From positions 62,001-126,000 of the forward strand of contig VGXC01000001.1 in assembly GCA_016873495.1 (NCBI GenBank): 64,000 bases of DNA, in the 5' to 3' direction. The stretch's first letter is position 1, and each line of letters begins with the position of its first letter. This document shows, piece after piece, positions 1 through 64,000 of this stretch. A program made the translations under genes and the position numbers. Source of the DNA: Nitrospira sp. (GTDB taxonomy: Bacteria; Nitrospirota; Nitrospiria; Nitrospirales; Nitrospiraceae). A model generated the notes under the pieces. The model was not told where the DNA came from. It was given only the letters and a program-made list of their open reading frames with translations, and did no database searches.

Positions 1-688
1 TGGGCGGTGCCTGAGCGGAGGCATCCGTGAGGTACTCGCGGTAGACTCGGAGCACCATTTCATAGCGCAATGGAGAGCCGTACTGATAGGGGCTCTTCCA
101 TTCGACTTCGCCGCCGAGCCGATCACGGTGCCACCCGGCCGATGAGTCTTGAAAACGAAACGCGGAGCTGGCGAGAAAGAGGTTGGCTTCCTTCGCCCAG
201 CGGGTCGGATGGAAACTGTGCTGCGCCATCGCCAGCTCGAAGTTCGGACGCCGCTGGTTGTACCGGAAGATGGCCGCCAGTTTGGTGGCGTCCCCGCCGA
301 TGTTGTATTCACCGGCGCCCGCCGTCACATCGACGTCCTGATTGGTTTTCCCGGTAGAGAAGTTCACGATCGGGGCCAACGTGAACTTTTCTCGAACGAC
401 CACGACCAATACTTGATCGATAACCGAGACTTGCACCGCATCGAAGATGGCCAGGTTCCGCACGCGCCGCTCGAACTCCTGGATGTCCTCGTCGCTGAAA
501 TGGTCCGGTACATGCCGAGGCAACAGCTCCAGAATCGTCTTGGGCTTGGTGTGGAGGACTCCCGTCACGTCGCTCCGGACAATGAAGTGCCCCTCGGTCG
601 TCTGGGCCTCTGCCTGCTGGAGGCTGCCCCCGAGCCACAGACAGGCAACCGCAGCAAGACAGCGTAAGGCACAGGACATTTCCCGCAT
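1..688 (-). CDS. Outer-membrane POTRA/beta-barrel protein, partial (BamA/surface-antigen type)
   Basis: The reading frame is open to the left edge, so only the first 229 residues are visible. It begins with a clear signal peptide (about 28 residues, ending AEA), followed by one POTRA-like segment (about residues 32-100, containing the RNLAIFDAVQV type helix-strand pattern) and then amphipathic strands typical of a barrel (residues 105-229). POTRA-barrel proteins of this type sit in the outer membrane and act in protein or lipid insertion, or as D15-like surface antigens. The start at 688 is chosen because GGGAG lies 6 bases upstream. It could be a patatin-like or TamA-like barrel; the missing C-terminus prevents a decision. 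Confidence 0.7.
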   Translation of the reverse strand, partial: MREMSCALRCLAAVACLWLGGSLQQAEAQTTEGHFIVRSDVTGVLHTKPKTILELLPRHVPDHFSDEDIQEFERRVRNLAIFDAVQVSVIDQVLVVVVREKFTLAPIVNFSTGKTNQDVDVTAGAGEYNIGGDATKLAAIFRYNQRRPNFELAMAQHSFHPTRWAKEANLFLASSAFRFQDSSAGWHRDRLGGEVEWKSPYQYGSPLRYEMVLRVYREYLTDASAQAPP

Positions 689-776
689 AGACGGCTCCCG
701 CTCCCGGCCTTCATGGCGAGAGCGCATTGGATGGTTCACAATGGCGGACGGATAGCGTTGAAACGGGAGGATCGTC

Positions 777-1139
777 TCAGATGCGGAGCGGCAGAGAGAT
801 TGAAACCGATCGACGGGGAGACGCCCAGGGAGGGCCATGGATCAGGGCCAACCCGAGCAAGAGGTTATCCAGTGGAAGTCCGATCGGGCCCAGGAAGGCC
901 GTCTCATGGCTAAGCGGCAGGAGGGGATGGTCCGGCGACGTCGATCCGAGGAGGCGCGGAGCCGGAACGGCTACATCTGCGGCGGCTTCGTCCTGTATCG
1001 CCCCTTCGGCGGCGGATGCTTCATCGATCTCGAAGAGGGTATCCTCAACCAGATCGGCGGAAAGGCCGAGCGTCACCGCCACGGCAAGCCAGGTCACTGC
1101 TCGCAGAGTAGTCGACCATCGGGAATACCGCATCGCCAA
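777..1139 (-). CDS. Hypothetical exported or membrane protein, 120 aa
   Basis: I do not recognise a family. The product starts with a basic stretch and a hydrophobic helix (about residues 10-30) ending near ASAAEG, which reads as a signal peptide or anchor. A second hydrophobic stretch lies around residues 85-105. AGGA stands just before the start, and an in-frame ATG two codons later is equally usable. The gene lies 20 bases downstream of the 160-aa hypothetical on the same strand, so the two are probably cotranscribed. The weak family signal keeps confidence moderate. Confidence 0.5.
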   Translation of the reverse strand: MAMRYSRWSTTLRAVTWLAVAVTLGLSADLVEDTLFEIDEASAAEGAIQDEAAADVAVPAPRLLGSTSPDHPLLPLSHETAFLGPIGLPLDNLLLGLALIHGPPWASPRRSVSISLPLRI

Positions 1140-1159
1140 GCGTCCTGAGATTCGGATCG

Positions 1160-1642
1160 TTACCGCTCCGGATTACGCGCCGCCGAGACCGCCGAGGCAA
1201 AGGCCAGCAGGCTCTTGCGCGCCTCGTCGTCCAGCGCCAGCAGCAGATGGGCTTCTTCCCCGTGCATGAGCCGGAGGCTCAGGAACGGCTCCTCCTGCCG
1301 CTTCTCCCGGTTATCCCAGACCGCATCGATCAACTGCACCTTGTCCAGGTCGCGGGCCGAGACGACGTCGTAGCGGAAGTAGGAGTCGCCGATGACCATG
1401 TCGTAGAGGACGTTTCCCGCCGTCAGGACCGCGAGGTTGAAGCGCCCCTGTTCCTCGTAGCCTTCCGGCAGATACTTGTTGATGTGCAGGAGGGCCACCT
1501 TGCGGTCGCCCAGCGCCGCCTGGATGTTTTTCTTGAGGGCATCGTAATCGAGCTGCAACGCCTTTTCATCCGGACCCGTCGCGTCCACTGCCGCCTGTTG
1601 CACCGCCTCAAAGACTCCTGCCGCCGTCGTCACACTGCTCAT
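1160..1642 (-). CDS. Conserved hypothetical protein, 160 aa
   Basis: This is a soluble protein with no signal peptide or membrane segment and no family that I can name. The composition is balanced, with a mixed alpha/beta look and a highly charged C-terminal half (residues 95-155, including RLMHGEEAHLLLALDDEARK). GGAG-type Shine-Dalgarno bases (AAGGAGA) precede the ATG. The downstream gene (777-1139) follows closely, suggesting a two-gene unit. Upstream lies a 119-base gap with GC-rich partial inverted repeats and no recognisable gene. Confidence 0.65.
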   Translation of the reverse strand: MSSVTTAAGVFEAVQQAAVDATGPDEKALQLDYDALKKNIQAALGDRKVALLHINKYLPEGYEEQGRFNLAVLTAGNVLYDMVIGDSYFRYDVVSARDLDKVQLIDAVWDNREKRQEEPFLSLRLMHGEEAHLLLALDDEARKSLLAFASAVSAARNPER

Positions 1643-1761
1643 ACAACCAATCTCCTTCCTTAACCAGAGGCCCCGTTGTCACTCAGGCCGACCTGCACCG
1701 CCGCTACCGATAAGCCGGCTACCGGTTACGGTACCCGGAGTGAGCCGGCTATTGCAAGGGC

Positions 1762-3228
1762 TCAGGGACCGACTGCCTGTAGACGATGAGAAAAATGGGA
1801 CCGTCCCGTCTGATCGAACACTTCGAGGAGGAGCGTTGATCCGTTGACGGTCACGTGGCAGAAATTCTGGAAGTCGCCTTCGGTAAACAGCGTGGAGGGG
1901 CTCAAGTCCCGATTGGGTTGGGTCGGCTTTCCGGGCGCCGCCGAGAGCGGCCCACAGATAAATTCATGAAAGTCCGGCTTCCCATCCCCGTTAGGGTCAT
2001 AGACATTGGCTTGGGCGAAATGTACGTCCCCGGCCAGCCAGACGAGGTTCGTGACGCGTCGGTCCAGGATGGCCTGGACGATCGCCTGGAGTTCCGTCTG
2101 GAACCCAGTGCCATCCGCCCCTCTGGCCCAGCTGTCGTTGCCCGGCGCCTGCTTGCTGCCGCCCTTGGGATTGGAAAGCGGGACGCTGGTTGCAATGATT
2201 TTCCAGGTAGCCGTGGATTCCGATAATCCCTTTATCAGCCATTCCCGCTGGGCCGCTCCGAGCATCGTCTTGCCCGGCCCATCGGGCTCTGAGTTTTTGC
2301 TGCGATATTGCCGGGTGTCCAGGATGAACAGTTCCAGATCCGCCCCGTGACGAACTTTACGATAGAGGCGAGTCGGGTCTTCCGGAGGCGTGCCGATGGG
2401 CCAATACTCGAGCAAGGCCTGGCGGCCGGTGGGCATCAGAGGCTCCGAGGGTCCCGAAAAGTTATTGCGCACCTCGTGGTCATCCCAGATCACGTAGACC
2501 GGCACCGAGGCGAGGAAGCGCTGGAGGAACCAATCCCCCCGCTGATACCGGTGCTTGCCCCGATAGTCATCCAACGTCGCAGCGAGGAAATCCCCGCCCG
2601 GTTCGTTCGGCGGCGCAGGGCAGCGATCGTCTCCGTATATGGTGTCTCCGAGGAATATAAAAAACGAGGGGTTCCTGCCGAGCATGGCATCGAAAATAGG
2701 GTACCCAAACCGCTCCCGACGACAACGCTGCTGCCCCCCTAGATCGCCGCTCCAGAGAAAGGTGACCGGCTCCGCGACGTCCGGCGCCGCGGCGGTCCTG
2801 AAGCGTCCCTGCCCTGCCTCGCGAGCCGACTCCTGGAACGAACGGCCGTCGATGCGGGCGACCAAGACCCGATACCGGTAGGCAGTGGTCGGCGCCAGTC
2901 CGCCCGCCGGGACGGCGAGCGTAAAATCCCGTTCACCGACGGTCGTGGCGACAGCAGACTGGCTCAAAATCTCAGGTTGTCGATCCGGCGACCAGACCAC
3001 CTGTACGCGAGCGGGTCCATCGGTCCTGACCCAGATCACCGCGGAGCGGTCGGTGACGTCGCCGACCGCCACTCCTTGAGGTAACGGGGCCTCGGTCGGC
3101 ATTGGCTGTTCGGAAAAGGGACCGGACGGAGGCAGCCCCGGGCGAGAGTCCGACACACAGCCCTGACCAACCGACAGCAGGATGAGCCCGATCGCGACCC
3201 GACATCTGCCCGAGACCGACGTTATCAT
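1762..3228 (-). CDS. PhoD-like alkaline phosphatase/phosphodiesterase
   Basis: 488 aa. This is a metallophosphoesterase of the PhoD type, expected to hydrolyse phosphate mono- or diesters outside the cytoplasm. The sequence shows an N-terminal export signal with a Cys at residue 24 (an imperfect lipobox), a fibronectin-like N-terminal region (about residues 45-145), and the metal-binding motifs WSGDLGG, FLGDTIYGDD, WDDHEVRNNF and LAGDVHFAQ in the correct order. Together these cover the Asp/Asn/His ligands of the family. The gene is monocistronic, with a divergent small gene at 3351. No Pho box was identified. Confidence 0.85.
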   Translation of the reverse strand: MITSVSGRCRVAIGLILLSVGQGCVSDSRPGLPPSGPFSEQPMPTEAPLPQGVAVGDVTDRSAVIWVRTDGPARVQVVWSPDRQPEILSQSAVATTVGERDFTLAVPAGGLAPTTAYRYRVLVARIDGRSFQESAREAGQGRFRTAAAPDVAEPVTFLWSGDLGGQQRCRRERFGYPIFDAMLGRNPSFFIFLGDTIYGDDRCPAPPNEPGGDFLAATLDDYRGKHRYQRGDWFLQRFLASVPVYVIWDDHEVRNNFSGPSEPLMPTGRQALLEYWPIGTPPEDPTRLYRKVRHGADLELFILDTRQYRSKNSEPDGPGKTMLGAAQREWLIKGLSESTATWKIIATSVPLSNPKGGSKQAPGNDSWARGADGTGFQTELQAIVQAILDRRVTNLVWLAGDVHFAQANVYDPNGDGKPDFHEFICGPLSAAPGKPTQPNRDLSPSTLFTEGDFQNFCHVTVNGSTLLLEVFDQTGRSHFSHRLQAVGP

Positions 3229-3350
3229 GGGATTCCCTCACGAACGCGCAGGACGCCGTTACGCGCGGCCCCACCGAGCGGTTGCATTCTCCACGATGGG
3301 TTCGGCATACTGCACCGCATCTGTTGGCTGTATCCGATGGGAACCCAGTG

Positions 3351-3560
3351 ATGAATAACGAAACTTGTTCGGTTGGCAATTGCACGTTCCGGGTCTATGC
3401 GCCGGCGGGAACCGGAGGCCTCTGCAAGGAGCACTTTCTCAGCTTCGTCACCTGGCGGCGCAGAAAAGGCCCCGCCATGTTTCATAAGTACGCGGCCATG
3501 ACCATGGACGAGCGCGATGCCGTGCTGGCCGAATGGAGCACCACGCTCACGGCCGAGTAA
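3351..3560 (+). CDS. Small Cys-containing hypothetical protein, 69 aa
   Basis: The product opens with CSVGNC and has a third Cys about 20 residues on (GGLCKEHF), followed by a basic WRRRK segment and an acidic C-terminal helix. The Cys/His spacing (C-x4-C, then C-x2-H) is compatible with binding one metal ion, but I know of no named family. The ATG at 3351 is preferred over an upstream in-frame start at 3282 because the Cys-containing region starts immediately after it and the upstream residues look non-coding. It is convergent with, and 2 bases from, the SnoaL-like gene, and divergent from the PhoD-like gene. Confidence 0.55.
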   Translation: MNNETCSVGNCTFRVYAPAGTGGLCKEHFLSFVTWRRRKGPAMFHKYAAMTMDERDAVLAEWSTTLTAE

Positions 3561-3562
3561 GG

Positions 3563-3973
3563 TCATTCCATCACGGGAGATCCGTGGTGGTGGATGATCT
3601 GCCACCGGTCTCCAGTCTTCTCATACAAATTGGTCGCAAGCACCCGGCTGCCCTGCGACTGCTCTCCCTGCCGGCTCGTGATCTGCTCGGTGCAGACCAC
3701 CCAGGCCACGTCCCCCGCCACCTGAATCTGGATCTCGGTCAGTTCGAAGGTCATGGCGAAGGTGTTGTTGAAGATCAGCACCCAGGAGTCCCGCACCGCG
3801 GGCCAGCCGGCCCGCAGGGTCCAACCGGGATGAATGCAGGTGACGTACTCCTGCTGGGCCCAAATCCGGTCCATCCGCGCTACGTCCAGGCTTTCGAACG
3901 CCTCATAAAATTCCTGGTTCGCGCGGGTGACTTCCTCGATTTTGGTTTTCAACAGCTCTTCGGCGTCGCTCAT
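3563..3973 (-). CDS. SnoaL/NTF2-like domain protein
   Basis: 136 aa, the usual size for a single SnoaL_3/DUF4440-type cone fold. Family features visible are the N-terminal helix with NQEFYEAFESLDVARM, the strand motif TCIHPGW, and the C-terminal GDRWQIIHHHGSPV. These proteins are small cytoplasmic ligand-binding or isomerase-like domains with varied roles, so the substrate cannot be inferred. It stands alone between the small Cys protein and the inverted-repeat element. Confidence 0.8.
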   Translation of the reverse strand: MSDAEELLKTKIEEVTRANQEFYEAFESLDVARMDRIWAQQEYVTCIHPGWTLRAGWPAVRDSWVLIFNNTFAMTFELTEIQIQVAGDVAWVVCTEQITSRQGEQSQGSRVLATNLYEKTGDRWQIIHHHGSPVME

Positions 3974-4069
3974 GGAGGCGCATCATACCTCAATCGAACG
4001 GACGGACACAAAAAATCGGCGACCGGGAGGCGCGCCTGCCGGTCGCCGGCGGTCATCGCTCGGACGCTT

Positions 4070-4240
4070 CTAGCAGGCTGTTGAAACAGTCCGCCAGCCT
4101 CGCTCTCGCATCGCCTCTTCGCTCGCTGCGGCCTCGCTGGACGGCCTTTTTGACCATCCTGCGGGAAGTCTCATGCCATCTCAATCTATCGAGCCAGTGG
4201 TGTCCAAGTGGTGCCAAATAGTTTTTCAACAGCATGCTAG
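4070..4240. mobile_element. MITE-like element with 21-bp terminal inverted repeats
   Basis: The ends at 4070-4090 and 4220-4240 are inverted repeats matching at 18 of 21 positions (CTAGCAGGCTGTTGAAACAGT against CTAGCATGCTGTTGAAAAACT). The 171-bp interior encodes no credible protein, although a 60-aa frame runs through it. Both tips carry CTAG. The right tip supplies the TAG stop codon of the neighbouring exported-protein gene, so the element sits exactly at that gene's end. The size, inverted ends and lack of a transposase suggest a non-autonomous MITE or REP-type repeat, to be confirmed by finding other genomic copies. Confidence 0.6.
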
Positions 4241-4701
4241 AATCCGGACAAGCCTTTCTTCAGGGCATCGGCCCCTTCCTTCAGCGCCTCGCCTTCTTTC
4301 TTGACCGCGTCTGCGGCCGCCCCGGTCTTCTCCTTCGCCGCTTTGGCGGCTTCGACTTTTTCTTGCGCCGCCGCCTGCACGTTGTCCTTGCTTGCCTGGA
4401 CCGCATCGGCCTTAGCCTTCACCGCATCCTTACCGGCTTGCACCTTGGTCGCCGCTTGCGCCTGTGTGTCCTCGACTTTGGCTTTGACCTTGGACTTCTT
4501 CTCCTGAATCTTCGCCGCGGCCTTGCCAGGCGCTTCCGCTGCCGCCTGCGTCTTCTGCTGAGCCGCATCGACCCCTTTCTGCATACTCTCCATTCCCTTC
4601 TGGACTCCCGTCTCAGCCGCCGTCGGGACAGGGAGCCAGCCCCAGAGCAGCAAACCAACACCGATCATCATGACCGCCAGGAAGGCCTTCGTCGTTCGCA
4701 T
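4237..4701 (-). CDS. Exported Ala/Lys-rich coiled-coil (LEA-like) protein
   Basis: 154 aa. An N-terminal signal peptide (residues 1-29, ending PTAAE) is followed by a low-complexity helix of A, K, Q, E and V with repeated AAxxK units from residue 30 to the end. The pattern resembles late-embryogenesis-abundant or apolipophorin-like stress proteins, so a periplasmic protective or structural role is possible but unproven. The stop codon lies inside the terminal repeat of the 4070-4240 element. It is downstream of mscL on the same strand, suggesting a shared envelope-stress context. Confidence 0.65.
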   Translation of the reverse strand: MRTTKAFLAVMMIGVGLLLWGWLPVPTAAETGVQKGMESMQKGVDAAQQKTQAAAEAPGKAAAKIQEKKSKVKAKVEDTQAQAATKVQAGKDAVKAKADAVQASKDNVQAAAQEKVEAAKAAKEKTGAAADAVKKEGEALKEGADALKKGLSGF

Positions 4702-4742
4702 GCCTTGCTCCTTTCTCGGTTAGGGGATCGCGGCCTCGCGCA

Positions 4743-5177
4743 CTACTTCTGCTCGGCCGTGCAATGGGCGCATCGCGTCGCCCTCGAAGGAATAGCCGAC
4801 AGGCAATAGAGACACTCCTTCGTCGCCGGCGCGGGCGGCGCCTCCGGTTGAGCCTTCAACCGGTTCACCTGGCGAACCAGGAGAAAGATCGTAAAGGCCA
4901 CGATAATGAAGTCCAGGACCGTTTGCAAAAATACCCCGTAGTTGATGGTGGGCGCCCCGGCTGCCTTGGCCGCGGCCAGAGAGGGCTGCGGCTGGCCCGA
5001 GAGGTTGATGAACAGGCTCGAGAAGTCCACTTTGCCCACTAGCAGGCCGAGGGGCGGCATCAGGATATCGCTCACCATGGAGGAGACGATCTTGCTGAAG
5101 GCCCCGCCGACGACGATTCCGATGGCCATATCGAGGACATTACCGCGCATGGCGAAGGCTTTGAACTCTTTGAGCAT
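4743..5177 (-). CDS. mscL: Large-conductance mechanosensitive channel MscL with a zinc-ribbon tail
   Basis: 144 aa. MscL forms a homopentameric inner-membrane pore that releases solutes under hypo-osmotic shock. The N-terminal amphipathic helix ([19 protein letters not shown]), TM1 ([20 protein letters not shown]) and TM2 ([21 protein letters not shown]) are clear. The C-terminus adds CLYC and CAHC pairs separated by 10 residues, an apparent zinc ribbon absent from the E. coli protein. AGGAGGA precedes the ATG. Confidence 0.93.
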
Positions 5178-5243
5178 GCTGTTCCTCCTTTGACCCGATC
5201 AAGGCCGGTCGCGCGCCACTAGAATCGGCGCAGTCGCTTGCCG

Positions 5244-6629
5244 TTACAGATTCGAAAGAATATCGAAGTCGGCCAGGCGGCGGTAAAAGGTGGCCCGACT
5301 GACGCCCAGGAGACGGGCCGCCACCGTCCGATTTCCATTGGCTTCGGCCAACGCGGCAATGATCCGTTCCCGTTCGTCCCCGGAAGAGGTCCCTGAGAGG
5401 GAAGGCGGGCCGTCAGCTTGGGCGATCTCCGGGGGAAGATCGGCCGTCTCGAGGACTCCCCCCCGGCAATATACTGCCGCGCTCTCTATCGCGCTTTTCA
5501 ACTCGCGCACGTTACCGGGCCATTGGTACTCCGTGAGACGATGCATGGCCTGATTGCTCACATCCCGCACCCCCTGCCCGGTCGCCCCGCGGCACGGCAC
5601 GAGAAACGACGCCACCAGCAGCGGAATGTCCTCCCGCCGCTCTCGCAGCGGGGGGAGCTGAATCCGCGCGACCCGCAAGCGGTACAGGAGGTCCGCGCGG
5701 AACCGGCCGGCGACGACGTCCTGGCTCAAATTGTGATGGGTCGCCGCCAGAACACGCACATCGACCTTGCGGGGGCTGGTCTCCCCGATCCGGGTCACCT
5801 CTTTTTCCTGCAGCACCCGCAACAAGGCGGTCTGCACCGGACCGGGAATGTCGCCGATCTCATCCAGAAAGATCGTCCCGCCCGACGCCGCCTCAAAAAA
5901 CCCCTGCTGGGACTCGGAGGCTCCGGTAAACGCCCCTCGCCGGTGGCCAAAGAGCTGGCTGCCCAACAACGACTCGGTCAACCCCGCACAATTCACCGCG
6001 ATGAAGGGGTGGTCGGCCCGCCGGCTGCATGCGTGAATGGCGCGCGCCACCAGCTCTTTCCCGGTCCCGGTCTCGCCCTCGATCAGCACGGTGACGTCCG
6101 CCTTCGCGACATCGCGAATCTTCTGGTAGACCAGGTTGATCGCCGGGCTCGCCCCCACCAGGTCTTCGAAGGACGCCTCGCCGGCGAACCGGACGGTCCG
6201 CGGGGCTTCCGGCCTCGCCTCGCTCGGCCTCCCGGCCTCCGCCAGCCGCCGTTGCGCCCGATCCCGGACCAGTTCCTCGGCGATGGTCAACCGGACTTTC
6301 AGCAAAGCCGGAGGTACCGGCTTCGCCACGTAATCGTTGGCCCCGGCCTGCAAAACGGCGTGCACATCGTCCGGTTGATCCCGCGCCGTGATCATGACAA
6401 TCACGCTGTGCGCCCCCTCGGGCATGGCTCGGATCCGCCGGCAGAGTTCCAGTCCGTCTATCCCGGGCAACTGCCAGTCCAGCAACACCAGCGGGTGCCG
6501 GTCCCGCTGGTAGGCCACCCAGGCGGATTCGGCGTCGCAACAAGCCGTGACGTCATGCCCGCGCGCACCGAGCAACTTTTCGAACAGCCGCCGTAAATCT
6601 TCGTCATCATCGACCAGCAATACGTGCAT
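5244..6629 (-). CDS. Sigma-54-dependent response regulator (NtrC family)
   Basis: 461 aa. The receiver domain (residues 1-120) has phosphoacceptor Asp in LVLLDWQLPG and the conserved Lys in YVAKPV. The AAA+ domain (about 150-385) has Walker A GETGTGKE, the sigma-54-contacting loop GAFTGA and Walker B FLDEIGD. A Fis-type helix-turn-helix (NRTVAARLLGVSRATFYRRL) ends the protein. It should activate RpoN promoters when phosphorylated. The ATG at 6629 follows GAGGG at a good distance and is preferred to a TTG four codons upstream. It lies 34 bases after the HPt gene and probably receives phosphate from that relay. Confidence 0.92.
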   Translation of the reverse strand: MHVLLVDDDEDLRRLFEKLLGARGHDVTACCDAESAWVAYQRDRHPLVLLDWQLPGIDGLELCRRIRAMPEGAHSVIVMITARDQPDDVHAVLQAGANDYVAKPVPPALLKVRLTIAEELVRDRAQRRLAEAGRPSEARPEAPRTVRFAGEASFEDLVGASPAINLVYQKIRDVAKADVTVLIEGETGTGKELVARAIHACSRRADHPFIAVNCAGLTESLLGSQLFGHRRGAFTGASESQQGFFEAASGGTIFLDEIGDIPGPVQTALLRVLQEKEVTRIGETSPRKVDVRVLAATHHNLSQDVVAGRFRADLLYRLRVARIQLPPLRERREDIPLLVASFLVPCRGATGQGVRDVSNQAMHRLTEYQWPGNVRELKSAIESAAVYCRGGVLETADLPPEIAQADGPPSLSGTSSGDERERIIAALAEANGNRTVAARLLGVSRATFYRRLADFDILSNL

Positions 6630-6663
6630 ACTGTCCCTCAAGCCTGCATTTGCCGGACCGGGG

Positions 6664-6996
6664 TTACGAAGCCTCGTAAACGACTTCCACGCGACTCAAG
6701 TAGGAGGACAGCTCATCGATCCGGATTCGAACGGCCGCATGGTTTCGCTCGTGGGCCGCCTGCTCCAACGCCAATCCGATGGCGCTCAGGCCGTCGAAAC
6801 CGTACCCGCCGCCGTCCCCTTTCATCCGATGGCCCAACGTTTGAATCGTTTTGAAATCTCCCTGTTCGACGGCGGCGATGAGCGTGGCCACATCCTTTCG
6901 CCGATTCTCCAGAAAGCCGGGAATCAACTCCTGCAAGTCCGGATCCCCGTGAATGATGATTTTGCCCCGCGGTGCTCCGTTCGCCCCAGACGTCAT
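6664..6996 (-). CDS. Histidine phosphotransfer (HPt) protein
   Basis: 110 aa, a stand-alone HPt domain. The phosphorylatable His is His56 in TLGHRMKGDGGGYGF, the usual HRxKG signature. It should shuttle phosphate between the receiver domains of the adjacent hybrid kinase and an output regulator. The ATG at 6996 overlaps the kinase stop by 4 bases (ATGA), which implies translational coupling. Longer upstream reading of the frame runs inside the kinase gene and is not coding. Confidence 0.9.
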   Translation of the reverse strand: MTSGANGAPRGKIIIHGDPDLQELIPGFLENRRKDVATLIAAVEQGDFKTIQTLGHRMKGDGGGYGFDGLSAIGLALEQAAHERNHAAVRIRIDELSSYLSRVEVVYEAS

Positions 6997-8376
6997 CTTG
7001 TCACACTCCCGGTGTGTTCGTTGATCGCCGTCAGCAGCGTCGCTTTCTTGATGGGCTTGATGAGGTGGGCCGTGCAGCCCGCCTCCATGCTTTTCCGAAT
7101 CTCTTCCGGAAGCGCATTCGCCGTCAAGGCGACAATGGGGGTGGCCGTCCGGCCATGTTTCTGCTCCCACCGCCGGATCGCCCTCGTGGCGGTATGGCCG
7201 TCCATCACCGGCATCTGGACATCCATGAGGACCAGATCGTAGCGACTCCGCTGAAACTTGTCCACGGCGGCCTGGCCGTGTTCGGCGATATCAATGGCAT
7301 AGGGGAATGTCTTCAAATACGACAGAATGAGCAGACGATTGTCCGGCGAGTCTTCGACCAGCAGAATGCGCAGCGGCGGCACCTCTTCGGACTGGCCCCC
7401 CGGCGCCGCCTTGCTCTGACTCAACACGGCGGAAATGGCGTGCATCAGATCGGCCCGTTTGATCGGCTTGACCAGATAGCCGGCGAGGCCGACCTGCCGA
7501 GCACGGGTGATGTCCCCGCTACGATTGTCCGAACTGAGCATGAGCACCATGGTGCCGCCGACCTGCTGAAGGCGCTCCGCCACTTGAAACCTGTCTTGGC
7601 TCCCTAGGCAACGATCCAACAGGACCAGTTGGTACGGCAGGCCCTCGGCTCTGGCCCGTTCAAACTCGCGCAGTCCGGCCTCCCCGCTGGCTGCTTCCGT
7701 GACCGATGCCCCCCACGCGGAGCAACTTTCCTTCATGATCATCCGATCGGTGTCCCGGTCGTCCATCAACAGGATTCGAAGCCCGTTCAACTCCACCGGC
7801 GCCGCCGACGCAGGCTGGCTCGGCCTGGCCTGCACCCCGAAGCCGGCCGTGAAATAAAATGTGCTGCCTCGGCCGACCTCGCTGTCGACCCAGATGCGCC
7901 CCCCCATTAACTCCACCAAGCGCTTGGCAATGGCCAGCCCCAGTCCTGTTCCCCCATATTGCCTGGTGGTCGAGGTATCCGCCTGGGTGAACCGCTCGAA
8001 AATTACGCCTACTTTGTCCGCGTCGATGCCGATCCCCGTGTCCGACACCGAGAACGTCAACCGGCCCGGCGCCTGCGCATCCACGTCGGGTTCGACCAAC
8101 AATTTGACGGTGCCTCGGTCCGTAAATTTAATCGCGTTTCCCATCAGGTTGAGCAGCACCTGCCGCAGACGGCGCGGGTCGCCTTCGAGCGCGGACGGAA
8201 TGCGGGGGCTGATCTGCCATGTCAACGCCAATCCTTTTTCTTGCGCGCGGATCGCCACCATCTCGACGGTTTTCTCAACCAACTCGCGGAGGTCGAAGCC
8301 GACCCGCTCCATCTCCAGATGCCCGGCTTCTACCTTGGACAGATCGAGGATGTCGTTGATCAATTCCAGAAGATTG

Positions 8377-8383
8377 CCCCCCC
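8377..8383. other. C7 homopolymer at the kinase frameshift (HisKA to HATPase junction)
   Basis: Seven C on the plus strand (seven G in the sense strand). With six, the sense frame reads [12 protein letters not shown] through the junction; with seven it leaves the frame. The conserved continuation of the HisKA second helix makes the intended frame unambiguous. Confidence 0.9.
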
Positions 8384-8473
8384 GCGCGCTGGAAAATCCT
8401 GACATATTCCGCCTGCTCCCGGGTCAGCGGCGTTTCCAGGAGCAGGTCGGCGATGCCGATGATCGCATTCATG

Positions 8474-8504
<31 letters not shown>

Positions 8505-10476
8505 GGAACTCGCTTTTGGCCCGGTTGGCCGACTCGGCCGCCTCTTTGGCCTTGTGCAGCGCGGCTTCCGCCTGCTTGCGCTCGGTGATATCGCGCGCCG
8601 CCGCCTGGAACCCAATTACCTGTCCCGCCTCTTTCAGAATTTGCACGTTCTGTCCGATCCAGATTTCGGTCCCGTCCTTGCGTACTGCGGGAAACTCATA
8701 ATACGTGCTGGGGATCTTCCGGATGAACTGCCGGCCGTAGAACCGCTCGGCGGCCGCGCGGGTGTCCGACCGGATCAAATCGATGAACCGCCGCCCGATG
8801 AGCTCTTGCTCCGAATACTGCATGATGCGGGAGGCCGTCGGGTTCACGAATACAAACCGCCCGACGGGATCGGTACGATAGATGATATCCGTCGCAAGGT
8901 CCACCAGCTGCCGGTACCGCACTTCGCTGCCGCGCAAGGCCTCTTCCGCCCGCTTTCGTTCAGTGACGTCCCGAAAGACGCCGCGTGCGAGCATGAGCCC
9001 GCCCTGGTCGTCGTACCGGCCGGTTGCGCTGCCCTCTACGAATACCTTCTCGCCGGTTTTCGTAATGAACGCGGTTTCGAACCGCTCGGCGTTCACCCCC
9101 CGGAACAGGCCATCCAGGACCGCCCGGAATTTGTCCCGGCTGTCCGGGTGAATCACATCCATGACCGAGTGGCGGGCCAGATCGGTGTCGTCATACCCCA
9201 GTGCGCGACGCCAGGGCGGATTCGCGTAGACGATCCGCCCGTCCGGGGTCGCCAGATGGATGAGGTCCGTGGTATTTTCGAACAGGTCACGGAACCGCCG
9301 CTCGCTGTCCCGCAAGGCGGCTTCCGCCTGCTTCCGTTCTGTCACGTCCCGCGCAATCCCCAGCACCTCCACCACGCGGCCGTCCTGCATCTGCGGAGTG
9401 ATTGTGAACTCGCCGGTGATATATTCGCCCGATTGCGTGCGGACGCGCATCTCGATGGGCGCGAGCGATTGCCCGGTCAGAATCTGTTGAAAACGCCGCC
9501 GAGACAGGTCCGCGTCCTCGGGGTGCAGAAGCGCCAGGTACGGTTTCCCGATCCAGTCTTCGCGAGGAAACCCGGTGTATCGGTCGAAGGCCGAATTCAG
9601 GGATGTAATGACGCCCGCCGGGGAGATCGTAAAGATAACGTCGGTGGCCGTTTCCAGAAAACTCCGGTAGCGTTGCTCCGACTCGCGCAGCCGTTCCTCC
9701 GCGAGCTTCTGCTCGGTAATGTCGCGCGAGACGCCCATCACCCCGACCACCTCGCCTTCGGGGCTGCGGACGACCGAGGCCGACAAGAGACAGGGAAACA
9801 GCTCCCCGTTCTTGCGTTTGTTGAGAATTTCCTGCACGTGACGCTCTTGTCCGACTACCCTCGCGTTGACCGCTTTCCCCTCCCCGGCCTCGGCATAGAG
9901 GAGGCTCACCGATTGCCCCAGCACTTCTTCCCGACGATATCCGAACGCCGCCTCGGCGGCCGGATTGAACTCGATGATGTGTCGGTTCTTGTCCACCGCC
10001 ACAATCATGTCCAACGAACTGGCGATTAGATTCCCGACGAATGCCCGAGAGGTTTGGAGCGCCGCTACCTGACGCCGCACCTCCAATTTCCTGACCACCT
10101 GGCGACTCAGCAGCCGCAAGGCTTCCGATTGCTCCTGGCTGAGCTGCCGCGGCTGCCGATCGATGACGCAAAGAGTGCCGATGGCATGCCCTTTGGGCGT
10201 CATAAGCGGGACCCCGGCATAAAACCGAATCCGGGGATCGGCGGTGACGAAGGGGTGGTCTTTGAACCGCTCATCCTGACCGGCGTCAGGCACGACCAAT
10301 AGGTCCCGTTGAAGAATGGTGTGGGTACAAAAGGAAAGCTCGCGGGAGGTTTCGGACCGGTCCAGCCCCACCGAGGACTTGAACCACTGCCGTCTGGCGT
10401 CGATCAGACCGATCGCGGCGACCGGGGCGCCGCAAATCGTCGCCGCAAGTTTGGTCAGTTCGTCGAAGTCCTCTTC

Positions 10477-10485
10477 GGGGGGGGG
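10477..10485. other. G9 homopolymer at the kinase frameshift (N-terminal GAF)
   Basis: Nine G on the plus strand (nine C in sense). With eight, the common GAF-kinase opening [14 protein letters not shown] is restored; with nine, the N-terminal 27 residues are separated from the rest. An internal ATG at 10500 could restart translation and rescue the GAF domain. Confidence 0.9.
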
Positions 10486-10599
10486 TATCGAGAATTTCAT
10501 AGCGGGCCAGATCCTCGAGCCGGGCCGCTTCATTCTGCGGGAGAGGCACCTGCTGCATATCGCATCCTTTTCGACGGCGGCTCGGCGCCGGCGGCGGGA

Positions 10600-11622
10600 T
10601 CAGTCTCGCCCGGAGGCTTTCACCCGATTCCGTCCCTCGTGCTTGGCCCGGTACAGAGCCCGATCGGCCGCTTCGATCAACCCCGCGGGTTTGTCCCCCC
10701 GCGCCGGCAAGCTCGCTGCCACGCCGGCACTGATCGTCACAACCCGGCTGGATCGAGACCGGGCATGCGGCATGGCACAGGCTTCGATTTGCTCGCGGAA
10801 CGATTCCGCCATCTCCATCGCCCCTTTGACCTCCGTCCCAGGCAAGACGACGGCAAACTCTTCCCCTCCATACCTGGCCACCAGATCGCCGGGACGCTTG
10901 ATGCCCTGGCTGAGAACCCCGGCCACACGCTTCAAACAGAGATCGCCGGCTTGATGACCGTACGTGTCGTTGTAGGGCTTGAAGTCGTCCACGTCGATCA
11001 GCACCACGGACAGGGTTCGGCCTGTTCGCATGGCCCACTTCCATTCATGCTCCAGTACTTCATCGAAACGCCGGCGATTCGGGATGACCGTAAGGCCATC
11101 CAGGGCCGAGCGGCTCAACAACATTTTGTTGGCGGCCTCCAGTCTCTGGGTCACCTCCACCAGCTCCCGCTCGCGGGCCTTGCGCGCCTCAAGCTCGCGT
11201 TTGAGGGTCAGGCCGGCGGACACCCGCGCCAAGAACTCGACCTTGCGGATGGGTTTCATAATGTAGTCCACGACTCCGGCGGTAAACGCCTGCCTTAGCG
11301 TCTTCTCTCCTGTCGCGACCGTCACCATGATAATCGGGATATCCCTCAAGGCTTCGACCGCCTTGATCTTGCGGCAGGCCTCCACCCCGTCGATGTCCGA
11401 CATGATGTGGTCCAGGAGGATCAGATCGGGCAACGGGTGATTGGGAGCCGGCCGGGGCATCCCCAACACCTTGAACGCGGCACGAGCGGACTCGACCGCC
11501 TGCACACCGTGATATCGCGCACCCGTCAAAATCGACTGGAGCAGGAGACGGCTCTCCTCCGCATCGTCGACGATCAGGATTCGGATCGGCTCGCTCGCGC
11601 CTGAGCTTGTCGCATTGGGCAT
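10600..11622 (-). CDS. Response regulator with GGDEF domain (active-looking diguanylate cyclase)
   Basis: 340 aa. The receiver domain (about residues 10-135) has phosphoacceptor Asp in LILLDHIMSD. A short coiled coil links it to a GGDEF domain (about 180-340) with the catalytic loop ARYGGEEF, and RPGD five residues upstream matches the RxxD inhibitory site. The PleD/WspR-like architecture implies phosphorylation-dependent c-di-GMP synthesis with product inhibition. The ATG at 11622 follows GGAGG; the longer frame to 11688 lacks a better site. It lies 41 bases upstream of the hybrid kinase and downstream of a paralogue. Confidence 0.92.
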   Translation of the reverse strand: MPNATSSGASEPIRILIVDDAEESRLLLQSILTGARYHGVQAVESARAAFKVLGMPRPAPNHPLPDLILLDHIMSDIDGVEACRKIKAVEALRDIPIIMVTVATGEKTLRQAFTAGVVDYIMKPIRKVEFLARVSAGLTLKRELEARKARERELVEVTQRLEAANKMLLSRSALDGLTVIPNRRRFDEVLEHEWKWAMRTGRTLSVVLIDVDDFKPYNDTYGHQAGDLCLKRVAGVLSQGIKRPGDLVARYGGEEFAVVLPGTEVKGAMEMAESFREQIEACAMPHARSRSSRVVTISAGVAASLPARGDKPAGLIEAADRALYRAKHEGRNRVKASGRD

Positions 11623-11724
11623 TGTCCCTCCAACCTTGCGCAGAGGCAGCCAAACGTGGTGTCCCGTCCGGATGCCCTTTCGAAACACGGGGGCTTCGGG
11701 AGTCCCCGTCCCCCCGAACGGTGA

Positions 11725-12750
11725 TCAGCTGCCTTTATGCGTCACAAATCCGGCTCGGACCTGATTCGGCCCCTCCCCCTGAGCTTGCGCCAATGCCTGT
11801 TGCGCCCCCCGGATGAGCGGTTCCGGATCGGTCGCACGCCTCGGCACGGCCGTGGCCACCCCAAAACCGGCGGTCACCCGGGCCGGACCTTCAGGCTGGG
11901 AGACAGGCGACTCCATAGCCTCCACCCCGGCTCGGAGCGTTTCCGCCACGTACCGAGCCCCTTCGGCATGGGTCGCCGGGAGAAGGATCGCAAACGCGTC
12001 TCCTTCCCACCGGGCGACCAAATCGCCCGAGCGCCGGACTTGCCTGCTGAGCAGCCCGGCCACCCGTTTCAAACATTGATCGCCGGCAGGCACCCCATAG
12101 GTGTCGTTGTAAGCCGTGAAGGCATCCAGGTCAACCAGGATCAAGGAGGTCGGGGTCCGATCCCGCATGGCCCGCCGCCATTCCTGTTCCAGCGCATCCT
12201 CGAAGCGACGCCGGTTCGGGACAGCCGTCAGGCTGTCCAACGAGGCCTCGCGGAGCAACATCAGGTTGCTCGCCTCGAGACGCAGCGCCAGGTCTTGCAG
12301 GTCCCGCTCATGCGCCTTCCGCGCATCCTGTTCCCGCTTCACGCTCTCGATGCCACGGATTCGCGCCAGAAACTCCACTTCCCTGGTCGGCTTGGTGACA
12401 TAGTCGGCCACCCCGGCTTCGAACGCCTCTTTGAGCACCTGCCCATCCGTGTTGGCCGTGACCATGACGATGGGGATGCCGGCCAGCCGCTCCACCGCCT
12501 TGATCCGCCGGCAGGCTTCAATGCCGTTCATCTCGCCCAAGCTCCAATCCATCAAGATTATATCGGGCTGGATCCGTTCCGGCTCCGGCCGAGGCATGCC
12601 CAGAAGATGAAAGGCTTCGCGGGCCGACCCCACGGCCTGCACCTCGCGATAGCCCGCCCTCTCCAGAAACGTGCGCAGGAGGAGGCGGTCCATATCCGAA
12701 TCATCCACGATGAGGATGCGTGGTTGCGCCGTGTTCGTCAGATCGTTCAT
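11725..12750 (-). CDS. Response regulator with degenerate GGDEF domain
   Basis: 341 aa, with the same order as its neighbour (receiver with IILMDWSLGE, linker, GGDEF fold) and clear sequence similarity, indicating tandem duplication. The catalytic loop reads RWEGDAF instead of RYGGEEF, so diguanylate cyclase activity is unlikely. The RSGD preceding it keeps the RxxD pattern of the c-di-GMP inhibitory site, which could still bind the nucleotide. The protein may be a c-di-GMP receptor or a regulator of the active paralogue. Confidence 0.88.
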   Translation of the reverse strand: MNDLTNTAQPRILIVDDSDMDRLLLRTFLERAGYREVQAVGSAREAFHLLGMPRPEPERIQPDIILMDWSLGEMNGIEACRRIKAVERLAGIPIVMVTANTDGQVLKEAFEAGVADYVTKPTREVEFLARIRGIESVKREQDARKAHERDLQDLALRLEASNLMLLREASLDSLTAVPNRRRFEDALEQEWRRAMRDRTPTSLILVDLDAFTAYNDTYGVPAGDQCLKRVAGLLSRQVRRSGDLVARWEGDAFAILLPATHAEGARYVAETLRAGVEAMESPVSQPEGPARVTAGFGVATAVPRRATDPEPLIRGAQQALAQAQGEGPNQVRAGFVTHKGS

Positions 12751-12802
12751 GCCCGCCCGCCAATGCCGAGATTGTGCATCCGCTTCATTCCGCCCTTGGC
12801 GC

Positions 12803-13603
12803 TTAAGAGGAACCGAGTAAGCGCACTTCCTGTTGCGGGAAGGGGATGTCGATCCGCTGGGCGCGGAATTCCTCGACGATCGCGCGGTACAGCTCCGCCT
12901 GGGCCCACAAATAGTCCGCCACCTTGACCCAGGACTGAATCGAGACGGTCACGGCGGAATCGGCCAACACCGCAATCCCCACCAAGGGCGCCGGCTCCTT
13001 CAACACGGGGGGATTGGCCAGGACGAGATCACGCGCCACCGCCAGCGCCTTGTTCAGATCGGCTCCGTGCGCCACCCCCACCGTCAGCCTCATTTGCCGC
13101 ACGTCGCCGAAATTATGCAGTACCTCCCCGATGACCTTGCGGTTGGGAATCACGACGCGGGACCGGTCCGCAAGATCCAGAATAGTCGATACGATGCTGA
13201 TTGCGGAGACCTGTCCCTCCACGCCGATCAATTCGACGTATTCGCCCACCCGGTAAGGCTTCGTAAAAATGATCGTCAGCCCGGCGATCACGTCGCTGAG
13301 CACCCCTTGCATGGCGATGCCGACGCCCAACCCCACCACGCCGATGCCGGCCAGGAAAGGACCGATCTGAACTCCCAGTCGCTCCAGGGCGGTCAGGAGG
13401 ACGAACAAGAGGACGAGCCCCCGGACGATCCGGACGAGCAGCATCCGGACCGGCGGCTCCATATCCTGCTGCTGGAGCAGACGTTGGAGGGCGTTGCCGA
13501 CCCACCGACCCAGTACAAGCCCGAGGCTCAGGATCGCCAAGGCTCCCAGCACTTGAAACCCGTAGGTGACGAGGAGATCGAGCATGTGGTCCGTGATCGC
13601 CAT
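12803..13603 (-). CDS. mscS: Small-conductance mechanosensitive channel, MscS family
   Basis: 266 aa, near the 286-aa length of E. coli MscS. Three transmembrane helices are visible (about residues 10-30, 50-75 and 82-110). The last is the pore helix, with AGIGVVGLGVGIAMQGVLSD in the Gly/Ala-rich pattern that lines the channel. The beta domain (VGEYVELIGVEGQVSAI, VVIPNRKVIG) follows. It is an inner-membrane tension-gated channel for osmotic downshock. The ATG at 13603 after GAGGG is preferred over the upstream in-frame start at 13645. Confidence 0.9.
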   Translation of the reverse strand: MAITDHMLDLLVTYGFQVLGALAILSLGLVLGRWVGNALQRLLQQQDMEPPVRMLLVRIVRGLVLLFVLLTALERLGVQIGPFLAGIGVVGLGVGIAMQGVLSDVIAGLTIIFTKPYRVGEYVELIGVEGQVSAISIVSTILDLADRSRVVIPNRKVIGEVLHNFGDVRQMRLTVGVAHGADLNKALAVARDLVLANPPVLKEPAPLVGIAVLADSAVTVSIQSWVKVADYLWAQAELYRAIVEEFRAQRIDIPFPQQEVRLLGSS

Positions 13604-13666
13604 AACCCTCTGTGTTGTGTCCCCTCGGGGCGGGCAGCGCCACATGCCGAACGGCGGCGCCGGAGA

Positions 13667-15493
13667 TTAAAACGGGAGCTTCAGGCCTCCGGGCAACAGC
13701 TTCTCCGCGGGATTCGCCGGCAGCGTCGAACCGAGGGAGCCTTGCGTCAGACGCGACGTCAGCTCGTTTCCGATGCCCCCCAGCCCGCCGATACTACTCT
13801 TGAGTTCGTTCAGCGGCCCGCCGACTTTGGCCATGACCGCCGCCTCCAGGTCCTTTTTGAACTGGTCCGCCAGCGCCTGCACTTGCCTCCCCACCGCGTC
13901 CTTCAGGATGCGATCCAGGTCGGAGGTGAGATGTATGTCATACTGCTCCACTGTGCCGGTCATGTCGGCCTTCACCATGAACGCAGTGACGGTGGACAAG
14001 GCTCCCCCGATTGCCTTGATCACGGGATTGGCTGCATCCGGCTTGCCCGCCGCCAGCTTCACCGACTGGAGCCCGATGGTCGCCTGGCCCGCCAACGCCT
14101 GGCCGCCCACCGTCACCTGCAGATCCGCATCGGCCACGGCCTTCCCCAGCGTCACAGGCCAGTCGGCGCTGTCGGAGAGGGTCATCGACTGCACCTGATA
14201 GCCCTGGACCCGCACCTGCGCGTGATCCTTCGGCTGAGCCGGCCGCACGCGGTTCATCGCCCCGTCGAGTCGGATAGACTGGACGCCTTGCAACTTGTCC
14301 CCGGCAAAGGCGAAGGTGAGCGGCTTGCCGAGAGTCTGTTGGTCCGGCGTGATGTTCTCGATCCTGCCCTTCAGGTCCCCCACCTCCAACTGCGCCGACA
14401 CGGTGGCCGCGCGGATCAGGAAATCGGGCAGGGGCGCTCGTTCCTTGAACCGAACCTCCACTCCCTTCCCGCGAATCGGCTTCACCACTTCCGGCCCCTT
14501 CGATTGGACTTGCGCCTGCGCGAGCATCGGCTGCATTTTGCCGTACCACGTCAGCCCGGTCCGCACCCAGTCCCCGCCCTTCCCTCCCAACAACATCCCG
14601 CTCATGTTGGCCAGGCCCTGGGGCGACAGGCTGTATTGCCCCTGGAGGCGCTGAATGTCCTCCTGCGGCGACTTGATCGCCTGGTCCACCCGCTGCTTGA
14701 GATCGGCCAGTTGCCGGTCGAAATCGGTCTTGGCGCTCTTGATTCGATCCAGATCCTGGGCAAGGTCCTTCTGGATCGCCGCCACCTCGCCGGTCGCGCC
14801 CAGCATCCCGCCCAGGCCTCCCTTGGTGGAAGACTTCAGTTTTTCTATACGGGTCTTGTAGTCGTTCAGCTTGTTTTGGTCCGGCAGCTCCGCCAGCCGC
14901 CTCTTCCAGTTCTCCTGCTCCTTCTTGATGTCGGCTTGCAGGGCTTCCACCAGCTTGACCGACTGGAGGTCGGCCGTGGCCATGACCGTCTTGATGTTCG
15001 GCACCTCGAAGGACGGCATGGGAACTTTTGCCGCCAGTTTGGCGACGGCACTCGGCTCCCGCGAGGGGGCCACCGCGCCAGAGGACTGCCTGGGCGTGCC
15101 GAAGCGCAGCCCCTCCACGGCCATTTCCTCGATGATCACCTTCCGTCGGAACAGATTCAGCCCGTCCAGCGACATGGCGATACGCGCCGCCTCTACGGCA
15201 TTGCTCATCGGCTCATCGGGGTTGGTCACTTGCAGGCGGCTCAGCGTCAATCCCAACGGCGAGAGGGTCACATGAGCGGCCCCGAGTTCCACCTTGGCGC
15301 CTACCAGCTTCGTTCCCGTCTGTTCAATCATCCGCTTGACGAAGGGATCGACCAGGAAGAGCCAGAGGAGCGCGAGCAAGCCCGTCAGGCCGACAAAAAC
15401 GCCAAGCCCCCACCAACGGATCCAGCCTTCCTTCTCTGGCTTCTTCCGGCCTTTAAGCTCGTAGGCCGGCTGGGGAGCCTTCTCCTCCGTCAT
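13667..15493 (-). CDS. TIGR03545-type membrane-anchored protein
   Basis: 608 aa. One N-terminal transmembrane helix (residues about 28-48) is followed by a large periplasmic region with a coiled coil (about 190-280, rich in L, K, D and Q) and AsmA-like beta segments (GAAHVTLSPLGLTLSRLQVT). The pattern and the adjacent DUF2062-type gene match the TIGR03545/TIGR03546 pair found together in diverse Gram-negatives. The function is unknown, but the AsmA resemblance suggests an envelope or lipid-related role. It overlaps the upstream gene by 4 bases, so the pair is translationally coupled. Confidence 0.75.
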   Translation of the reverse strand: MTEEKAPQPAYELKGRKKPEKEGWIRWWGLGVFVGLTGLLALLWLFLVDPFVKRMIEQTGTKLVGAKVELGAAHVTLSPLGLTLSRLQVTNPDEPMSNAVEAARIAMSLDGLNLFRRKVIIEEMAVEGLRFGTPRQSSGAVAPSREPSAVAKLAAKVPMPSFEVPNIKTVMATADLQSVKLVEALQADIKKEQENWKRRLAELPDQNKLNDYKTRIEKLKSSTKGGLGGMLGATGEVAAIQKDLAQDLDRIKSAKTDFDRQLADLKQRVDQAIKSPQEDIQRLQGQYSLSPQGLANMSGMLLGGKGGDWVRTGLTWYGKMQPMLAQAQVQSKGPEVVKPIRGKGVEVRFKERAPLPDFLIRAATVSAQLEVGDLKGRIENITPDQQTLGKPLTFAFAGDKLQGVQSIRLDGAMNRVRPAQPKDHAQVRVQGYQVQSMTLSDSADWPVTLGKAVADADLQVTVGGQALAGQATIGLQSVKLAAGKPDAANPVIKAIGGALSTVTAFMVKADMTGTVEQYDIHLTSDLDRILKDAVGRQVQALADQFKKDLEAAVMAKVGGPLNELKSSIGGLGGIGNELTSRLTQGSLGSTLPANPAEKLLPGGLKLPF

Positions 15494-16011
15494 AGACCGC
15501 CTCCCATGCCGGAAAAGGACTGGTACAGGCCGTAGAAGCGGCTGGCCTTCAGAAACTGCATGACGCGGGTCTTTTCCACCCAGGCGAGAACATGAGCCCG
15601 ATACCGGCGGATGGCGAAGTTCGAGAGAACATAGAGCGGCGCGAACGACACAAGCGAGAAGAGCAGGCTACCCATCACGATGGAATTGTTGAAATGTTCG
15701 AGCCGCCAGAATGTGGAGTTGTACAAAGCGGTCCAGAGCCCTTCGAGAGTATCCTGGGTCAGGACGGAGAGCCCGATCCGGTGAAAAAGCGGGTCCAGCC
15801 CGAAGGCCAGGCCTGAGAAAACGGTCAACCCCAGCAGAAATGCGGAGAGGTTGACCCGGATCGCAAGCACCAGCAGGAGCACCAGGAGATTGTGCAAGCT
15901 GAGGAAAGGCGTCAACCCCGCCACCATGGCGAAGCAGAACCCCAAAGAAATTTGCCCCGGATGCGTCTCGGAGTTCAGCACCGCCAATAAGCGCGCCAAC
16001 ATTCTCAGCAT
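15490..16011 (-). CDS. TIGR03546-type membrane protein (DUF2062-like)
   Basis: 173 aa. Three hydrophobic segments (about residues 20-55, 58-80 and 108-130) and the DUF2062-like motif NSETHPGQISLGFCFAMV. TIGR03546 proteins are encoded next to TIGR03545 proteins, as here, with an ATGA overlap. The pair probably forms one inner-membrane complex of unknown function. No catalytic residues are apparent. Confidence 0.72.
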   Translation of the reverse strand: MLRMLARLLAVLNSETHPGQISLGFCFAMVAGLTPFLSLHNLLVLLLVLAIRVNLSAFLLGLTVFSGLAFGLDPLFHRIGLSVLTQDTLEGLWTALYNSTFWRLEHFNNSIVMGSLLFSLVSFAPLYVLSNFAIRRYRAHVLAWVEKTRVMQFLKASRFYGLYQSFSGMGGGL

Positions 16012-16114
16012 AGGGGCCCGGCCTTTCTGAGCGGTATCTTATGCGGAGTGTGATAGTAGCACAGGGTATCGTAAAATCAACTGCTTCCGACATTCGCGGC
16101 TCACAGCATCCTCG

Positions 16115-17020
16115 TTACTCCGCGGCTAACTTGGCCGTCTGCCGGTTGACGAGCCAGACGCCGGCCAGGATCAATCCGATGCCGATGAGTTCGACCATCC
16201 CGACCGCTTCGTTCAGGATAAGCGCGGACAAGCCCACAGCGGCCACGGGGGTCAGGTTGCCGAGCACGGAGGCTCTCGATGGTCCAATCCCCTTCACGCC
16301 GAAGAGCCAGGCCTGTTGGGCGACCGCCGTGGCAAACACCACCAAATAGCCGAGGGCCAGCCAATCGGCCGATGAGACGGAGGCCACGCCGGCCTCCATC
16401 ATCTTGCGGTCCACCCACAATAAGGGCATCTGCAACAGCGTCGCCACCAACAAAGTCGTCCAATTGACCGTCAAGGCCGACAGACGTTCCATGACGGTTC
16501 GGCTACCGATGCTGTAGAGTGCCCAACTCGCCACACCGAGAAACACCAGGATTCCGCCGACCAAAGGCTGATCCCCGACGGAACTGAACCCGGCGGCCGA
16601 CACCAAACCCACGCCGGCAAAGGACAGCAGGGCGCCGCCCCAGACGGAACGCAACGGCACATCCTTGATCAACACCGAGGACAGGAGCGCGGTCACCACG
16701 GGGCTGGAGCCGATAATGACACCGGCCGCTGCCCCGCCGATGAACCGGAGGCCGAAGAGAATCAACAAGTGATTGCCCAGGACGCCTAGGCCGAGGAGCG
16801 CGAGCATCCCGAAGTCGCGACGGCTGAGCCGAGCCAGCCTCCCTTTCTGCCACCACCACAAGGGCAGGAGGATCGCCAACCCTCCGAGATCGCGCAGAAC
16901 CGACGCCTCGACCGCCGAGAAGGAGGTCAACGCCATCTTCTGGGCGACGATCGACCCGCCCCACAGGACCGCGGCCGAAATCAGCGCGGCATGGGCCGCC
17001 GCTTCAGAAGATTTCTGCAT
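16115..17020 (-). CDS. EamA-family (drug/metabolite transporter) permease
   Basis: 301 aa with ten predicted membrane helices arranged as two EamA repeats, the second starting near residue 155 (GGILVFLGVASWALYSIGSR). Typical family features are the N-terminal SAAVLWGGSIVAQKMAL and GLRFIGGAAAGVIIGSSPVV. It is an inner-membrane exporter or importer of small metabolites; the substrate is not predictable. It is monocistronic and divergent from the carboxypeptidase across a 175-base gap that should contain both promoters. Confidence 0.88.
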   Translation of the reverse strand: MQKSSEAAAHAALISAAVLWGGSIVAQKMALTSFSAVEASVLRDLGGLAILLPLWWWQKGRLARLSRRDFGMLALLGLGVLGNHLLILFGLRFIGGAAAGVIIGSSPVVTALLSSVLIKDVPLRSVWGGALLSFAGVGLVSAAGFSSVGDQPLVGGILVFLGVASWALYSIGSRTVMERLSALTVNWTTLLVATLLQMPLLWVDRKMMEAGVASVSSADWLALGYLVVFATAVAQQAWLFGVKGIGPSRASVLGNLTPVAAVGLSALILNEAVGMVELIGIGLILAGVWLVNRQTAKLAAE

Positions 17021-17195
17021 GGGTTAGGGGCTATAACAAGCCCCCGGTGCCGCGTCAAGCGATTTTACCGCGGCGGCCCGACCCTGCCCTCTCCCTCTCG
17101 AGGCATCGGGCACGCGGCGATCGTCGCCCGATTGCAACAGCTCACGGACGCCGCGTATCATACCCGCTCGTCACATCCGACCGGGAGACAGACCT

Positions 17196-18734
17196 TTGTA
17201 CACGCTGGCGACATTGGAACCTCTCATCGTACGGCTCCGCGAGGTCCAACACCTCAACAGCGCCGCCTCGCTCCTGTCCTGGGACCAGGAGACCTACATG
17301 CCCGCGGGTGGGGGCCAGGCCCGGGCCGATCAGCTGGCCACGCTGCAAGGGTTGGCTCATGACAAACTGGTCTCGCCGGAGGTCGAAGCGCTGCTCATGC
17401 GTTGGGTAGACCCGTCGACCGGGCAGGCCAGGGACCAGTTGGGCGACGCCTGGGACGAACCCTCCCGCGCATTGTTGCGGGAAACCTGGCGTGACTTCAG
17501 CCGAGCCAGGAAGCTCCCCTCTGAGTTCGTCAAGCGGCTGGGTCGGGAATGTTCGCTGGCCCAGCAAGTCTGGGCGGAAGCGCGGGCTCAGAATTCCTTC
17601 AAACGGTTCCTGCCGAACCTCCGCACCATCGTCGCGCTCAAATTGGAAGAGACCCGGTACCTGGGCTACCGAGACTCGCCTTACGATGCGCTGCTGGACA
17701 CCTACGAGCCCGGCTCCACCGTGGCCGAGCTGACCCCGCTCTTTGCGACCCTGAAAGCCAGGCTGGTCCCGCTGCTCAATCGGGTGACGCAGAGCCGCAC
17801 GGCCGTCGACGATGCCCTGCTCTTCCAGGCCTACGACCAAACCCGCCAGGTGGAGTTCGGCAAGCTCGTGCTGACCGCTATGGGCTACGACTTCGACCGG
17901 GGCCGCCTGGACCTGTCGGCCCATCCCTTCACCACCTCCTTCCACCCGACCGACGTGCGCGTGACCACGCGGGTCTACGAAACGGAGTTTTCCGCCTGCC
18001 TGTTCAGCTGCATCCACGAAGGGGGGCACGGCCTCTACGATCAGGGGCTGGACCAGGAGCGCTATGGCACCCCGCTGGGCGAGGCCCTCTCCCTCGGCAT
18101 CCACGAAAGCCAGTCCCGGCTCTGGGAAAATTGCGTGGGCCGCTCCCGTTCATTCTGGCGCTGCTTCTACCCGCTCCTGCAACAGCTCTTCCCCGAGCAA
18201 TTGCAGGCCGTGGAATTGGATCGGTTCTATATGGCCATCAACCGCGTGACGCCCTCGCTCATCCGGGTGGAGGCCGACGAGCTGACCTACAACCTCCACA
18301 TCATGCTGCGGTTCGAGATCGAGCGGGATCTGATCGAGGGCCGGATCGCCGTGGAGGACCTGCCGGCCGCGTGGAACGACAAGATGCGCGCCTATCTGGG
18401 CCTCGTCCCGCCGACGGACGCCGACGGGGTGCTGCAGGACGTCCACTGGTCGTTGGGCGCAATCGGCTACTTCCCGACCTATGCCTTGGGAAACCTCTAC
18501 TCCGTGCAGTTGTACGAGCAAGCCCGGCGGGACATCCAGGGGCTGGAGGAGGAGATTCGCGCGGGCCGGCTCACCGTGCTCAAGCAGTGGCTCAACCAGA
18601 AGGTCCACCGGTGGGGCCGCGCCTTCACCGCCGACCATCTGATCCGGCGCATCACCGGGGGCCCGCTGAGCCCCGAGCCGTTTTTAGCCTATCTGGAAAA
18701 GAAATACGGAGAGCTATACCGGCTGTCAGGCTGA
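17196..18734 (+). CDS. Carboxypeptidase M32 (thermostable carboxypeptidase Taq family)
   Basis: 512 aa, standard for the family. The metal site HEGGH (His274 to His278) and the downstream HESQSRLWEN supply the zinc ligands and catalytic Glu. It is a cytoplasmic metallocarboxypeptidase that removes C-terminal residues with broad specificity, except Pro and acidic residues. The best start is a TTG at 17196 with GGGAGA seven bases upstream; no in-frame ATG lies close to the conserved N-terminus. Confidence 0.92.
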   Translation: MYTLATLEPLIVRLREVQHLNSAASLLSWDQETYMPAGGGQARADQLATLQGLAHDKLVSPEVEALLMRWVDPSTGQARDQLGDAWDEPSRALLRETWRDFSRARKLPSEFVKRLGRECSLAQQVWAEARAQNSFKRFLPNLRTIVALKLEETRYLGYRDSPYDALLDTYEPGSTVAELTPLFATLKARLVPLLNRVTQSRTAVDDALLFQAYDQTRQVEFGKLVLTAMGYDFDRGRLDLSAHPFTTSFHPTDVRVTTRVYETEFSACLFSCIHEGGHGLYDQGLDQERYGTPLGEALSLGIHESQSRLWENCVGRSRSFWRCFYPLLQQLFPEQLQAVELDRFYMAINRVTPSLIRVEADELTYNLHIMLRFEIERDLIEGRIAVEDLPAAWNDKMRAYLGLVPPTDADGVLQDVHWSLGAIGYFPTYALGNLYSVQLYEQARRDIQGLEEEIRAGRLTVLKQWLNQKVHRWGRAFTADHLIRRITGGPLSPEPFLAYLEKKYGELYRLSG

Positions 18735-18798
18735 ATGAGGAACGATGCAGTGAGGACCGCTGCCCCTCCGCTTTTGCTTTCTGCACTCATCACTCTCT

Positions 18799-19359
18799 TC
18801 AGTAGCCCAGCGCCGCGTTGAGCTTGGCCAACACCGGCGATGGAAGCGCGAACGTCCCCTGGACTTCGATGCGGGACGGAACCAGCAGGGTTGTGTGGAA
18901 GGAAATATCCCGGATCGCCAGCTTGAACTCGGGCTGCTCCGGCACGGAAATTTCGACGGCCTCCACCGACTGGGTGATCGCGCCGCTGTCTTGCGGCACG
19001 TAGGTGCCCGCTACGGCATCGATAATCTCGATGACCCGTTCGTTCGTTTCCACCCCGGCCACCGCGTCCTTCAGAATCTGGAGGACCGGTTCGGCCTTGT
19101 CGGTCAGGCTGAAATTCTCGACCCGCTCCTTGCGTCTGAGCGAGAGCAGGTCGTTGTCCAGGTCCTTGCTGAACGCGCCGTAGGCGAAGCGGAAAAACTC
19201 GAAGTGCAGGCCCTTGAGCCCCTTGCCGAACAATTGCAACTCGCAGAGAAACGCCAACTGCTGGAGTTTCACGTCGCTCATCAAGCCGTGCGGCTCGGCC
19301 AGATGCAGCAGATAGACCAGCAGCGTCCGGTCAATCGTCATCTGATGCGCTTGTCGCAT
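18799..19359 (-). CDS. YwgA/Panacea-like domain protein of unknown function
   Basis: 186 aa. The N-terminal half has LLHLAEPHGLMSDVKLQQL followed by FEFFRFAYGAFSKDLDNDL, which resembles the helical core of YwgA/DUF4065 (Panacea, SocA-like) proteins, some of which are antitoxins or adaptors. The C-terminal 80 residues look unrelated and are beta-rich. There is no toxin-sized partner next door, so a toxin-antitoxin role is only a possibility. GGGGA precedes the ATG at 19359. It is divergent from the Fur-family gene. Confidence 0.55.
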   Translation of the reverse strand: MRQAHQMTIDRTLLVYLLHLAEPHGLMSDVKLQQLAFLCELQLFGKGLKGLHFEFFRFAYGAFSKDLDNDLLSLRRKERVENFSLTDKAEPVLQILKDAVAGVETNERVIEIIDAVAGTYVPQDSGAITQSVEAVEISVPEQPEFKLAIRDISFHTTLLVPSRIEVQGTFALPSPVLAKLNAALGY

Positions 19360-19550
19360 ACGCTTCCCCGCTTGGCGGCGTCTATCCTGTGACCGAATGA
19401 CCCAAGAGGCCCGGCCACAGGCGCCCGAGCCGAACTATAGTCTGCGGTGGGTGAGCCCGTCAACGAGCCGGCAATCGCCGGCACAGGCTGCGGAAACTCC
19501 CGCTTGACCCGTTGGCCGGTTTAGTTTTTAATAACCACCGCGTGACGCCT

Positions 19551-19982
19551 ATGCACAAGGACCTCAAAGAGATCGGTCTCCTCAGGGATCACCTGGCCAA
19601 GCACCAACTGAAGTTGACCCGCCAGCGCGAACAAATTCTTTCCGTGTTCCTCAAAATGGAGCACATCACGGCGGAGCAAATGTACCGCATGTTGGCCAAG
19701 AAAGACCCTCACATCGGGCTGGCGACCATCTATCGGACCTTAAATCTGTTTTGTGAGGCAGGCCTGGCGCAGGCGCGCCACTTCGGCACGCAAACGCAAT
19801 ACGACAATATCTCGCACAAAGGACACCACGACCACTTGATTTGCACGGATTGCGGCAAGATCGTCGAATTTGAAAACTGCGACATCGAACGGCTGCAAGA
19901 GGAGGTCGCCAGGCGAAACGGGTTCACCATCAAAACCCATAAGCTGGAGTTGTACGGCGTCTGCACAAATTGCCGTCATTGA
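19551..19982 (+). CDS. fur: Fur-family metal-responsive regulator
   Basis: 143 aa. A winged helix-turn-helix (residues about 10-85, with TRQREQILSVFLKM and IGLATIYRTLNLF) precedes a dimerisation domain with HHDHLICTDCGKIVEF and a terminal CTNC pair for a structural zinc. This is the full Fur architecture, binding ferrous iron to repress uptake genes. It is directly upstream of fbpABC and near other Fur-box-like sites, supporting iron over zinc or peroxide sensing. ATG 19551 is chosen over upstream non-ATG starts because the conserved N-terminal helix begins there. Confidence 0.9.
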   Translation: MHKDLKEIGLLRDHLAKHQLKLTRQREQILSVFLKMEHITAEQMYRMLAKKDPHIGLATIYRTLNLFCEAGLAQARHFGTQTQYDNISHKGHHDHLICTDCGKIVEFENCDIERLQEEVARRNGFTIKTHKLELYGVCTNCRH

Positions 19983-20016
19983 CTAAGCCGGTTTTTTTTG
20001 TTACCGTCTTGAGATG

Positions 20017-20037
20017 GTGAATCAATTTCATTTTCAC
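20017..20037. promoter_or_regulatory. Fur-box-like palindrome upstream of fbpA
   Basis: The 21-base site has GTGAA and TTCAC arms around an AT-rich centre, 20 bases before the fbpA start. The arm geometry is compatible with a degenerate Fur box. A T8 run precedes it (19992-19999). Binding is inferred from position and context. Confidence 0.4.
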
Positions 20038-20057
20038 TCTATCGTATTGGATTAGCG

Positions 20058-21134
20058 ATGAAGTCGCACCGACGGTCCTCTGCCTGCACCTCATACCATC
20101 GTTTTGGTCGTCGGGGTTCCCTGGCGCTCCTGAGCGGCTTCGCAGCCCTGCTGTTCAGCGGTCTCCCGGGACTCATCTGCGAGAGCGCTGCCGCCGACAA
20201 ACTGATCGTCTATTCAGGACGGGCCGAGAAACTCATCAAGCCGGTCCTGGATGCCTTCCAGGCCAAGACCGGCATCCAAGTGGAACTCCTTTCCTCAGGT
20301 GCCACAGAATTAGTGAACCGGCTGCAAGCCGAGGGAGACCGCACCCCCGCCGATCTTCTGATCACCAACGATGCCGGTAGTCTGGAGCGGGCCCGGGAGT
20401 TGGGGCTCTTGCAGGCCCTGCACATGAAAGAAGTCGAGCTAGCCATTCCGCCGGCCTTCAGGGCCGCAGACGGCAGCTGGATCGGGCTGTCCGGACGCTT
20501 CTGGACCCTGGTCTACAACACCAACCTGGTCAAGCCTGGCGATGTCCGGTCGGTGCTGGACCTGGCGGACTCCCGCTGGAAAGGCAAGATCGCCATCCCC
20601 AACGCGGGAAGCGAATATCTGCAAGCCGGGGTCTCGGTGATCAAGGCGGCTCAGGGAGACGAGCGGACCCAGCAGTTCCTGCTCGGGCTCAAAACCAACG
20701 CCGGCTCGTTCGTCTACGGCAAGAGTTCCCAAATCGTGGATGCTCTCGCGAAGGGAGAGGTGGCCCTGGGCCTGGTGAACCACTATTACCTCTACCGATA
20801 CCTGGCCGACCATCCCGGCGCCCCCATTGCCATCCACATGCTGGATCAGCAGGACAAGGGCATGGGGGCGATTATGAACGTCGCCGGAGTCGGGATCATG
20901 AAACAAAGCCGCCATCTGGACGCAGCGAAGTTGCTGGTGGAATTTCTGGTGTCACGCGAAGGACAGAAGCTGTTTGCGGATTTGAACAAGGAGTACCCCC
21001 TCCATCCTGAAGTCCCTGTCGATCCGGCCCTCCCGAAACGGGAATCCTTCCGCATCGCGTCGGTTCCTCTGTCACGCTTGGGCGAATTGCGGGAACCGGC
21101 CATGACGCTGATCGAACAGGCAGGTCTTCGCTAA
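20058..21134 (+). CDS. fbpA: Ferric iron ABC transporter, periplasmic binding protein
   Basis: 358 aa, FbpA/IdiA type. A long N-terminal signal (hydrophobic residues about 22-45, ending AAA) is followed by the start of the mature domain, DKLIVYSGRAEKLIKPVL. The NHYYLYRY motif carries the tyrosine pair that coordinates ferric iron in this family. It delivers free or citrate-bound ferric ions to the membrane permease. It is followed 6 bases later by fbpB and is likely repressed by the Fur protein encoded just upstream. Confidence 0.92.
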   Translation: MKSHRRSSACTSYHRFGRRGSLALLSGFAALLFSGLPGLICESAAADKLIVYSGRAEKLIKPVLDAFQAKTGIQVELLSSGATELVNRLQAEGDRTPADLLITNDAGSLERARELGLLQALHMKEVELAIPPAFRAADGSWIGLSGRFWTLVYNTNLVKPGDVRSVLDLADSRWKGKIAIPNAGSEYLQAGVSVIKAAQGDERTQQFLLGLKTNAGSFVYGKSSQIVDALAKGEVALGLVNHYYLYRYLADHPGAPIAIHMLDQQDKGMGAIMNVAGVGIMKQSRHLDAAKLLVEFLVSREGQKLFADLNKEYPLHPEVPVDPALPKRESFRIASVPLSRLGELREPAMTLIEQAGLR

Positions 21135-21140
21135 CGCTGC

Positions 21141-22727
21141 ATGGTCACCACAGTTCGCCATGCCCTCCCCACCTCCCTTTCAATTTTTACGCTGACCGTT
21201 GCCGGCCTCATCTGCCTGCCCCTGGCCTTTGTTGCCTATCAAGCCCTGACCGCCGGCGCCACCGTCTGGACCCGCTTGTGGAACACCAGGATTCCAGAAT
21301 TGCTGGTCAACACCGGGTCCCTGGCTCTGAGCGTGTCGGCCGGCACCCTTCTACTGGGCGTCTCTCTGGCCTGGCTCGTCGTCCGCTACGAATTTCCCGC
21401 CAGGCGGTTCTGGGAATGGGCGCTGGTGCTGCCGCTGGCCATGCCGACTTACGTCTTGGCCTACATCTACACGTATCTGCTCGGAATCGGAGGCCCGGTC
21501 GAGCAGGCCTGGCAAGTCTGGGCAGGGCCCGATGCCAGAATCTTCCCGCCCCACAGCCTCTCCGGCGCCACGCTGGTCATGACCCTGGACACCTTTCCCT
21601 TCGTCTATCTGCTCAGCCGGGGAGCCCTCATGAACTGCAACGTGACGTTTGAGGAGGTCGCGCAGGCCTGCGGCGTCTCCCGTCTCCAGACCTGGCTCCG
21701 CGTTACCTTGCCGTTGATGCGCCCGGCCATCGTGGCCGGCTTGTCGTTGGTGGTGCTGTACGTGGTCTCCGACTTCGGGGCCGTGTCGCTGCTCCGATTC
21801 CAGACCTTCACCTATGCCGTGTACCAACAGGTGAGCGGGCGCTACGATCGCGCCGCCGCCGCTTCGCTAAGCCTGCTCCTGGTCGGGCTCGCGTTGCTCT
21901 TGCTTATCGCCGAACGGTGGTTCCGTCAACAAAGTCGGTTCTACCAGACCACCGGCCGCTATCGCGCGCCGGCCCGCAAAGCGCTGCACCCGTTAGGCGC
22001 GTGGCTCTCGACCACGTATGCGGCCGCCGTGTTCGGCGCATCGTTTGGCCTACCGGCCTGGCTCCTCATCCAGTGGAGCCTCGCGGCCCTGGCGGACGGA
22101 GCGCTGGACGCCAGGTTTCTGGGATTCATCGCAAACAGCCTCCTGCTGTCCGCATCGGCCGCCACACTAGCGATCGTCATCGGCATGCCCCTGGCCTACG
22201 CGGCAAGCCGGCGTCCATCCAAGCTCCACATCCTCTGTGCCCAAGCGGTCTACGCCGGCTACGTCTTGCCCGGCCCGGTTGGCGCCCTGGCCTTGCTGGT
22301 CCTGGTTTCCCACCTAGCTCCGTTCTGGTACGGCACGATACTGGTGCTGATCGCCGCCTACGTCCTCCACTTTCTTCCGGCCGGCCTCCAGACCATCGAG
22401 CCGGCATTGCAACAAGTCACGCCGAATCTGGAAGAGGCGGCGCGAAGCCTCGGCTGCGGACCGGTCCGCACGCTTCGGGCGGTGACCCTGCCCCTCATCC
22501 GAGGCGGTGTCATCGCCGCCTGGGTCTTGATGTTTCTGCAATGTATGAAGGAGCTGCCGGCAACCCTGCTCCTCCGCCCGGTGGGCTATGATACCCTGGC
22601 CGTGCGGGTGTGGCTCGAAGCCAGCGAAGAATACTATCAATTGGCCGCCCCCTCGGCCCTCTTGATCGTGGCTATGACCATCCCGGCGATTCTGCTGCTG
22701 GTTTCGAAAGATTGGCGCGCGGCGTAA
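21141..22727 (+). CDS. fbpB: Ferric iron ABC transporter, fused permease
   Basis: 528 aa with about 12 membrane helices, the typical fused-dimer permease of the FbpB/SfuB type. Two EAA loops that dock with the ATPase are visible: EEVAQACGVSRLQTWLRVTL (from about residue 170) and EEAARSLGCGPVRTLRAVTL (from about residue 430). It forms the inner-membrane channel for ferric iron with FbpA and FbpC. Confidence 0.92.
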   Translation: MVTTVRHALPTSLSIFTLTVAGLICLPLAFVAYQALTAGATVWTRLWNTRIPELLVNTGSLALSVSAGTLLLGVSLAWLVVRYEFPARRFWEWALVLPLAMPTYVLAYIYTYLLGIGGPVEQAWQVWAGPDARIFPPHSLSGATLVMTLDTFPFVYLLSRGALMNCNVTFEEVAQACGVSRLQTWLRVTLPLMRPAIVAGLSLVVLYVVSDFGAVSLLRFQTFTYAVYQQVSGRYDRAAAASLSLLLVGLALLLLIAERWFRQQSRFYQTTGRYRAPARKALHPLGAWLSTTYAAAVFGASFGLPAWLLIQWSLAALADGALDARFLGFIANSLLLSASAATLAIVIGMPLAYAASRRPSKLHILCAQAVYAGYVLPGPVGALALLVLVSHLAPFWYGTILVLIAAYVLHFLPAGLQTIEPALQQVTPNLEEAARSLGCGPVRTLRAVTLPLIRGGVIAAWVLMFLQCMKELPATLLLRPVGYDTLAVRVWLEASEEYYQLAAPSALLIVAMTIPAILLLVSKDWRAA

Positions 22728-22854
22728 TAATAATTTTGAAGGTTAGAAGGTCGCAAAGTCGAAAGGTTGGACGGAAGCTGAGCTCTCGCACTCCTCGGAT
22801 TTTTTACTGGATGACTTGCAGACTATTAGACGCGCTCTTTCCACGGGTATCTTA

Positions 22855-23976
22855 ATGTCGCTCGGTCAACGTCAGCGCCATGATGCGATCTCCGGAGCGC
22901 GGCTCCCGGAGGCACCATCTTGCCCAACGGTGCTGGAACTGCGCCACGTCACCTGCGCCTACGAACGGGGCCGGCCGGCGATTTCCGATATCTCCCTCGC
23001 CATTCGTGAGGGGGAGATTCTCTGCCTACTCGGCCCGTCCGGATGCGGCAAGACCACCACGTTGAGGGTCATCGCCGGGTTCGAACCCATCACGGCGGGA
23101 GAGGTGTACTTGGAAAGCCGCCTCGTGTCCTCGCCGGAGTCGCTCATGGCCACCGAGCGGCGCCGCGTGGGCATGGTCTTCCAGGACTACGCATTGTTCC
23201 CCCACCTGCGCGTGCTGGACAACATCGCCTTCGGGCTCCGCGACCTACCAAAGGAGGAACGGGGCGCGCGGGTCTCCACCATGCTGGCCTTGATCGGGTT
23301 GACGGGGTTGGAACGACGGTACCCCCACGAGCTGTCCGGGGGGCAGCAGCAGCGGGTGGCCCTCGCTCGGGCGTTGGCGCAGAAGCCGACGGTCCTGCTG
23401 CTCGACGAACCTTTCAGCAACCTCGACCCGGACATGACCGGCAAGATGCGGGAGGAATTATACGACCTGCTGTTGCAGACCAACACAACGGCGGTCCTCG
23501 TCACCCACGACCACGAAGAAGCCTTCGCCATGGCCGACCGGATCGCCGTGCTACGCGATGGACGCTTGGAGCAGTTCGATTCCCCGGAGGCCATTTACCA
23601 TACCCCCGCCAGTCCCTTCGTCGCGGACTTCGTCGGCCAGGCCGACTTCATTCCGGGCTTGATCGAGAACGGCACGGTGACCACCGAGATCGGCCTCTTC
23701 CCGAATCAACAGAAATTCGCGGCAGGCACCAAGGTGGTGGTCATGATCCGTCCGGATGACGTGCACATTGCCCCGTCCGAACAAGGTACCGCCCGCATCA
23801 CGGCCCGGCAATTTCGGGGATCGGAGAATCTCTACACTGTCCAACTGGCTTCGGGAGACATTTTGCACAGCAGCGAAACCTCGACCAGTATCTACCCCAT
23901 CGGCACGCGCGTGAACATACACGTCTTGGCCTCGCACACCGTCCTGTTCGAACAGGGCCACCCCACGCCCACCTAG
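22855..23976 (+). CDS. fbpC: Ferric iron ABC transporter, ATP-binding protein
   Basis: 373 aa from ATG 22855 (a TTG at 22816 is possible). Walker A GPSGCGKTT (about residue 60), Q-loop FQDYALFPHL, signature LSGGQQQRVALARAL (about 160) and Walker B LLLDEPFSNLD are complete. A C-terminal TOBE-like regulatory domain (residues about 285-360) is present. It powers FbpB. The 128-base gap after fbpB is AT-richer and holds no gene. Confidence 0.92.
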   Translation: MSLGQRQRHDAISGARLPEAPSCPTVLELRHVTCAYERGRPAISDISLAIREGEILCLLGPSGCGKTTTLRVIAGFEPITAGEVYLESRLVSSPESLMATERRRVGMVFQDYALFPHLRVLDNIAFGLRDLPKEERGARVSTMLALIGLTGLERRYPHELSGGQQQRVALARALAQKPTVLLLDEPFSNLDPDMTGKMREELYDLLLQTNTTAVLVTHDHEEAFAMADRIAVLRDGRLEQFDSPEAIYHTPASPFVADFVGQADFIPGLIENGTVTTEIGLFPNQQKFAAGTKVVVMIRPDDVHIAPSEQGTARITARQFRGSENLYTVQLASGDILHSSETSTSIYPIGTRVNIHVLASHTVLFEQGHPTPT

Positions 23977-24072
23977 CCTGGTCTGCGCCAGACACCCTCT
24001 GCTGCTGCATGGACTCATTTGCAAGACTTGTGATAGCTTAACGAACGTTGGAGCACCTATAGGAGCGCTTGG

Positions 24073-24498
24073 ATGGATGCCCTGAAAGAAACGGTGGACT
24101 ACGGCGTGATCGGCCTGTTGCTGGCCTTGAGCCTCTGGGCCGTTGCGGTCGCGGTCGAGCGCTGGCTCTTCTACCGCCGCATCGATCCGGCCCAATACCC
24201 GAACCTTCAGGTCTTCGAGCTGGCCCTGACGAAACGCCTGGTCATCATCGGCACGGTAGCGGCCAATGCCCCCTATATTGGCCTGCTGGGCACGGTTCTG
24301 GGCATCATGCTTACGTTTCACACGATGGGCACCTCGGGCACCATGGCGGTCAGCACGATCATGATCGGCCTCAGCCTGGCTCTCAAGGCCACCGCCGCCG
24401 GCCTGCTCGTCGCGATCCCCTGCGTGGTCATGAACAACGTCCTCCGCCGCCGGGTAACCGAGCTGGTCACCCAGTACAAGGTGCGACATGGATCGTGA
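24073..24498 (+). CDS. exbB: ExbB/TolQ-type proton channel protein
   Basis: 141 aa, short for the family and lacking the long cytoplasmic loop. The N-terminal helix (YGVIGLLLALSLWAVAVAVE) and the paired helices with ANAPYIGLLGTVLGIMLTF and IGLSLALKATAAGLLVAIP match ExbB. With ExbD it uses the proton motive force to drive TonB. AGGAG lies 7 bases before the ATG. The stop overlaps exbD by 11 bases, so the two are cotranslated. Confidence 0.9.
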   Translation: MDALKETVDYGVIGLLLALSLWAVAVAVERWLFYRRIDPAQYPNLQVFELALTKRLVIIGTVAANAPYIGLLGTVLGIMLTFHTMGTSGTMAVSTIMIGLSLALKATAAGLLVAIPCVVMNNVLRRRVTELVTQYKVRHGS

Positions 24499-24862
24499 AC
24501 TGGACCAGATCAACGTCATCCCCCTTGTGGACGTCATGCTGGTGTTGCTGGTGATCGTGCTCACCACGGCGACCTTCATTACGACCGGCCAGATCCCCGT
24601 AGACCTCGCCAAGGCCAAGGAGGTGGGGGACCGGAAAGAGGTTCCGCTGGTGATTACGCTCACCGCGGACGGTCGCCTGTACATGAACGACCGGCCCATC
24701 ACGCAGGATGGGCTCAAAGACGCATTGCTTCCCCACCCGCGCGAAGCCCTGGTCGTCGTGCGCGCCGACCGCGTCACGTTGTTGGAGCGATTTGTCCAAT
24801 TGGTGGACGACGTTCGTGGATTGGGATTCCAACAAGTCAGCCTGGAGGTGGTTCGCTCGTGA
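24488..24862 (+). CDS. exbD: ExbD/TolR-type biopolymer transport protein
   Basis: 124 aa. A single N-terminal helix with the essential Asp (INVIPLVDVMLVLLVIVLTT) is followed by a periplasmic domain (residues about 45-120). It is the proton-carrying partner of ExbB. It overlaps exbB by 11 bases and tonB by 4 bases (GTGA). Confidence 0.92.
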   Translation: MDRELDQINVIPLVDVMLVLLVIVLTTATFITTGQIPVDLAKAKEVGDRKEVPLVITLTADGRLYMNDRPITQDGLKDALLPHPREALVVVRADRVTLLERFVQLVDDVRGLGFQQVSLEVVRS

Positions 24863-25794
24863 ACGCTCTGCCCTTACCCCGTTCATGGGAAGTCCAGGCC
24901 CGGGCGTGGAGTTGGGCCGTCAGTCTGCTCCTCCATGGGCTTGCCATCGGCGCCGCGATCATCCTTATCGCAGACATGCGTTTGGCCCCCCAACCGGAGC
25001 CGTTTCGATGGGTCGTCTCCAAGATCGAGGCCCGGACGCTTGCTGAAACGCCCAGTCAGGCTCAACCGACCACAGCCCGACCACGCAAGCCGATGCCCCC
25101 GACACAGGCCCGGCCTGTCGAAGCCGACGCCCCGCCCACACGACCGGTTACGCCCATCCGACAGCAGAGCGCACAACCGGCGCCGGTGGCCAAGCCTGCC
25201 GAACCGGCACCGGTGATCCGTGAAGCCATCACACCGAAGGAGCCGGCGTCATCGGAACCTGTCGCTCCGCCTGTCGCACATCCGACGACAGCTCCCTCAA
25301 CTCACATCGCAGCGCCTCCTGTCGTAGCCAGCGCCCCCGCAACCCAAACTCAGAAGGCAATCCAGACACAATCCCTCCCTATCGATCCTCAGGCGCAGGT
25401 TCAGGACATCCCGGCGCCACAGACGCCTCCCGCAACTGTGGCCTCATTGATACCTCCAATCCAGCCAGGCCCCCAAGCTCAACCGACTCAGGGAACCCAG
25501 ACCAAATCCGACTATGGGTGGCTGGGGCAGTTGCTTCGAACACGGGTGGAACAGCTCAAACACTACCCGCATGTCGCCCGCGCAAACCGGTGGGAAGGTC
25601 GGGTGGTGCTCCGGGCCGTCATCGGCGAGGACGGGCAGCTGGTTGAATTGAAGGTCTCGGAGAGTTCGGGGCACTCCATCCTGGATGAAGCTGCCATGGA
25701 CGTCTTGAAACAATCCGCTCCACTGACCTTGCCGGCGCCATTGGGGCGCCCCCAGGTCGTCGTGCAAGTCCCCATCAACTACCGCCTCCACTAA
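24859..25794 (+). CDS. tonB: TonB energy-transducing protein
   Basis: 311 aa from a GTG start overlapping exbD. One N-terminal membrane helix (AVSLLLHGLAIGAAIILIAD), a long Pro/Ala/Gln-rich periplasm-spanning linker (about 60-215) and a C-terminal TonB domain (about 225-311, RWEGRVVLRAVIGEDGQL and VVVQVPINYRLH). It connects the ExbBD motor to outer-membrane receptors. No TonB-dependent receptor is encoded in this window, so its partner is elsewhere. Confidence 0.9.
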   Translation: MNALPLPRSWEVQARAWSWAVSLLLHGLAIGAAIILIADMRLAPQPEPFRWVVSKIEARTLAETPSQAQPTTARPRKPMPPTQARPVEADAPPTRPVTPIRQQSAQPAPVAKPAEPAPVIREAITPKEPASSEPVAPPVAHPTTAPSTHIAAPPVVASAPATQTQKAIQTQSLPIDPQAQVQDIPAPQTPPATVASLIPPIQPGPQAQPTQGTQTKSDYGWLGQLLRTRVEQLKHYPHVARANRWEGRVVLRAVIGEDGQLVELKVSESSGHSILDEAAMDVLKQSAPLTLPAPLGRPQVVVQVPINYRLH

Positions 25795-25815
25795 CTAATA
25801 GGCGGTCCCCCTGAA

Positions 25816-26862
25816 TCAGGGCTGGTTCGGTTCCAGTTTCAGCCGGCCCTTGAGGCCGGAGGACACCAGGATCCGTCCCTCACTGTCTACAATCACCCCT
25901 TCCACTCCCGGCAAGCGTTCGATCAGTGCCATTCCTGCCTCCGGCCCCATGACGAAAATGCCCGTATCCAACCCATCGGCGAAGGTGCCTTCCGTCGCCA
26001 CGATCGTGACACTCTGGCATTCGCGGGCCGGCTCTAATGTCTTGGGATCGAGGATATGATGGTATCGGATACCTGCACGCTCGAAGAACCGTTCGTAGTC
26101 CCCGGCAGTGGAAATGGCTTCGTCCTGAAGATCCAACCGGGCCAGCAACGCCCCTTCTTTGCGGGGATGCTGTATGCCGAACGCAAAGGGATGCCCGTTG
26201 GGCATCCGGCCGAACGTCTTGATGTCCCCTGACAAGGCCACAACGCCGGCGGTGGCGCCGACACGTTGCATCACAGCGACCGCCCGATCGGCGGCAAACC
26301 CTTTTCCGATCCCACCCACGTCCACGCGCATCCCCGGCCTGGCCAAGAATGCCGTGGAGCCCTTCTGATCCAACTGCAGTTGCGCAAGATCGACCAGCGG
26401 GCGCAGCGCCTCCAGTTCCCGATCGGACGGCACTCGCTGCAGCTCAGTGATGCTCCACGCCTGGATGGCCGGTCCAACCACAATATTGAAGCCTCCATTC
26501 GTGAGCCGGGCCATGTCGAGGGATTGCTGGAGGATCAGCAGAGTGTCCGGACTGACCCGTACCGGTTCACGACCGGCGGCCTCATTGACGCGCGACAACT
26601 CGCTCGTGGGAATCCAGGTGCTGAGCAAGTCCTCCAAGCGCCGAATCTCTTGAAATCCCGCCGTGGCGGCGGCTTGGGCCTCCGCTTCCGACGGCGCCAC
26701 CGCGGTGATCTGCACCAGCGTGCCCATCAGCATTTGGGCCCGCTTGAGTACGACGGGAGAGGCGGTTGTGTCGCTGTGCGCACATCCGGCCATGGCGCAC
26801 AGGACTAGAACCAATCCACACCTCATGCGGCGGATCCACGCGGCTGTGCGAGCTGGGTTCAC
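25816..26862 (-). CDS. apbE: FAD:protein FMN transferase, lipoprotein (ApbE)
   Basis: 348 aa. It attaches FMN covalently through phosphoester linkage to Thr or Ser of target proteins in the envelope, using FAD. A signal peptide with lipobox (LCAMAGC) is visible. Family motifs are VGGIGKGFAADRAV, LSGDIKTFG, STAGDYERFFE, YHHILDPKT and the metal-binding DGLDTGIFVMG. GTG 26862 is chosen after GGGG; ATG 26826 also leaves the signal intact. It overlaps or abuts the upstream lipoprotein gene. The FMN-binding protein at 30019 carries its target motif. Confidence 0.9.
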   Translation of the reverse strand: MNPARTAAWIRRMRCGLVLVLCAMAGCAHSDTTASPVVLKRAQMLMGTLVQITAVAPSEAEAQAAATAGFQEIRRLEDLLSTWIPTSELSRVNEAAGREPVRVSPDTLLILQQSLDMARLTNGGFNIVVGPAIQAWSITELQRVPSDRELEALRPLVDLAQLQLDQKGSTAFLARPGMRVDVGGIGKGFAADRAVAVMQRVGATAGVVALSGDIKTFGRMPNGHPFAFGIQHPRKEGALLARLDLQDEAISTAGDYERFFERAGIRYHHILDPKTLEPARECQSVTIVATEGTFADGLDTGIFVMGPEAGMALIERLPGVEGVIVDSEGRILVSSGLKGRLKLEPNQP

Positions 26863-26870
26863 GCCGGCCC

Positions 26871-27494
26871 CTACCACCAATGCCGACGATAATAACGAGG
26901 ATAGTTGGGATAGGGCATGACTTCGTGCAGGCGGGACTCTGATGACAGGGGGTTGGGCAAGGACGTAGCGACGGGACGTCCGGCCAAGTCAGGATACTGT
27001 GTCAATACCGGCGCCACAGCCGCGGCTTGCCCCTCTTCATCTTGCACAACCGACAGCAACACCATACGTTCATAACGAGGGGAATCGATGCCGAACCGCC
27101 ACGTCCCCACATACACCATGGGCTCGGCCCCCACGTCAAACGTGATATTCAGATCAGCCATCGACAAAAACGGCCCTTCACTAACCTGGACCCGGCTCAG
27201 GCTATACTGGCCGGTCGGCAGTTCGAGTGCAAACAGTTTGTCCGCCGACTGCAAATCCACACGATAGCGCTGCCCTGTTTCCTTCCGGACGAGTTCGAAA
27301 AACCTAACCTTCGGTTGATAGCGACGCCCGGACTGAGCCATGAGGACCGTCGTGGCACGGCCGAATATGATCGGCGTCTGTACCCCGGCATATTCTTTCG
27401 CCGATTCAGTAGAGACGGCACACCCACTCCATAGGGACCAGCCAACCGTCAGAAGACCCAGCATTCCGATGAGTCTGTTGCTCCGGCCGCTCAT
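26871..27494 (-). CDS. Hypothetical lipoprotein, 207 aa
   Basis: The signal peptide (residues about 5-27) ends with a possible lipobox (SLWSGC). The mature part is beta-rich and includes PKVRFFELVRKETGQRYRV and LPTGQYSLSRVQVSEGPFLS, which resemble carboxypeptidase-regulatory or DUF-type Ig-like folds. No family is named. It is immediately upstream of apbE with only a few bases between, so it should share its transcript and may belong to the same envelope redox function. Confidence 0.6.
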   Translation of the reverse strand: MSGRSNRLIGMLGLLTVGWSLWSGCAVSTESAKEYAGVQTPIIFGRATTVLMAQSGRRYQPKVRFFELVRKETGQRYRVDLQSADKLFALELPTGQYSLSRVQVSEGPFLSMADLNITFDVGAEPMVYVGTWRFGIDSPRYERMVLLSVVQDEEGQAAAVAPVLTQYPDLAGRPVATSLPNPLSSESRLHEVMPYPNYPRYYRRHWW

Positions 27495-27593
27495 GCAAAT
27501 CATTATAAGCCAGCGACTACGAAATTGTATGCCCTGCCCGTGCCAACCCCAAAACCCATCGCCCCTGCCCCGATAGGAACGTAAAAATAGCGC

Positions 27594-27623
27594 TTGACAG
27601 GAATCTATTGATTAAGATATCAA
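27594..27623 (+). promoter_or_regulatory. Predicted sigma-70 promoter of the Com-porin-FMN operon
   Basis: TTGACA at 27594-27599 is a perfect -35 hexamer. TATCAA at 27618-27623, 18 bases downstream, is an acceptable -10. It overlaps the Fur box, which would occlude RNA polymerase. Confidence 0.55.
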
Positions 27624-27637
27624 TAATCGTTCTCAAT
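27618..27637. promoter_or_regulatory. Fur box upstream of the Com-porin-FMN operon
   Basis: Reading the minus strand gives ATTGAGAACGATTATTGATA, which closely follows the classical AATGAGAATnATTATC pattern. It overlaps the predicted -10 element and ends 60 bases before the first gene, as expected for an iron-repressed operon. Confidence 0.7.
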
Positions 27638-27696
27638 TAGACCGAAAAACAAGGAAGTCCGAAACAATCATTGATCAATCTGATTCTCAAAGAACC

Positions 27697-28014
27697 ATGC
27701 TGACAAAAACCGACCAGAATCGACACGCAGAAACGGCGGAAACCCGCTGTGAATGCGGGCAACTGATTGCAAAGTTACGAGATCGCGGAATCGAACTGAA
27801 ATGCAAACGGTGCAAACGAATCGTCCTGATCCCGTTTTCATCGATTGAAGGCTGGGCATCACTCGCCCACCTAAGCGAGTCACCGACAACCAGTTTATAC
27901 CAAGGAGGTGCCTATCGGCATGATCGGATAAACGTCACGACAACCAACGGTCAGAGACCAAAGAGTCCCGAGCCACATCTACCACCTATTGTTCACAAGG
28001 GAGCACCAAGATGA
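27697..28014 (+). CDS. Com-like zinc-finger protein, 105 aa
   Basis: Cys18, Cys20, Cys36 and Cys39 (CEC and CKRC pairs) with the surrounding ELKCKRCKRIVLIPF resemble the Com zinc finger of phage Mu, an mRNA-binding translational activator of mom. A longer polar C-terminal tail (residues 50-105) is not part of that fold. It is the first gene of the Fur-box operon and overlaps the porin start by 4 bases (ATGA), so it is translationally coupled to the porin and might act on its translation. Confidence 0.6.
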   Translation: MLTKTDQNRHAETAETRCECGQLIAKLRDRGIELKCKRCKRIVLIPFSSIEGWASLAHLSESPTTSLYQGGAYRHDRINVTTTNGQRPKSPEPHLPPIVHKGAPR

Positions 28015-29525
28015 GGACCTGGGTATTGCTCGGGGCTCTGGCTTTCTGTTCGTTGATGCCGATCAAGCCGGCACAGGCAGAGGACAAGGCCCTAGAAGAT
28101 CGCATCAAGAAACTGGAGCAGCAACTGAAGGAAATGCAGGACCTTGAAGCTAAAGAGCGGGAAAAGGAGCGGATGAAGGAACCCGCTTCTCCACTTCTCA
28201 GCGGCTCGAAACCGACGGGTGTGGGCTCGATCCCGGAAATCGCCCGTGAGCGAGCCGGCGAGGAAGCGGTACCGCTGTCCTTCGGCTCGACCGGGTCAGG
28301 CCGCTTGCTCTATGCCAAGCCCTTCTTGACCGCGCCGAAGGCCACGGTCGGCGGCTACGGAGACATCCAATTCAACGCCCTGTCCCGTTCCAATCTGGAC
28401 AACCGGAGCCGGAACACGTTCAATCAGGTCCGCATGATCCCGTTTATTTACTCGGACATCACGGATCGGATCAAGTTCGCGACGGAAATCGAGTTCGAGC
28501 GAGGCGGAACGAATAATAATCAAGCCGACGGCGAAATCAAACTGGAGTTCGCCCAGATCGACTACCTGATTAACGAAGCGGTGAACCTGCGGGCCGGCAT
28601 CCTCCTGGTCCCGATGGGCAAGTTCAACCTCTTGCACGACTCGCCGCTGAACGACCTGACGGACCGGCCGATGGTGGCCAGGATGATCATGCCTTCGACT
28701 TGGAGCGAGAGCGGCGCAGGGTTCTACGGCACATTCTATCCCAGCAGCATGTCCAAGCTGGACTACGAAATCTACGTGATCAACGGGCTCCAGAACACCA
28801 GTAACGGCACCCTGGCTGCTCCCGGCACGGTAATCACGGACTTGAACGGCACGCGCAACGCCCGTGGCAGCAATGCCCGCTCTCCGCATGACGACAAAGC
28901 GATTGTCGGCCGTTTAGCCTACAGCCCGATGCTCGGCATCGAAGTGGCTGGGTCCGGCTACCATGGACTCCTCGGCAACAGAAACAATAGCGGCGTCAAT
29001 AACTTCTCCAGCTATGTCGACATGTTCGCCATCGATTGGACGCTCCAGAAAGGCCCCTGGGAACTCATCGGCGAGTCTCACTGGGTTCGGATCTCGGGGA
29101 ATCAGCTCGGAAGCAACGTCGGTCCCTCCGGCATGTCCGGCTATTATGTGCAGGGCAATTACCACTTCCTGCCGGATTTCCTCAAGAAGCTGGCGCCCAA
29201 CCATTTCACGGACGCCTCAACCTTCACCGCGGTCGTGCGCTGGGAACAAATCGACACCGACACGACCGACATTACCAGGAACGCCTGTTTGGCCGGCATC
29301 AGCGCCGCCGCCAACTGCCCCGGCAACGCCCGGGAGCTTCAACGCCTGACGATCGGCTTGAACTTCCGTCCGATCGAGGACACGGTGTTCAAGCTTGACT
29401 ACCAGTGGAACAGTCAGCTGAACACGAGCATCAACAACAACGCGTCCAACATCCCCACGTCCACCGCCAGGGGAAACCGGGTGGACGGAAGCGGGTTCAT
29501 GGCCATGGCGGCTACGTATTTCTAA
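28011..29525 (+). CDS. Outer-membrane porin with N-terminal coiled coil (OprP/DcaP-like)
   Basis: 504 aa. Signal peptide (residues 1-23, ending AQA), a coiled coil rich in K and E (about 24-60), then a beta-barrel (about 100-504) with alternating strands such as GGYGDIQFNAL and the EFAQIDYLINEAVNLRAGILL segment. The C-terminal residue is Phe, the usual outer-membrane insertion signal. The fold matches phosphate-selective or DcaP-type porins, but the substrate here is unknown. Operon position behind a Fur box suggests an iron-linked substrate. Confidence 0.8.
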   Translation: MRTWVLLGALAFCSLMPIKPAQAEDKALEDRIKKLEQQLKEMQDLEAKEREKERMKEPASPLLSGSKPTGVGSIPEIARERAGEEAVPLSFGSTGSGRLLYAKPFLTAPKATVGGYGDIQFNALSRSNLDNRSRNTFNQVRMIPFIYSDITDRIKFATEIEFERGGTNNNQADGEIKLEFAQIDYLINEAVNLRAGILLVPMGKFNLLHDSPLNDLTDRPMVARMIMPSTWSESGAGFYGTFYPSSMSKLDYEIYVINGLQNTSNGTLAAPGTVITDLNGTRNARGSNARSPHDDKAIVGRLAYSPMLGIEVAGSGYHGLLGNRNNSGVNNFSSYVDMFAIDWTLQKGPWELIGESHWVRISGNQLGSNVGPSGMSGYYVQGNYHFLPDFLKKLAPNHFTDASTFTAVVRWEQIDTDTTDITRNACLAGISAAANCPGNARELQRLTIGLNFRPIEDTVFKLDYQWNSQLNTSINNNASNIPTSTARGNRVDGSGFMAMAATYF

Positions 29526-29535
29526 AGGAACTGGA

Positions 29536-29564
29536 GGGGGCCGGCCAGTCACTGGCCGGCCCCC
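29536..29564 (+). other. Perfect 13-bp hairpin between porin and lipoprotein genes
   Basis: Arms 29536-29548 and 29552-29564 pair perfectly (GGGGGCCGGCCAG with its complement) around a TCA loop, 11 bases after the porin stop. There is no T-run, so it is probably an mRNA-stability or processing hairpin that raises porin levels over downstream genes. Confidence 0.6.
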
Positions 29565-29581
29565 CGGCTACAACGGATAAC

Positions 29582-30034
29582 ATGATGATGCGGAGTGCCT
29601 CCATACTGTTCGTTGCATCACTGATCTCCGGCTGCGCCTCGCTGGCGGGTGTCCAGGAACATTATCTCGTGTGTCCCTACGATACCCTGTGGGATGTGTC
29701 TTTGGAAACCCTGAAGGAGCGTCCCATTGCCATCAAAGACAAGGTTAAAGGCTTTATCGAGACCGGCTGGACCGATGTGCCCGTGGCTCGAACGTACGGC
29801 GTATTGGGGCGTGATATCGCCAACGCCAGAGACCGCACAAAGGTGTCGGTCACGCTCCGCAAAATGGACGACGTGACCAAGGTCAGCCTGGCCGAGGTTC
29901 GCGAACGGTGGAAATTCCGCGGCGGCTCGCGCCTGTATGGGTGGGATCAGGCTGAGCCGTCCGACGAAGACATCGCCAGACTCATGCAACGTCTCACCAA
30001 AACACTGAAGGAGCGCGGATGCACGCTCGCGTGA
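29582..30034 (+). CDS. Hypothetical lipoprotein, 150 aa
   Basis: A signal peptide with lipobox (LISGC) gives a lipid anchor at Cys20. The mature domain contains YDTLWDVSLETLKERPI and KVSVTLRKMDDVTKVSL, in the style of periplasmic lipoproteins of unknown function. It starts with three consecutive ATG codons (29582, 29585, 29588). It overlaps the FMN-binding gene by 16 bases, so the two are cotranslated and probably act together. Confidence 0.65.
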   Translation: MMMRSASILFVASLISGCASLAGVQEHYLVCPYDTLWDVSLETLKERPIAIKDKVKGFIETGWTDVPVARTYGVLGRDIANARDRTKVSVTLRKMDDVTKVSLAEVRERWKFRGGSRLYGWDQAEPSDEDIARLMQRLTKTLKERGCTLA

Positions 30035-30714
30035 GAGATCGGGTGCTCGGACTCGTAGCCGGACTGCTGTGCCTGTCCGCTTTGGCCCCAGCCTGGGCCG
30101 CCGAGCGGATCTGGGACCATGAGCTGCGGCGGTATCTGACCGAGGACGAAATGAGTAAATGGGGCGAGGAGTTCATGAATGAGGAGGAGGCCCTGAAGCT
30201 GATGCTGCCGAAGTCCGAGCGGATCCGGAAAGAACACGTCACGGTGAACCCGGATCAGAAGAGCGTGGTCGAGGCGCGCATCGGCTGGAAGTTCCCCGAG
30301 GAAGAATTCGATATCTATATCGGAGAGACCGGGAATAAGGTGGACGGGTACGCGGTAGTCACCAATACCATCGGCAAATACAAACATATGACCTACATGG
30401 TTGGCGTGGATCCTCTCGGCGAGGTCACGAATGTCGAGCTGTTGGTGTTTCGGGACGCTCGCGGCAGCGAGGTCAGCCGGAAGCGGTTCAACTCCCAGTA
30501 CCGGGGCAAGACATGCCTCGATCCGCTCCGGATCAATAAGGACATCATCAATATATCCGGGGCCACCATGTCGGTCCGGTCCATGAGTGCCGGGGTCAAA
30601 CGGGTGCTGGTCCTGATCGACGAGTTTTACCTGAAGCCAATCGGAAAGGGCAGCGACCAGGTGGCAGTTCGGCGTCAGGAGAAGGATTTCTTAGATCTAA
30701 TTTTCGGACGCTGA
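30019..30714 (+). CDS. Periplasmic FMN-binding domain protein (flavinylated)
   Basis: 231 aa. Signal peptide (residues 1-27, ending AWA), then a polar helix region and an FMN-binding domain (about 85-205). The segment IINISGATMSVRSM fits the [DS]GA[ST]x[ST] flavinylation consensus, so Thr183 is the expected covalent FMN site made by ApbE, which is encoded 4 kb away. The domain is shared with RnfG, NqrC and extracellular flavoprotein reductases. AAGGAG precedes the start. It likely carries electrons across the periplasm. Confidence 0.88.
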   Translation: MHARVRDRVLGLVAGLLCLSALAPAWAAERIWDHELRRYLTEDEMSKWGEEFMNEEEALKLMLPKSERIRKEHVTVNPDQKSVVEARIGWKFPEEEFDIYIGETGNKVDGYAVVTNTIGKYKHMTYMVGVDPLGEVTNVELLVFRDARGSEVSRKRFNSQYRGKTCLDPLRINKDIINISGATMSVRSMSAGVKRVLVLIDEFYLKPIGKGSDQVAVRRQEKDFLDLIFGR

Positions 30715-30731
30715 GAGGAACCTGGACCGAC

Positions 30732-31244
30732 ATGCGCAACTTCAACGCACGTTTTCGCCTGCGCGACACAGACCGTCACATCCGGCTCATTTATACGTTG
30801 TTCCTCCTCTTCACGCTGGTTGCCTTTGTCTTCAGCTTCTACTGGGCCCACAGCATGACGAGCTTGTCCCCGCAAGGTATAGCCGACCACTATCGAGGCT
30901 CAGACGCCACCTTCGGGGAGCCGATGTCCTTCCGAGAGCTGGCCGAAGTCACCCACTTTCACCTGTTCACCGTACCGGTCACCTTTATCATCCTCGTGCA
31001 TGTGCTCTACCTGACAGGGGTCAGTGACCGCATAAAAGCCTGGACGACCTGGGCGGCCTTCGCCGGCGTGGGACTGGACCTCGTTTCGCCCTGGTTGATT
31101 ACCTATGCCTCGCCGTTCTTTGTGCTGACGCTGCTGACGGGCGATATACTCATGGCCGCAACTTTTCTCATATCAATGGCCGTTCCGCTCTACGAAATGT
31201 GGTTTCTGAAGCAGCCGCTCATGGCGCGAAAGAGCGTCGATTGA
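30732..31244 (+). CDS. Four-helix membrane protein, partner of the FMN-binding protein
   Basis: 170 aa with four membrane helices (about residues 19-38, 75-96, 104-125 and 129-155). His75, His77 and His90 lie at the ends of helix 2, a spacing reminiscent of heme-binding pairs in b-type cytochromes, but no family is recognised. It is the last gene before a strong terminator and 17 bases after the FMN-binding gene, so it may feed electrons from the membrane to the flavin. Confidence 0.6.
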   Translation: MRNFNARFRLRDTDRHIRLIYTLFLLFTLVAFVFSFYWAHSMTSLSPQGIADHYRGSDATFGEPMSFRELAEVTHFHLFTVPVTFIILVHVLYLTGVSDRIKAWTTWAAFAGVGLDLVSPWLITYASPFFVLTLLTGDILMAATFLISMAVPLYEMWFLKQPLMARKSVD

Positions 31245-31293
31245 TGACCGACTAGCGTTTCACGATCGAAACCAAGGCCAGCGACACACCGTC

Positions 31294-31337
31294 CAGAGCC
31301 CACAGCCGCCCCCGCGGCTGTGGGCTCTGTTGTTTCT
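31294..31337 (+). terminator. Rho-independent terminator of the porin-FMN operon
   Basis: A perfect 16-bp stem (CAGAGCCCACAGCCGC and its complement, 31294-31309 and 31314-31329) with a CCCC loop is followed by TTGTTTCT. It separates the iron-linked operon from the HD-GYP gene. Confidence 0.88.
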
Positions 31338-31361
31338 ATGCATTGTCACCGGAGGACGAGG

Positions 31362-32027
31362 ATGCTTTACACGCACAGCTCACCCCAGGCCTTGTCGACC
31401 TGGACATCCGACCTGTTATTTGCCGTCTGCGCCGAGTGCCGGCCCTCGGAGGTGCTGCTGGCTCTCAGCCGGCTCATCCGCGTGAACGACCCGGACATCC
31501 TGGCGCACGGCCAGCGGACGGTTCGCTATGCGACCCTGCTGGGCAAAGCGGCCGGCTTGTCCGACCCGGATGTGACCGACCTGGGCTACGCCGCGTTGCT
31601 GCACGACCTCGGCAAACTGACGATCCCCTGCGCGATTGTGCGGAAGCGCGGGCCGCTCACAGCCGATGAATATGTCCTCGTCCAGTCCCATCCCCGCGCC
31701 GGCGCCGAGTTGCTCGAAGCCATCCCCTTCCTGCGCGTGGCCTCGGTCTGGATTGCCCACCATCACGAACGGTGGGACGGGACGGGCTACCCCTACGGAG
31801 TCAGAGACACGTACATTCCGTTCGCCTCGCGCATCCTGGCCGTCGCCGACACATTCGACGCCATGACGTCGGGACGCGCCGGCCACCGGGCGATGGACAG
31901 CGCCTCCGCCCTCCGCCTGCTCAGACTCATCGCCGGCTCGCAACTCGATCCGGATTTAGTGGAGCTGTTTGTGCGGCTTCCGTTGGAAACCGTTTCCGGC
32001 GAGCCGATCAGGCAGACCGATCGCTGA
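31362..32027 (+). CDS. HD-GYP domain c-di-GMP phosphodiesterase
   Basis: 221 aa. HD residues in LLHDLGKLTIP and the diagnostic AHHHERWDGTGYPYG place it in the HD-GYP family, which hydrolyses c-di-GMP, usually to GMP. The protein has no receiver or sensory domain, only about 45 residues before the HD core. GGAGG precedes ATG 31362. A terminator upstream isolates it transcriptionally. It would oppose the diguanylate cyclase at 10600. Confidence 0.9.
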   Translation: MLYTHSSPQALSTWTSDLLFAVCAECRPSEVLLALSRLIRVNDPDILAHGQRTVRYATLLGKAAGLSDPDVTDLGYAALLHDLGKLTIPCAIVRKRGPLTADEYVLVQSHPRAGAELLEAIPFLRVASVWIAHHHERWDGTGYPYGVRDTYIPFASRILAVADTFDAMTSGRAGHRAMDSASALRLLRLIAGSQLDPDLVELFVRLPLETVSGEPIRQTDR

Positions 32028-32178
32028 ACGATTGGGGATCGGGCTGTGCCGCCCGCTCTCCGGGCGGGGCGCCTTCTATCCTCCGAGGCCCCCCGCCCAC
32101 CCTTTTGTCAGGACGTGAGCTAAGTGAGTACAGACCGGGTACGGTCGCGTCCCGAGACGACCTGAAAAGGAGCAAGAC

Positions 32179-32340
32179 ATGACGATTCTGACCTGTCCGC
32201 GCTGTCAACGGTGCTGTTTAATTTCTACCGGAGTCTATTGGGCCTGCGCGGCCTGCGGCTACGCCATCACGCAAACGGCGCTGTCGATGGAGACATCCCG
32301 CACTTCGGCTGGATCGCGTAACAGCAATGCAGAAAGGTAA
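32179..32340 (+). CDS. Small zinc-ribbon protein, 53 aa
   Basis: The ATG follows AAGGAG at 7 bases, a strong initiation site. The product starts MTILTCPRCQRCC and has CAAC about 14 residues later, so two CxxC pairs can bind one zinc ion, followed by a 25-residue polar tail. It falls between the HD-GYP gene and the convergent bacterioferritins. The function is unknown; small zinc ribbons often bind nucleic acid or protein. Confidence 0.6.
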   Translation: MTILTCPRCQRCCLISTGVYWACAACGYAITQTALSMETSRTSAGSRNSNAER

Positions 32341-32391
32341 GCAAGGCAAAGAGGAGCAGACGACTGTTCGGCCGGACGTGGCGGGGTCCTT

Positions 32392-32877
32392 TCAGGCCTC
32401 TTGGCTTTCTTTGTGGATCTGCTCGCTGAGGTACTTTTCGGCGCCGACTTGCTTGATGGTCTCCAACTGGGTTTCGATCCAATCGATATGCTCTTCCGAG
32501 TCTTTGAGCATATGCTCCAGCAGATGTCTGGTCGTAAAGTCCCCCACGGTTGCACAATGAGCGATCGCGGCCCGAAGCAGCGCGATATCTTCGACTTCCA
32601 CCGCAAGGTCCAACGTAAGCTGCTCCGGGACGGTCTTGCCGACATGAACCGCCTCCAACCGCTGCATGTCCGGAAGCCCTTCGAGATACAGAATATGCTT
32701 GATCAGGGCTTCTGCATGCCGCATCTCGCCGATGCTACGGGACCGGACCGCATGCTCCAGCCGCTCAAACCCCCAGTGCTCGCACAGCTCTGCGTGGAGG
32801 AAATATTGGTGAATCGCGGTCAGCTCGCAGGTCAGAATCTTGTTCAGATAATCGAGCACACCTTCTTTCGCTTTCAT
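32392..32877 (-). CDS. bfr: Bacterioferritin, subunit with mostly intact ferroxidase site
   Basis: 161 aa, standard length. By ungapped alignment with E. coli Bfr numbering it keeps Glu18, Glu51, Met52 (heme), His54, Glu94 and His130, while position 127 is Ser. It stores iron as a ferric mineral in a 24-mer and shares heme at the dimer interface. AAGGAA precedes the start. It is 46 bases downstream of a second bacterioferritin, in the same order as heteromeric bacterioferritins. Confidence 0.92.
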   Translation of the reverse strand: MKAKEGVLDYLNKILTCELTAIHQYFLHAELCEHWGFERLEHAVRSRSIGEMRHAEALIKHILYLEGLPDMQRLEAVHVGKTVPEQLTLDLAVEVEDIALLRAAIAHCATVGDFTTRHLLEHMLKDSEEHIDWIETQLETIKQVGAEKYLSEQIHKESQEA

Positions 32878-32923
32878 CGTCGTTCCTTCGATTCTTCCGT
32901 GGCCGGCATGCCAGGCACAGACG

Positions 32924-33403
32924 CTAACTGCCTTCTTTCTTGATTTGCTCGCTGAGATAATTCTCCAATCCGACTTGTTTGATCGTTTCCATCTGCGTCT
33001 CGATCCAGTCGATGTGCTCATCCACATCCTTGGCCATGTCTTCGAGCATGTGGCGGGTCGTGAAATCCCCCACCTTGGTGCAATGGGCCACCCCGTCGCT
33101 CAACATCTTGAGCATTTCATGCTCCGCTTTCAGGTCCAGCTTGAACTGCTCCGGGACCGTCTCTCCCACGTGCACGGTCCCCAGTCGCTGCACGTTGGGC
33201 ACCCCTTCGAGGTAGAGGATATGCCCGATGAGCTCATCCGCATCCTTCATCTCGTCGATGCTGCGGTCCCGCACGTGGTGGTGGAGCCGTTCATAGCCCC
33301 AGTTTTCGCACATCTTGGCGTGGACGAAGTATTGGTTGATGGCGGTCAGGTCCGACGTGAGCACCTTGTTCAACAGGTCGATAACACCTTCTTTGGCTTT
33401 CAT
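32924..33403 (-). CDS. bfr: Bacterioferritin, subunit with degenerate ferroxidase site
   Basis: 159 aa, closely similar to its neighbour. Aligned to E. coli Bfr, Glu18 is Asp, His54 is Asp and Glu127 is Val, so the dinuclear centre should be impaired. Met52 for heme is kept. It may be the heme-bearing or structural partner of the 32392 subunit in a mixed shell. AAGGAGG precedes ATG 33403. A predicted promoter and a Fur-box-like site lie upstream. Confidence 0.92.
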   Translation of the reverse strand: MKAKEGVIDLLNKVLTSDLTAINQYFVHAKMCENWGYERLHHHVRDRSIDEMKDADELIGHILYLEGVPNVQRLGTVHVGETVPEQFKLDLKAEHEMLKMLSDGVAHCTKVGDFTTRHMLEDMAKDVDEHIDWIETQMETIKQVGLENYLSEQIKKEGS

Positions 33404-33463
33404 ACCGGCCTCCTTTCATTCCGTGGGGGCTGCACTGCCCGAAACCCAGGCCCATAAGTTAAA

Positions 33464-33493
33464 AGTATGGACCGCCAAACCGGCCCTCGTCAA
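33464..33493 (-). promoter_or_regulatory. Predicted sigma-70 promoter of the bacterioferritin pair
   Basis: On the minus strand TTGACG (33493-33488) and CATACT (33469-33464) are separated by 18 bases, 60 bases before the upstream bfr start. The hexamers differ from consensus by one and two bases. Confidence 0.5.
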
Positions 33494-33494
33494 T

Positions 33495-33518
33495 GGGTAC
33501 GATACGGGGTACGATACG
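33495..33518. repeat. Tandem 12-bp repeat upstream of the bfr promoter
   Basis: GGGTACGATACG occurs twice in perfect tandem (33495-33506, 33507-33518), just upstream of the -35 element. It could be a binding site for a dimeric regulator with direct-repeat recognition. Confidence 0.6.
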
Positions 33519-33524
33519 TACAAA

Positions 33525-33539
33525 CGACAATCGTTATCA
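33525..33539. promoter_or_regulatory. Fur-box-like site upstream of bfr
   Basis: The minus strand reads TGATAACGATTGTCG, differing from the 7-1-7 core TGATAATnATTATCA at three positions. It lies about 30 bases upstream of the -35 element rather than over it, which would fit activation, or repression by a spread Fur complex, better than simple occlusion. Confidence 0.5.
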
Positions 33540-33634
33540 AATTCAATGAGAGGGGCTCTCAAAATCATCCTCTCGTACCGTCGAAGGCCGCCCAGCCAGG
33601 TAGTCGAAAAAGTAGGGGGGATCGTAAACGGGGA

Positions 33635-35965
33635 TCAGCTGGCTTCGCGGTAGCCGCAGTCTTCGTTCCGGCACTGCACCGTGATGCCGGCCTGCTTGCT
33701 GGTTTTCTCGACGAGGAAGGGAGCCTGGCAGTTCGGGCAGGGCTTGTTGATGGGGCGGTCCCAGATCGCAAATTCACATTTGGGATAGTTGGAGCAGGCA
33801 TAAAATGTGCGGCCCTTCTTGCTCCGTTTCTGGGCCAAGTCGCCTCCGTCCTGGGGACATTTGACGCCGAGCGGAATGGGCTTGGTCGTCTTGCAGGCCG
33901 GATAGGCGGAGCAGGCCATAAACCGGCCGAACCGGCCCGACTTGATCACCATCGGCGATCCACATTTCTCGCATTTTTCATCCGTCGTCATGTCCTGCTT
34001 GGCCACGATCTTAACCGTGCCGTCGGCAAGCTTCTCAAAGTTTTGCGTATTCCGACAAGGCGGATCCTCTTTATACCCCGGACATGCCAGGAACTTGCCG
34101 TTGCGGCCCCACTTGATTTCCATCATGCGGCCGCACTTCTCACAGGGAATGTTGGTCGGCGGCTCCACCGTATCCTTGGGACCGGGGATATCCTTGGCCT
34201 TCTCCATATCCTTGCTGAACGGGCCGTAAAAGTCGCGCACCGCTTTGACCCAGAACTTTCCTCCCTCTTCGACCTCGTCCAGCTCTTTTTCCATCAGGGA
34301 GGTAAAGTCGGTATTCAGGATGTCGGGGAACCCCTTCACCAGGAAGCTGTTCACCGTCCGCCCGGTTTCGGTGGGCGCCAAGCGGCCCTCCAGCTTATCG
34401 ACATACTTACGGTCCTGAATCGTCGAAATGATGCTCGCATACGTGGAGGGCCGTCCGATGCCCCGCTCTTCCAATTCCCGGATCAACAGGGCCTCATTGT
34501 AGCGCGGCGGCGGCTGCGTGAAGTGTTGCTTCGGCAGCAGCCCTTGCGCCACTTGCCCTTCCTGGCCCACCAGGCGCACCACCTCCCCTTCTTGCAGCAC
34601 CGGCAAACGTCGATCGGATTCTTCTTCTCGCTCCTGGTCGGCGGTCTTGCTCTGCGGCACAACCTCCGCATCAACCCCTTCTTGATACACAGCCTGATGC
34701 CCGGGGAATTTGACGACCATACCGTTCGCCCGGAACAGGTACTGGTCCCGGATGCCCTGGGGCACACAGTCCACGCGGGTCACTTCTAAAATAGCCGGGA
34801 CCATCTGGGAGGCAATGAACCGGTTCCAGATCAACTTGTAGAGCATGTACTGATCCCGCTCCAGAAACTGCTTGATGGACTCGGGATCCCGATGCGCCGA
34901 CGTGGGACGGATCGCTTCATGCGCCTCTTGCGCGGCCTTTTGGGTCTTGTAGACATTCGGTGTCGCGGGTAGATAATCGCCGCCGAAGCGTTCGCGGATC
35001 ACCTGCCGGGCTTCCTCGGCGGCTTCGGCTCCAATGCGCGGCGAGTCGGTGCGCATATAGGTGATGAGCCCCACCGGACCTTCTTTTCCGATTTCGAGAC
35101 CCTCGTAGAGCTGCTGGGCCAGCGCCATGGTCTTTTTCGGGGTGAACCGGAGCTTGCGCGAGGCTTCCTGCTGAAGCCGGCTCGTGATGAACGGCGCCAC
35201 CGGATGACGACGCTTCTCCTTCCGCTCGATGGCCTGGACGACAAAGGGCTTTCCCTGCACCGCCCCGACGACCCGTTCGGCTTCGGCGGCAGAGTCTATG
35301 ACCGCCTCCTGACCGTTGACACTGTGCAGCTTGGCCTCGAATGGAGGCGGATTCGCTCCGGCCAGCGTAGCCGTGATGGACCAGTACTCCTCCGTGCGGA
35401 ACGCCTCCCGCTCCGCCTCCCGATCGCAAATCAATTTCACTGCGACCGACTGCACGCGGCCCATGCTGAGGCCGCGCCGCACCTTGGTCCAGAGTAGCTG
35501 GCTGCCCTGATAGCCGACGATGCGGTCCAGCACCCGGCGGGCCTGCTGGGCGTTCACCAGCTTCAGATCGATCTGACCGGGGGATTGCAGGGCGCGCTTG
35601 ATGGCCGATTCGGTGATTTCGTTGAACAGGACCCGGAAGACCTCCGGCCCTTTCCCTTTGGACTTGCCCTGGATTTCCTCCGCGATATGCCAGGCGATGG
35701 CTTCTCCCTCGCGATCCGGGTCCGGCGCCAGAAATACCTTGTCCGACTCCAGCGCCTTCTTCTTGATCTCGGCCAGGACCTTGGCCTTGCCTTTGATCGT
35801 CACATACTGCGGCGTAAAGTCATGCTCGAGATCCACGCCCAGCTTGCTGGTGGGCAGATCTTTGACGTGGCCGATCGACGCCATCACCGTATAACCGCGA
35901 CCCAGGTATTTTGTAATGGTCCTGGCCTTGGCGGGCGACTCCACGATGATCAACGATTTGGCCAT
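33635..35965 (-). CDS. topA: DNA topoisomerase I
   Basis: 776 aa, type IA. It relaxes negative supercoils by single-strand passage. The Toprim domain has IVESPAKARTI and the acidic set APDPDREGEA; the active Tyr is in GLITYMRTDS (about residue 302). The C-terminus has four Cys4 zinc fingers (starting CEKCGRMM, CEKCGSPM, CPQDGGD and CPNCQAP). AGAGGAAAC precedes the ATG. dprA is upstream on the same strand, as often seen. Confidence 0.97.
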   Translation of the reverse strand: MAKSLIIVESPAKARTITKYLGRGYTVMASIGHVKDLPTSKLGVDLEHDFTPQYVTIKGKAKVLAEIKKKALESDKVFLAPDPDREGEAIAWHIAEEIQGKSKGKGPEVFRVLFNEITESAIKRALQSPGQIDLKLVNAQQARRVLDRIVGYQGSQLLWTKVRRGLSMGRVQSVAVKLICDREAEREAFRTEEYWSITATLAGANPPPFEAKLHSVNGQEAVIDSAAEAERVVGAVQGKPFVVQAIERKEKRRHPVAPFITSRLQQEASRKLRFTPKKTMALAQQLYEGLEIGKEGPVGLITYMRTDSPRIGAEAAEEARQVIRERFGGDYLPATPNVYKTQKAAQEAHEAIRPTSAHRDPESIKQFLERDQYMLYKLIWNRFIASQMVPAILEVTRVDCVPQGIRDQYLFRANGMVVKFPGHQAVYQEGVDAEVVPQSKTADQEREEESDRRLPVLQEGEVVRLVGQEGQVAQGLLPKQHFTQPPPRYNEALLIRELEERGIGRPSTYASIISTIQDRKYVDKLEGRLAPTETGRTVNSFLVKGFPDILNTDFTSLMEKELDEVEEGGKFWVKAVRDFYGPFSKDMEKAKDIPGPKDTVEPPTNIPCEKCGRMMEIKWGRNGKFLACPGYKEDPPCRNTQNFEKLADGTVKIVAKQDMTTDEKCEKCGSPMVIKSGRFGRFMACSAYPACKTTKPIPLGVKCPQDGGDLAQKRSKKGRTFYACSNYPKCEFAIWDRPINKPCPNCQAPFLVEKTSKQAGITVQCRNEDCGYREAS

Positions 35966-36068
35966 GTTTCCTCTCGTCTCGATTGCCGCATTGCGAGGTC
36001 TTGAGCAACACCCCTTCGAGCAGGGGCCGTGATATACCCGTTCCCGAACAGGTTTGCAAGTGTGCTGA

Positions 36069-37202
36069 TTATAACCTGATGTAGGACTGGCCTGGCAATT
36101 GGCGCACCGCCCCTTTCAATTCCATGGCTAGGAGCAGGCTGGTCACATCGGCAGCGGGCATCGCCGCCTTGACGATTACCTCATCCAAGTGCGTAGGCTC
36201 CGCAGACAGCAAGGCATAGACCCTGGCCTCATTCCGGTCCGATGGCACCCCTCCGCTGGTGGCCGATGGAGTCGGAATACGCGCCTGGATGCGGTCCCGA
36301 ACCGGAGGCTCCAGCTGAGGGAGCAGCTCCTCGATGACGTCCATGGCTCCTTCAACCAGCTTGGCCCCCTGCTTGATCAGGCCGTTGGGGCCACGGCTAT
36401 TGTCCGCCTTGATGAATCCGGGAACCGCAAACACCTCGCGTCCCTGCTCCCCCGCCAGCCGCGCCGTGATCAACGAACCGCTCTGCGCTGCCGCTTCCGT
36501 CACGACCACACCGAGACACATTCCGCTGATGATGCGATTCCGGCGCGGGAAATGGTAACTGTGGGGAAACGCCCCCAGGGGCAGCTCCGACACGACGGCC
36601 CCGCACGCTTCGATGCGATCTCGCAACGCTCCATGCTCGGGCGGATAGGTCCGGTCGATTCCGCACCCCAACACCGCCACGGTCCGGCCCTTGGCCTCCA
36701 TCGCGCCGCGATGCGCGGCGGCATCCACTCCGCGCGCCAGCCCGCTGACGATCGTGAAGCCGGCCCCCGCCAAATCACGGCTCAGCTCCTCGGTGACGGC
36801 GCGGCCCGCCGCAGAAACGCGGCGCGACCCCACGACGGCCACCGCATGCTGATCACGCTCTTCGATGGTCCCTCTGACATACAAGAGCGGCGGCGGGTCA
36901 GGAATCATGCGGAGTCGCGCTGGATACTCGGGATCCAGATACGTGACGACGCTGCACTGAAGTCGCTCGAGCGCGTTCAGCTCTCGATCGATCGTCCGTT
37001 GATTCTCCAGATCGGGGCCGCGGCCGATCGCCTCCGCCACCGAGCGGCGCACGCCGCCCGACTCCATGAGCGCCTCAACGGGCGCCCGACAGACCGCCTC
37101 CGCCGAACCCAATACCTGCACAAGCCGACACAAGCCCGCATCACCCAGCCCTTCGATCGCGCGCAACGCCAGCCAGGACCGGAGATCGGCCGGAATCGAC
37201 AT
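36069..37202 (-). CDS. dprA: DNA processing protein DprA
   Basis: 377 aa. DprA binds incoming single-stranded DNA and loads RecA during transformation. The Rossmann-like core (about residues 110-300) has VAVVGSRRVSAAGR, SGLARGVDAAAHRGAM, LGCGIDRTYPPEH and FPRRNRIISGM. A C-terminal winged-helix region (about 310-377) follows. GGAGG lies 5 bases before the ATG. Its presence suggests at least ancestral competence. Confidence 0.95.
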   Translation of the reverse strand: MSIPADLRSWLALRAIEGLGDAGLCRLVQVLGSAEAVCRAPVEALMESGGVRRSVAEAIGRGPDLENQRTIDRELNALERLQCSVVTYLDPEYPARLRMIPDPPPLLYVRGTIEERDQHAVAVVGSRRVSAAGRAVTEELSRDLAGAGFTIVSGLARGVDAAAHRGAMEAKGRTVAVLGCGIDRTYPPEHGALRDRIEACGAVVSELPLGAFPHSYHFPRRNRIISGMCLGVVVTEAAAQSGSLITARLAGEQGREVFAVPGFIKADNSRGPNGLIKQGAKLVEGAMDVIEELLPQLEPPVRDRIQARIPTPSATSGGVPSDRNEARVYALLSAEPTHLDEVIVKAAMPAADVTSLLLAMELKGAVRQLPGQSYIRL

Positions 37203-37223
37203 AGTGGCCTCCGAATGGTTCCG

Positions 37224-38732
37224 TCAGAGCACGGCGATGTCGTACTGCTCGAGATGCAGCCCGAGATCCGGCTTCACGATAATCTTGCCGTCGACCTGCC
37301 GCTCCAGCTCTTCGAGACCCTGACGCTCCTCATCGAACAACAGATCGACGACCGCGGGATGGGCGCCGATGACGATCGTTTGCGTTTCAGGCGCCTTCCC
37401 GATGCGCCGGACCTCGCGGAAGATCTCATAGGCCACCGACGTGGGAGACTTGGTATACCCGCGTCCTTCGCAGTAATGGCAGGGCTCGGACATCGCCCGC
37501 AGCAGGTCCTCTCGGACGCGCTCCCGCGAGATCTCGATCAGCCCGAGGTCGGAGATCCTGGAAATCCTGGTGCGAGCCTTGTCGCTTCCCATGGCCTCGA
37601 CCAGCGCCTGGTAGACCTTGTCGCGGTTCTTCTCCCGCTCCATGTCGATGAAGTCGATGATAATGATCCCCCCGATACCGCGCAGCTTGATCTGATAGGC
37701 GATCTCCTTGACCGCCTCCAGGTTGTTTTTGAGGATCGTTTCTTCCTGGTCGCGCTTGCCGACGAACCGGCCCGTATTGACGTCGATGACCGTCATCGCC
37801 TCCGTGTGGTCCACCACGATGTGGCCGCCGGACTTCAGCCAGACCTTGCGATTCATGGCCCGAGCGATCTCCATCTCGATGCCCAGATAGTCGAAGAGAC
37901 TTTCCTCCTTGTCGTAATAGTGGATGCGGGAGGTCTGCTCCGGCATGAACCGGTGGACGAAATTCTTCACCGCCTCGTACTCGGACCGGGAATCGATCAA
38001 CAGCCGGTCCACTTTCTTGGTGAACAGGTCGCGAACCACCCGGAAGGTCAAGGTCAAGTCCGTATGAAGCGCGCAAGGGGCCGGCACCTGTTCCCGCTTT
38101 TTCAACACGTCCTGCCAGAGCACGTTCAGGAACTCCACGTCCGAGCGCAGTTCTTCCTCCTTGACCCCTTCGCTGACCGTCCGCACGATATAGCCGCTGC
38201 CGGGATGGCGGATGCGCTTCATGATTTCCTTCAGCCGCGCCCGTTCCTCGTCTTTCGGAATGCGACGCGAGACGCCGATGTGCTCCACGTTGGGCATGAA
38301 GACCAGATACCGGCCAGGCAACGAGACGTAGGTGGTGACGCGCGGCCCCTTGGTTCCGATCGGGCCCTTTGAAATCTGAACCATGAGTTCCTGGCCCTCG
38401 TTCAGCAATTGCTCGATCGGCTTGGACCCCTGACGACGGGGCCTCGGCAACTCGGGCCCCTTGTCGTCCTCTTCGTTATCGACCAGCGTATCGCCCGGCT
38501 CCGCTTCGCCCGACAGGTCCGACACGTGCATGAACGCCGCTTTTTCCAGGCCGATATCGACGAAGGCCGCCTGCATGCCCGGCAAGACTTTGACCACCTT
38601 GCCCTTGTAAATGTTGCCGACAAAATCCTTGTGCTTGGCCCGATCGACATACAGCTCCGTCACGACGCGATTGTCCAGGACGGCCGCTCGTGTTTCCTCC
38701 CGGGTCATACTGATGGCAATTTCCAATCCCAT
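37224..38732 (-). CDS. rng: Ribonuclease G/E family endoribonuclease
   Basis: 502 aa, the RNase G size, without the RNase E scaffold tail. It is a single-strand endoribonuclease for rRNA maturation and mRNA decay. An N-terminal S1 domain (about residues 35-125), the catalytic Asp in VIDVNTGRFVG (about 317) and in IIIIDFIDME (about 355), and the zinc-link CHYC are all present. AAGGAG precedes the ATG. Confidence 0.95.
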   Translation of the reverse strand: MGLEIAISMTREETRAAVLDNRVVTELYVDRAKHKDFVGNIYKGKVVKVLPGMQAAFVDIGLEKAAFMHVSDLSGEAEPGDTLVDNEEDDKGPELPRPRRQGSKPIEQLLNEGQELMVQISKGPIGTKGPRVTTYVSLPGRYLVFMPNVEHIGVSRRIPKDEERARLKEIMKRIRHPGSGYIVRTVSEGVKEEELRSDVEFLNVLWQDVLKKREQVPAPCALHTDLTLTFRVVRDLFTKKVDRLLIDSRSEYEAVKNFVHRFMPEQTSRIHYYDKEESLFDYLGIEMEIARAMNRKVWLKSGGHIVVDHTEAMTVIDVNTGRFVGKRDQEETILKNNLEAVKEIAYQIKLRGIGGIIIIDFIDMEREKNRDKVYQALVEAMGSDKARTRISRISDLGLIEISRERVREDLLRAMSEPCHYCEGRGYTKSPTSVAYEIFREVRRIGKAPETQTIVIGAHPAVVDLLFDEERQGLEELERQVDGKIIVKPDLGLHLEQYDIAVL

Positions 38733-38876
38733 AACATCTCCTTCATATTCCTGGGCAAGCGGCCGGCCTGAGAGCCTGTACGCGCCGGCGCACGGACTCC
38801 ACGCCCTGTCGCTTGCTCTGTGATTCGTCGTTCGTCAGGCCTTGGCCACAAGGGCTGACGACCATGTGTGTCGGCG

Positions 38877-39998
38877 TCAATAAAACAGCGTCAGACGCCG
38901 TCGCTTGATATTCAGCAGCAATCCCAGAGCGGCCATCGTCGTGACGACCGCGCTGCCGCCATAACTCATCAGGGGCAAGGGAATCCCGACGATCGGCAGG
39001 AGGCCGGCGGTCATCCCTATGTTTACCATCAGACAGAAGCCGAGCATTCCGACGATACCGGCCGCCAAGAGAGCCCCCAGGACGTCTTTCGCCTTCAAGG
39101 CGATTTCCAGCGATAACATAAGGAGTCCGAGGAAGAGGGCCAGCACAAGCAGCGTACCCAGGAACCCCCACTCCTCCGCGAACACCGCAAACACAAAGTC
39201 CGTATGCCCTTCCGGCAGGAACTTGAGCTGGCTCTGCGTCCCGCCATACAACCCCTTGCCGAGGAGTTCGCCGGAGCCGATGGCAATGCGCGATTGCAAG
39301 GCATGGTAGCCTTTGCCGCCGGTGTCGTAGGCCGGATCCAGGAAGGTCATGATCCGTTCGCGCTGGTAATCGTGCAGGGCGCCCCACACCAATTCCCAGG
39401 CAAAGGGGAACAGCATCACCGCAAACAGCAGCAGGATGCCCATGGCTTTGGACCGCATCCCCACCACCAGCAACAACGCCGCATAGATCGCCAGAAAGCT
39501 CAACCCGCTGCCCAAGTCCGGCTGCTTGAGAATCAGCAGGAGCCCGGGCATCATCAGCAACCCCGGCAAGACCACGCGCTGGATCCATCCCTCCCGCGGA
39601 GCATGGGCGTAGTACGTCGCCAACACCAAGATCAGCACCAGCTTCGCAAACTCGGACGGTTGAAACGCAAACGGGCCCATCGGAATCCACCGCTGCGCCC
39701 CGCGGCTCGTCTTGCCGGCCATCAGCACCACCACGAGCAGAATCAGGATGAGGGCATAGAGGACGTAGGACCAGCGGGCAATCTTGTGGTAATCGACCAT
39801 GAGCATGGCCAGAAAGGCGGCGCATCCGACGAGTATCCAGAGCACCTGTTTAATATAGAGCGGCAGGCCCGCTCCCGCTTGGGCATGCGTCACGCTGTAA
39901 ATGGAGAGCACACCCAGCGAGAGGATGGCGGCCGTGACCGCCAGGAACTGCCAGTCGAAACTGTCCAGCTCACGGTTGTCCATCACGCGGTCGATCAT
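38877..39998 (-). CDS. rodA: Rod-shape peptidoglycan glycosyltransferase RodA
   Basis: 373 aa with about 10 membrane helices. A SEDS-family glycosyltransferase that polymerises lipid II for lateral wall growth with PBP2. FQPSEFAKLVLIL and SYGGSA near the C-terminus (LPLMSYGGSAVV) are family signatures. Its start overlaps the PBP2 stop by 4 bases (ATGA), so it is translationally coupled. About 140 bases without a gene follow before rng. Confidence 0.95.
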   Translation of the reverse strand: MIDRVMDNRELDSFDWQFLAVTAAILSLGVLSIYSVTHAQAGAGLPLYIKQVLWILVGCAAFLAMLMVDYHKIARWSYVLYALILILLVVVLMAGKTSRGAQRWIPMGPFAFQPSEFAKLVLILVLATYYAHAPREGWIQRVVLPGLLMMPGLLLILKQPDLGSGLSFLAIYAALLLVVGMRSKAMGILLLFAVMLFPFAWELVWGALHDYQRERIMTFLDPAYDTGGKGYHALQSRIAIGSGELLGKGLYGGTQSQLKFLPEGHTDFVFAVFAEEWGFLGTLLVLALFLGLLMLSLEIALKAKDVLGALLAAGIVGMLGFCLMVNIGMTAGLLPIVGIPLPLMSYGGSAVVTTMAALGLLLNIKRRRLTLFY

Positions 39999-41878
39999 CG
40001 GGCCCCCTGCATCGCCAGCTCCAAGCCTTCCGGTTTCCCCACGCCCGTCCGTTCGGCGAGTTTGGGCTCCGCCCGTTCGTGCCGCACGAAGGCTTCGATG
40101 ATCTGCTTGGCCAGGGGCGCGGCAGCCGACCCGCCATGCCCCATATGCTCCACCAGCACTGCGACGGCGATGCGCGGGGCGTCGACGGGAGCATACGACA
40201 CGAACCAGGCATGGTCGCGAAACCTCTTTGGAATATCCTCTTGGGGCCCGGTCCTTAGCGCCGCCGTCTGAGCCGTGCCCGTTTTGCCCGCGATACTGAC
40301 CAACGCCGAACGCGCACGCGTCGCCGTGCCTCTTGTGACCACGCCGGCCAAGGCCTCTTTGATCAAGGCCAACGTCTCCGGTGCCACCGCCAGTTGCCCA
40401 TGCGGAACGGTCGGGATCTCGTGCACCAGGCCGCTCGCTCGCTCCATGACCGCCCGAACAATCCGAGGGCGAAAGGACACCCCGTCATTCGCCACCGTGG
40501 CCATCAAATGCGCCATCTGCATCGGCGTCACGGTCACATACCCCTGCCCGATCGCGGCCGAAATCGTCTCACCGGGCAGCCAGGGCTGGCCCTTCGCTTT
40601 CGCTTTCCAAACCGTGGAAGGCACGATCCCGGTCCGCTCGGACGGCAACTCGACCCCGGTTTCTTGTCCAAGGCCGAATTGATCCGCAAAATCGGCGATC
40701 ATGTCAATGCCCATCCGTTGGCCCACCGTATAAAAGAACACGTCACAGGACTCTACCAAGGCCTGGGTAACGTCCATGAACCCATGGCCGCCCGCCTTCC
40801 AGTCCTTATACACCCGTCGGCCGAAGGGAAAGCCGCCTACACAACGTATCTTCGTGGACGGCGTGATGGTATGCGATTCCAGCGCAGCCGTCGCCATCAC
40901 GATTTTAAAGGTGGACCCCGGAGGATACTGCCCCTGCGTCGCACGGTTCGTGAGCGGATGGGAATCGTCCTGAACGATCGCGTCCCATTGCTTCGCGGTC
41001 AACTCACGCGAGAGCACGTTGGGATCGAACGACGGACGGCTTGCCAACGCGAGGACCGCCCCGTTGGTGGGGTCCAACGCCACAATGGCGCCGGCTTCCT
41101 CCCCCAGCAACTCCTCCGCCAGCCGTTGCAGGCGGAGATCGATGCTCAGATACAGATCGTCTCCGGCCGCCGGCTTGTCCACCGACACGGTTCGCTTCTC
41201 ATGACCCAGGGCATCGACTTCGATCACCTTTTGCCCGGCCCGTCCCCTGAGAAACCGGTCGTAGGCCTTCTCCACGCCATACTGGCCCACCATACTGCCT
41301 TGGTGCAACTCCTGGGACTGGCTCTTCTCGAGCTGCTCCGCCGAGACTTGCCCGACATAACCGAGCACGTGCGCCAGGACCGGCCCGTTCGGGTAATTGC
41401 GCTGGGAGTCGGCCTGGATCATCACTCCTGGCAGATCCAGGCGATGGGACTCGATCAAGGCGGCTTCCCTCAGCGACAACCCGTCTTTGAGCTTCCGGGG
41501 CAACAGCTTGCTGCCCCGCTCGGAGATTTTTTTCTTCAGGACCGTTTCGTCCAAGCCGATCAAGCCGACCAGCCCCTGGATAAGCGCTTTGCGATCCTTG
41601 ACATCCTCCAACGTGACGTAGAGGCCGAAGCTGGGGACATTGTTGGCCAACAGCACGCCCCGTCGGTCGTAGATCAACCCGCGCGCCGGTTCCAAGATGA
41701 CCGTGCGGGTGCGGTTGTTCTCCGACAGGTCCCGATAGTAGGCCCCGTCTCGGACTTGCAGGTCCCAGAGACGGAGGGCCAACAACCCGACGATCGCCAG
41801 CAGCGCGATTTTCAGGATCGTCAAGCGCCGCTGAATCTCGCGCAACTCTTCCTGCTGCGTGCCGAATGACGGCATCAA
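39995..41878 (-). CDS. mrdA: Penicillin-binding protein 2 (MrdA)
   Basis: 627 aa. The class B transpeptidase partner of RodA in the elongasome. It has an N-terminal membrane helix (about residues 22-42), a pedestal domain with the RDLSENNRTR motif, and the transpeptidase domain with active Ser in PPGSTFKIVM, SCD and KTGTAQT. It is followed directly by rodA and preceded by mreD. Confidence 0.96.
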   Translation of the reverse strand: MMPSFGTQQEELREIQRRLTILKIALLAIVGLLALRLWDLQVRDGAYYRDLSENNRTRTVILEPARGLIYDRRGVLLANNVPSFGLYVTLEDVKDRKALIQGLVGLIGLDETVLKKKISERGSKLLPRKLKDGLSLREAALIESHRLDLPGVMIQADSQRNYPNGPVLAHVLGYVGQVSAEQLEKSQSQELHQGSMVGQYGVEKAYDRFLRGRAGQKVIEVDALGHEKRTVSVDKPAAGDDLYLSIDLRLQRLAEELLGEEAGAIVALDPTNGAVLALASRPSFDPNVLSRELTAKQWDAIVQDDSHPLTNRATQGQYPPGSTFKIVMATAALESHTITPSTKIRCVGGFPFGRRVYKDWKAGGHGFMDVTQALVESCDVFFYTVGQRMGIDMIADFADQFGLGQETGVELPSERTGIVPSTVWKAKAKGQPWLPGETISAAIGQGYVTVTPMQMAHLMATVANDGVSFRPRIVRAVMERASGLVHEIPTVPHGQLAVAPETLALIKEALAGVVTRGTATRARSALVSIAGKTGTAQTAALRTGPQEDIPKRFRDHAWFVSYAPVDAPRIAVAVLVEHMGHGGSAAAPLAKQIIEAFVRHERAEPKLAERTGVGKPEGLELAMQGAR

Positions 41879-41939
41879 CCCTCCCGACCGATCTTGAATT
41901 TAGGCGCCTTTCGCCCCGACCGCACGTTCCATGACATGC

Positions 41940-42455
41940 TCAGCCCACCATTCCGATCGGCCGCCGCCCCATCTCCTGCTCCCCCGACGGGCGGACGGGG
42001 AGCAGCCAGTACAGAGCCGCGCCGAGAGCCGCGTTCAATAGGGTCTCCGGGAGCAGGATCGACGGCAGAGCGGACAGCCGATCGCCGAGGTCCCCTCCCC
42101 CCCGGACCACGAATAGAAACACCAGATTCTCAAGCGCGGAGAGGCTCACCATGGTTATCACGAGCGTCGCCAGCGTGGCGTTCGTGACTTGTCGACCGGC
42201 CAGCCCGGCCAGAAGCCCGACTGATCCCTTGGTGATCAAGTTAAGCCACAGAGCGCCGGCGGAAAAGAGATCTTGCGTGAATCCCAGCGCGATCCCGACC
42301 AGCGCCCCCTCGACGGGACCTGCGAGAAACCCAATCAAGCCGGCGGCGACCAGGCACAAGTCCGGGCGCACGCCCACGAAGCTGAGATAGTGCACCAGGC
42401 TCGTCTGCAGAGGAACCAGTCCCAACACCAACGCTGCATAGAGCGCCGGCTTCAC
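41940..42455 (-). CDS. mreD: Rod-shape determining protein MreD
   Basis: 171 aa with about five membrane helices and the usual MreD layout (LCLVAAGLIGFLAGPVEGAL). It is an inner-membrane scaffold of the elongasome. It overlaps mreC by 4 bases and precedes mrdA by 61 bases, in the conserved mreBCD-mrdAB order. Confidence 0.9.
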   Translation of the reverse strand: MKPALYAALVLGLVPLQTSLVHYLSFVGVRPDLCLVAAGLIGFLAGPVEGALVGIALGFTQDLFSAGALWLNLITKGSVGLLAGLAGRQVTNATLATLVITMVSLSALENLVFLFVVRGGGDLGDRLSALPSILLPETLLNAALGAALYWLLPVRPSGEQEMGRRPIGMVG

Positions 42456-43333
42456 GGGCGACCCTCCGAAGAGACAGGACCGGGCCGAGCCGCGGGAGGC
42501 TCAAGGCCATCGCCCACGGGCAGGGGATCCGTAATCACCAGCACCTCCTCCAACTTGTGCAAATCGACCTCCGGCACAATCTCCGCCGATTGAAACAACT
42601 CGCCCTCGGCCTTGTCGATCCGGGTGATCGTGCCCAGGGGCACGCCCCTGGGAAATCCGCCGGTAAGCCCGGACGTGACGATGACATCGCCGCTTTGGAG
42701 AGTGGCCAGCAACGGAATGTACTTCATTCTCGCTCGGCCCTCAGGAGTACCTTCCACGATTCCTTCATCCCTCGTGCGCTGGATCAAGCCGGTCACCGCG
42801 TTGTTCGGATCCGTAATCAACAGGACCATGGCGGTGAACGGCATTACCTTGACCACCCGCCCGACCGCCCCATCCGGCGCCATCACGCCCATTTCCACCT
42901 TGACGCCATCCCGCGAACCCTTGTCCAACACGATGGCCCGATACCAGTTGGTGGCATCCCAGCCGATGACCTGAGCCGCAAGCGTCTTGGCCTTCAACCG
43001 TTCCTTCAGCCCCAGCACGGCGGCCAGGCGCTGGCCGGCCACCCCCAGTTCGCGCAACTCGTTGTTCCGGCCCCGCAAGGCTTGGAGTTCGCGCTGCAGC
43101 CGCCGGTTCTCCTCAGAAACCTGGTGCAAGGCGAGGTACCCGTACCAAGCCTCTTGCACCCCTCGGTCCAGCGCGGCTAAAGCGGTCATGGGAAGCGACA
43201 GGAGTTGCGCGAGGGGTTGCCCGATACCCTGCAGGAGACTCCGACTTTGTTTGGGGAGGACGAAGACGAGCGAGAGCAGCAGCACGCACAGGAGCAGCAT
43301 GACCCGTCTGGTTCCGGATGTCGTGCGAAACAT
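42452..43333 (-). CDS. mreC: Rod-shape determining protein MreC
   Basis: 293 aa. An N-terminal membrane helix (about residues 10-30), a coiled coil (about 70-105), then the beta-barrel periplasmic domain with IGWDATNWYRAIVLDKGSRD and DVIVTSGLTGGFPRGVPLG. It links MreB to PBP2 and the wall. It overlaps mreD and lies 25 bases after mreB. Confidence 0.94.
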   Translation of the reverse strand: MFRTTSGTRRVMLLLCVLLLSLVFVLPKQSRSLLQGIGQPLAQLLSLPMTALAALDRGVQEAWYGYLALHQVSEENRRLQRELQALRGRNNELRELGVAGQRLAAVLGLKERLKAKTLAAQVIGWDATNWYRAIVLDKGSRDGVKVEMGVMAPDGAVGRVVKVMPFTAMVLLITDPNNAVTGLIQRTRDEGIVEGTPEGRARMKYIPLLATLQSGDVIVTSGLTGGFPRGVPLGTITRIDKAEGELFQSAEIVPEVDLHKLEEVLVITDPLPVGDGLEPPAARPGPVSSEGRP

Positions 43334-43358
43334 GGCCCTCCGCGCGGGGCGGGAAGCC

Positions 43359-44935
<1,577 letters not shown>

Positions 44936-45082
44936 GTCCCCTCCTCGTAATTATCGGACAAGTATAACAAATCCGGCTCTGTATCACAAATGCGCCACTA
45001 TATTATCCGTCCCTTGCCTTCTGACAGCAAAGCCCGGTAAAATCCCGCCCTGTTTTCATTCTCTCACGGGCAGGAGCATGTC

Positions 45083-45781
45083 ATGATTAAATTGATGCGG
45101 GACAGCGCGCACAAATACCCCTGGTTGCTGAAATCTATCATGGGCGCCCTGGCCCTCGCCTTTGTCATTACCATGGGTTGGTGGGGGTTTGGAGAACAGA
45201 GTTCCAATGCTGTCGCCTCGGTCGGCGATCAGACCATCAGCCGGGACGAATTTCGGCGCAACTACGAAAACACCTATCGCTATTACAAAGAGAACATCAA
45301 GGGCGAACTGAAAGAAGAAGAAATCAAGCAGTACGTCATTGACGGGCTGGTCGAGAACAAGCTCTGGACGCTGGCTGCGCAAGACTTGGGGCTGCGCATC
45401 AGCCCCGAGGAGCTGCGGGACGACATTATGCGGCGGGGAGACTTTCAACGAAACGGCCAATTCGATCCTGAACTCTACCGGCGCCTGCTAGCGGCCAACC
45501 GGCTTACCCCGCCCCTGTTCGAATCCCTGTATTCGGTGGAACTGCTCAGCGCCAAAGCCAAGATGGTGATCCGTGACTCGGTCGCCTTGACGCCCTTCGA
45601 GATTGCGGAAGCGCAAGCTCTGATGGCCCGGCAGCCACAGTCCGACCCGAAGACCGGCTCTTCGGCCAACGATCGCATTCTGCAGGACTTTTTATTCCAA
45701 AAACAACAGCGGGCGCTGGTGGCCTATACACAATCCTTGAAAGCCCGCATCCCGATCGAAATTCACAAGGAACTGCTCTAG
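45083..45781 (+). CDS. SurA/PpiD N-terminal domain protein lacking a PPIase domain
   Basis: 232 aa. An N-terminal membrane anchor (about residues 17-38) leads into a SurA_N_3 chaperone domain with VGDQTISRDEFRRNYENTY and QYVIDGLVENKLW. A parvulin domain, which follows in PpiD and SurA, is absent. It is probably a periplasm-facing chaperone for outer-membrane proteins or a truncated PpiD. It stands alone and divergent from the RDD gene. Confidence 0.8.
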   Translation: MIKLMRDSAHKYPWLLKSIMGALALAFVITMGWWGFGEQSSNAVASVGDQTISRDEFRRNYENTYRYYKENIKGELKEEEIKQYVIDGLVENKLWTLAAQDLGLRISPEELRDDIMRRGDFQRNGQFDPELYRRLLAANRLTPPLFESLYSVELLSAKAKMVIRDSVALTPFEIAEAQALMARQPQSDPKTGSSANDRILQDFLFQKQQRALVAYTQSLKARIPIEIHKELL

Positions 45782-45964
45782 CCCGCGTTATCCGTGAACG
45801 CTTCTGCTGCAATCGTGGATACGCTGCTGTGACCGGCGTGCTCGCCGCTCAGTCGGTCAACGTCCTGCCCTGAGGACGCCTCCCTCCCTCGCAGCTGTGC
45901 TTGCCGGTCTCACGACGCGTCTGCACGATTTCGCGACGAACCGCCACGAACAACGCGGGCTTTT

Positions 45965-45990
45965 CGGCTGCTGAAAAAGTATCGCCGTGG
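45965..45990. repeat. Possible solo end of the 4070-4240 repeat family
   Basis: GGCTGCTGAAAAAGT resembles the inner part of the terminal repeat of the 4070 element (13 of 15 positions). No matching second end was found nearby. It lies in the 213-base gap between the SurA-N gene and the caspase gene, which otherwise shows nothing recognisable. Confidence 0.3.
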
Positions 45991-45994
45991 TGCG

Positions 45995-47245
45995 TTAGCG
46001 GCCCTTGGAAGGAATAAACACGAACTCGCCTTTTTCCGCTGCCAACGACCAGAGTTCCGGCCGCTGGGTGTGGCCCTTCAGTTGGGCGGCGGAAAAGACG
46101 CGACTATCGAGATAGCTGTAAAGTTCCGAGGCGGGAATGATCCCGTCGTCGTTGAGATCGGCCAAGCCTTTGCCCAATCCCTCCAGCAGATAATAGGTGA
46201 AGACGCTGTGGCCCCATTCGGGGCTTTCGAGCGCCTGCTGATCCGGCCCCCCGGCGGTGATCAACTGCCGCCCGCGTTCGCGGGTGATTTGCTTGAGATA
46301 GGCCACTGTCATGGGTGGCAAGGTGCTCCGGAACTGGTTCCCAGCGATCCCGCCGTAGCAGACATCCACGAGAAAGAGCACTTGCTTGGACGGCAGCGCG
46401 TCGGCCAGTTCCTTGATCCGGCCCATGCTCACGCCGGTCCGGCCCAACGCATCAGGCTGACCTTCGACCGGCAGGAGATAACCCATGGTCTTACCGCCCG
46501 ACGCGGTCTTGGTCTCGCCATGGCCGGCATAGAAGATCACCACGCGATCCTGTTGACCCACTTGGTCGACGAGTTTGTCGCTCAATTCGCCTTCGACGGC
46601 GGCCTTCGTCGCCTGGCGGTTGTACAGCTCCGACACTTGAAAGCCTTGCTGCCGAAGCACCGCCGCCATCGCCTTAGCATCGGCGACCGCATACTTGAGC
46701 CGCGGCGCTTTCTCGTAATCATCAATCCCGATCACGACCGCCCAGGACTTGCCGAAGGTCCCGGCGACATAATCCGGCGGAGCCTTGCCCAAGACCTGAA
46801 CGCCCCGTGGATCGGTCAGCGACAGGCGATCCACGTCGCTGGTGAGAACGGCAGGTGATGGGGGAGCCGATGACACGGAAGTGACCTGTGGAGATACGGC
46901 CGGTGCCTGGGCCATCTGGGAAGACTGATCCCGCACTACGAGACTCTGGGCGTGGAACCTCTGCACAGCAACAAACAATAGGTTTCCGTTTCTTGAGAGC
47001 ATGATAAGCACCTGGCTCGCATCTGGATTCATACTCGACAATACTCGTTCATAATCCTGCACGTTCTTGATCGCTTGACGGTTTATCTCATGGATGACAT
47101 CGCCTCGTTGTAGTTGAAGTTGAGCAGGACTGCCCGCTGAAATGTTATCAATGACAACGCCGCCACTTTGATCCACCGTCATGGTTGCACAGCTGGTGAG
47201 AATGAACCAGAGAGAGACGAACACAAGGGCGGTCGGTTTTGTCAT
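45995..47245 (-). CDS. Lipoprotein caspase (C14) with PDZ-like and EF-hand-like segments
   Basis: 416 aa. A lipobox (FILTSC, Cys19) anchors the protein. A PDZ-like domain (about residues 25-95) is followed by a disordered linker and a caspase fold (about 165-410) with the catalytic dyad His242 (YAGHGE) and Cys296 (VDVCYGG). Residues 363-374, DLNDDGIIPASE, match the EF-hand calcium loop at positions 1, 3, 5, 6, 8 and 12. It is a bacterial orthocaspase on the periplasmic side, possibly calcium-gated. ATG 47245 gives the clean signal peptide. Confidence 0.85.
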   Translation of the reverse strand: MTKPTALVFVSLWFILTSCATMTVDQSGGVVIDNISAGSPAQLQLQRGDVIHEINRQAIKNVQDYERVLSSMNPDASQVLIMLSRNGNLLFVAVQRFHAQSLVVRDQSSQMAQAPAVSPQVTSVSSAPPSPAVLTSDVDRLSLTDPRGVQVLGKAPPDYVAGTFGKSWAVVIGIDDYEKAPRLKYAVADAKAMAAVLRQQGFQVSELYNRQATKAAVEGELSDKLVDQVGQQDRVVIFYAGHGETKTASGGKTMGYLLPVEGQPDALGRTGVSMGRIKELADALPSKQVLFLVDVCYGGIAGNQFRSTLPPMTVAYLKQITRERGRQLITAGGPDQQALESPEWGHSVFTYYLLEGLGKGLADLNDDGIIPASELYSYLDSRVFSAAQLKGHTQRPELWSLAAEKGEFVFIPSKGR

Positions 47246-47338
47246 GGGAAGCCTAATCAAATGACGGATTTGCGACACTGGCGCAATTCTTCCTTGGACA
47301 TGAAAAGTCTAGGCTGGTTTCAGAAAAAACTCAAGGAA

Positions 47339-48358
47339 CTAGGGCACCAGCATCGCGTCGCCGTACGAGTAGAACCGATACTTTTCCTTGACCGCTTCCT
47401 CATACGCCGCCCGCAACGGCTCCAGCCCCATGAAGGCCGCGACCAGCATGACCAGCGTCGTGCGGGGCAGATGAAAGTTGGTCATCAACGCGTCCACCAC
47501 GCGAAACCGGTACCCGGGGGTAATAAAGAGCGCCGTGTCGCCGATTATGGGCCGGACTGTGCCTGCTTCGGCAGCAGATGCTTCAAGTGTCCGCACGACG
47601 GTTGTTCCCACGGCCACCACCCGCTTGCCGGCCGCCTTGGCTCGTCTGATCGCCTCGACCGTGGCCTCCGGCACCTCGAAGCGCTCCGGATACATGACAT
47701 GGTCTTCGATCCGGTCGGACGTCACCGGCCTGAACGTACCCGGCCCGACGTGCAACGTCACCGTGGCGAGCCCAATCCCCCGCCCGCGCAGGGCGGCGCG
47801 GAGCCCTTCCGTAAAGTGCAGGCTCGCCGTCGGAGCGGCGATCGAACCCTCCGGCCGGGCAAAAATCGTCTGGTACCAGGTGCGATCCTGCTCGACCGGT
47901 TCCCGTTTGATATAGGGAGGCAACGGCATTTGGCCGAGCAGATTCATGACATCGGCAGCTGTCTGCGCGGACGAGAACTGTACCGTACTGCCTGTCGGAC
48001 CCTGCGCAAGAACGGTCACGTTCGTCCGGGCATCCAGGTCAATCACCTGCCCTTGCTTCATCCGTCCCTTGACCAAAGCCTCCCAGGTATCGGGGCCGAG
48101 CGGTCTGACCAGAAGTAGCTCGACTTTCCCGCCCCCCGGCCGCTTCCGTCCGGTCAACCTGGCGGCCATGACCTTGCTGTCATTGACGACCAGGAGATCT
48201 CCCTCCGCCAACAGGTCCGGCAGATCGGCCACCTTCTTATGGGTCAACGGACCGCCTGATTTGGGCGCGACCAGCAGACGGGCCTGATCCCGCGGTTCGA
48301 CGGGCCGCTCGGCAATGAGGGACGGGTCGAAGGGACAATCGAATTCGGCGAGCTGCAT
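47339..48358 (-). CDS. queA: S-adenosylmethionine:tRNA ribosyltransferase-isomerase
   Basis: 339 aa. QueA transfers and isomerises the ribosyl part of SAM to preQ1 in tRNA, giving epoxyqueuosine. Family motifs are PFDPSLIAERPVEPRDQARLL (first 20 residues region), VVNDSKVMAARL, TASLHFTEG, HVGPGTFRPV and TNFHLPRTTL. It follows the SpoIID-type gene by 9 bases on the same strand. Confidence 0.95.
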   Translation of the reverse strand: MQLAEFDCPFDPSLIAERPVEPRDQARLLVAPKSGGPLTHKKVADLPDLLAEGDLLVVNDSKVMAARLTGRKRPGGGKVELLLVRPLGPDTWEALVKGRMKQGQVIDLDARTNVTVLAQGPTGSTVQFSSAQTAADVMNLLGQMPLPPYIKREPVEQDRTWYQTIFARPEGSIAAPTASLHFTEGLRAALRGRGIGLATVTLHVGPGTFRPVTSDRIEDHVMYPERFEVPEATVEAIRRAKAAGKRVVAVGTTVVRTLEASAAEAGTVRPIIGDTALFITPGYRFRVVDALMTNFHLPRTTLVMLVAAFMGLEPLRAAYEEAVKEKYRFYSYGDAMLVP

Positions 48359-48367
48359 CAGCGGAAG

Positions 48368-49555
48368 TTAGGGCTTGGACCAGGCGAGCGGCGCCGCAGT
48401 GCGCACGGTCTTGAGTTCTGTGCCTGGGAAATAGTACCGCAGAATCGTGTCGAACCGATACCCCAGATCGGCCATCTCCTTCGCCCCCCATTGGCAAAGC
48501 CCGACCGCGTGGCCGGCACCCCGCCCGGAGAGGACCACGGTCTTGCCGATGGACTCGACTTCAAATTGAGTGCTTTGGATCACCCCATAGCCCACGAGCC
48601 GTCGCAGATCCTCGCCCCGCAGCACCAACTCGCCCTGGGAGTGCAGGATGCGCAATTTAGCCACTCGCCCCGCGGCACTGTAGGTCAAGGGCGTCAGGTT
48701 CGCGATCGTACCGATCGCGAGGCCCTGGCGGCCGAGCTTGTCCTCCAAGTCTTGCAGCTTGAACTCAGCGCGCCATTGGTAGTAGGGCGAATTGGCATCG
48801 AACGGACATTCGACACCCTTTAAATAAGGCAAGTCCTTGGACCACACATTCATCGCGTCCTCGGTCGGTCCTGCCGCCGTCGATGAAAACGCAGCCAGGA
48901 TCGGCTCGTTTTGATAGGTCAACGCCAGGCTCTTGGTGGATTCCACGGCATCCTGGACCCGCCGATCCACCCCCTGGCGACCCCGATACACCTGGTCCAG
49001 CGTGCTCGCAACTACGTCGTACTCCCGTTCCTTGTTTGCCTGACGCTGGTAAAGGACATAGGTCCTGGCCACGATGGCCTGTACCTTCAGCGCTTCGGGA
49101 TGCCAGGCGGCGCTCATCTCGGCCGGGACCACGCCCTTGACATATTCCTCCACATCCACGTGATTCACGACGGCCAGGCCGCCAGGGCCCTTCCCGCGTA
49201 AAATCCGCAAGGTTCCGTCCACGACGAGGGGGGGTGCGGTGGATTCGATTCCCTGCCCCACCCTCAACGTCAGCCCCGCGCCGTTGCCTAAGAGCGTCAG
49301 CGCGGTGCCAGAAAACACCTCGCCGTTGAGGCTCCATGTCCCATCGTGTGATGCGGCAATGACGACGGAGTCCGTAAAGACACGCTCATGACCGCCGACG
49401 CTCTGCACCGACAAGCGTTGTTCGGCGGAGACCTGGATCCGTGAGGCATCCTGGGCAAGCAACACACGGATGGTATCCTCCGTCTGCCCGAAGGCAGGCG
49501 CGGCCGTGACGAGACCCACGCACCCGAGCAGGACACTGAGGGACCGGGCCATCAT
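48368..49555 (-). CDS. SpoIID/LytB domain protein
   Basis: 395 aa. Signal peptide (residues 1-23) followed by a SpoIID domain (about 110-370) with VNHVDVEEYVKGVVPAEM, WHPEALKVQAIVARTYVLY and the C-terminal GHAVGLCQWGAKEMADLGY. SpoIID-type enzymes are lytic transglycosylases acting on denuded peptidoglycan; outside spore formers they are usually linked to cell-wall remodelling. The ATG overlaps the DUF2905 stop by 4 bases. Confidence 0.88.
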   Translation of the reverse strand: MMARSLSVLLGCVGLVTAAPAFGQTEDTIRVLLAQDASRIQVSAEQRLSVQSVGGHERVFTDSVVIAASHDGTWSLNGEVFSGTALTLLGNGAGLTLRVGQGIESTAPPLVVDGTLRILRGKGPGGLAVVNHVDVEEYVKGVVPAEMSAAWHPEALKVQAIVARTYVLYQRQANKEREYDVVASTLDQVYRGRQGVDRRVQDAVESTKSLALTYQNEPILAAFSSTAAGPTEDAMNVWSKDLPYLKGVECPFDANSPYYQWRAEFKLQDLEDKLGRQGLAIGTIANLTPLTYSAAGRVAKLRILHSQGELVLRGEDLRRLVGYGVIQSTQFEVESIGKTVVLSGRGAGHAVGLCQWGAKEMADLGYRFDTILRYYFPGTELKTVRTAAPLAWSKP

Positions 49556-49803
49556 CGTTTGGAAAGGAGGTAGAGCACAAGACTGACCAGCAGGCTGAGC
49601 AGCAGGCTGGTGGCCAGGGGAAAATAGAAGGTGACGTGACCCCGCTTGATGAGAATGTCGCCGGGGAGTTTGCCGACCCAGCTCAGCCAGCCAGGGCTTC
49701 CTTCCGTGGACCACTTCCCCAATACCAGCAGGAACGCTCCGAGCAGCGCAAGCAGGCCGCCGGCCACCAGCAGCCATTTGCCGAGACCGTTCCACTCTTG
49801 CAT
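49552..49803 (-). CDS. DUF2905 small membrane protein
   Basis: 83 aa with two membrane helices (about residues 10-30 and 62-80) around the DUF2905 signature WVGKLPGDILIKRGHVTFYF. Function unknown. It overlaps the SpoIID-type gene by 4 bases and follows asd by 2 bases. Confidence 0.88.
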   Translation of the reverse strand: MQEWNGLGKWLLVAGGLLALLGAFLLVLGKWSTEGSPGWLSWVGKLPGDILIKRGHVTFYFPLATSLLLSLLVSLVLYLLSKR

Positions 49804-49805
49804 GG

Positions 49806-50819
49806 TTATCGCACCAGCAGTTCGGCAATCTGAACGGCGTTCAAAGCCGCTCCTTTTCTGAGATTATCCGCCACCACCCACAGATTCAGCCCGTTGGGAA
49901 TGGACTCGTCCTCCCGGATACGGCCGACGTAGACATCGTCCTGCCCGGCTGCGATCAGCGGCATCGGGTACAGGACATGGGCCGGATCGTCGTAGAGCTG
50001 GACCCCCGGCGCGGTCGAGAGGATCGCCCGCGCCTCGTTGGCCGTGAGTTTTCGCTCCGTCTCGATATTGACCGCCTCCGAATGACCGATATAGACCGGA
50101 ACCCGGACCGTGGTGGCCGTGACCCGGATGGTCGCATCCCCCATGATCTTTCTAGTCTCATGGAGCATCTTCATCTCTTCCTTCGTATAGCCCGTCGGCA
50201 AAAATTCGTCAATATGAGGCAAGCAGTTGAACGCGATTTGATAAGGATAGACCTTCGGTTCCGGCTGCCCGAAGCTGAGGAGCGCCTTGGACTCCTCCAT
50301 CAGTTCCTCCATAGCTTCCTTGCCGGTCCCGGACACGGACTGAAACGTGGTCACGACAATGCGCTGGATCCGCGCTTCGTCGTGCAACGGCTTCAACGCC
50401 ACGACCATCTGGATCGTGGAGCAATTCGGGTTCGCGATGATGCCCTCGTGCTTGGCCAGATCGTGAGGATTCACCTCCGGCACCACGAGCGGCACGTCCT
50501 TGTCCATCCGCCAGGCGGCGCTGTTGTCGATTACCACCACGCCGGCTTTGGCCGCGATCGGCGCATATTCCTTGCTGACGTCGCTGCCGGCCGAGAAGAG
50601 GGCAATGTCGATGCCCGCAAAAGAATCCTTCGTCAGTTCCTTGACCGTCACGTCCGAACCGCGGAACGACACCGTGCCGCCGGCTGTACGGGACGAGGCC
50701 AGCGGATGCAACGTTTCCACCGGAAACTTGCGTTCCTCCAACACCTGGATCATTTCGGCCCCGACCGCTCCGGTCGCGCCGACCACTGCCACCTGATAAG
50801 CCGCTTTCTTCTTCAACAT
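49806..50819 (-). CDS. asd: Aspartate-semialdehyde dehydrogenase
   Basis: 337 aa. Reduces aspartyl phosphate to the semialdehyde with NADPH, feeding Lys, Met, Thr, Ile and diaminopimelate synthesis. VAVVGATGAVGAEM is the dinucleotide loop and the catalytic Cys is in NPNCSTIQMV. It is in line with leuB, leuA and the ilv genes, forming an amino-acid biosynthesis string. Confidence 0.96.
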   Translation of the reverse strand: MLKKKAAYQVAVVGATGAVGAEMIQVLEERKFPVETLHPLASSRTAGGTVSFRGSDVTVKELTKDSFAGIDIALFSAGSDVSKEYAPIAAKAGVVVIDNSAAWRMDKDVPLVVPEVNPHDLAKHEGIIANPNCSTIQMVVALKPLHDEARIQRIVVTTFQSVSGTGKEAMEELMEESKALLSFGQPEPKVYPYQIAFNCLPHIDEFLPTGYTKEEMKMLHETRKIMGDATIRVTATTVRVPVYIGHSEAVNIETERKLTANEARAILSTAPGVQLYDDPAHVLYPMPLIAAGQDDVYVGRIREDESIPNGLNLWVVADNLRKGAALNAVQIAELLVR

Positions 50820-50846
50820 CCGGCAGGTCCCTTTTTCAGCACCAGG

Positions 50847-52043
50847 CTAAACCGCAATCATCCGGACTCGATGATTGAACGTATCGGCGACATAGACGTT
50901 GCCCGTTTCGTCCACCGCCACACCGAAGGGATAGTTGAGGCTGCTCTCTTGCGGCGGCCCTCCGTCCCCATGAAACCTGGCCTGACCGTTTCCCGCAACG
51001 AGCGTGATGATCTTCTTCCGCCGATCCCATCGCCGGATCAGGTGACTGTCCGAATCCGTCACCAGGATATGTCCCTCCCGATCCAGGGCAATCCCGTAGG
51101 GGCGGGAGAGGCTCGTCGAAAACTCCTGGGGATGCCCCTGATACCGGTACTCGCCCCCATCTCCGGCGACCGTCGCGATCAGGCCGGTGGACAGATCGAC
51201 CATACGGATCCGCCCGTTGAAAGTATCGGCCACGTAGAGCATACCATCAGGACCCAGGGCCAGACCACTCGGCCCGGCCAAGCCCGACTCCGTGGCCGGC
51301 CCTCCATCTCCTGTGTAGGCCGCTTGCCCCGTGCCGGCGACCGTCGTGATCACCCCGGTCTGCCCATCCACCCGGCGCACCCGGTTATTACTCTGGTCCG
51401 CAATGAACAAGTTGCCCTGATCGTCCACCACCAGCGCCGAGGGCTCGTTCAAACTGGCGGCGGTGGCCGGGCCTCCGTCCCCGGAGCAGCGATGCTGGCC
51501 CGTGCCAGCCACGCTGATAATAATGCCGGTTGCCGCATCCACGCGCCGCACTCGGTGGTTCATCGTGTCGGCAATGTAGAGGTTGCCTTGCCGATCCAGC
51601 GCCACCGCGGAGGGGAAGTTCAGCGTGGCCTTCGTCGCGGCCCCCCCATCGCCTTCGAACCTGCCGGTTTTGGGCGCAGCCCCCACCACAAACCGCACGG
51701 TCCCGCTCAGGTCGCCGAGCTGGGCGAATTTTTCCGGCACGGCCTGGCTGGGTCCGCCGAGCGGATCGTCATCGAACGACTCGTCGGCTGCCACTGTGTC
51801 CACAGGAACCGGCGCGATGTCGGAGGGACATCCGGCCACGGTGCTGATCAGCCCGCTCGCCAAGTCGACTTTCCGGATGACATGATTCTCGCTGTCGGCA
51901 ATGTACAAGCAGCCCTTGGCCACCGTGAGGCTCTTGGGCTCGTTTAGGGCGGCCAGGGTGGCAGCCCTCCCGTCACCCGAATGGCCCGGCTCCCCTGTGC
52001 CGGCCACCGTTCCGATCGTCCCGGATTTGGCGCATGCAAGCAT
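50847..52043 (-). CDS. NHL-repeat beta-propeller protein
   Basis: 398 aa made of about six NHL repeats, each with LYIADTMNHRVRRV-type sequence plus a GDGG turn and VAGTG strand. NHL propellers mediate protein or ligand interactions, or act as soluble lyases. There is no signal peptide at the chosen start. Position between asd and leuB suggests cotranscription, but not a shared pathway. Confidence 0.9.
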   Translation of the reverse strand: MLACAKSGTIGTVAGTGEPGHSGDGRAATLAALNEPKSLTVAKGCLYIADSENHVIRKVDLASGLISTVAGCPSDIAPVPVDTVAADESFDDDPLGGPSQAVPEKFAQLGDLSGTVRFVVGAAPKTGRFEGDGGAATKATLNFPSAVALDRQGNLYIADTMNHRVRRVDAATGIIISVAGTGQHRCSGDGGPATAASLNEPSALVVDDQGNLFIADQSNNRVRRVDGQTGVITTVAGTGQAAYTGDGGPATESGLAGPSGLALGPDGMLYVADTFNGRIRMVDLSTGLIATVAGDGGEYRYQGHPQEFSTSLSRPYGIALDREGHILVTDSDSHLIRRWDRRKKIITLVAGNGQARFHGDGGPPQESSLNYPFGVAVDETGNVYVADTFNHRVRMIAV

Positions 52044-52057
52044 CGGACAGCTACGCC

Positions 52058-53134
52058 TCAGCCTTGCCGAAAATTCTTCAGGATGGCATCGCCCATCTCG
52101 ACCGTCCCGACCAGTTTGGTTCCGGGGCTCTGGATATCCTTGGTCCGATAGCCCTGCTCCAGCGTCTTCTGGATCGCCCGCTCGATGGCTTCCGCCTCCT
52201 TGTCCAGACGGAGTTGATTCGACAGGAGCATGGCGGCGGAGGCGATCGTGGCGATCGGATTCGCCACGTTTTTCCCGGCAATGTCGGGCGCGCTCCCATG
52301 GATCGGCTCGTACATCCCCGCCTTCACGCCGATGCTCGCCGAGGGCAGCATGCCGATGGAACCGGTCAACATGGCCGCCTCGTCGCTCAGGATATCCCCG
52401 AACAAGTTGCTGGTCACCAGCACGTCGAATTGCTTGGGGTTCCGGATCAGCTGCATCGCGCAGTTATCCACGTACATATGGCTCAGTTCCACGTCCGGAT
52501 AGCCCCGGTGAACCTCGATCACCACCCGGCGCCACAGTTCCGAGGATTCCAGCACATTGGCCTTGTCCACGGAGGTGACCTTGCGCCGCCGCTTCCGGGC
52601 CGCCTCGAATGCGACCTTGGCGATACGCTGGATCTCCTGGGTCGTATAGACTTCCGTATTGATGCCCCGTTCACCGTCCGGGGTCTTCTCGATGCCTTTC
52701 GGTTTCCCGAAATAGATCCCGCCGGTCAGTTCGCGCACGACCAGCAGATCAATGCCCTCGATGACCTCGCGCTTCAACGTAGAGGCGTCGCTCAGCATGG
52801 GGTACAACTTGGCCGGACGGAGATTCGCGAACAGCCCCAACTGTTCGCGGAGCCCGAGCAGCGCACGCTCAGGACGGATCTTGTAGTCCAACCCCTCCCA
52901 CTTCGGCCCTCCGACGGCACCCAGCAACACCGCATCGCTCGACTTGGCCAGAGCCAGGGTCTCGTCGGGCAAGGGCACGCCGACCGCGTCGATCGCCGAG
53001 CCGCCGACATGGGCCGGCACGAAGGTCAACGTATGGCCAAACTTTTCCGCGGCCGCTTGAAGCAGTTTGACCGCTTCAGGCACGATTTCTTTTCCTACAC
53101 CGTCACCAGCCAAGACCACGATCTGCGCCTTCAT
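52058..53134 (-). CDS. leuB: 3-isopropylmalate dehydrogenase
   Basis: 358 aa. Oxidatively decarboxylates 3-isopropylmalate with NAD in leucine synthesis. [36 protein letters not shown] and [19 protein letters not shown] are diagnostic. ATG 53134 follows GGGGAG at 7 bases and is better than an upstream ATG at 53149. Confidence 0.96.
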
Positions 53135-53192
53135 ACTGTCACTCCCCATTCAACCAGCCCATCAACAGAATGGGCGCCACTGTACCGCTGCA

Positions 53193-54746
53193 TTATTGGT
53201 AAATCAAGCCGGCCTTCTGTCCTGGATCAAAGTGCTTCGAAGCCCAGAACGCCAGTTTATTCAACCCGTTGAGATAGGCCCGCGCGGAGGCCACGATGAT
53301 GTCGGTATCGGATCCGTGTCCGCTGGCCGTCTTCCCGTCTTCCTGCAGCCGCACGGACACCTCGCCCTGCGAATCGGTTCCGCCGGTGATCGCCTCCACC
53401 GAGTACCCCAGCAGGCAACTCTTGGTTTGGGTCATAGCGGCGATGGTGCGATAGGCCGCATCCACCGGCCCATCGCCGGTCCCGGTCTGTTTCACCGGCT
53501 TCCCATCGATCTCCAGTTCGACCGTCGCCGTGGGAGTCTTGCTCGTGCCGCTCTCGACATAGAGCGACTTGAGCACGTAGCGCTCCGGAATCTTCGACAC
53601 CTCGTCCGAGACGATGGCTTCCAAGTCCTCTTCGTAGACTTCCTTCTTCTGATCCGCCAGCCGTTTGAACCGCGTGAAGGCGTGATTGACCTCCTCGTCG
53701 GACAGCTTGTACCCCAGCTCCTCGAGTTTCTGCCGGAACGCATGCCGGCCGGACAGCTTCCCCATGATGAGCTTGCTCTGGGTCAACCCCACCGACTCGG
53801 GACGCATGATCTCATAGGTGCTCTTCTCTTTGAGGAGGCCATCCTGGTGGATGCCGGAGGTGTGGGCAAAGGCGTTGGCGCCCACGATGGCCTTGTTCGG
53901 CTGCACCGCCATCCCCGTAATCTTGCTCACGAGGCGGCTGGTCTTGATGATTTCTTCCGTCCGGATGTTGGTATCGGCCCCGTAGAAGTCCTTGCGGGTG
54001 CGCAGCCCCATCGCGATCTCTTCCAGCGAGGCGTTGCCTGCCCGCTCGCCGATCCCGTTGATGGTGCACTCCACCTGTCCGGCCCCTTCCAGAACGGCCG
54101 CCAGGGAGTTGGCCACGGCCAGCCCCAAATCATTGTGGCAGTGGACCGAAATGACCGCCCGGTCACTGTTCTTCACCTTCTCTCGGATCCCGCGGATCAG
54201 CCGGCCAAACTCCTGCGGACTTGTGTAGCCCACCGTATCGGGAATGTTGACCGTGCCGGCTCCGGCGGCGATGACCGCCTCGATCACCTCATAGAGATAG
54301 GTCGGGTCCGAACGGCTGGCGTCCATCGGCGAGAACTCCACGTCTTCGACATGGCCTCGCGCCCGCTGTACCATCTCAACCGCGCGCTTCAAGGCTTCCT
54401 CGCGACTCATCCGGAATTGGTGCTTCAGATGAATGTCCGAGGCGGAGAGGAATGTATGGATGCGCACCTTCGGCGCGCCCTTCAGCGCTTCCCAGGCCCG
54501 GTCGATGTCTTCCGGCCTCGCCCGAGCCAAACTGCAAATCGTGGGGCCTTCCACTTCCTGGGCGACTTGCCGGACCGCCTCGAAATCACCGGGCGAGCTG
54601 TAGGCAAAACCCGCCTCGACGATATCCACCCCCAGGCGGGCCAGTTGCTTGGCGATCATGAGCTTCTCTTCCAGGTTCATGCTCGCCCCTGGCGACTGTT
54701 CTCCATCCCGCAAGGTGGTGTCAAAGATTCGGATCATGCGCGTCAT
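53193..54746 (-). CDS. leuA: 2-isopropylmalate synthase
   Basis: 517 aa, including the C-terminal leucine-regulatory domain (about residues 390-510). It condenses acetyl-CoA and 2-oxoisovalerate, the first step of leucine synthesis. [30 protein letters not shown] and [13 protein letters not shown] are present. ATG 54746 follows a GGAGGAGGG. Transcription is preceded by a T-box leader with a Leu specifier, so it should be controlled by uncharged tRNA-Leu. Confidence 0.97.
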
Positions 54747-54765
54747 GGCCCTACCCTCCTCCAAT

Positions 54766-54803
54766 AAAAAAAGCCTTCCCCCCCATAGCCCAGGGACGAA
54801 GGC
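54766..54803 (-). terminator. T-box terminator of leuA
   Basis: Stem GCCTTCGTCCC with its GGGGGGAAGGC partner (54773-54803), then T7 (54772-54766) on the minus strand, immediately before the leuA Shine-Dalgarno sequence. It competes with the antiterminator that includes the T-box core. Confidence 0.88.
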
Positions 54804-55026
54804 TCATCGCGCTCCGTGGTACCACCCTGCTTCAGCGACGGAGTTTCCGGTGGAAACTCCGACACCCTTCATTGGACCCGTTTCGTGGGTCAAACGGAGC
54901 CCATTACCATCGGAACGACTTCACGGGCTCGGCTCAGAGGTGAGTTCAGCGACCGACAGTACCGGCTCGCACCACCCGCCGGCTCTCTCGAATCTGTGCC
55001 GTCGCCTACTACTCCTCTTCGACGCC
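54766..55026 (-). ncRNA. T-box leader of leuA (leucine specifier CTC)
   Basis: The minus strand holds a stem I region with GAGGAGTAGTAG and GAACTCACCTCTGAG (candidate specifier CTC, Leu), a stem CCGTTT/AAACGG, a perfect stem III hairpin (54840-54860), and the T-box core AGGGTGGTACCACGG (54828-54814). It ends with a terminator (54766-54803). Uncharged tRNA-Leu binding would stabilise the antiterminator and permit leuA expression. It starts directly after the pssA stop. Confidence 0.9.
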
Positions 55027-55032
55027 GCTCTG

Positions 55033-55845
55033 CTACGACTCTTTCGACTCCAACGCAGGCTGTTCCTGGCCGCTCTTCTTGCCGAACGCCCGAGCCACCA
55101 GGCTGACCGCCTTTTCGATCGGCCCCAGCCCCGCATAGGCGGCAAACACCAGAAACAGCATCAACTGCGGCCAGGCGATCACGAGCATGATCCCCAGGAT
55201 TGCCCAGACCAGGTAGTTGAAATGGTGGCCCGGCCTGAATTTCAAATCCTTGAAACTCCGGTACTTGACCGTGCTGACCATCAAGAACGCCAGCATGAGT
55301 GTCATGACGAGGACCAGCAGCGGCTTGTTCTCCACCGGCAGCCCGACGACGTGGTGGTCGAAAATCACCAATGTCGCGACCACGCTGGCTGCGGCCGGAA
55401 TCGGCAAGCCGGTAAAGTACTTGCTTTCGCTGGTGGACGCCATCACATTGAATCGGGCCAACCGCAAGGCGCCGCACGCGACAAACGCGAACATGACCGC
55501 CGCGCCCAGCATACCTTGAGCTTTCAGCCCCCAGCCGTACATCAACAGGCCGGGCGCCACGCCAAACGCAACCAGATCGGCCAGGGAGTCATACTCCACT
55601 CCAAACTGGCTGGTGCTGTTCGTCCACCGCGCGGACTTTCCATCCAACATGTCGAAGATCAGCGCCACCAGGATGGCGATCGCCGCCGCCAGATAATGCT
55701 CGTCAAAGACGGCCAGGATCGCGAACAGGCCGCTGAACAGATTCCCGGTCGTCAGGAGATTCGGGATCAGATACACCGCCCGTTTGCGCTTCGATTCCTT
55801 GGCCACCGGCTTGTTGTCCTTATCCTTCATGAAGGGCCCCCGCAT
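55033..55845 (-). CDS. pssA: CDP-diacylglycerol-serine O-phosphatidyltransferase
   Basis: 270 aa with about eight membrane helices. It makes phosphatidylserine. The CDP-alcohol phosphotransferase motif DGKSARWTNSTSQFGVEYD gives the DGx2AR and downstream Gly/Asp residues. The ATG at 55845 is one of several near starts (GTG 55848, ATG 55830). It is 15 bases after psd, whose product decarboxylates its own product. Confidence 0.93.
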   Translation of the reverse strand: MRGPFMKDKDNKPVAKESKRKRAVYLIPNLLTTGNLFSGLFAILAVFDEHYLAAAIAILVALIFDMLDGKSARWTNSTSQFGVEYDSLADLVAFGVAPGLLMYGWGLKAQGMLGAAVMFAFVACGALRLARFNVMASTSESKYFTGLPIPAAASVVATLVIFDHHVVGLPVENKPLLVLVMTLMLAFLMVSTVKYRSFKDLKFRPGHHFNYLVWAILGIMLVIAWPQLMLFLVFAAYAGLGPIEKAVSLVARAFGKKSGQEQPALESKES

Positions 55846-55860
55846 CACGGTTTCCCTATC

Positions 55861-56511
55861 CTACCCTAATTCGGCGAGAATCGTCTCGCCCCCCTTTACA
55901 TGCATGCCGACCTTGACCCGCACCTTCGTGCCAGCCGGCAGAAACATATCCATGCGCGATCCGAACCGGATCAACCCATACCGTTCCCCGCAGACCACAC
56001 GGTCGCCTGGCGCCACCCAGCAGACGATCCGGCGCGCGATCAGCCCCGCCACCTGCACGCAGAGCACCTTCGCCCCTTGCGCAGTCCGGATCATCAACGC
56101 ATTCTGCTCGTTCCGCAGCGTCGCATCCGGGCGATCGGCCGGAACGAAGGTTCCCGGTTGGTAGGCCACATCTTCCACCATGCCCTGGCAGGGAATCCGG
56201 TTGACGTGCACATTGAAAATGTTCAAAAAAATGCTGATCCGGATTCCCTGGTCTTTCAGAAACCGAGGCTCGTACTCCTCGGTCACCGCAATGACCTTCC
56301 CGTCGCCAGGCGCCACGACCGCATGGAGCGTAGGGGGCGCCACCCGTTTGGGATTCCGGAAAAACCAAGCGATAAACAGCGCCACCGCGCCCAAGGCCAG
56401 CGCCAGGCCGGTCCATCCGAGACCCGCCGCAAGGACGGCCGGAGCGCCGGCGCCCAGGACGAACGGGAGACCTTCCTTGACGATCGGGATACCGACTGCG
56501 CGATCCGCCAT
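55861..56511 (-). CDS. psd: Phosphatidylserine decarboxylase proenzyme
   Basis: 216 aa, the short bacterial type. It forms phosphatidylethanolamine and self-cleaves at Gly-Ser in RFGSRMDMF to make a pyruvoyl group. Two N-terminal hydrophobic segments anchor it, followed by VAPGDGKVIAVTEE and NIFNVHVNRIPCQG. Paired with pssA, it completes PE synthesis. Confidence 0.94.
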   Translation of the reverse strand: MADRAVGIPIVKEGLPFVLGAGAPAVLAAGLGWTGLALALGAVALFIAWFFRNPKRVAPPTLHAVVAPGDGKVIAVTEEYEPRFLKDQGIRISIFLNIFNVHVNRIPCQGMVEDVAYQPGTFVPADRPDATLRNEQNALMIRTAQGAKVLCVQVAGLIARRIVCWVAPGDRVVCGERYGLIRFGSRMDMFLPAGTKVRVKVGMHVKGGETILAELG

Positions 56512-56513
56512 CT

Positions 56514-56550
56514 TCCAGCTCTCAGCCTTCAGCTCTCAGCTTTCAGCAGC
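56514..56550. repeat. Short degenerate CTCTCAGC-type repeat
   Basis: About three imperfect copies of a 10-11-base unit (AGCTCTCAGCCTTC) lie between psd and ilvC. No function is evident. Confidence 0.45.
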
Positions 56551-56589
56551 CGTTCTTTCCAAGCTGAATGCTGACGAATGAATGCCTCC

Positions 56590-57660
<1,071 letters not shown>

Positions 57661-57675
57661 TCAACGATGCGGACG

Positions 57676-58194
57676 TTAGTCTTTGGCGACGCGCTTCGGC
57701 TGTGTCGCCGCCGGACGGACCGGTTCCCGCGCGATCGCCACCCGTCCGGTCCTGGCCAACTCCTTGATGCCGAGCGGCTGCAGCAAGTTGATGATCGCTT
57801 CGATCTTGTTCGTGTCGCCGGTGATCTCGATCGTGTAGGTGGTCGGCGTGGAGTCGACCACGCTGGCGCGAAAAATATCCGCGATCCGCAGGGCTTCCGC
57901 CCGATCTTCCGGCTTGGTGTGAACCTTGATGAGCGCCGTTTCGCGCTCGACGAACTCGCTCTCGTTGAGGTCCACGACCTTGATCACGTCGATAAGCTTG
58001 TTCAGCTGCTTGACGATCTGCTCGATGATCCGATCGTCGCCCGTGGTCACGATCGTCATCATGGACATGGAGGGGTCCAGCGTGGGGGCCACCGAGAGAC
58101 TCTCGATGTTGAAACCGCGCCCGCTGAACAGGCCCGCCACCCGCGACAGGACCCCGAACTTGTTCTCGACGATGACGGAAATAATATGGTCCAT
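57676..58194 (-). CDS. ilvN: Acetolactate synthase small (regulatory) subunit
   Basis: 172 aa, the long small-subunit type. The ACT domain (about residues 1-78, HIISVIVENKFGVLSRVAGLF and RGFNIESLSV) binds valine, and a C-terminal ALS_ss_C domain (about 80-160) follows. It activates and confers feedback inhibition on IlvB, 17 bases upstream. Confidence 0.96.
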   Translation of the reverse strand: MDHIISVIVENKFGVLSRVAGLFSGRGFNIESLSVAPTLDPSMSMMTIVTTGDDRIIEQIVKQLNKLIDVIKVVDLNESEFVERETALIKVHTKPEDRAEALRIADIFRASVVDSTPTTYTIEITGDTNKIEAIINLLQPLGIKELARTGRVAIAREPVRPAATQPKRVAKD

Positions 58195-58211
58195 AGTGTA
58201 TCCAGCAACCG

Positions 58212-59987
58212 CTACGCGGTCAGCACCGTGTCCTTGTCTTCGCCGGCCACTTTCGCGCCGGCCGACTGCTTCTTCTTCAACTCCGGCGGATCGGTCAGGA
58301 TCATTTCGTGATTGCAGCCTCCGGCCGGAATCATCGGATAGCAATTCTCATACTGGTACACGGGCACGTCGATCAGGACCGGCTTGTCCACGGCCATGGC
58401 TTCGCGGATCACGTCATCCACCTCGGACATCTTGCTCGCGCGCAGCCCCACGGCCCCGTAAGCCTCCGCCAGCTTGACGAAGTCGGGAGTTTTGTCCAGA
58501 TAGCTGGCAGCATAGCGGCCCTCGTAGAACAGATCCTGCCACTGACGGACCATCCCGTGGAACCGGTTGTTCACGATAAAGACCTTCACCGGAAGCTTGC
58601 TCACCACCGCCGTGGCCAATTCCTGGGTGTTCATCTGGAAACTGCCGTCGCCCGCAATGCACAGCACCAGCTTGCCCGGAAACGCCGCTTGGGCGCCCAT
58701 GGCGGCCGGAAAGCCGAATCCCATGGTTCCCAGTCCGCCGGAGGTCAACCACCGGTTCGGCTTGGCCAGCTTGAAGTACTGAGCCGACCACATCTGGTGT
58801 TGCCCGACGTCCGTCGCCACGATCGGGTCCCGGTCTTTCGTCAGTTCGTAGATGCGCTTGATCAGGTGCTGGGGCTTGATGTCTCCGTTCGGATCCTGCT
58901 CATACGCCAACGGGTGCGCCCGCTGCCACTCGCGGATCTGGTCAAGCCAGGGTTTCCGCAAATCCTTTTGATCCCCGTTGACCGTGGCCCGCAGAATCTG
59001 GACCAACTCCCGCAGGACGGACTTGCAGTCCCCGACGATCGGGATATCCACGTTCACATTCTTGCGGATGGACGTGGGATCGATATCGATGTGGATCACC
59101 TTGGCCTGAGGACAGAACTCCGACACCTTGCCGGTCACCCGGTCGTCGAACCGCGCGCCGACCGCGATCACCAGATCGGAATAGTGCATGGCCATGTTGG
59201 CCCAGTAGGTGCCGTGCATGCCCAGCATCCCCATCGACAGCGGATGCTCTCCCGGAAACGCCCCCAAGGCCATGAGGGTCATGTCCACGGGAATGTGGGT
59301 CAGTTCAGCCAACTCCAACAGCTCTTCGGAGGCGCCGGAGAAAATCACCCCGCCGCCGACGTACAGAATCGGCTTCCGCGCCTTCATGATGGCCTCGGCC
59401 GCCTGCTTGATCTGCCACTTGTTGCCGTCGTAGGTCGGATTGTAGCCTCGGATCGACACGGACCCCGGATACTTGAAATCCGTCCTGTTCATGGACACGT
59501 CTTTCGGAATGTCCACGAGCACGGGCCCGGGCCGGCCGGTCGTGGCCACATAGAAGGCTTCCTTGATGGTCACGGCCAGATCGTTCACATCCTTCACGAG
59601 GAAATTATACTTCGTGCAAGGACGACTCAAGCCGATGTTGTCCGCCTCCTGAAAGGCGTCATTGCCGATCAAACTGGTCGGCACCTGACCGGAGAAGCAG
59701 ACCAAGGGCACCGAATCCATATAGGCATCGGCCAGCGCAGTGATCACGTTGGTCATGCCCGGCCCGGAGGTGACCAGACAGACACCGGCCTTGCCCGTCG
59801 CCTTGGCATAGCCCTCGGCCATATGGCCGGCACCCTGCTCGTGGCGTGTGAGGATGACGTTGACGTCCTTCTGCTGGTGCAGAATATCGAAGATCTTCAG
59901 CACGACGCCGCCCGGCAAGGCAAAGAGGGTCTTTACTCCTTCGCGCTTGAGGCATTCCAAGAAGATCTCTGCGCCTGTCAGCTTCAT
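58212..59987 (-). CDS. ilvB: Acetolactate synthase large (catalytic) subunit
   Basis: 591 aa. The ThDP- and FAD-dependent first common step of branched-chain amino acid synthesis. The catalytic-Glu region HEQGAGHMAEGYAKATGKAG, the FAD region and the ThDP-binding GDGSFQMNTQELATA with NNRFHGMVRQW are complete. ATG 59987 follows GGGAG. A predicted promoter lies at 60128-60157, making ilvB the first gene of the ilv-lipid-leu string. Confidence 0.97.
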   Translation of the reverse strand: MKLTGAEIFLECLKREGVKTLFALPGGVVLKIFDILHQQKDVNVILTRHEQGAGHMAEGYAKATGKAGVCLVTSGPGMTNVITALADAYMDSVPLVCFSGQVPTSLIGNDAFQEADNIGLSRPCTKYNFLVKDVNDLAVTIKEAFYVATTGRPGPVLVDIPKDVSMNRTDFKYPGSVSIRGYNPTYDGNKWQIKQAAEAIMKARKPILYVGGGVIFSGASEELLELAELTHIPVDMTLMALGAFPGEHPLSMGMLGMHGTYWANMAMHYSDLVIAVGARFDDRVTGKVSEFCPQAKVIHIDIDPTSIRKNVNVDIPIVGDCKSVLRELVQILRATVNGDQKDLRKPWLDQIREWQRAHPLAYEQDPNGDIKPQHLIKRIYELTKDRDPIVATDVGQHQMWSAQYFKLAKPNRWLTSGGLGTMGFGFPAAMGAQAAFPGKLVLCIAGDGSFQMNTQELATAVVSKLPVKVFIVNNRFHGMVRQWQDLFYEGRYAASYLDKTPDFVKLAEAYGAVGLRASKMSEVDDVIREAMAVDKPVLIDVPVYQYENCYPMIPAGGCNHEMILTDPPELKKKQSAGAKVAGEDKDTVLTA

Positions 59988-60127
59988 ATACCCCACTCCC
60001 TCTCGCGGACGACTGAGTCGACAGTCCCGCGGAAGATCCTGTCTTTTGAACGTAAGCCGGGCCGCCCTTTATCCCGACTCGGCAAATTGCTCGAATCTCT
60101 CTGAAAAACAAGGCAAAAGAGTTTGTT

Positions 60128-60157
60128 ATGCTACCATTCGGGAAGCTTTCAAGTCAA
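60128..60157 (-). promoter_or_regulatory. Predicted sigma-70 promoter of ilvB
   Basis: On the minus strand TTGACT (60157-60152) and TAGCAT (60133-60128) are separated by 18 bases, about 140 bases before the ilvB start. No T-box core was found in the leader between them. Confidence 0.45.
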
Positions 60158-60296
60158 TAAGAATCCCCCTCCCACTGCACTCAGCCATAGGTCCTGGACC
60201 GGCTATTCACTGTCCCAGTTTCAGGTTACGCCCTCCGGCACCTTGAGCTACACCAGCAAATCAGGTACGGTACCGGCCAAGGAGCGGGCAGGCCCG

Positions 60297-60596
60297 ATGC
60301 TGGAGATCACGATTCTTTCGCGCCCCGATTGCCATCTCTGCGAGGTGGTCTTGAAGATCGCCCGTCGCCTGCAGGAGGAGGCCCCGTTTAGCCTCACCAA
60401 AGTGGATATCAACAACGATGCGGACCTGGCCCGCCGCTATGGAACGAGGATCCCGGTCGTCCTGATCGACCAGGTCGAAGCCTGTGCCGGCAAGATTACC
60501 GAAGGAGACTTGCGGCGGGCTCTAAAAAAGGCGCGCTGGAGAAGACCTATAAGCCGGATTCTGTCCCGTTTCGGCTTGACGCAGACACGGGGATGA
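60297..60596 (+). CDS. Glutaredoxin-like protein
   Basis: 99 aa. Thioredoxin-fold glutaredoxin with the CxxC motif DCHLCEVV at residues 12-15 region, the cis-Pro segment GTRIPVVLID, and a final helix (EGDLRRALKKA). It probably reduces disulfides or mixed thiols. The last 22 codons (basic RWRRPISRILSRFG) lie on the opposite strand of rnpB and are not part of the typical fold. The ATG at 60297 starts exactly at the domain. Confidence 0.85.
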   Translation: MLEITILSRPDCHLCEVVLKIARRLQEEAPFSLTKVDINNDADLARRYGTRIPVVLIDQVEACAGKITEGDLRRALKKARWRRPISRILSRFGLTQTRG

Positions 60597-60933
60597 TCAT
60601 TTCTCTGGAGCCCGGGTTACCCCGGGCTTCGGGCGACCTACCCGAGGACCTCGGCCGGGCCAGCCGATCCGACCTCGCGGTCGGGCGTCCTCCTATTTGG
60701 TCTTGCTCCGGGCGACGCTTACCCTGCCGTCTGTGTCACCACAGACGCGGTGGGCTCTTACCCCACCGTTTCACCCTTACCTGAGCCCTTTCGGGCCATC
60801 GGCGGTTTGTTTTCTGTGGCGCCGGTGTCGGATCGCTCCGCCTGGGGGTTACCCAGCACCCTGCCCTGTGGAGTCCGGACTTTCCTCCCGCCGGCAAACC
60901 GGCGAGCGACCACCCGGTCCACTCCAGCACGCT
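60530..60933 (-). ncRNA. rnpB: RNase P RNA (class A type)
   Basis: About 404 bases. The 5' arm GCGTGCTGGAGTGGACC (from 60932) pairs with GGTCTTCTCCAGCGCGC at the 3' end (to about 60531), forming P1. Conserved core segments GAGGAAAGTCCGGACTC, CAGGGTAAGCGTCGCC and AGAATCCGGCTTATAGG are present on the minus strand. It is the catalytic RNA for tRNA 5' maturation. A T6 run follows P1 at 60529-60524 and may act as the terminator. Confidence 0.95.
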
Positions 60934-60938
60934 CGTGC

Positions 60939-60967
60939 AGTATAAGCCCTCAACAGCCCGCGCGCAA
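60939..60967 (-). promoter_or_regulatory. Predicted sigma-70 promoter of rnpB
   Basis: TTGCGC (60967-60962) and TATACT (60944-60939) with a 17-base spacer on the minus strand, ending about 7 bases before the P1 5' end, as expected for the transcription start. Confidence 0.7.
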
Positions 60968-61052
60968 GCGGCCCAAGCCGATTGACCGCCATCGAGGCCT
61001 CTGTTACAGTCCGCCCGGCAACCCACCCATCTCGCATGGATAGGCATTTCCG

Positions 61053-61721
61053 GTGACAACCGAACACCAGACCGCAGGCCAATCCCGGATCGGAATCGAC
61101 GAGTCAGGCAAGGGGGACTATTTCGGCCCCCTCGTCATCGCCGCCGTTCACGTCACGCCGGAATTGGAGCCGGACCTGCGTCTGATGGAAGTGCGGGACA
61201 GCAAGCGCATCTCCGACGGCCGCATCCTCGAGATGGCCCCGGACATCAAGCTGCTGTGCCGGCACAGCATCGTGGCGATCGGCCCGGAGCGGTACAACGA
61301 GCTGTACAAGAAAATCAACAATCTGAACCGGCTCCTGGCCTGGGGTCACGCCCGCGCGCTGGAGAACCTGCTGGAACAGGTGCCCTGCGAGCTGGCGATC
61401 GCCGACCAGTTTGGGGACGAGCGGTTCGTTCTAAACGCCTTGCAGGACAAGGGCAAGCGTATTCGTTTGATCCAGCGCACCAAGGCCGAATCGGACCTGG
61501 CGGTGGCGGCGGCGTCGATCCTGGCCCGTGCCGAATTTCTCCTCCGGCTCAAACGACTGGCGGACGACATAGGACTGCCCCTGCCGAAGGGAGCGTCATC
61601 GCAAGTCGAGCTGGCCGGGCGGATGGTCGTGAAGAAACTGGGGCAGGAGCGACTGGGAACGGTGGCGAAACTACACTTCAAGACGACGCGGACGGTCCTG
61701 GGAGCAGCGAGCGGAACCTAA
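61053..61721 (+). CDS. rnhC: Ribonuclease HIII, short form
   Basis: 222 aa. It cleaves RNA in RNA-DNA hybrids. IGIDESGKGDYFGPLV is the HIII-type first motif with the catalytic Asp and Glu; the other acidic residues are in the LAIADQFGD and AESDLAVAAASI regions. Canonical HIII has about 300 residues with an N-terminal TBP-like substrate domain; that domain is absent here. The start is a GTG. Its stop overlaps the convergent zinc-ribbon gene in CTAA. Confidence 0.88.
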   Translation: MTTEHQTAGQSRIGIDESGKGDYFGPLVIAAVHVTPELEPDLRLMEVRDSKRISDGRILEMAPDIKLLCRHSIVAIGPERYNELYKKINNLNRLLAWGHARALENLLEQVPCELAIADQFGDERFVLNALQDKGKRIRLIQRTKAESDLAVAAASILARAEFLLRLKRLADDIGLPLPKGASSQVELAGRMVVKKLGQERLGTVAKLHFKTTRTVLGAASGT

Positions 61722-62494
61722 ACCGTTTCCCCTACATCGTACTCCTCCTTTTCCAGCGCGGAGGGAGCGGCCTGGGCCGTTGCGATCACCTCCCCTTCCC
61801 AATACAGAATGCGGTGGCAGTAGGAGCAGGCCAGTAAGTCCTCTTTCCGTTTAACCTCGGCAATGAGCTGCGGGGGAAGCTGCAAGCGGCACCCGGAGCA
61901 GATGCCGTCGCGCACCGGCACGAGAGCCAGATCCTTCCGCATGGCCTTGAGCTTCCGATATCGCTCCATCAGCGTCTTATCCACGGCGGCGGCCACTGCC
62001 GTCTGCCTCTGTTCCAACTGGGCCAATTCCGCCCCCAGTTCGGCGGCAAGGGAGTGGAGCCGTTGCTGTTCCTTGGCGAACACACGTTCCGCCTCGGCGG
62101 CCTTGATCTGAATGTCTTTCACGTCTTTCTGCTTGGCCTCGATCTTTTCCATCAGCACCAAAATCTGCTCCTCGATCTCGCCCTTCTTCTTGTTGGCCAT
62201 CTCGATCTCGAACAGATGGGCCTGGTACTCCTTGTTCGTCTTGAGTTCGGAGAGGCGGGTTTTCATCTTTTCGGTTTGGGACTCGTGCGCATCGAGATCG
62301 CGTTCGCGATCCTTGCGTTCCTTGGTCAGGGCCTCAAGGGTGGCCTTGGCCTCTTGCTGGAGATTCAGCGCGTCTTTGAGGGGGGCTTCGGCGGCCTGAA
62401 TCAGTTCGGGGGACTTGCGCTGCTGTTCCTTGATCTCCGCCATGCGGAGGTCGAGGGCCTGAAGATCGATAAGCGGCTGAAGCTGCGGATTCAA
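61718..62494 (-). CDS. C4 zinc-ribbon coiled-coil protein
   Basis: 258 aa. A long coiled coil (about residues 1-190) precedes a CSGC and CSYC zinc ribbon (about 200-232) and a short acidic tail. The arrangement matches the C4-type zinc-ribbon family related to CdsZ/HP0958. Those proteins act as adaptors, some for secretion or RNA; the partner here is unknown. No signal peptide. Confidence 0.85.
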   Translation of the reverse strand: MNPQLQPLIDLQALDLRMAEIKEQQRKSPELIQAAEAPLKDALNLQQEAKATLEALTKERKDRERDLDAHESQTEKMKTRLSELKTNKEYQAHLFEIEMANKKKGEIEEQILVLMEKIEAKQKDVKDIQIKAAEAERVFAKEQQRLHSLAAELGAELAQLEQRQTAVAAAVDKTLMERYRKLKAMRKDLALVPVRDGICSGCRLQLPPQLIAEVKRKEDLLACSYCHRILYWEGEVIATAQAAPSALEKEEYDVGETV

Positions 62495-62626
62495 CTGCGC
62501 CTCATTGCCGACCTGAAGGATGGACGCAGAACTGGCACCGACGGCAGAGAGTACCGTAACACAAGCCTTCGCGCCGTTTCAAGAGACGGAGCGCCCCGGC
62601 AAGTTGCAGGTCCGGTTCCGACCCGG

Positions 62627-63697
62627 TCAGCCGAACGCTCCGACCTCGGTGGGGATGAGGTTCAACGGTACGAGATGCTGGACTGCGCCGCGCTTTACCG
62701 CTTCCTTCGGCATACCGTAGACCACGCAAGTCGCCTCGTCTTGGCCGATCGTCCGCGCACCGGCCTGGCGCATCTCGAGGAGCCCGACAGCCCCGTCGTC
62801 GCCCATGCCGGTCATAATGATTCCCAGGGCGTTCGGCCCGGCAAATTTGGCCACCGAGCGAAACAGGACGTCCACGGAGGGGCGATGACGATTGACCAGC
62901 GGACCGTCGATGACCTCGACATAATACTGCGCCCCGCTGCGCTTGAGCAGCATGTGGCGGCCGCCCGGCGCCACCAACGCCCGGCCGGGAATGACCCGAT
63001 CGTTGTGCTTGGCTTCCACCACCTCGACGGCACAGACGCTGTTCAATCGCTCGGCGAACGCCGCGGTAAATTTCTCCGGCATGTGTTGTACGATCACCAT
63101 GCCCGGCGAAACACGGGGCAAGGCCGTGAGCACCGATTCCAGGGCTTGCGTGCCGCCGGTCGAGGTCCCGATAGCCACAATTCGCTCCGTCGTCTGGGCC
63201 ATCGCATGCGAACCGGCCGGCAAAATCGCGTCTGCGGTGAGCTTCTGCTGCGGCGTGGCGACCGAGGCTGCGCTGGCTCGCACACACTTCATATTGGCCT
63301 GAGCCGCCGCCTTGACCGCATCGACCAAGTTAGCCGACGAGTCCTCCAAAAACTGCTTCACGCCGAGCTTCGGTTTGGTGACGATACTGATCGCGCCGGC
63401 GGCCAACGCTTGCATGGTGGTCTCGGCCCCCGATGCTGTAAGAGAGGAGCACACCACCACCGGCACCGGGCGAGTCGCCATCAGGTGCTTCAGGAAGGAG
63501 ATGCCGTCCATCCGCGGCATTTCCACGTCGAGCGTGATGACGTCAGGCCATTCCTTCTTCATGTGTTCCATGGCAAAGAGGGGATCGGACGCCACGGCCA
63601 TCACCCGAATTTCTGGGTCCTTGGACAGAATGCCCGACACCACTTGACGGACGGTGGCCGAGTCGTCCACCACGAGAACGCTGATCTTCTTCCCCAT
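62627..63697 (-). CDS. cheB: Chemotaxis protein-glutamate methylesterase CheB
   Basis: 356 aa. A receiver domain (about residues 1-125, Asp in [13 protein letters not shown]) is fused to a methylesterase domain (about 165-350) with the catalytic Ser in [10 protein letters not shown], His in VQHMPEKF and Asp in MGDDGA. It removes methyl groups from chemoreceptors when phosphorylated. ATG 63697 starts at the receiver; the longer frame runs into cheD. Confidence 0.96.
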
Positions 63698-63705
63698 CAG
63701 AGCCC

Positions 63706-64000
63706 CTAGCCTTTGACCCCGAGTTCGGCGACCCCCATGTGACGTTGATGCTTGACCCAGACGTCGCCGCTCCACACATCGAAGATAATCGTGCGATGTC
63801 CGATGTCCCCCACATGCTGGGCCACCACCGAACACCCCATCTGCCCCAACACCTCGGTGGCCAGGGCGATATTGCGCACCCCGACCTCCATGGCCTTCCC
63901 TTTCGCGAGCGCCGGGAACATATTGCCGCCCCCGAATACCTTGACCTGGTAATCACGAGGCGCCGTCTCCCGTTCGTCGATGGCTCGCAGAAACAACAAG
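63706..64000 (-). CDS. cheD: Chemoreceptor deamidase CheD, partial
   Basis: The open frame continues past the right edge, so only the C-terminal 97 residues or so are visible. [13 protein letters not shown] and IGVRNI-type context identify CheD, a Gln deamidase for chemoreceptors. The catalytic Cys and His expected near the N-terminus lie outside the window. It is 8 bases upstream of cheB on the same strand, so a chemotaxis operon continues to the right. Confidence 0.9.

Follow-up and report, generated by a model that had tools for sequence, protein, structure and literature searches.

What does a periplasmic FMN transferase do beside the iron-uptake genes of a Nitrospira genome, where it faces an operon for a porin, an FMN-binding protein and a small membrane protein? 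Nitrospira, both nitrite-oxidising and comammox, are drivers of nitrification with a very high demand for iron. The DNA analysed is a 64,000-nt stretch (the window) of Nitrospira sp. GCA_016873495.1, contig VGXC01000001.1, positions 62,001-126,000 of the forward strand, and coordinates are window positions unless marked otherwise.

Gene content of the locus

The gene order is fur-fbpABC-exbBD-tonB, then apbE and a lipoprotein gene facing znf-porin-lipoprotein-FMN_bind-4TM, with the following features.

19551-19982, + strand: fur, a Fur-family regulator directly upstream of fbpA (ORF; PF01475, E 5e-37)
20058-23976, + strand: fbpA, fbpB and fbpC, in that order at 20058-21134, 21141-22727 and 22816-23976, a ferric-iron type ABC transporter (ORFs, operon, NHYYLYR motif)
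24073-25794, + strand: exbB, exbD and tonB (TIGR02805 above cut-off; PF03544)
25816-26880, - strand: apbE, periplasmic lipoprotein FMN transferase (PF02424, E 5e-81)
26871-27503, - strand: lipoprotein overlapping apbE, whose start may be 27494 (ORF)
27594-27639, + strand: promoter and Fur-box-like operator, TTGACA-N16-GATATCAATAATCGTTCTCAATTA (phylogenetic footprint)
27697-28014, + strand: small zinc-ribbon protein (CxCG...CKRCKR), weakly Com-like (PHROG profiles)
28011-29525, + strand: outer-membrane porin of 16 strands with an N-terminal helix (residues 25-56) (PF07396 above cut-off; AlphaFold)
29582-30034, + strand: lipoprotein, weak DUF3576 (profile)
30019-30714, + strand: FMN_bind protein, secreted, predicted to be flavinylated at Thr183 (ISGATMS) (PF04205)
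30732-31244, + strand: 4-TM membrane protein of a new family (confident 4-helix model)
31294-31329, + strand: intrinsic terminator

A first-pass annotation had described apbE and its lipoprotein neighbour as facing the operon, next to fbpABC and exbBD-tonB, and ORFs and profiles place every one of these genes accordingly. The observation is real and, with fur opening the cluster, stronger than that annotation could see. The PF01475 match to fur, a gene absent from the first-pass annotation, spans 19602-19955 (contig C1:81602-81955). In profile searches the FbpA substrate-binding protein gives nothing but sub-threshold matches to related ABC families, and the iron assignment of FbpABC therefore rests on the operon and the NHYYLYR motif.

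The promoter and its Fur-box-like operator

The TTGACA element lies at 27594-27599 and the Fur-box-like block at 27616-27639, the candidate Fur site of the operon carrying GATATTAATAATCGTTCTCAATT. Promoter and block are almost unchanged across 65 of 68 loci, at an exact 16-nt spacing and between flanks that are not conserved, and the genome has no other site like this combination at up to 2 mismatches. Scored against the canonical Fur box, 66 of 67 upstream regions reach at least 14/19, a score found in ~1.5% of control stretches, which are random and can include the box itself. Upstream of distant copies of the module, Fur boxes score up to 18/19. The TTGACA promoter overlapped by a good Fur box, as first proposed, is thus a conserved element, and the operator footprint together with the recurring boxes argues that the operon is probably a member of the Fur regulon. 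On the divergent apbE side, a further match to the Fur box (14/19 at 27489) has no separate conserved counterpart in relatives and for that reason is not claimed. The strong terminator called at the end of the operon proved to have a 16-bp stem with 12 G-C pairs.

A flavin transferase and its predicted substrate

The ApbE domain covers residues 52-329 of a protein with an N-terminal lipobox (AMAGC), the features expected of an ApbE lipoprotein, and this is the sole ApbE in the whole genome (a single genome match). The FMN_bind protein, likewise the only one encoded in the genome, matches PF04205 above cut-off (E 8.7e-6) and has a visible N-terminal signal sequence, and it therefore has the domain, the [ST]GA[ST] motif and the export signal of its family. 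Thr183, the predicted flavinylation site in the SGATMS motif that had been picked out as an ApbE target, lies within [IV][ST]GATMS in 79 of 79 orthologues. With one ApbE and one FMN_bind protein in this genome, the pairing is one to one, as the first reading of the locus had implied.

The nearest solved structure to the FMN_bind protein, by profile match in the PDB, is RnfG. RnfG and NqrC share with it the FMN_bind domain, the SGAT motif and the status of ApbE target, but the Nitrospira operon encodes no other Rnf or Nqr subunits. Membership of the RnfG/NqrC group was rejected, given scores far below the RnfG model cut-offs and the absence of a second FMN_bind gene from the genome.

A membrane protein with three invariant histidines

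No Pfam or NCBIfam model matches the 4TM protein with an E value of 0.1 or below, searches for a solved homologue or a PDB fold match found none, and neither its fold nor its sequence matches any known electron carrier. In the model, Tyr54, Glu72, His75, His77 and Trp121 are at the periplasmic end and His90 lies at the cytoplasmic end. His75, His77 and His90, which the first-pass annotation had singled out, are invariant in 31 diverse homologues; they are the only invariant histidines and all lie on helix 2, giving a conserved HxH on a single helix at the periplasmic end.

Two known kinds of membrane partner were considered. A PepSY-, MsrQ-, NapH- or DsbD-like system was rejected on the missing family and fold matches. 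A DUF4405-type cytochrome was rejected by profile. DUF4405, shown to bind haem b (PMC11334425), resembles the present case in that the DUF4405/FezC cytochromes b are small His-rich membrane proteins encoded with apbE; however, these are defined by the DUF4405 sequence, six TM helices and four central histidines, whereas the Nitrospirota protein has four TM helices and the three invariant histidines and is not a detectable homologue.

Porin, zinc-ribbon protein and lipoproteins

The porin call is supported by the PF07396 match and by an AlphaFold model of moderate confidence (pLDDT 64), whose predicted 16-strand barrel resembles the general porins OmpU, OmpC and OprO (Foldseek; E 1e-11 to OmpU/OmpC). 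Of the "Com-like zinc finger" first described, the zinc ribbon stands, its CxCG...CKRCKR pattern being conserved together with the operon, but the likeness to Com is a weak profile match: PHROG Com-type models give E 0.0025-0.05 for the protein encoded in the window and the Pfam Com match in relatives falls below cut-off. The lipoprotein overlapping apbE has no Pfam match and occurs in a subset of relatives.

Conservation and its bearing on function

Absence of the set from relatives, named at the outset as a result that would tell against the idea, is not what is seen: the set is strongly conserved across Nitrospirota. The FMN_bind and 4TM genes are neighbours in 130 of the 132 Nitrospirota genomes, 55 of 62 loci have apbE no more than 5 kb from FMN_bind, and the porin (71/73 loci), the weak-DUF3576 lipoprotein (71/76) and the zinc-ribbon gene (61/69, and also in distant relatives) travel with them; fbpC is found close by in 50 of 56 loci and exbB in 48 of 57. 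Chance clustering is rejected by the adjacency and by conservation across classes. In the deep relatives L078-L081, fbpBC, porin, lipoprotein, FMN_bind and 4TM stand in a direct row.

Among distant Nitrospirota, the module lies beside fur in seven loci (L113, L115-L118, L120, L122), beside fbpBC in L114-L116 and L120, beside FTR1 and a cupredoxin in L113 (FTR1 also, by sequence, in L118) and beside feoB in L129. With fbpABC, fur, FTR1 or feoB accompanying the module across the phylum, genomic context points firmly to a link with iron and lends support to the envelope redox role and the link to iron uptake suggested earlier.

The L129 neighbourhood would suit a classical assimilatory ferric reductase, in which extracellular or porin-delivered ferric chelates are reduced for an unrecognised ferrous importer and FbpABC is a parallel, co-regulated route, as would the VIT1- and FTR1-linked flavinylation clusters of PMC8238504; but no recognisable copy of FeoB, FTR1 or Nramp was found in this genome, where FeoB_N matches look like other GTPases, and we regard this reading as decidedly improbable. 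Reduced iron would thus have to go here to the ferric-type FbpABC.

The distant copies L121 and L123 have no iron transporter alongside. They are what one would expect if the flavoprotein and the 4TM protein replaced an iron-rich periplasmic carrier (a cytochrome) in an iron-sparing respiration of which iron is not the substrate. The Fur-type operator fits this too, a flavin carrier requires no iron, and redundancy between flavinylation and cytochromes is noted in PMC8238504. Repeated linkage to different iron transporters argues against it, as does the porin, which a respiratory carrier would not need, and we consider it unlikely.

Outside the phylum, Pseudomonadota plasmids carry porin-FMN_bind-ApbE with an unrelated 4TM protein; the small membrane proteins in the same slot have weak DUF4405 or cytochrome b561 similarity, and plasmid searches with the Nitrospirota 4TM protein as query found nothing. 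Multicopper oxidases lie near the Methylocystis version; L113 has a cupredoxin next to the module, and so, judged by sequence, do L116 and L118. These neighbours could mean that porin and lipoprotein take up an iron chelate or haem and that the flavoprotein performs some other reduction, for example of a periplasmic thiol or copper site, but no conserved thiol or copper protein accompanies the Nitrospira versions, and we give this account very little weight.

A model for iron assimilation and its relation to known systems

We favour, at a probability of about 60%, a system for iron assimilation in which an extracytoplasmic flavoprotein transfers electrons and Fur acts as the repressor. Iron shortage would release Fur from its operator over the -10 region, and ApbE would attach FMN to the secreted FMN_bind protein at Thr183. 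Electrons from quinol, or from some other donor in the membrane, would reach this FMN through the 4TM protein by way of its conserved histidines, as a haem b or metal site; the histidines could instead be metal ligands. The porin would let ferric complexes into the periplasm, where the reduced flavin would loosen their iron by reduction, and FbpABC would import it with TonB-dependent import alongside; in relatives, FTR1 or FeoB would replace FbpABC. One caution is that a ferrous product would find no obvious importer here except FbpABC, and the Pseudomonadota versions, whose neighbouring genes are not clearly iron genes, count against the model, as does the failure of the 4TM protein to match any known electron carrier.

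A role of flavinylation in iron assimilation, as a general kind, is already in the literature: flavinylation clusters are found next to iron transporters, and those of the PepSY/DUF2271/ApbE type are repressed by Fur (PMC8238504; PMC3751524), a control known for the PepSY clusters in Shewanella and Caulobacter. The iron-assimilation clusters described are PepSY/DUF2271/DUF4198/ApbE, P19-FTR1-FMN_bind and MsrQ with VIT1 (PMC8238504). Like the Nitrospira operon, they place ApbE and its extracytoplasmic flavoprotein (a predicted one in Nitrospira) next to iron transporters, but that operon lacks any PepSY, MsrQ, NapH, DsbD, Rnf or P19 subunit and has the porin, zinc-ribbon protein, lipoproteins and 4TM family instead. 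A word search of the main texts of two flavinylation papers, including PMC8238504, found mention of neither a porin partner nor Nitrospirota.

In distant relatives, L118 and L120 among them, ApbE and FMN_bind are fused in one ORF, with ApbE followed by an internal Tat-like signal and then the FMN_bind domain. Trypanosomatid fumarate reductase, which carries an N-terminal ApbE domain (review PMC12052999), is likewise an ApbE fused to its own substrate but differs from this arrangement of ApbE before an internal signal and FMN_bind domain. Literature searches (porin with FMN-binding and ApbE; ApbE-Tat fusions; Nitrospira iron regulation), with most subscription papers outside their scope, returned no description of the porin partner, the 4TM family or the ApbE-Tat-FMN_bind fusions, in keeping with the first impression that the gene set was not one already described, and nothing on a Nitrospira Fur regulon or ferric uptake.

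More tentatively, at somewhat below even odds, the module may represent a phylum-wide iron-assimilation system in which a transmembrane electron-transfer protein of a new class (4TM, with a periplasmic HxH/E/Y site) works with a flavinylated carrier and a porin of its own. Its distant members would be self-flavinylating, a cytoplasmic ApbE modifying the FMN_bind domain before this is exported and set free by means of the internal Tat signal. Such fusions would mean that flavinylation precedes export, contrary to the periplasmic action usually assumed for ApbE, and the 4TM family would add a further electron route across the membrane to extracytoplasmic flavins. With a conserved single-copy module and a clear operator, iron acquisition by Nitrospira becomes testable.

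Gene content and conservation of the cluster

The window genome is Nitrospira-like, 3.19 Mb in size and 99.97% complete. Pfam and gene order bear out the gene set of the first-pass annotation, an apbE-lipoprotein pair facing an operon for a zinc-ribbon protein, a porin, a lipoprotein, an FMN_bind protein and a 4-TM membrane protein (4TM), and they extend it with fur, which lies outside the interval first proposed (25816-31337).

Features of the cluster, in order (window positions)
19551-19982: fur, start of the cluster
after fur, plus strand: fbpA, fbpB, fbpC, exbB, exbD, tonB
after tonB, minus strand: apbE and an overlapping lipoprotein gene
facing this pair, plus strand: znf (zinc-ribbon protein; 27697-28014, head of the operon), porin, lipoprotein, FMN_bind and 4TM genes
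end of the operon: terminator with a 16-bp stem

Pfam confirmed the identities of ApbE, FMN_bind and the porin; the lipoprotein next to apbE and the 4TM protein gave no family match, and the second lipoprotein, in the plus-strand operon, is weakly DUF3576-like. The porin model (pLDDT 64) comprises 16 strands plus a helix at the N-terminus, and Foldseek matches it to the general porins OmpU, OmpC and OprO with E values of 1e-11 to 1e-9; the protein is no TonB-dependent receptor. The zinc-ribbon protein accompanies the porin across classes, and its weak similarity to Mu Com suggests that it may regulate translation of the operon. A stand-alone HD-domain (HD-GYP-like) protein is encoded directly past the terminator (31320-32027), a position conserved in many relatives, and is followed by two tandem bacterioferritin-like genes (32392-33403, minus strand). 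Many relatives have at least one bacterioferritin-like gene close to the module, placing genes for iron storage beside those for uptake.

The gene set is strongly conserved in Nitrospirota, with nearly the same order in 80 loci of other genomes. Counting for each gene only loci with enough flank, we found the 4TM gene in 76/78, the porin in 71/73, znf in 61/69, apbE in 55/62, fbpC in 50/56 and exbB in 48/57. Across 396 genomes of the phylum, the 4TM profile occurs in 139 and the FMN_bind profile in 184, and FMN_bind adjoins 4TM in 130 of the 132 module-type 4TM places. The exceptions are one genome (G199) with the two genes on different contigs and another (G280) in which a divergent FMN_bind gene adjoins the 4TM gene (locus L121).

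A conserved operator

The candidate Fur box that had been noted over the operon promoter is likewise conserved. The block CTTGACA-N16-GATATTAATAATCGTTCTCAATTTCA, with a spacing of exactly 16 nt, lies upstream of znf in 65 of 68 loci; its box is mostly invariant amid variable surrounding bases. The 65 loci were chosen by a pattern covering part of the block, and for that part the invariance partly reflects selection. In an unconditioned scan, 66 of 67 upstream regions reached ≥14/19 against a canonical Fur box. Controls, which include stretches overlapping the box itself, did so in ~1.5% of cases. For distant copies, Fur boxes scoring 14-18 of 19 lie just upstream of either the module or fur. 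The Fur regulon of the window genome may comprise divergent sites elsewhere, since the exact operator (27616-27639) is unique there at up to 2 mismatches.

ApbE and its substrate

The whole genome encodes a single ApbE and a single FMN_bind domain, both within the cluster. The ApbE target consensus that had been read at Thr183, the predicted FMN attachment residue, recurs as [IV][ST]GATMS in 79/79 orthologues read. Distant Nitrospirota (loci L112-L118 and L120, partially L119) encode ApbE and FMN_bind as a single protein, direct evidence that they act jointly; ApbE is similarly fused to its own substrate in a trypanosomatid fumarate reductase (PMC12052999). Between the two parts, all nine fusions read carry an RRx[FV] twin-arginine motif and, after it, a hydrophobic stretch. 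Where a protein was read to its N-terminus, the ApbE part lacks a clear signal sequence; the L117 N-terminus is moderately hydrophobic and the L115 start uncertain. This internal motif and the missing N-terminal signal suggest that the fusions may be flavinylated in the cytoplasm and then exported by Tat. The window encodes ApbE and the FMN_bind protein as two polypeptides, and its ApbE carries a lipoprotein signal.

The membrane component

The 4TM protein had no match in sequence searches and no fold match in the PDB (best E 1.1). Its AlphaFold model (mean pLDDT 87) has four long helices (15-43, 67-92, 99-125 and 128-157), and Y54, G56, E72, H75, H77, H90, F110 and W121 are invariant in 31 diverse members. 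Positively charged ends would put both termini inside, so that Y54, E72, H75, H77 and W121 would cluster at the periplasmic end, with H90 close to the cytoplasmic one. Paralogues of ~250 residues elsewhere in Nitrospirota (L124:5725-6480, L125:5506-6312, L126:6361-7071, L127:5867-6619, L128:5124-5849) keep the HxH and add a haem-c-like CxxCH motif in the periplasmic loop. This combination fits a redox role for the 4TM protein, whose conserved site is a candidate haem or metal site. The L124 paralogue is located behind an ABC-2 transporter operon.

On plasmids of the Pseudomonadota Methylocystis, Bradyrhizobium, Ideonella and Sphingomonas (L136, L137, L138, L140), genes for an outer-membrane barrel, for FMN_bind, for ApbE and for a small membrane protein are consecutive. 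Their FMN_bind proteins are homologues of the one in the window; so are the barrels, Sphingomonas excepted. The small membrane protein is at best weakly DUF4405- or cytochrome b561-like (two of the sets), and homology to the 4TM protein is not detectable. Different proteins thus seem to occupy the slot of membrane electron carrier, and by analogy this supports a role in electron transfer for the 4TM protein. An FMN_bind homologue on a Massilia plasmid (L139:5920-6492) has VDGADLAS instead of SGATLS and no adjoining ApbE, and is possibly a non-flavinylated descendant.

The link to iron

Four relatives (L078-L081) share the order fbpB-fbpC-porin-lipoprotein-FMN_bind-4TM; fbpA is also present in L079 and L080. 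In loci from other orders and classes, the neighbours of the module are fur (L113, L115-L118, L120, L122), fbp genes (L114-L116, L120), FTR1 and a cupredoxin (L113 and, judged by sequence, L118) or feoB (L129). This recruitment of unrelated iron transporters to one module is strong evidence that it serves iron assimilation. Searches of the window genome found FTR1 and Nramp absent, and its FeoB_N matches are weak and resemble other GTPases; any ferrous product would therefore have to pass to FbpABC. A precedent is the Pseudomonas aeruginosa pyoverdine system, with periplasmic reduction before ABC import. Five TonB receptors are encoded in the window genome.

Flavinylation in iron assimilation (PMC8238504), Fur-repressed PepSY/ApbE clusters (PMC3751524) and DUF4405 cytochromes together with apbE (PMC11334425) have been published; by word search, none of them describes the porin, the zinc-ribbon protein, the 4TM family or Nitrospirota.

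The linkage to iron genes, the operator and the ApbE-FMN_bind pair uphold the iron link and the envelope redox character of the functional reading first proposed, electron transfer to a periplasmic flavin, perhaps for ferric reduction during uptake. An iron and envelope redox function of the module is well supported, and the direction and target of the electrons are putative. Iron shortage would likely lift Fur repression, and the FMN_bind protein, predicted to be flavinylated at Thr183, would probably receive electrons that the 4TM protein passes on from the membrane. Iron complexes that had entered via the porin or a TonB receptor would then likely be reduced, and FbpABC would probably import the iron.
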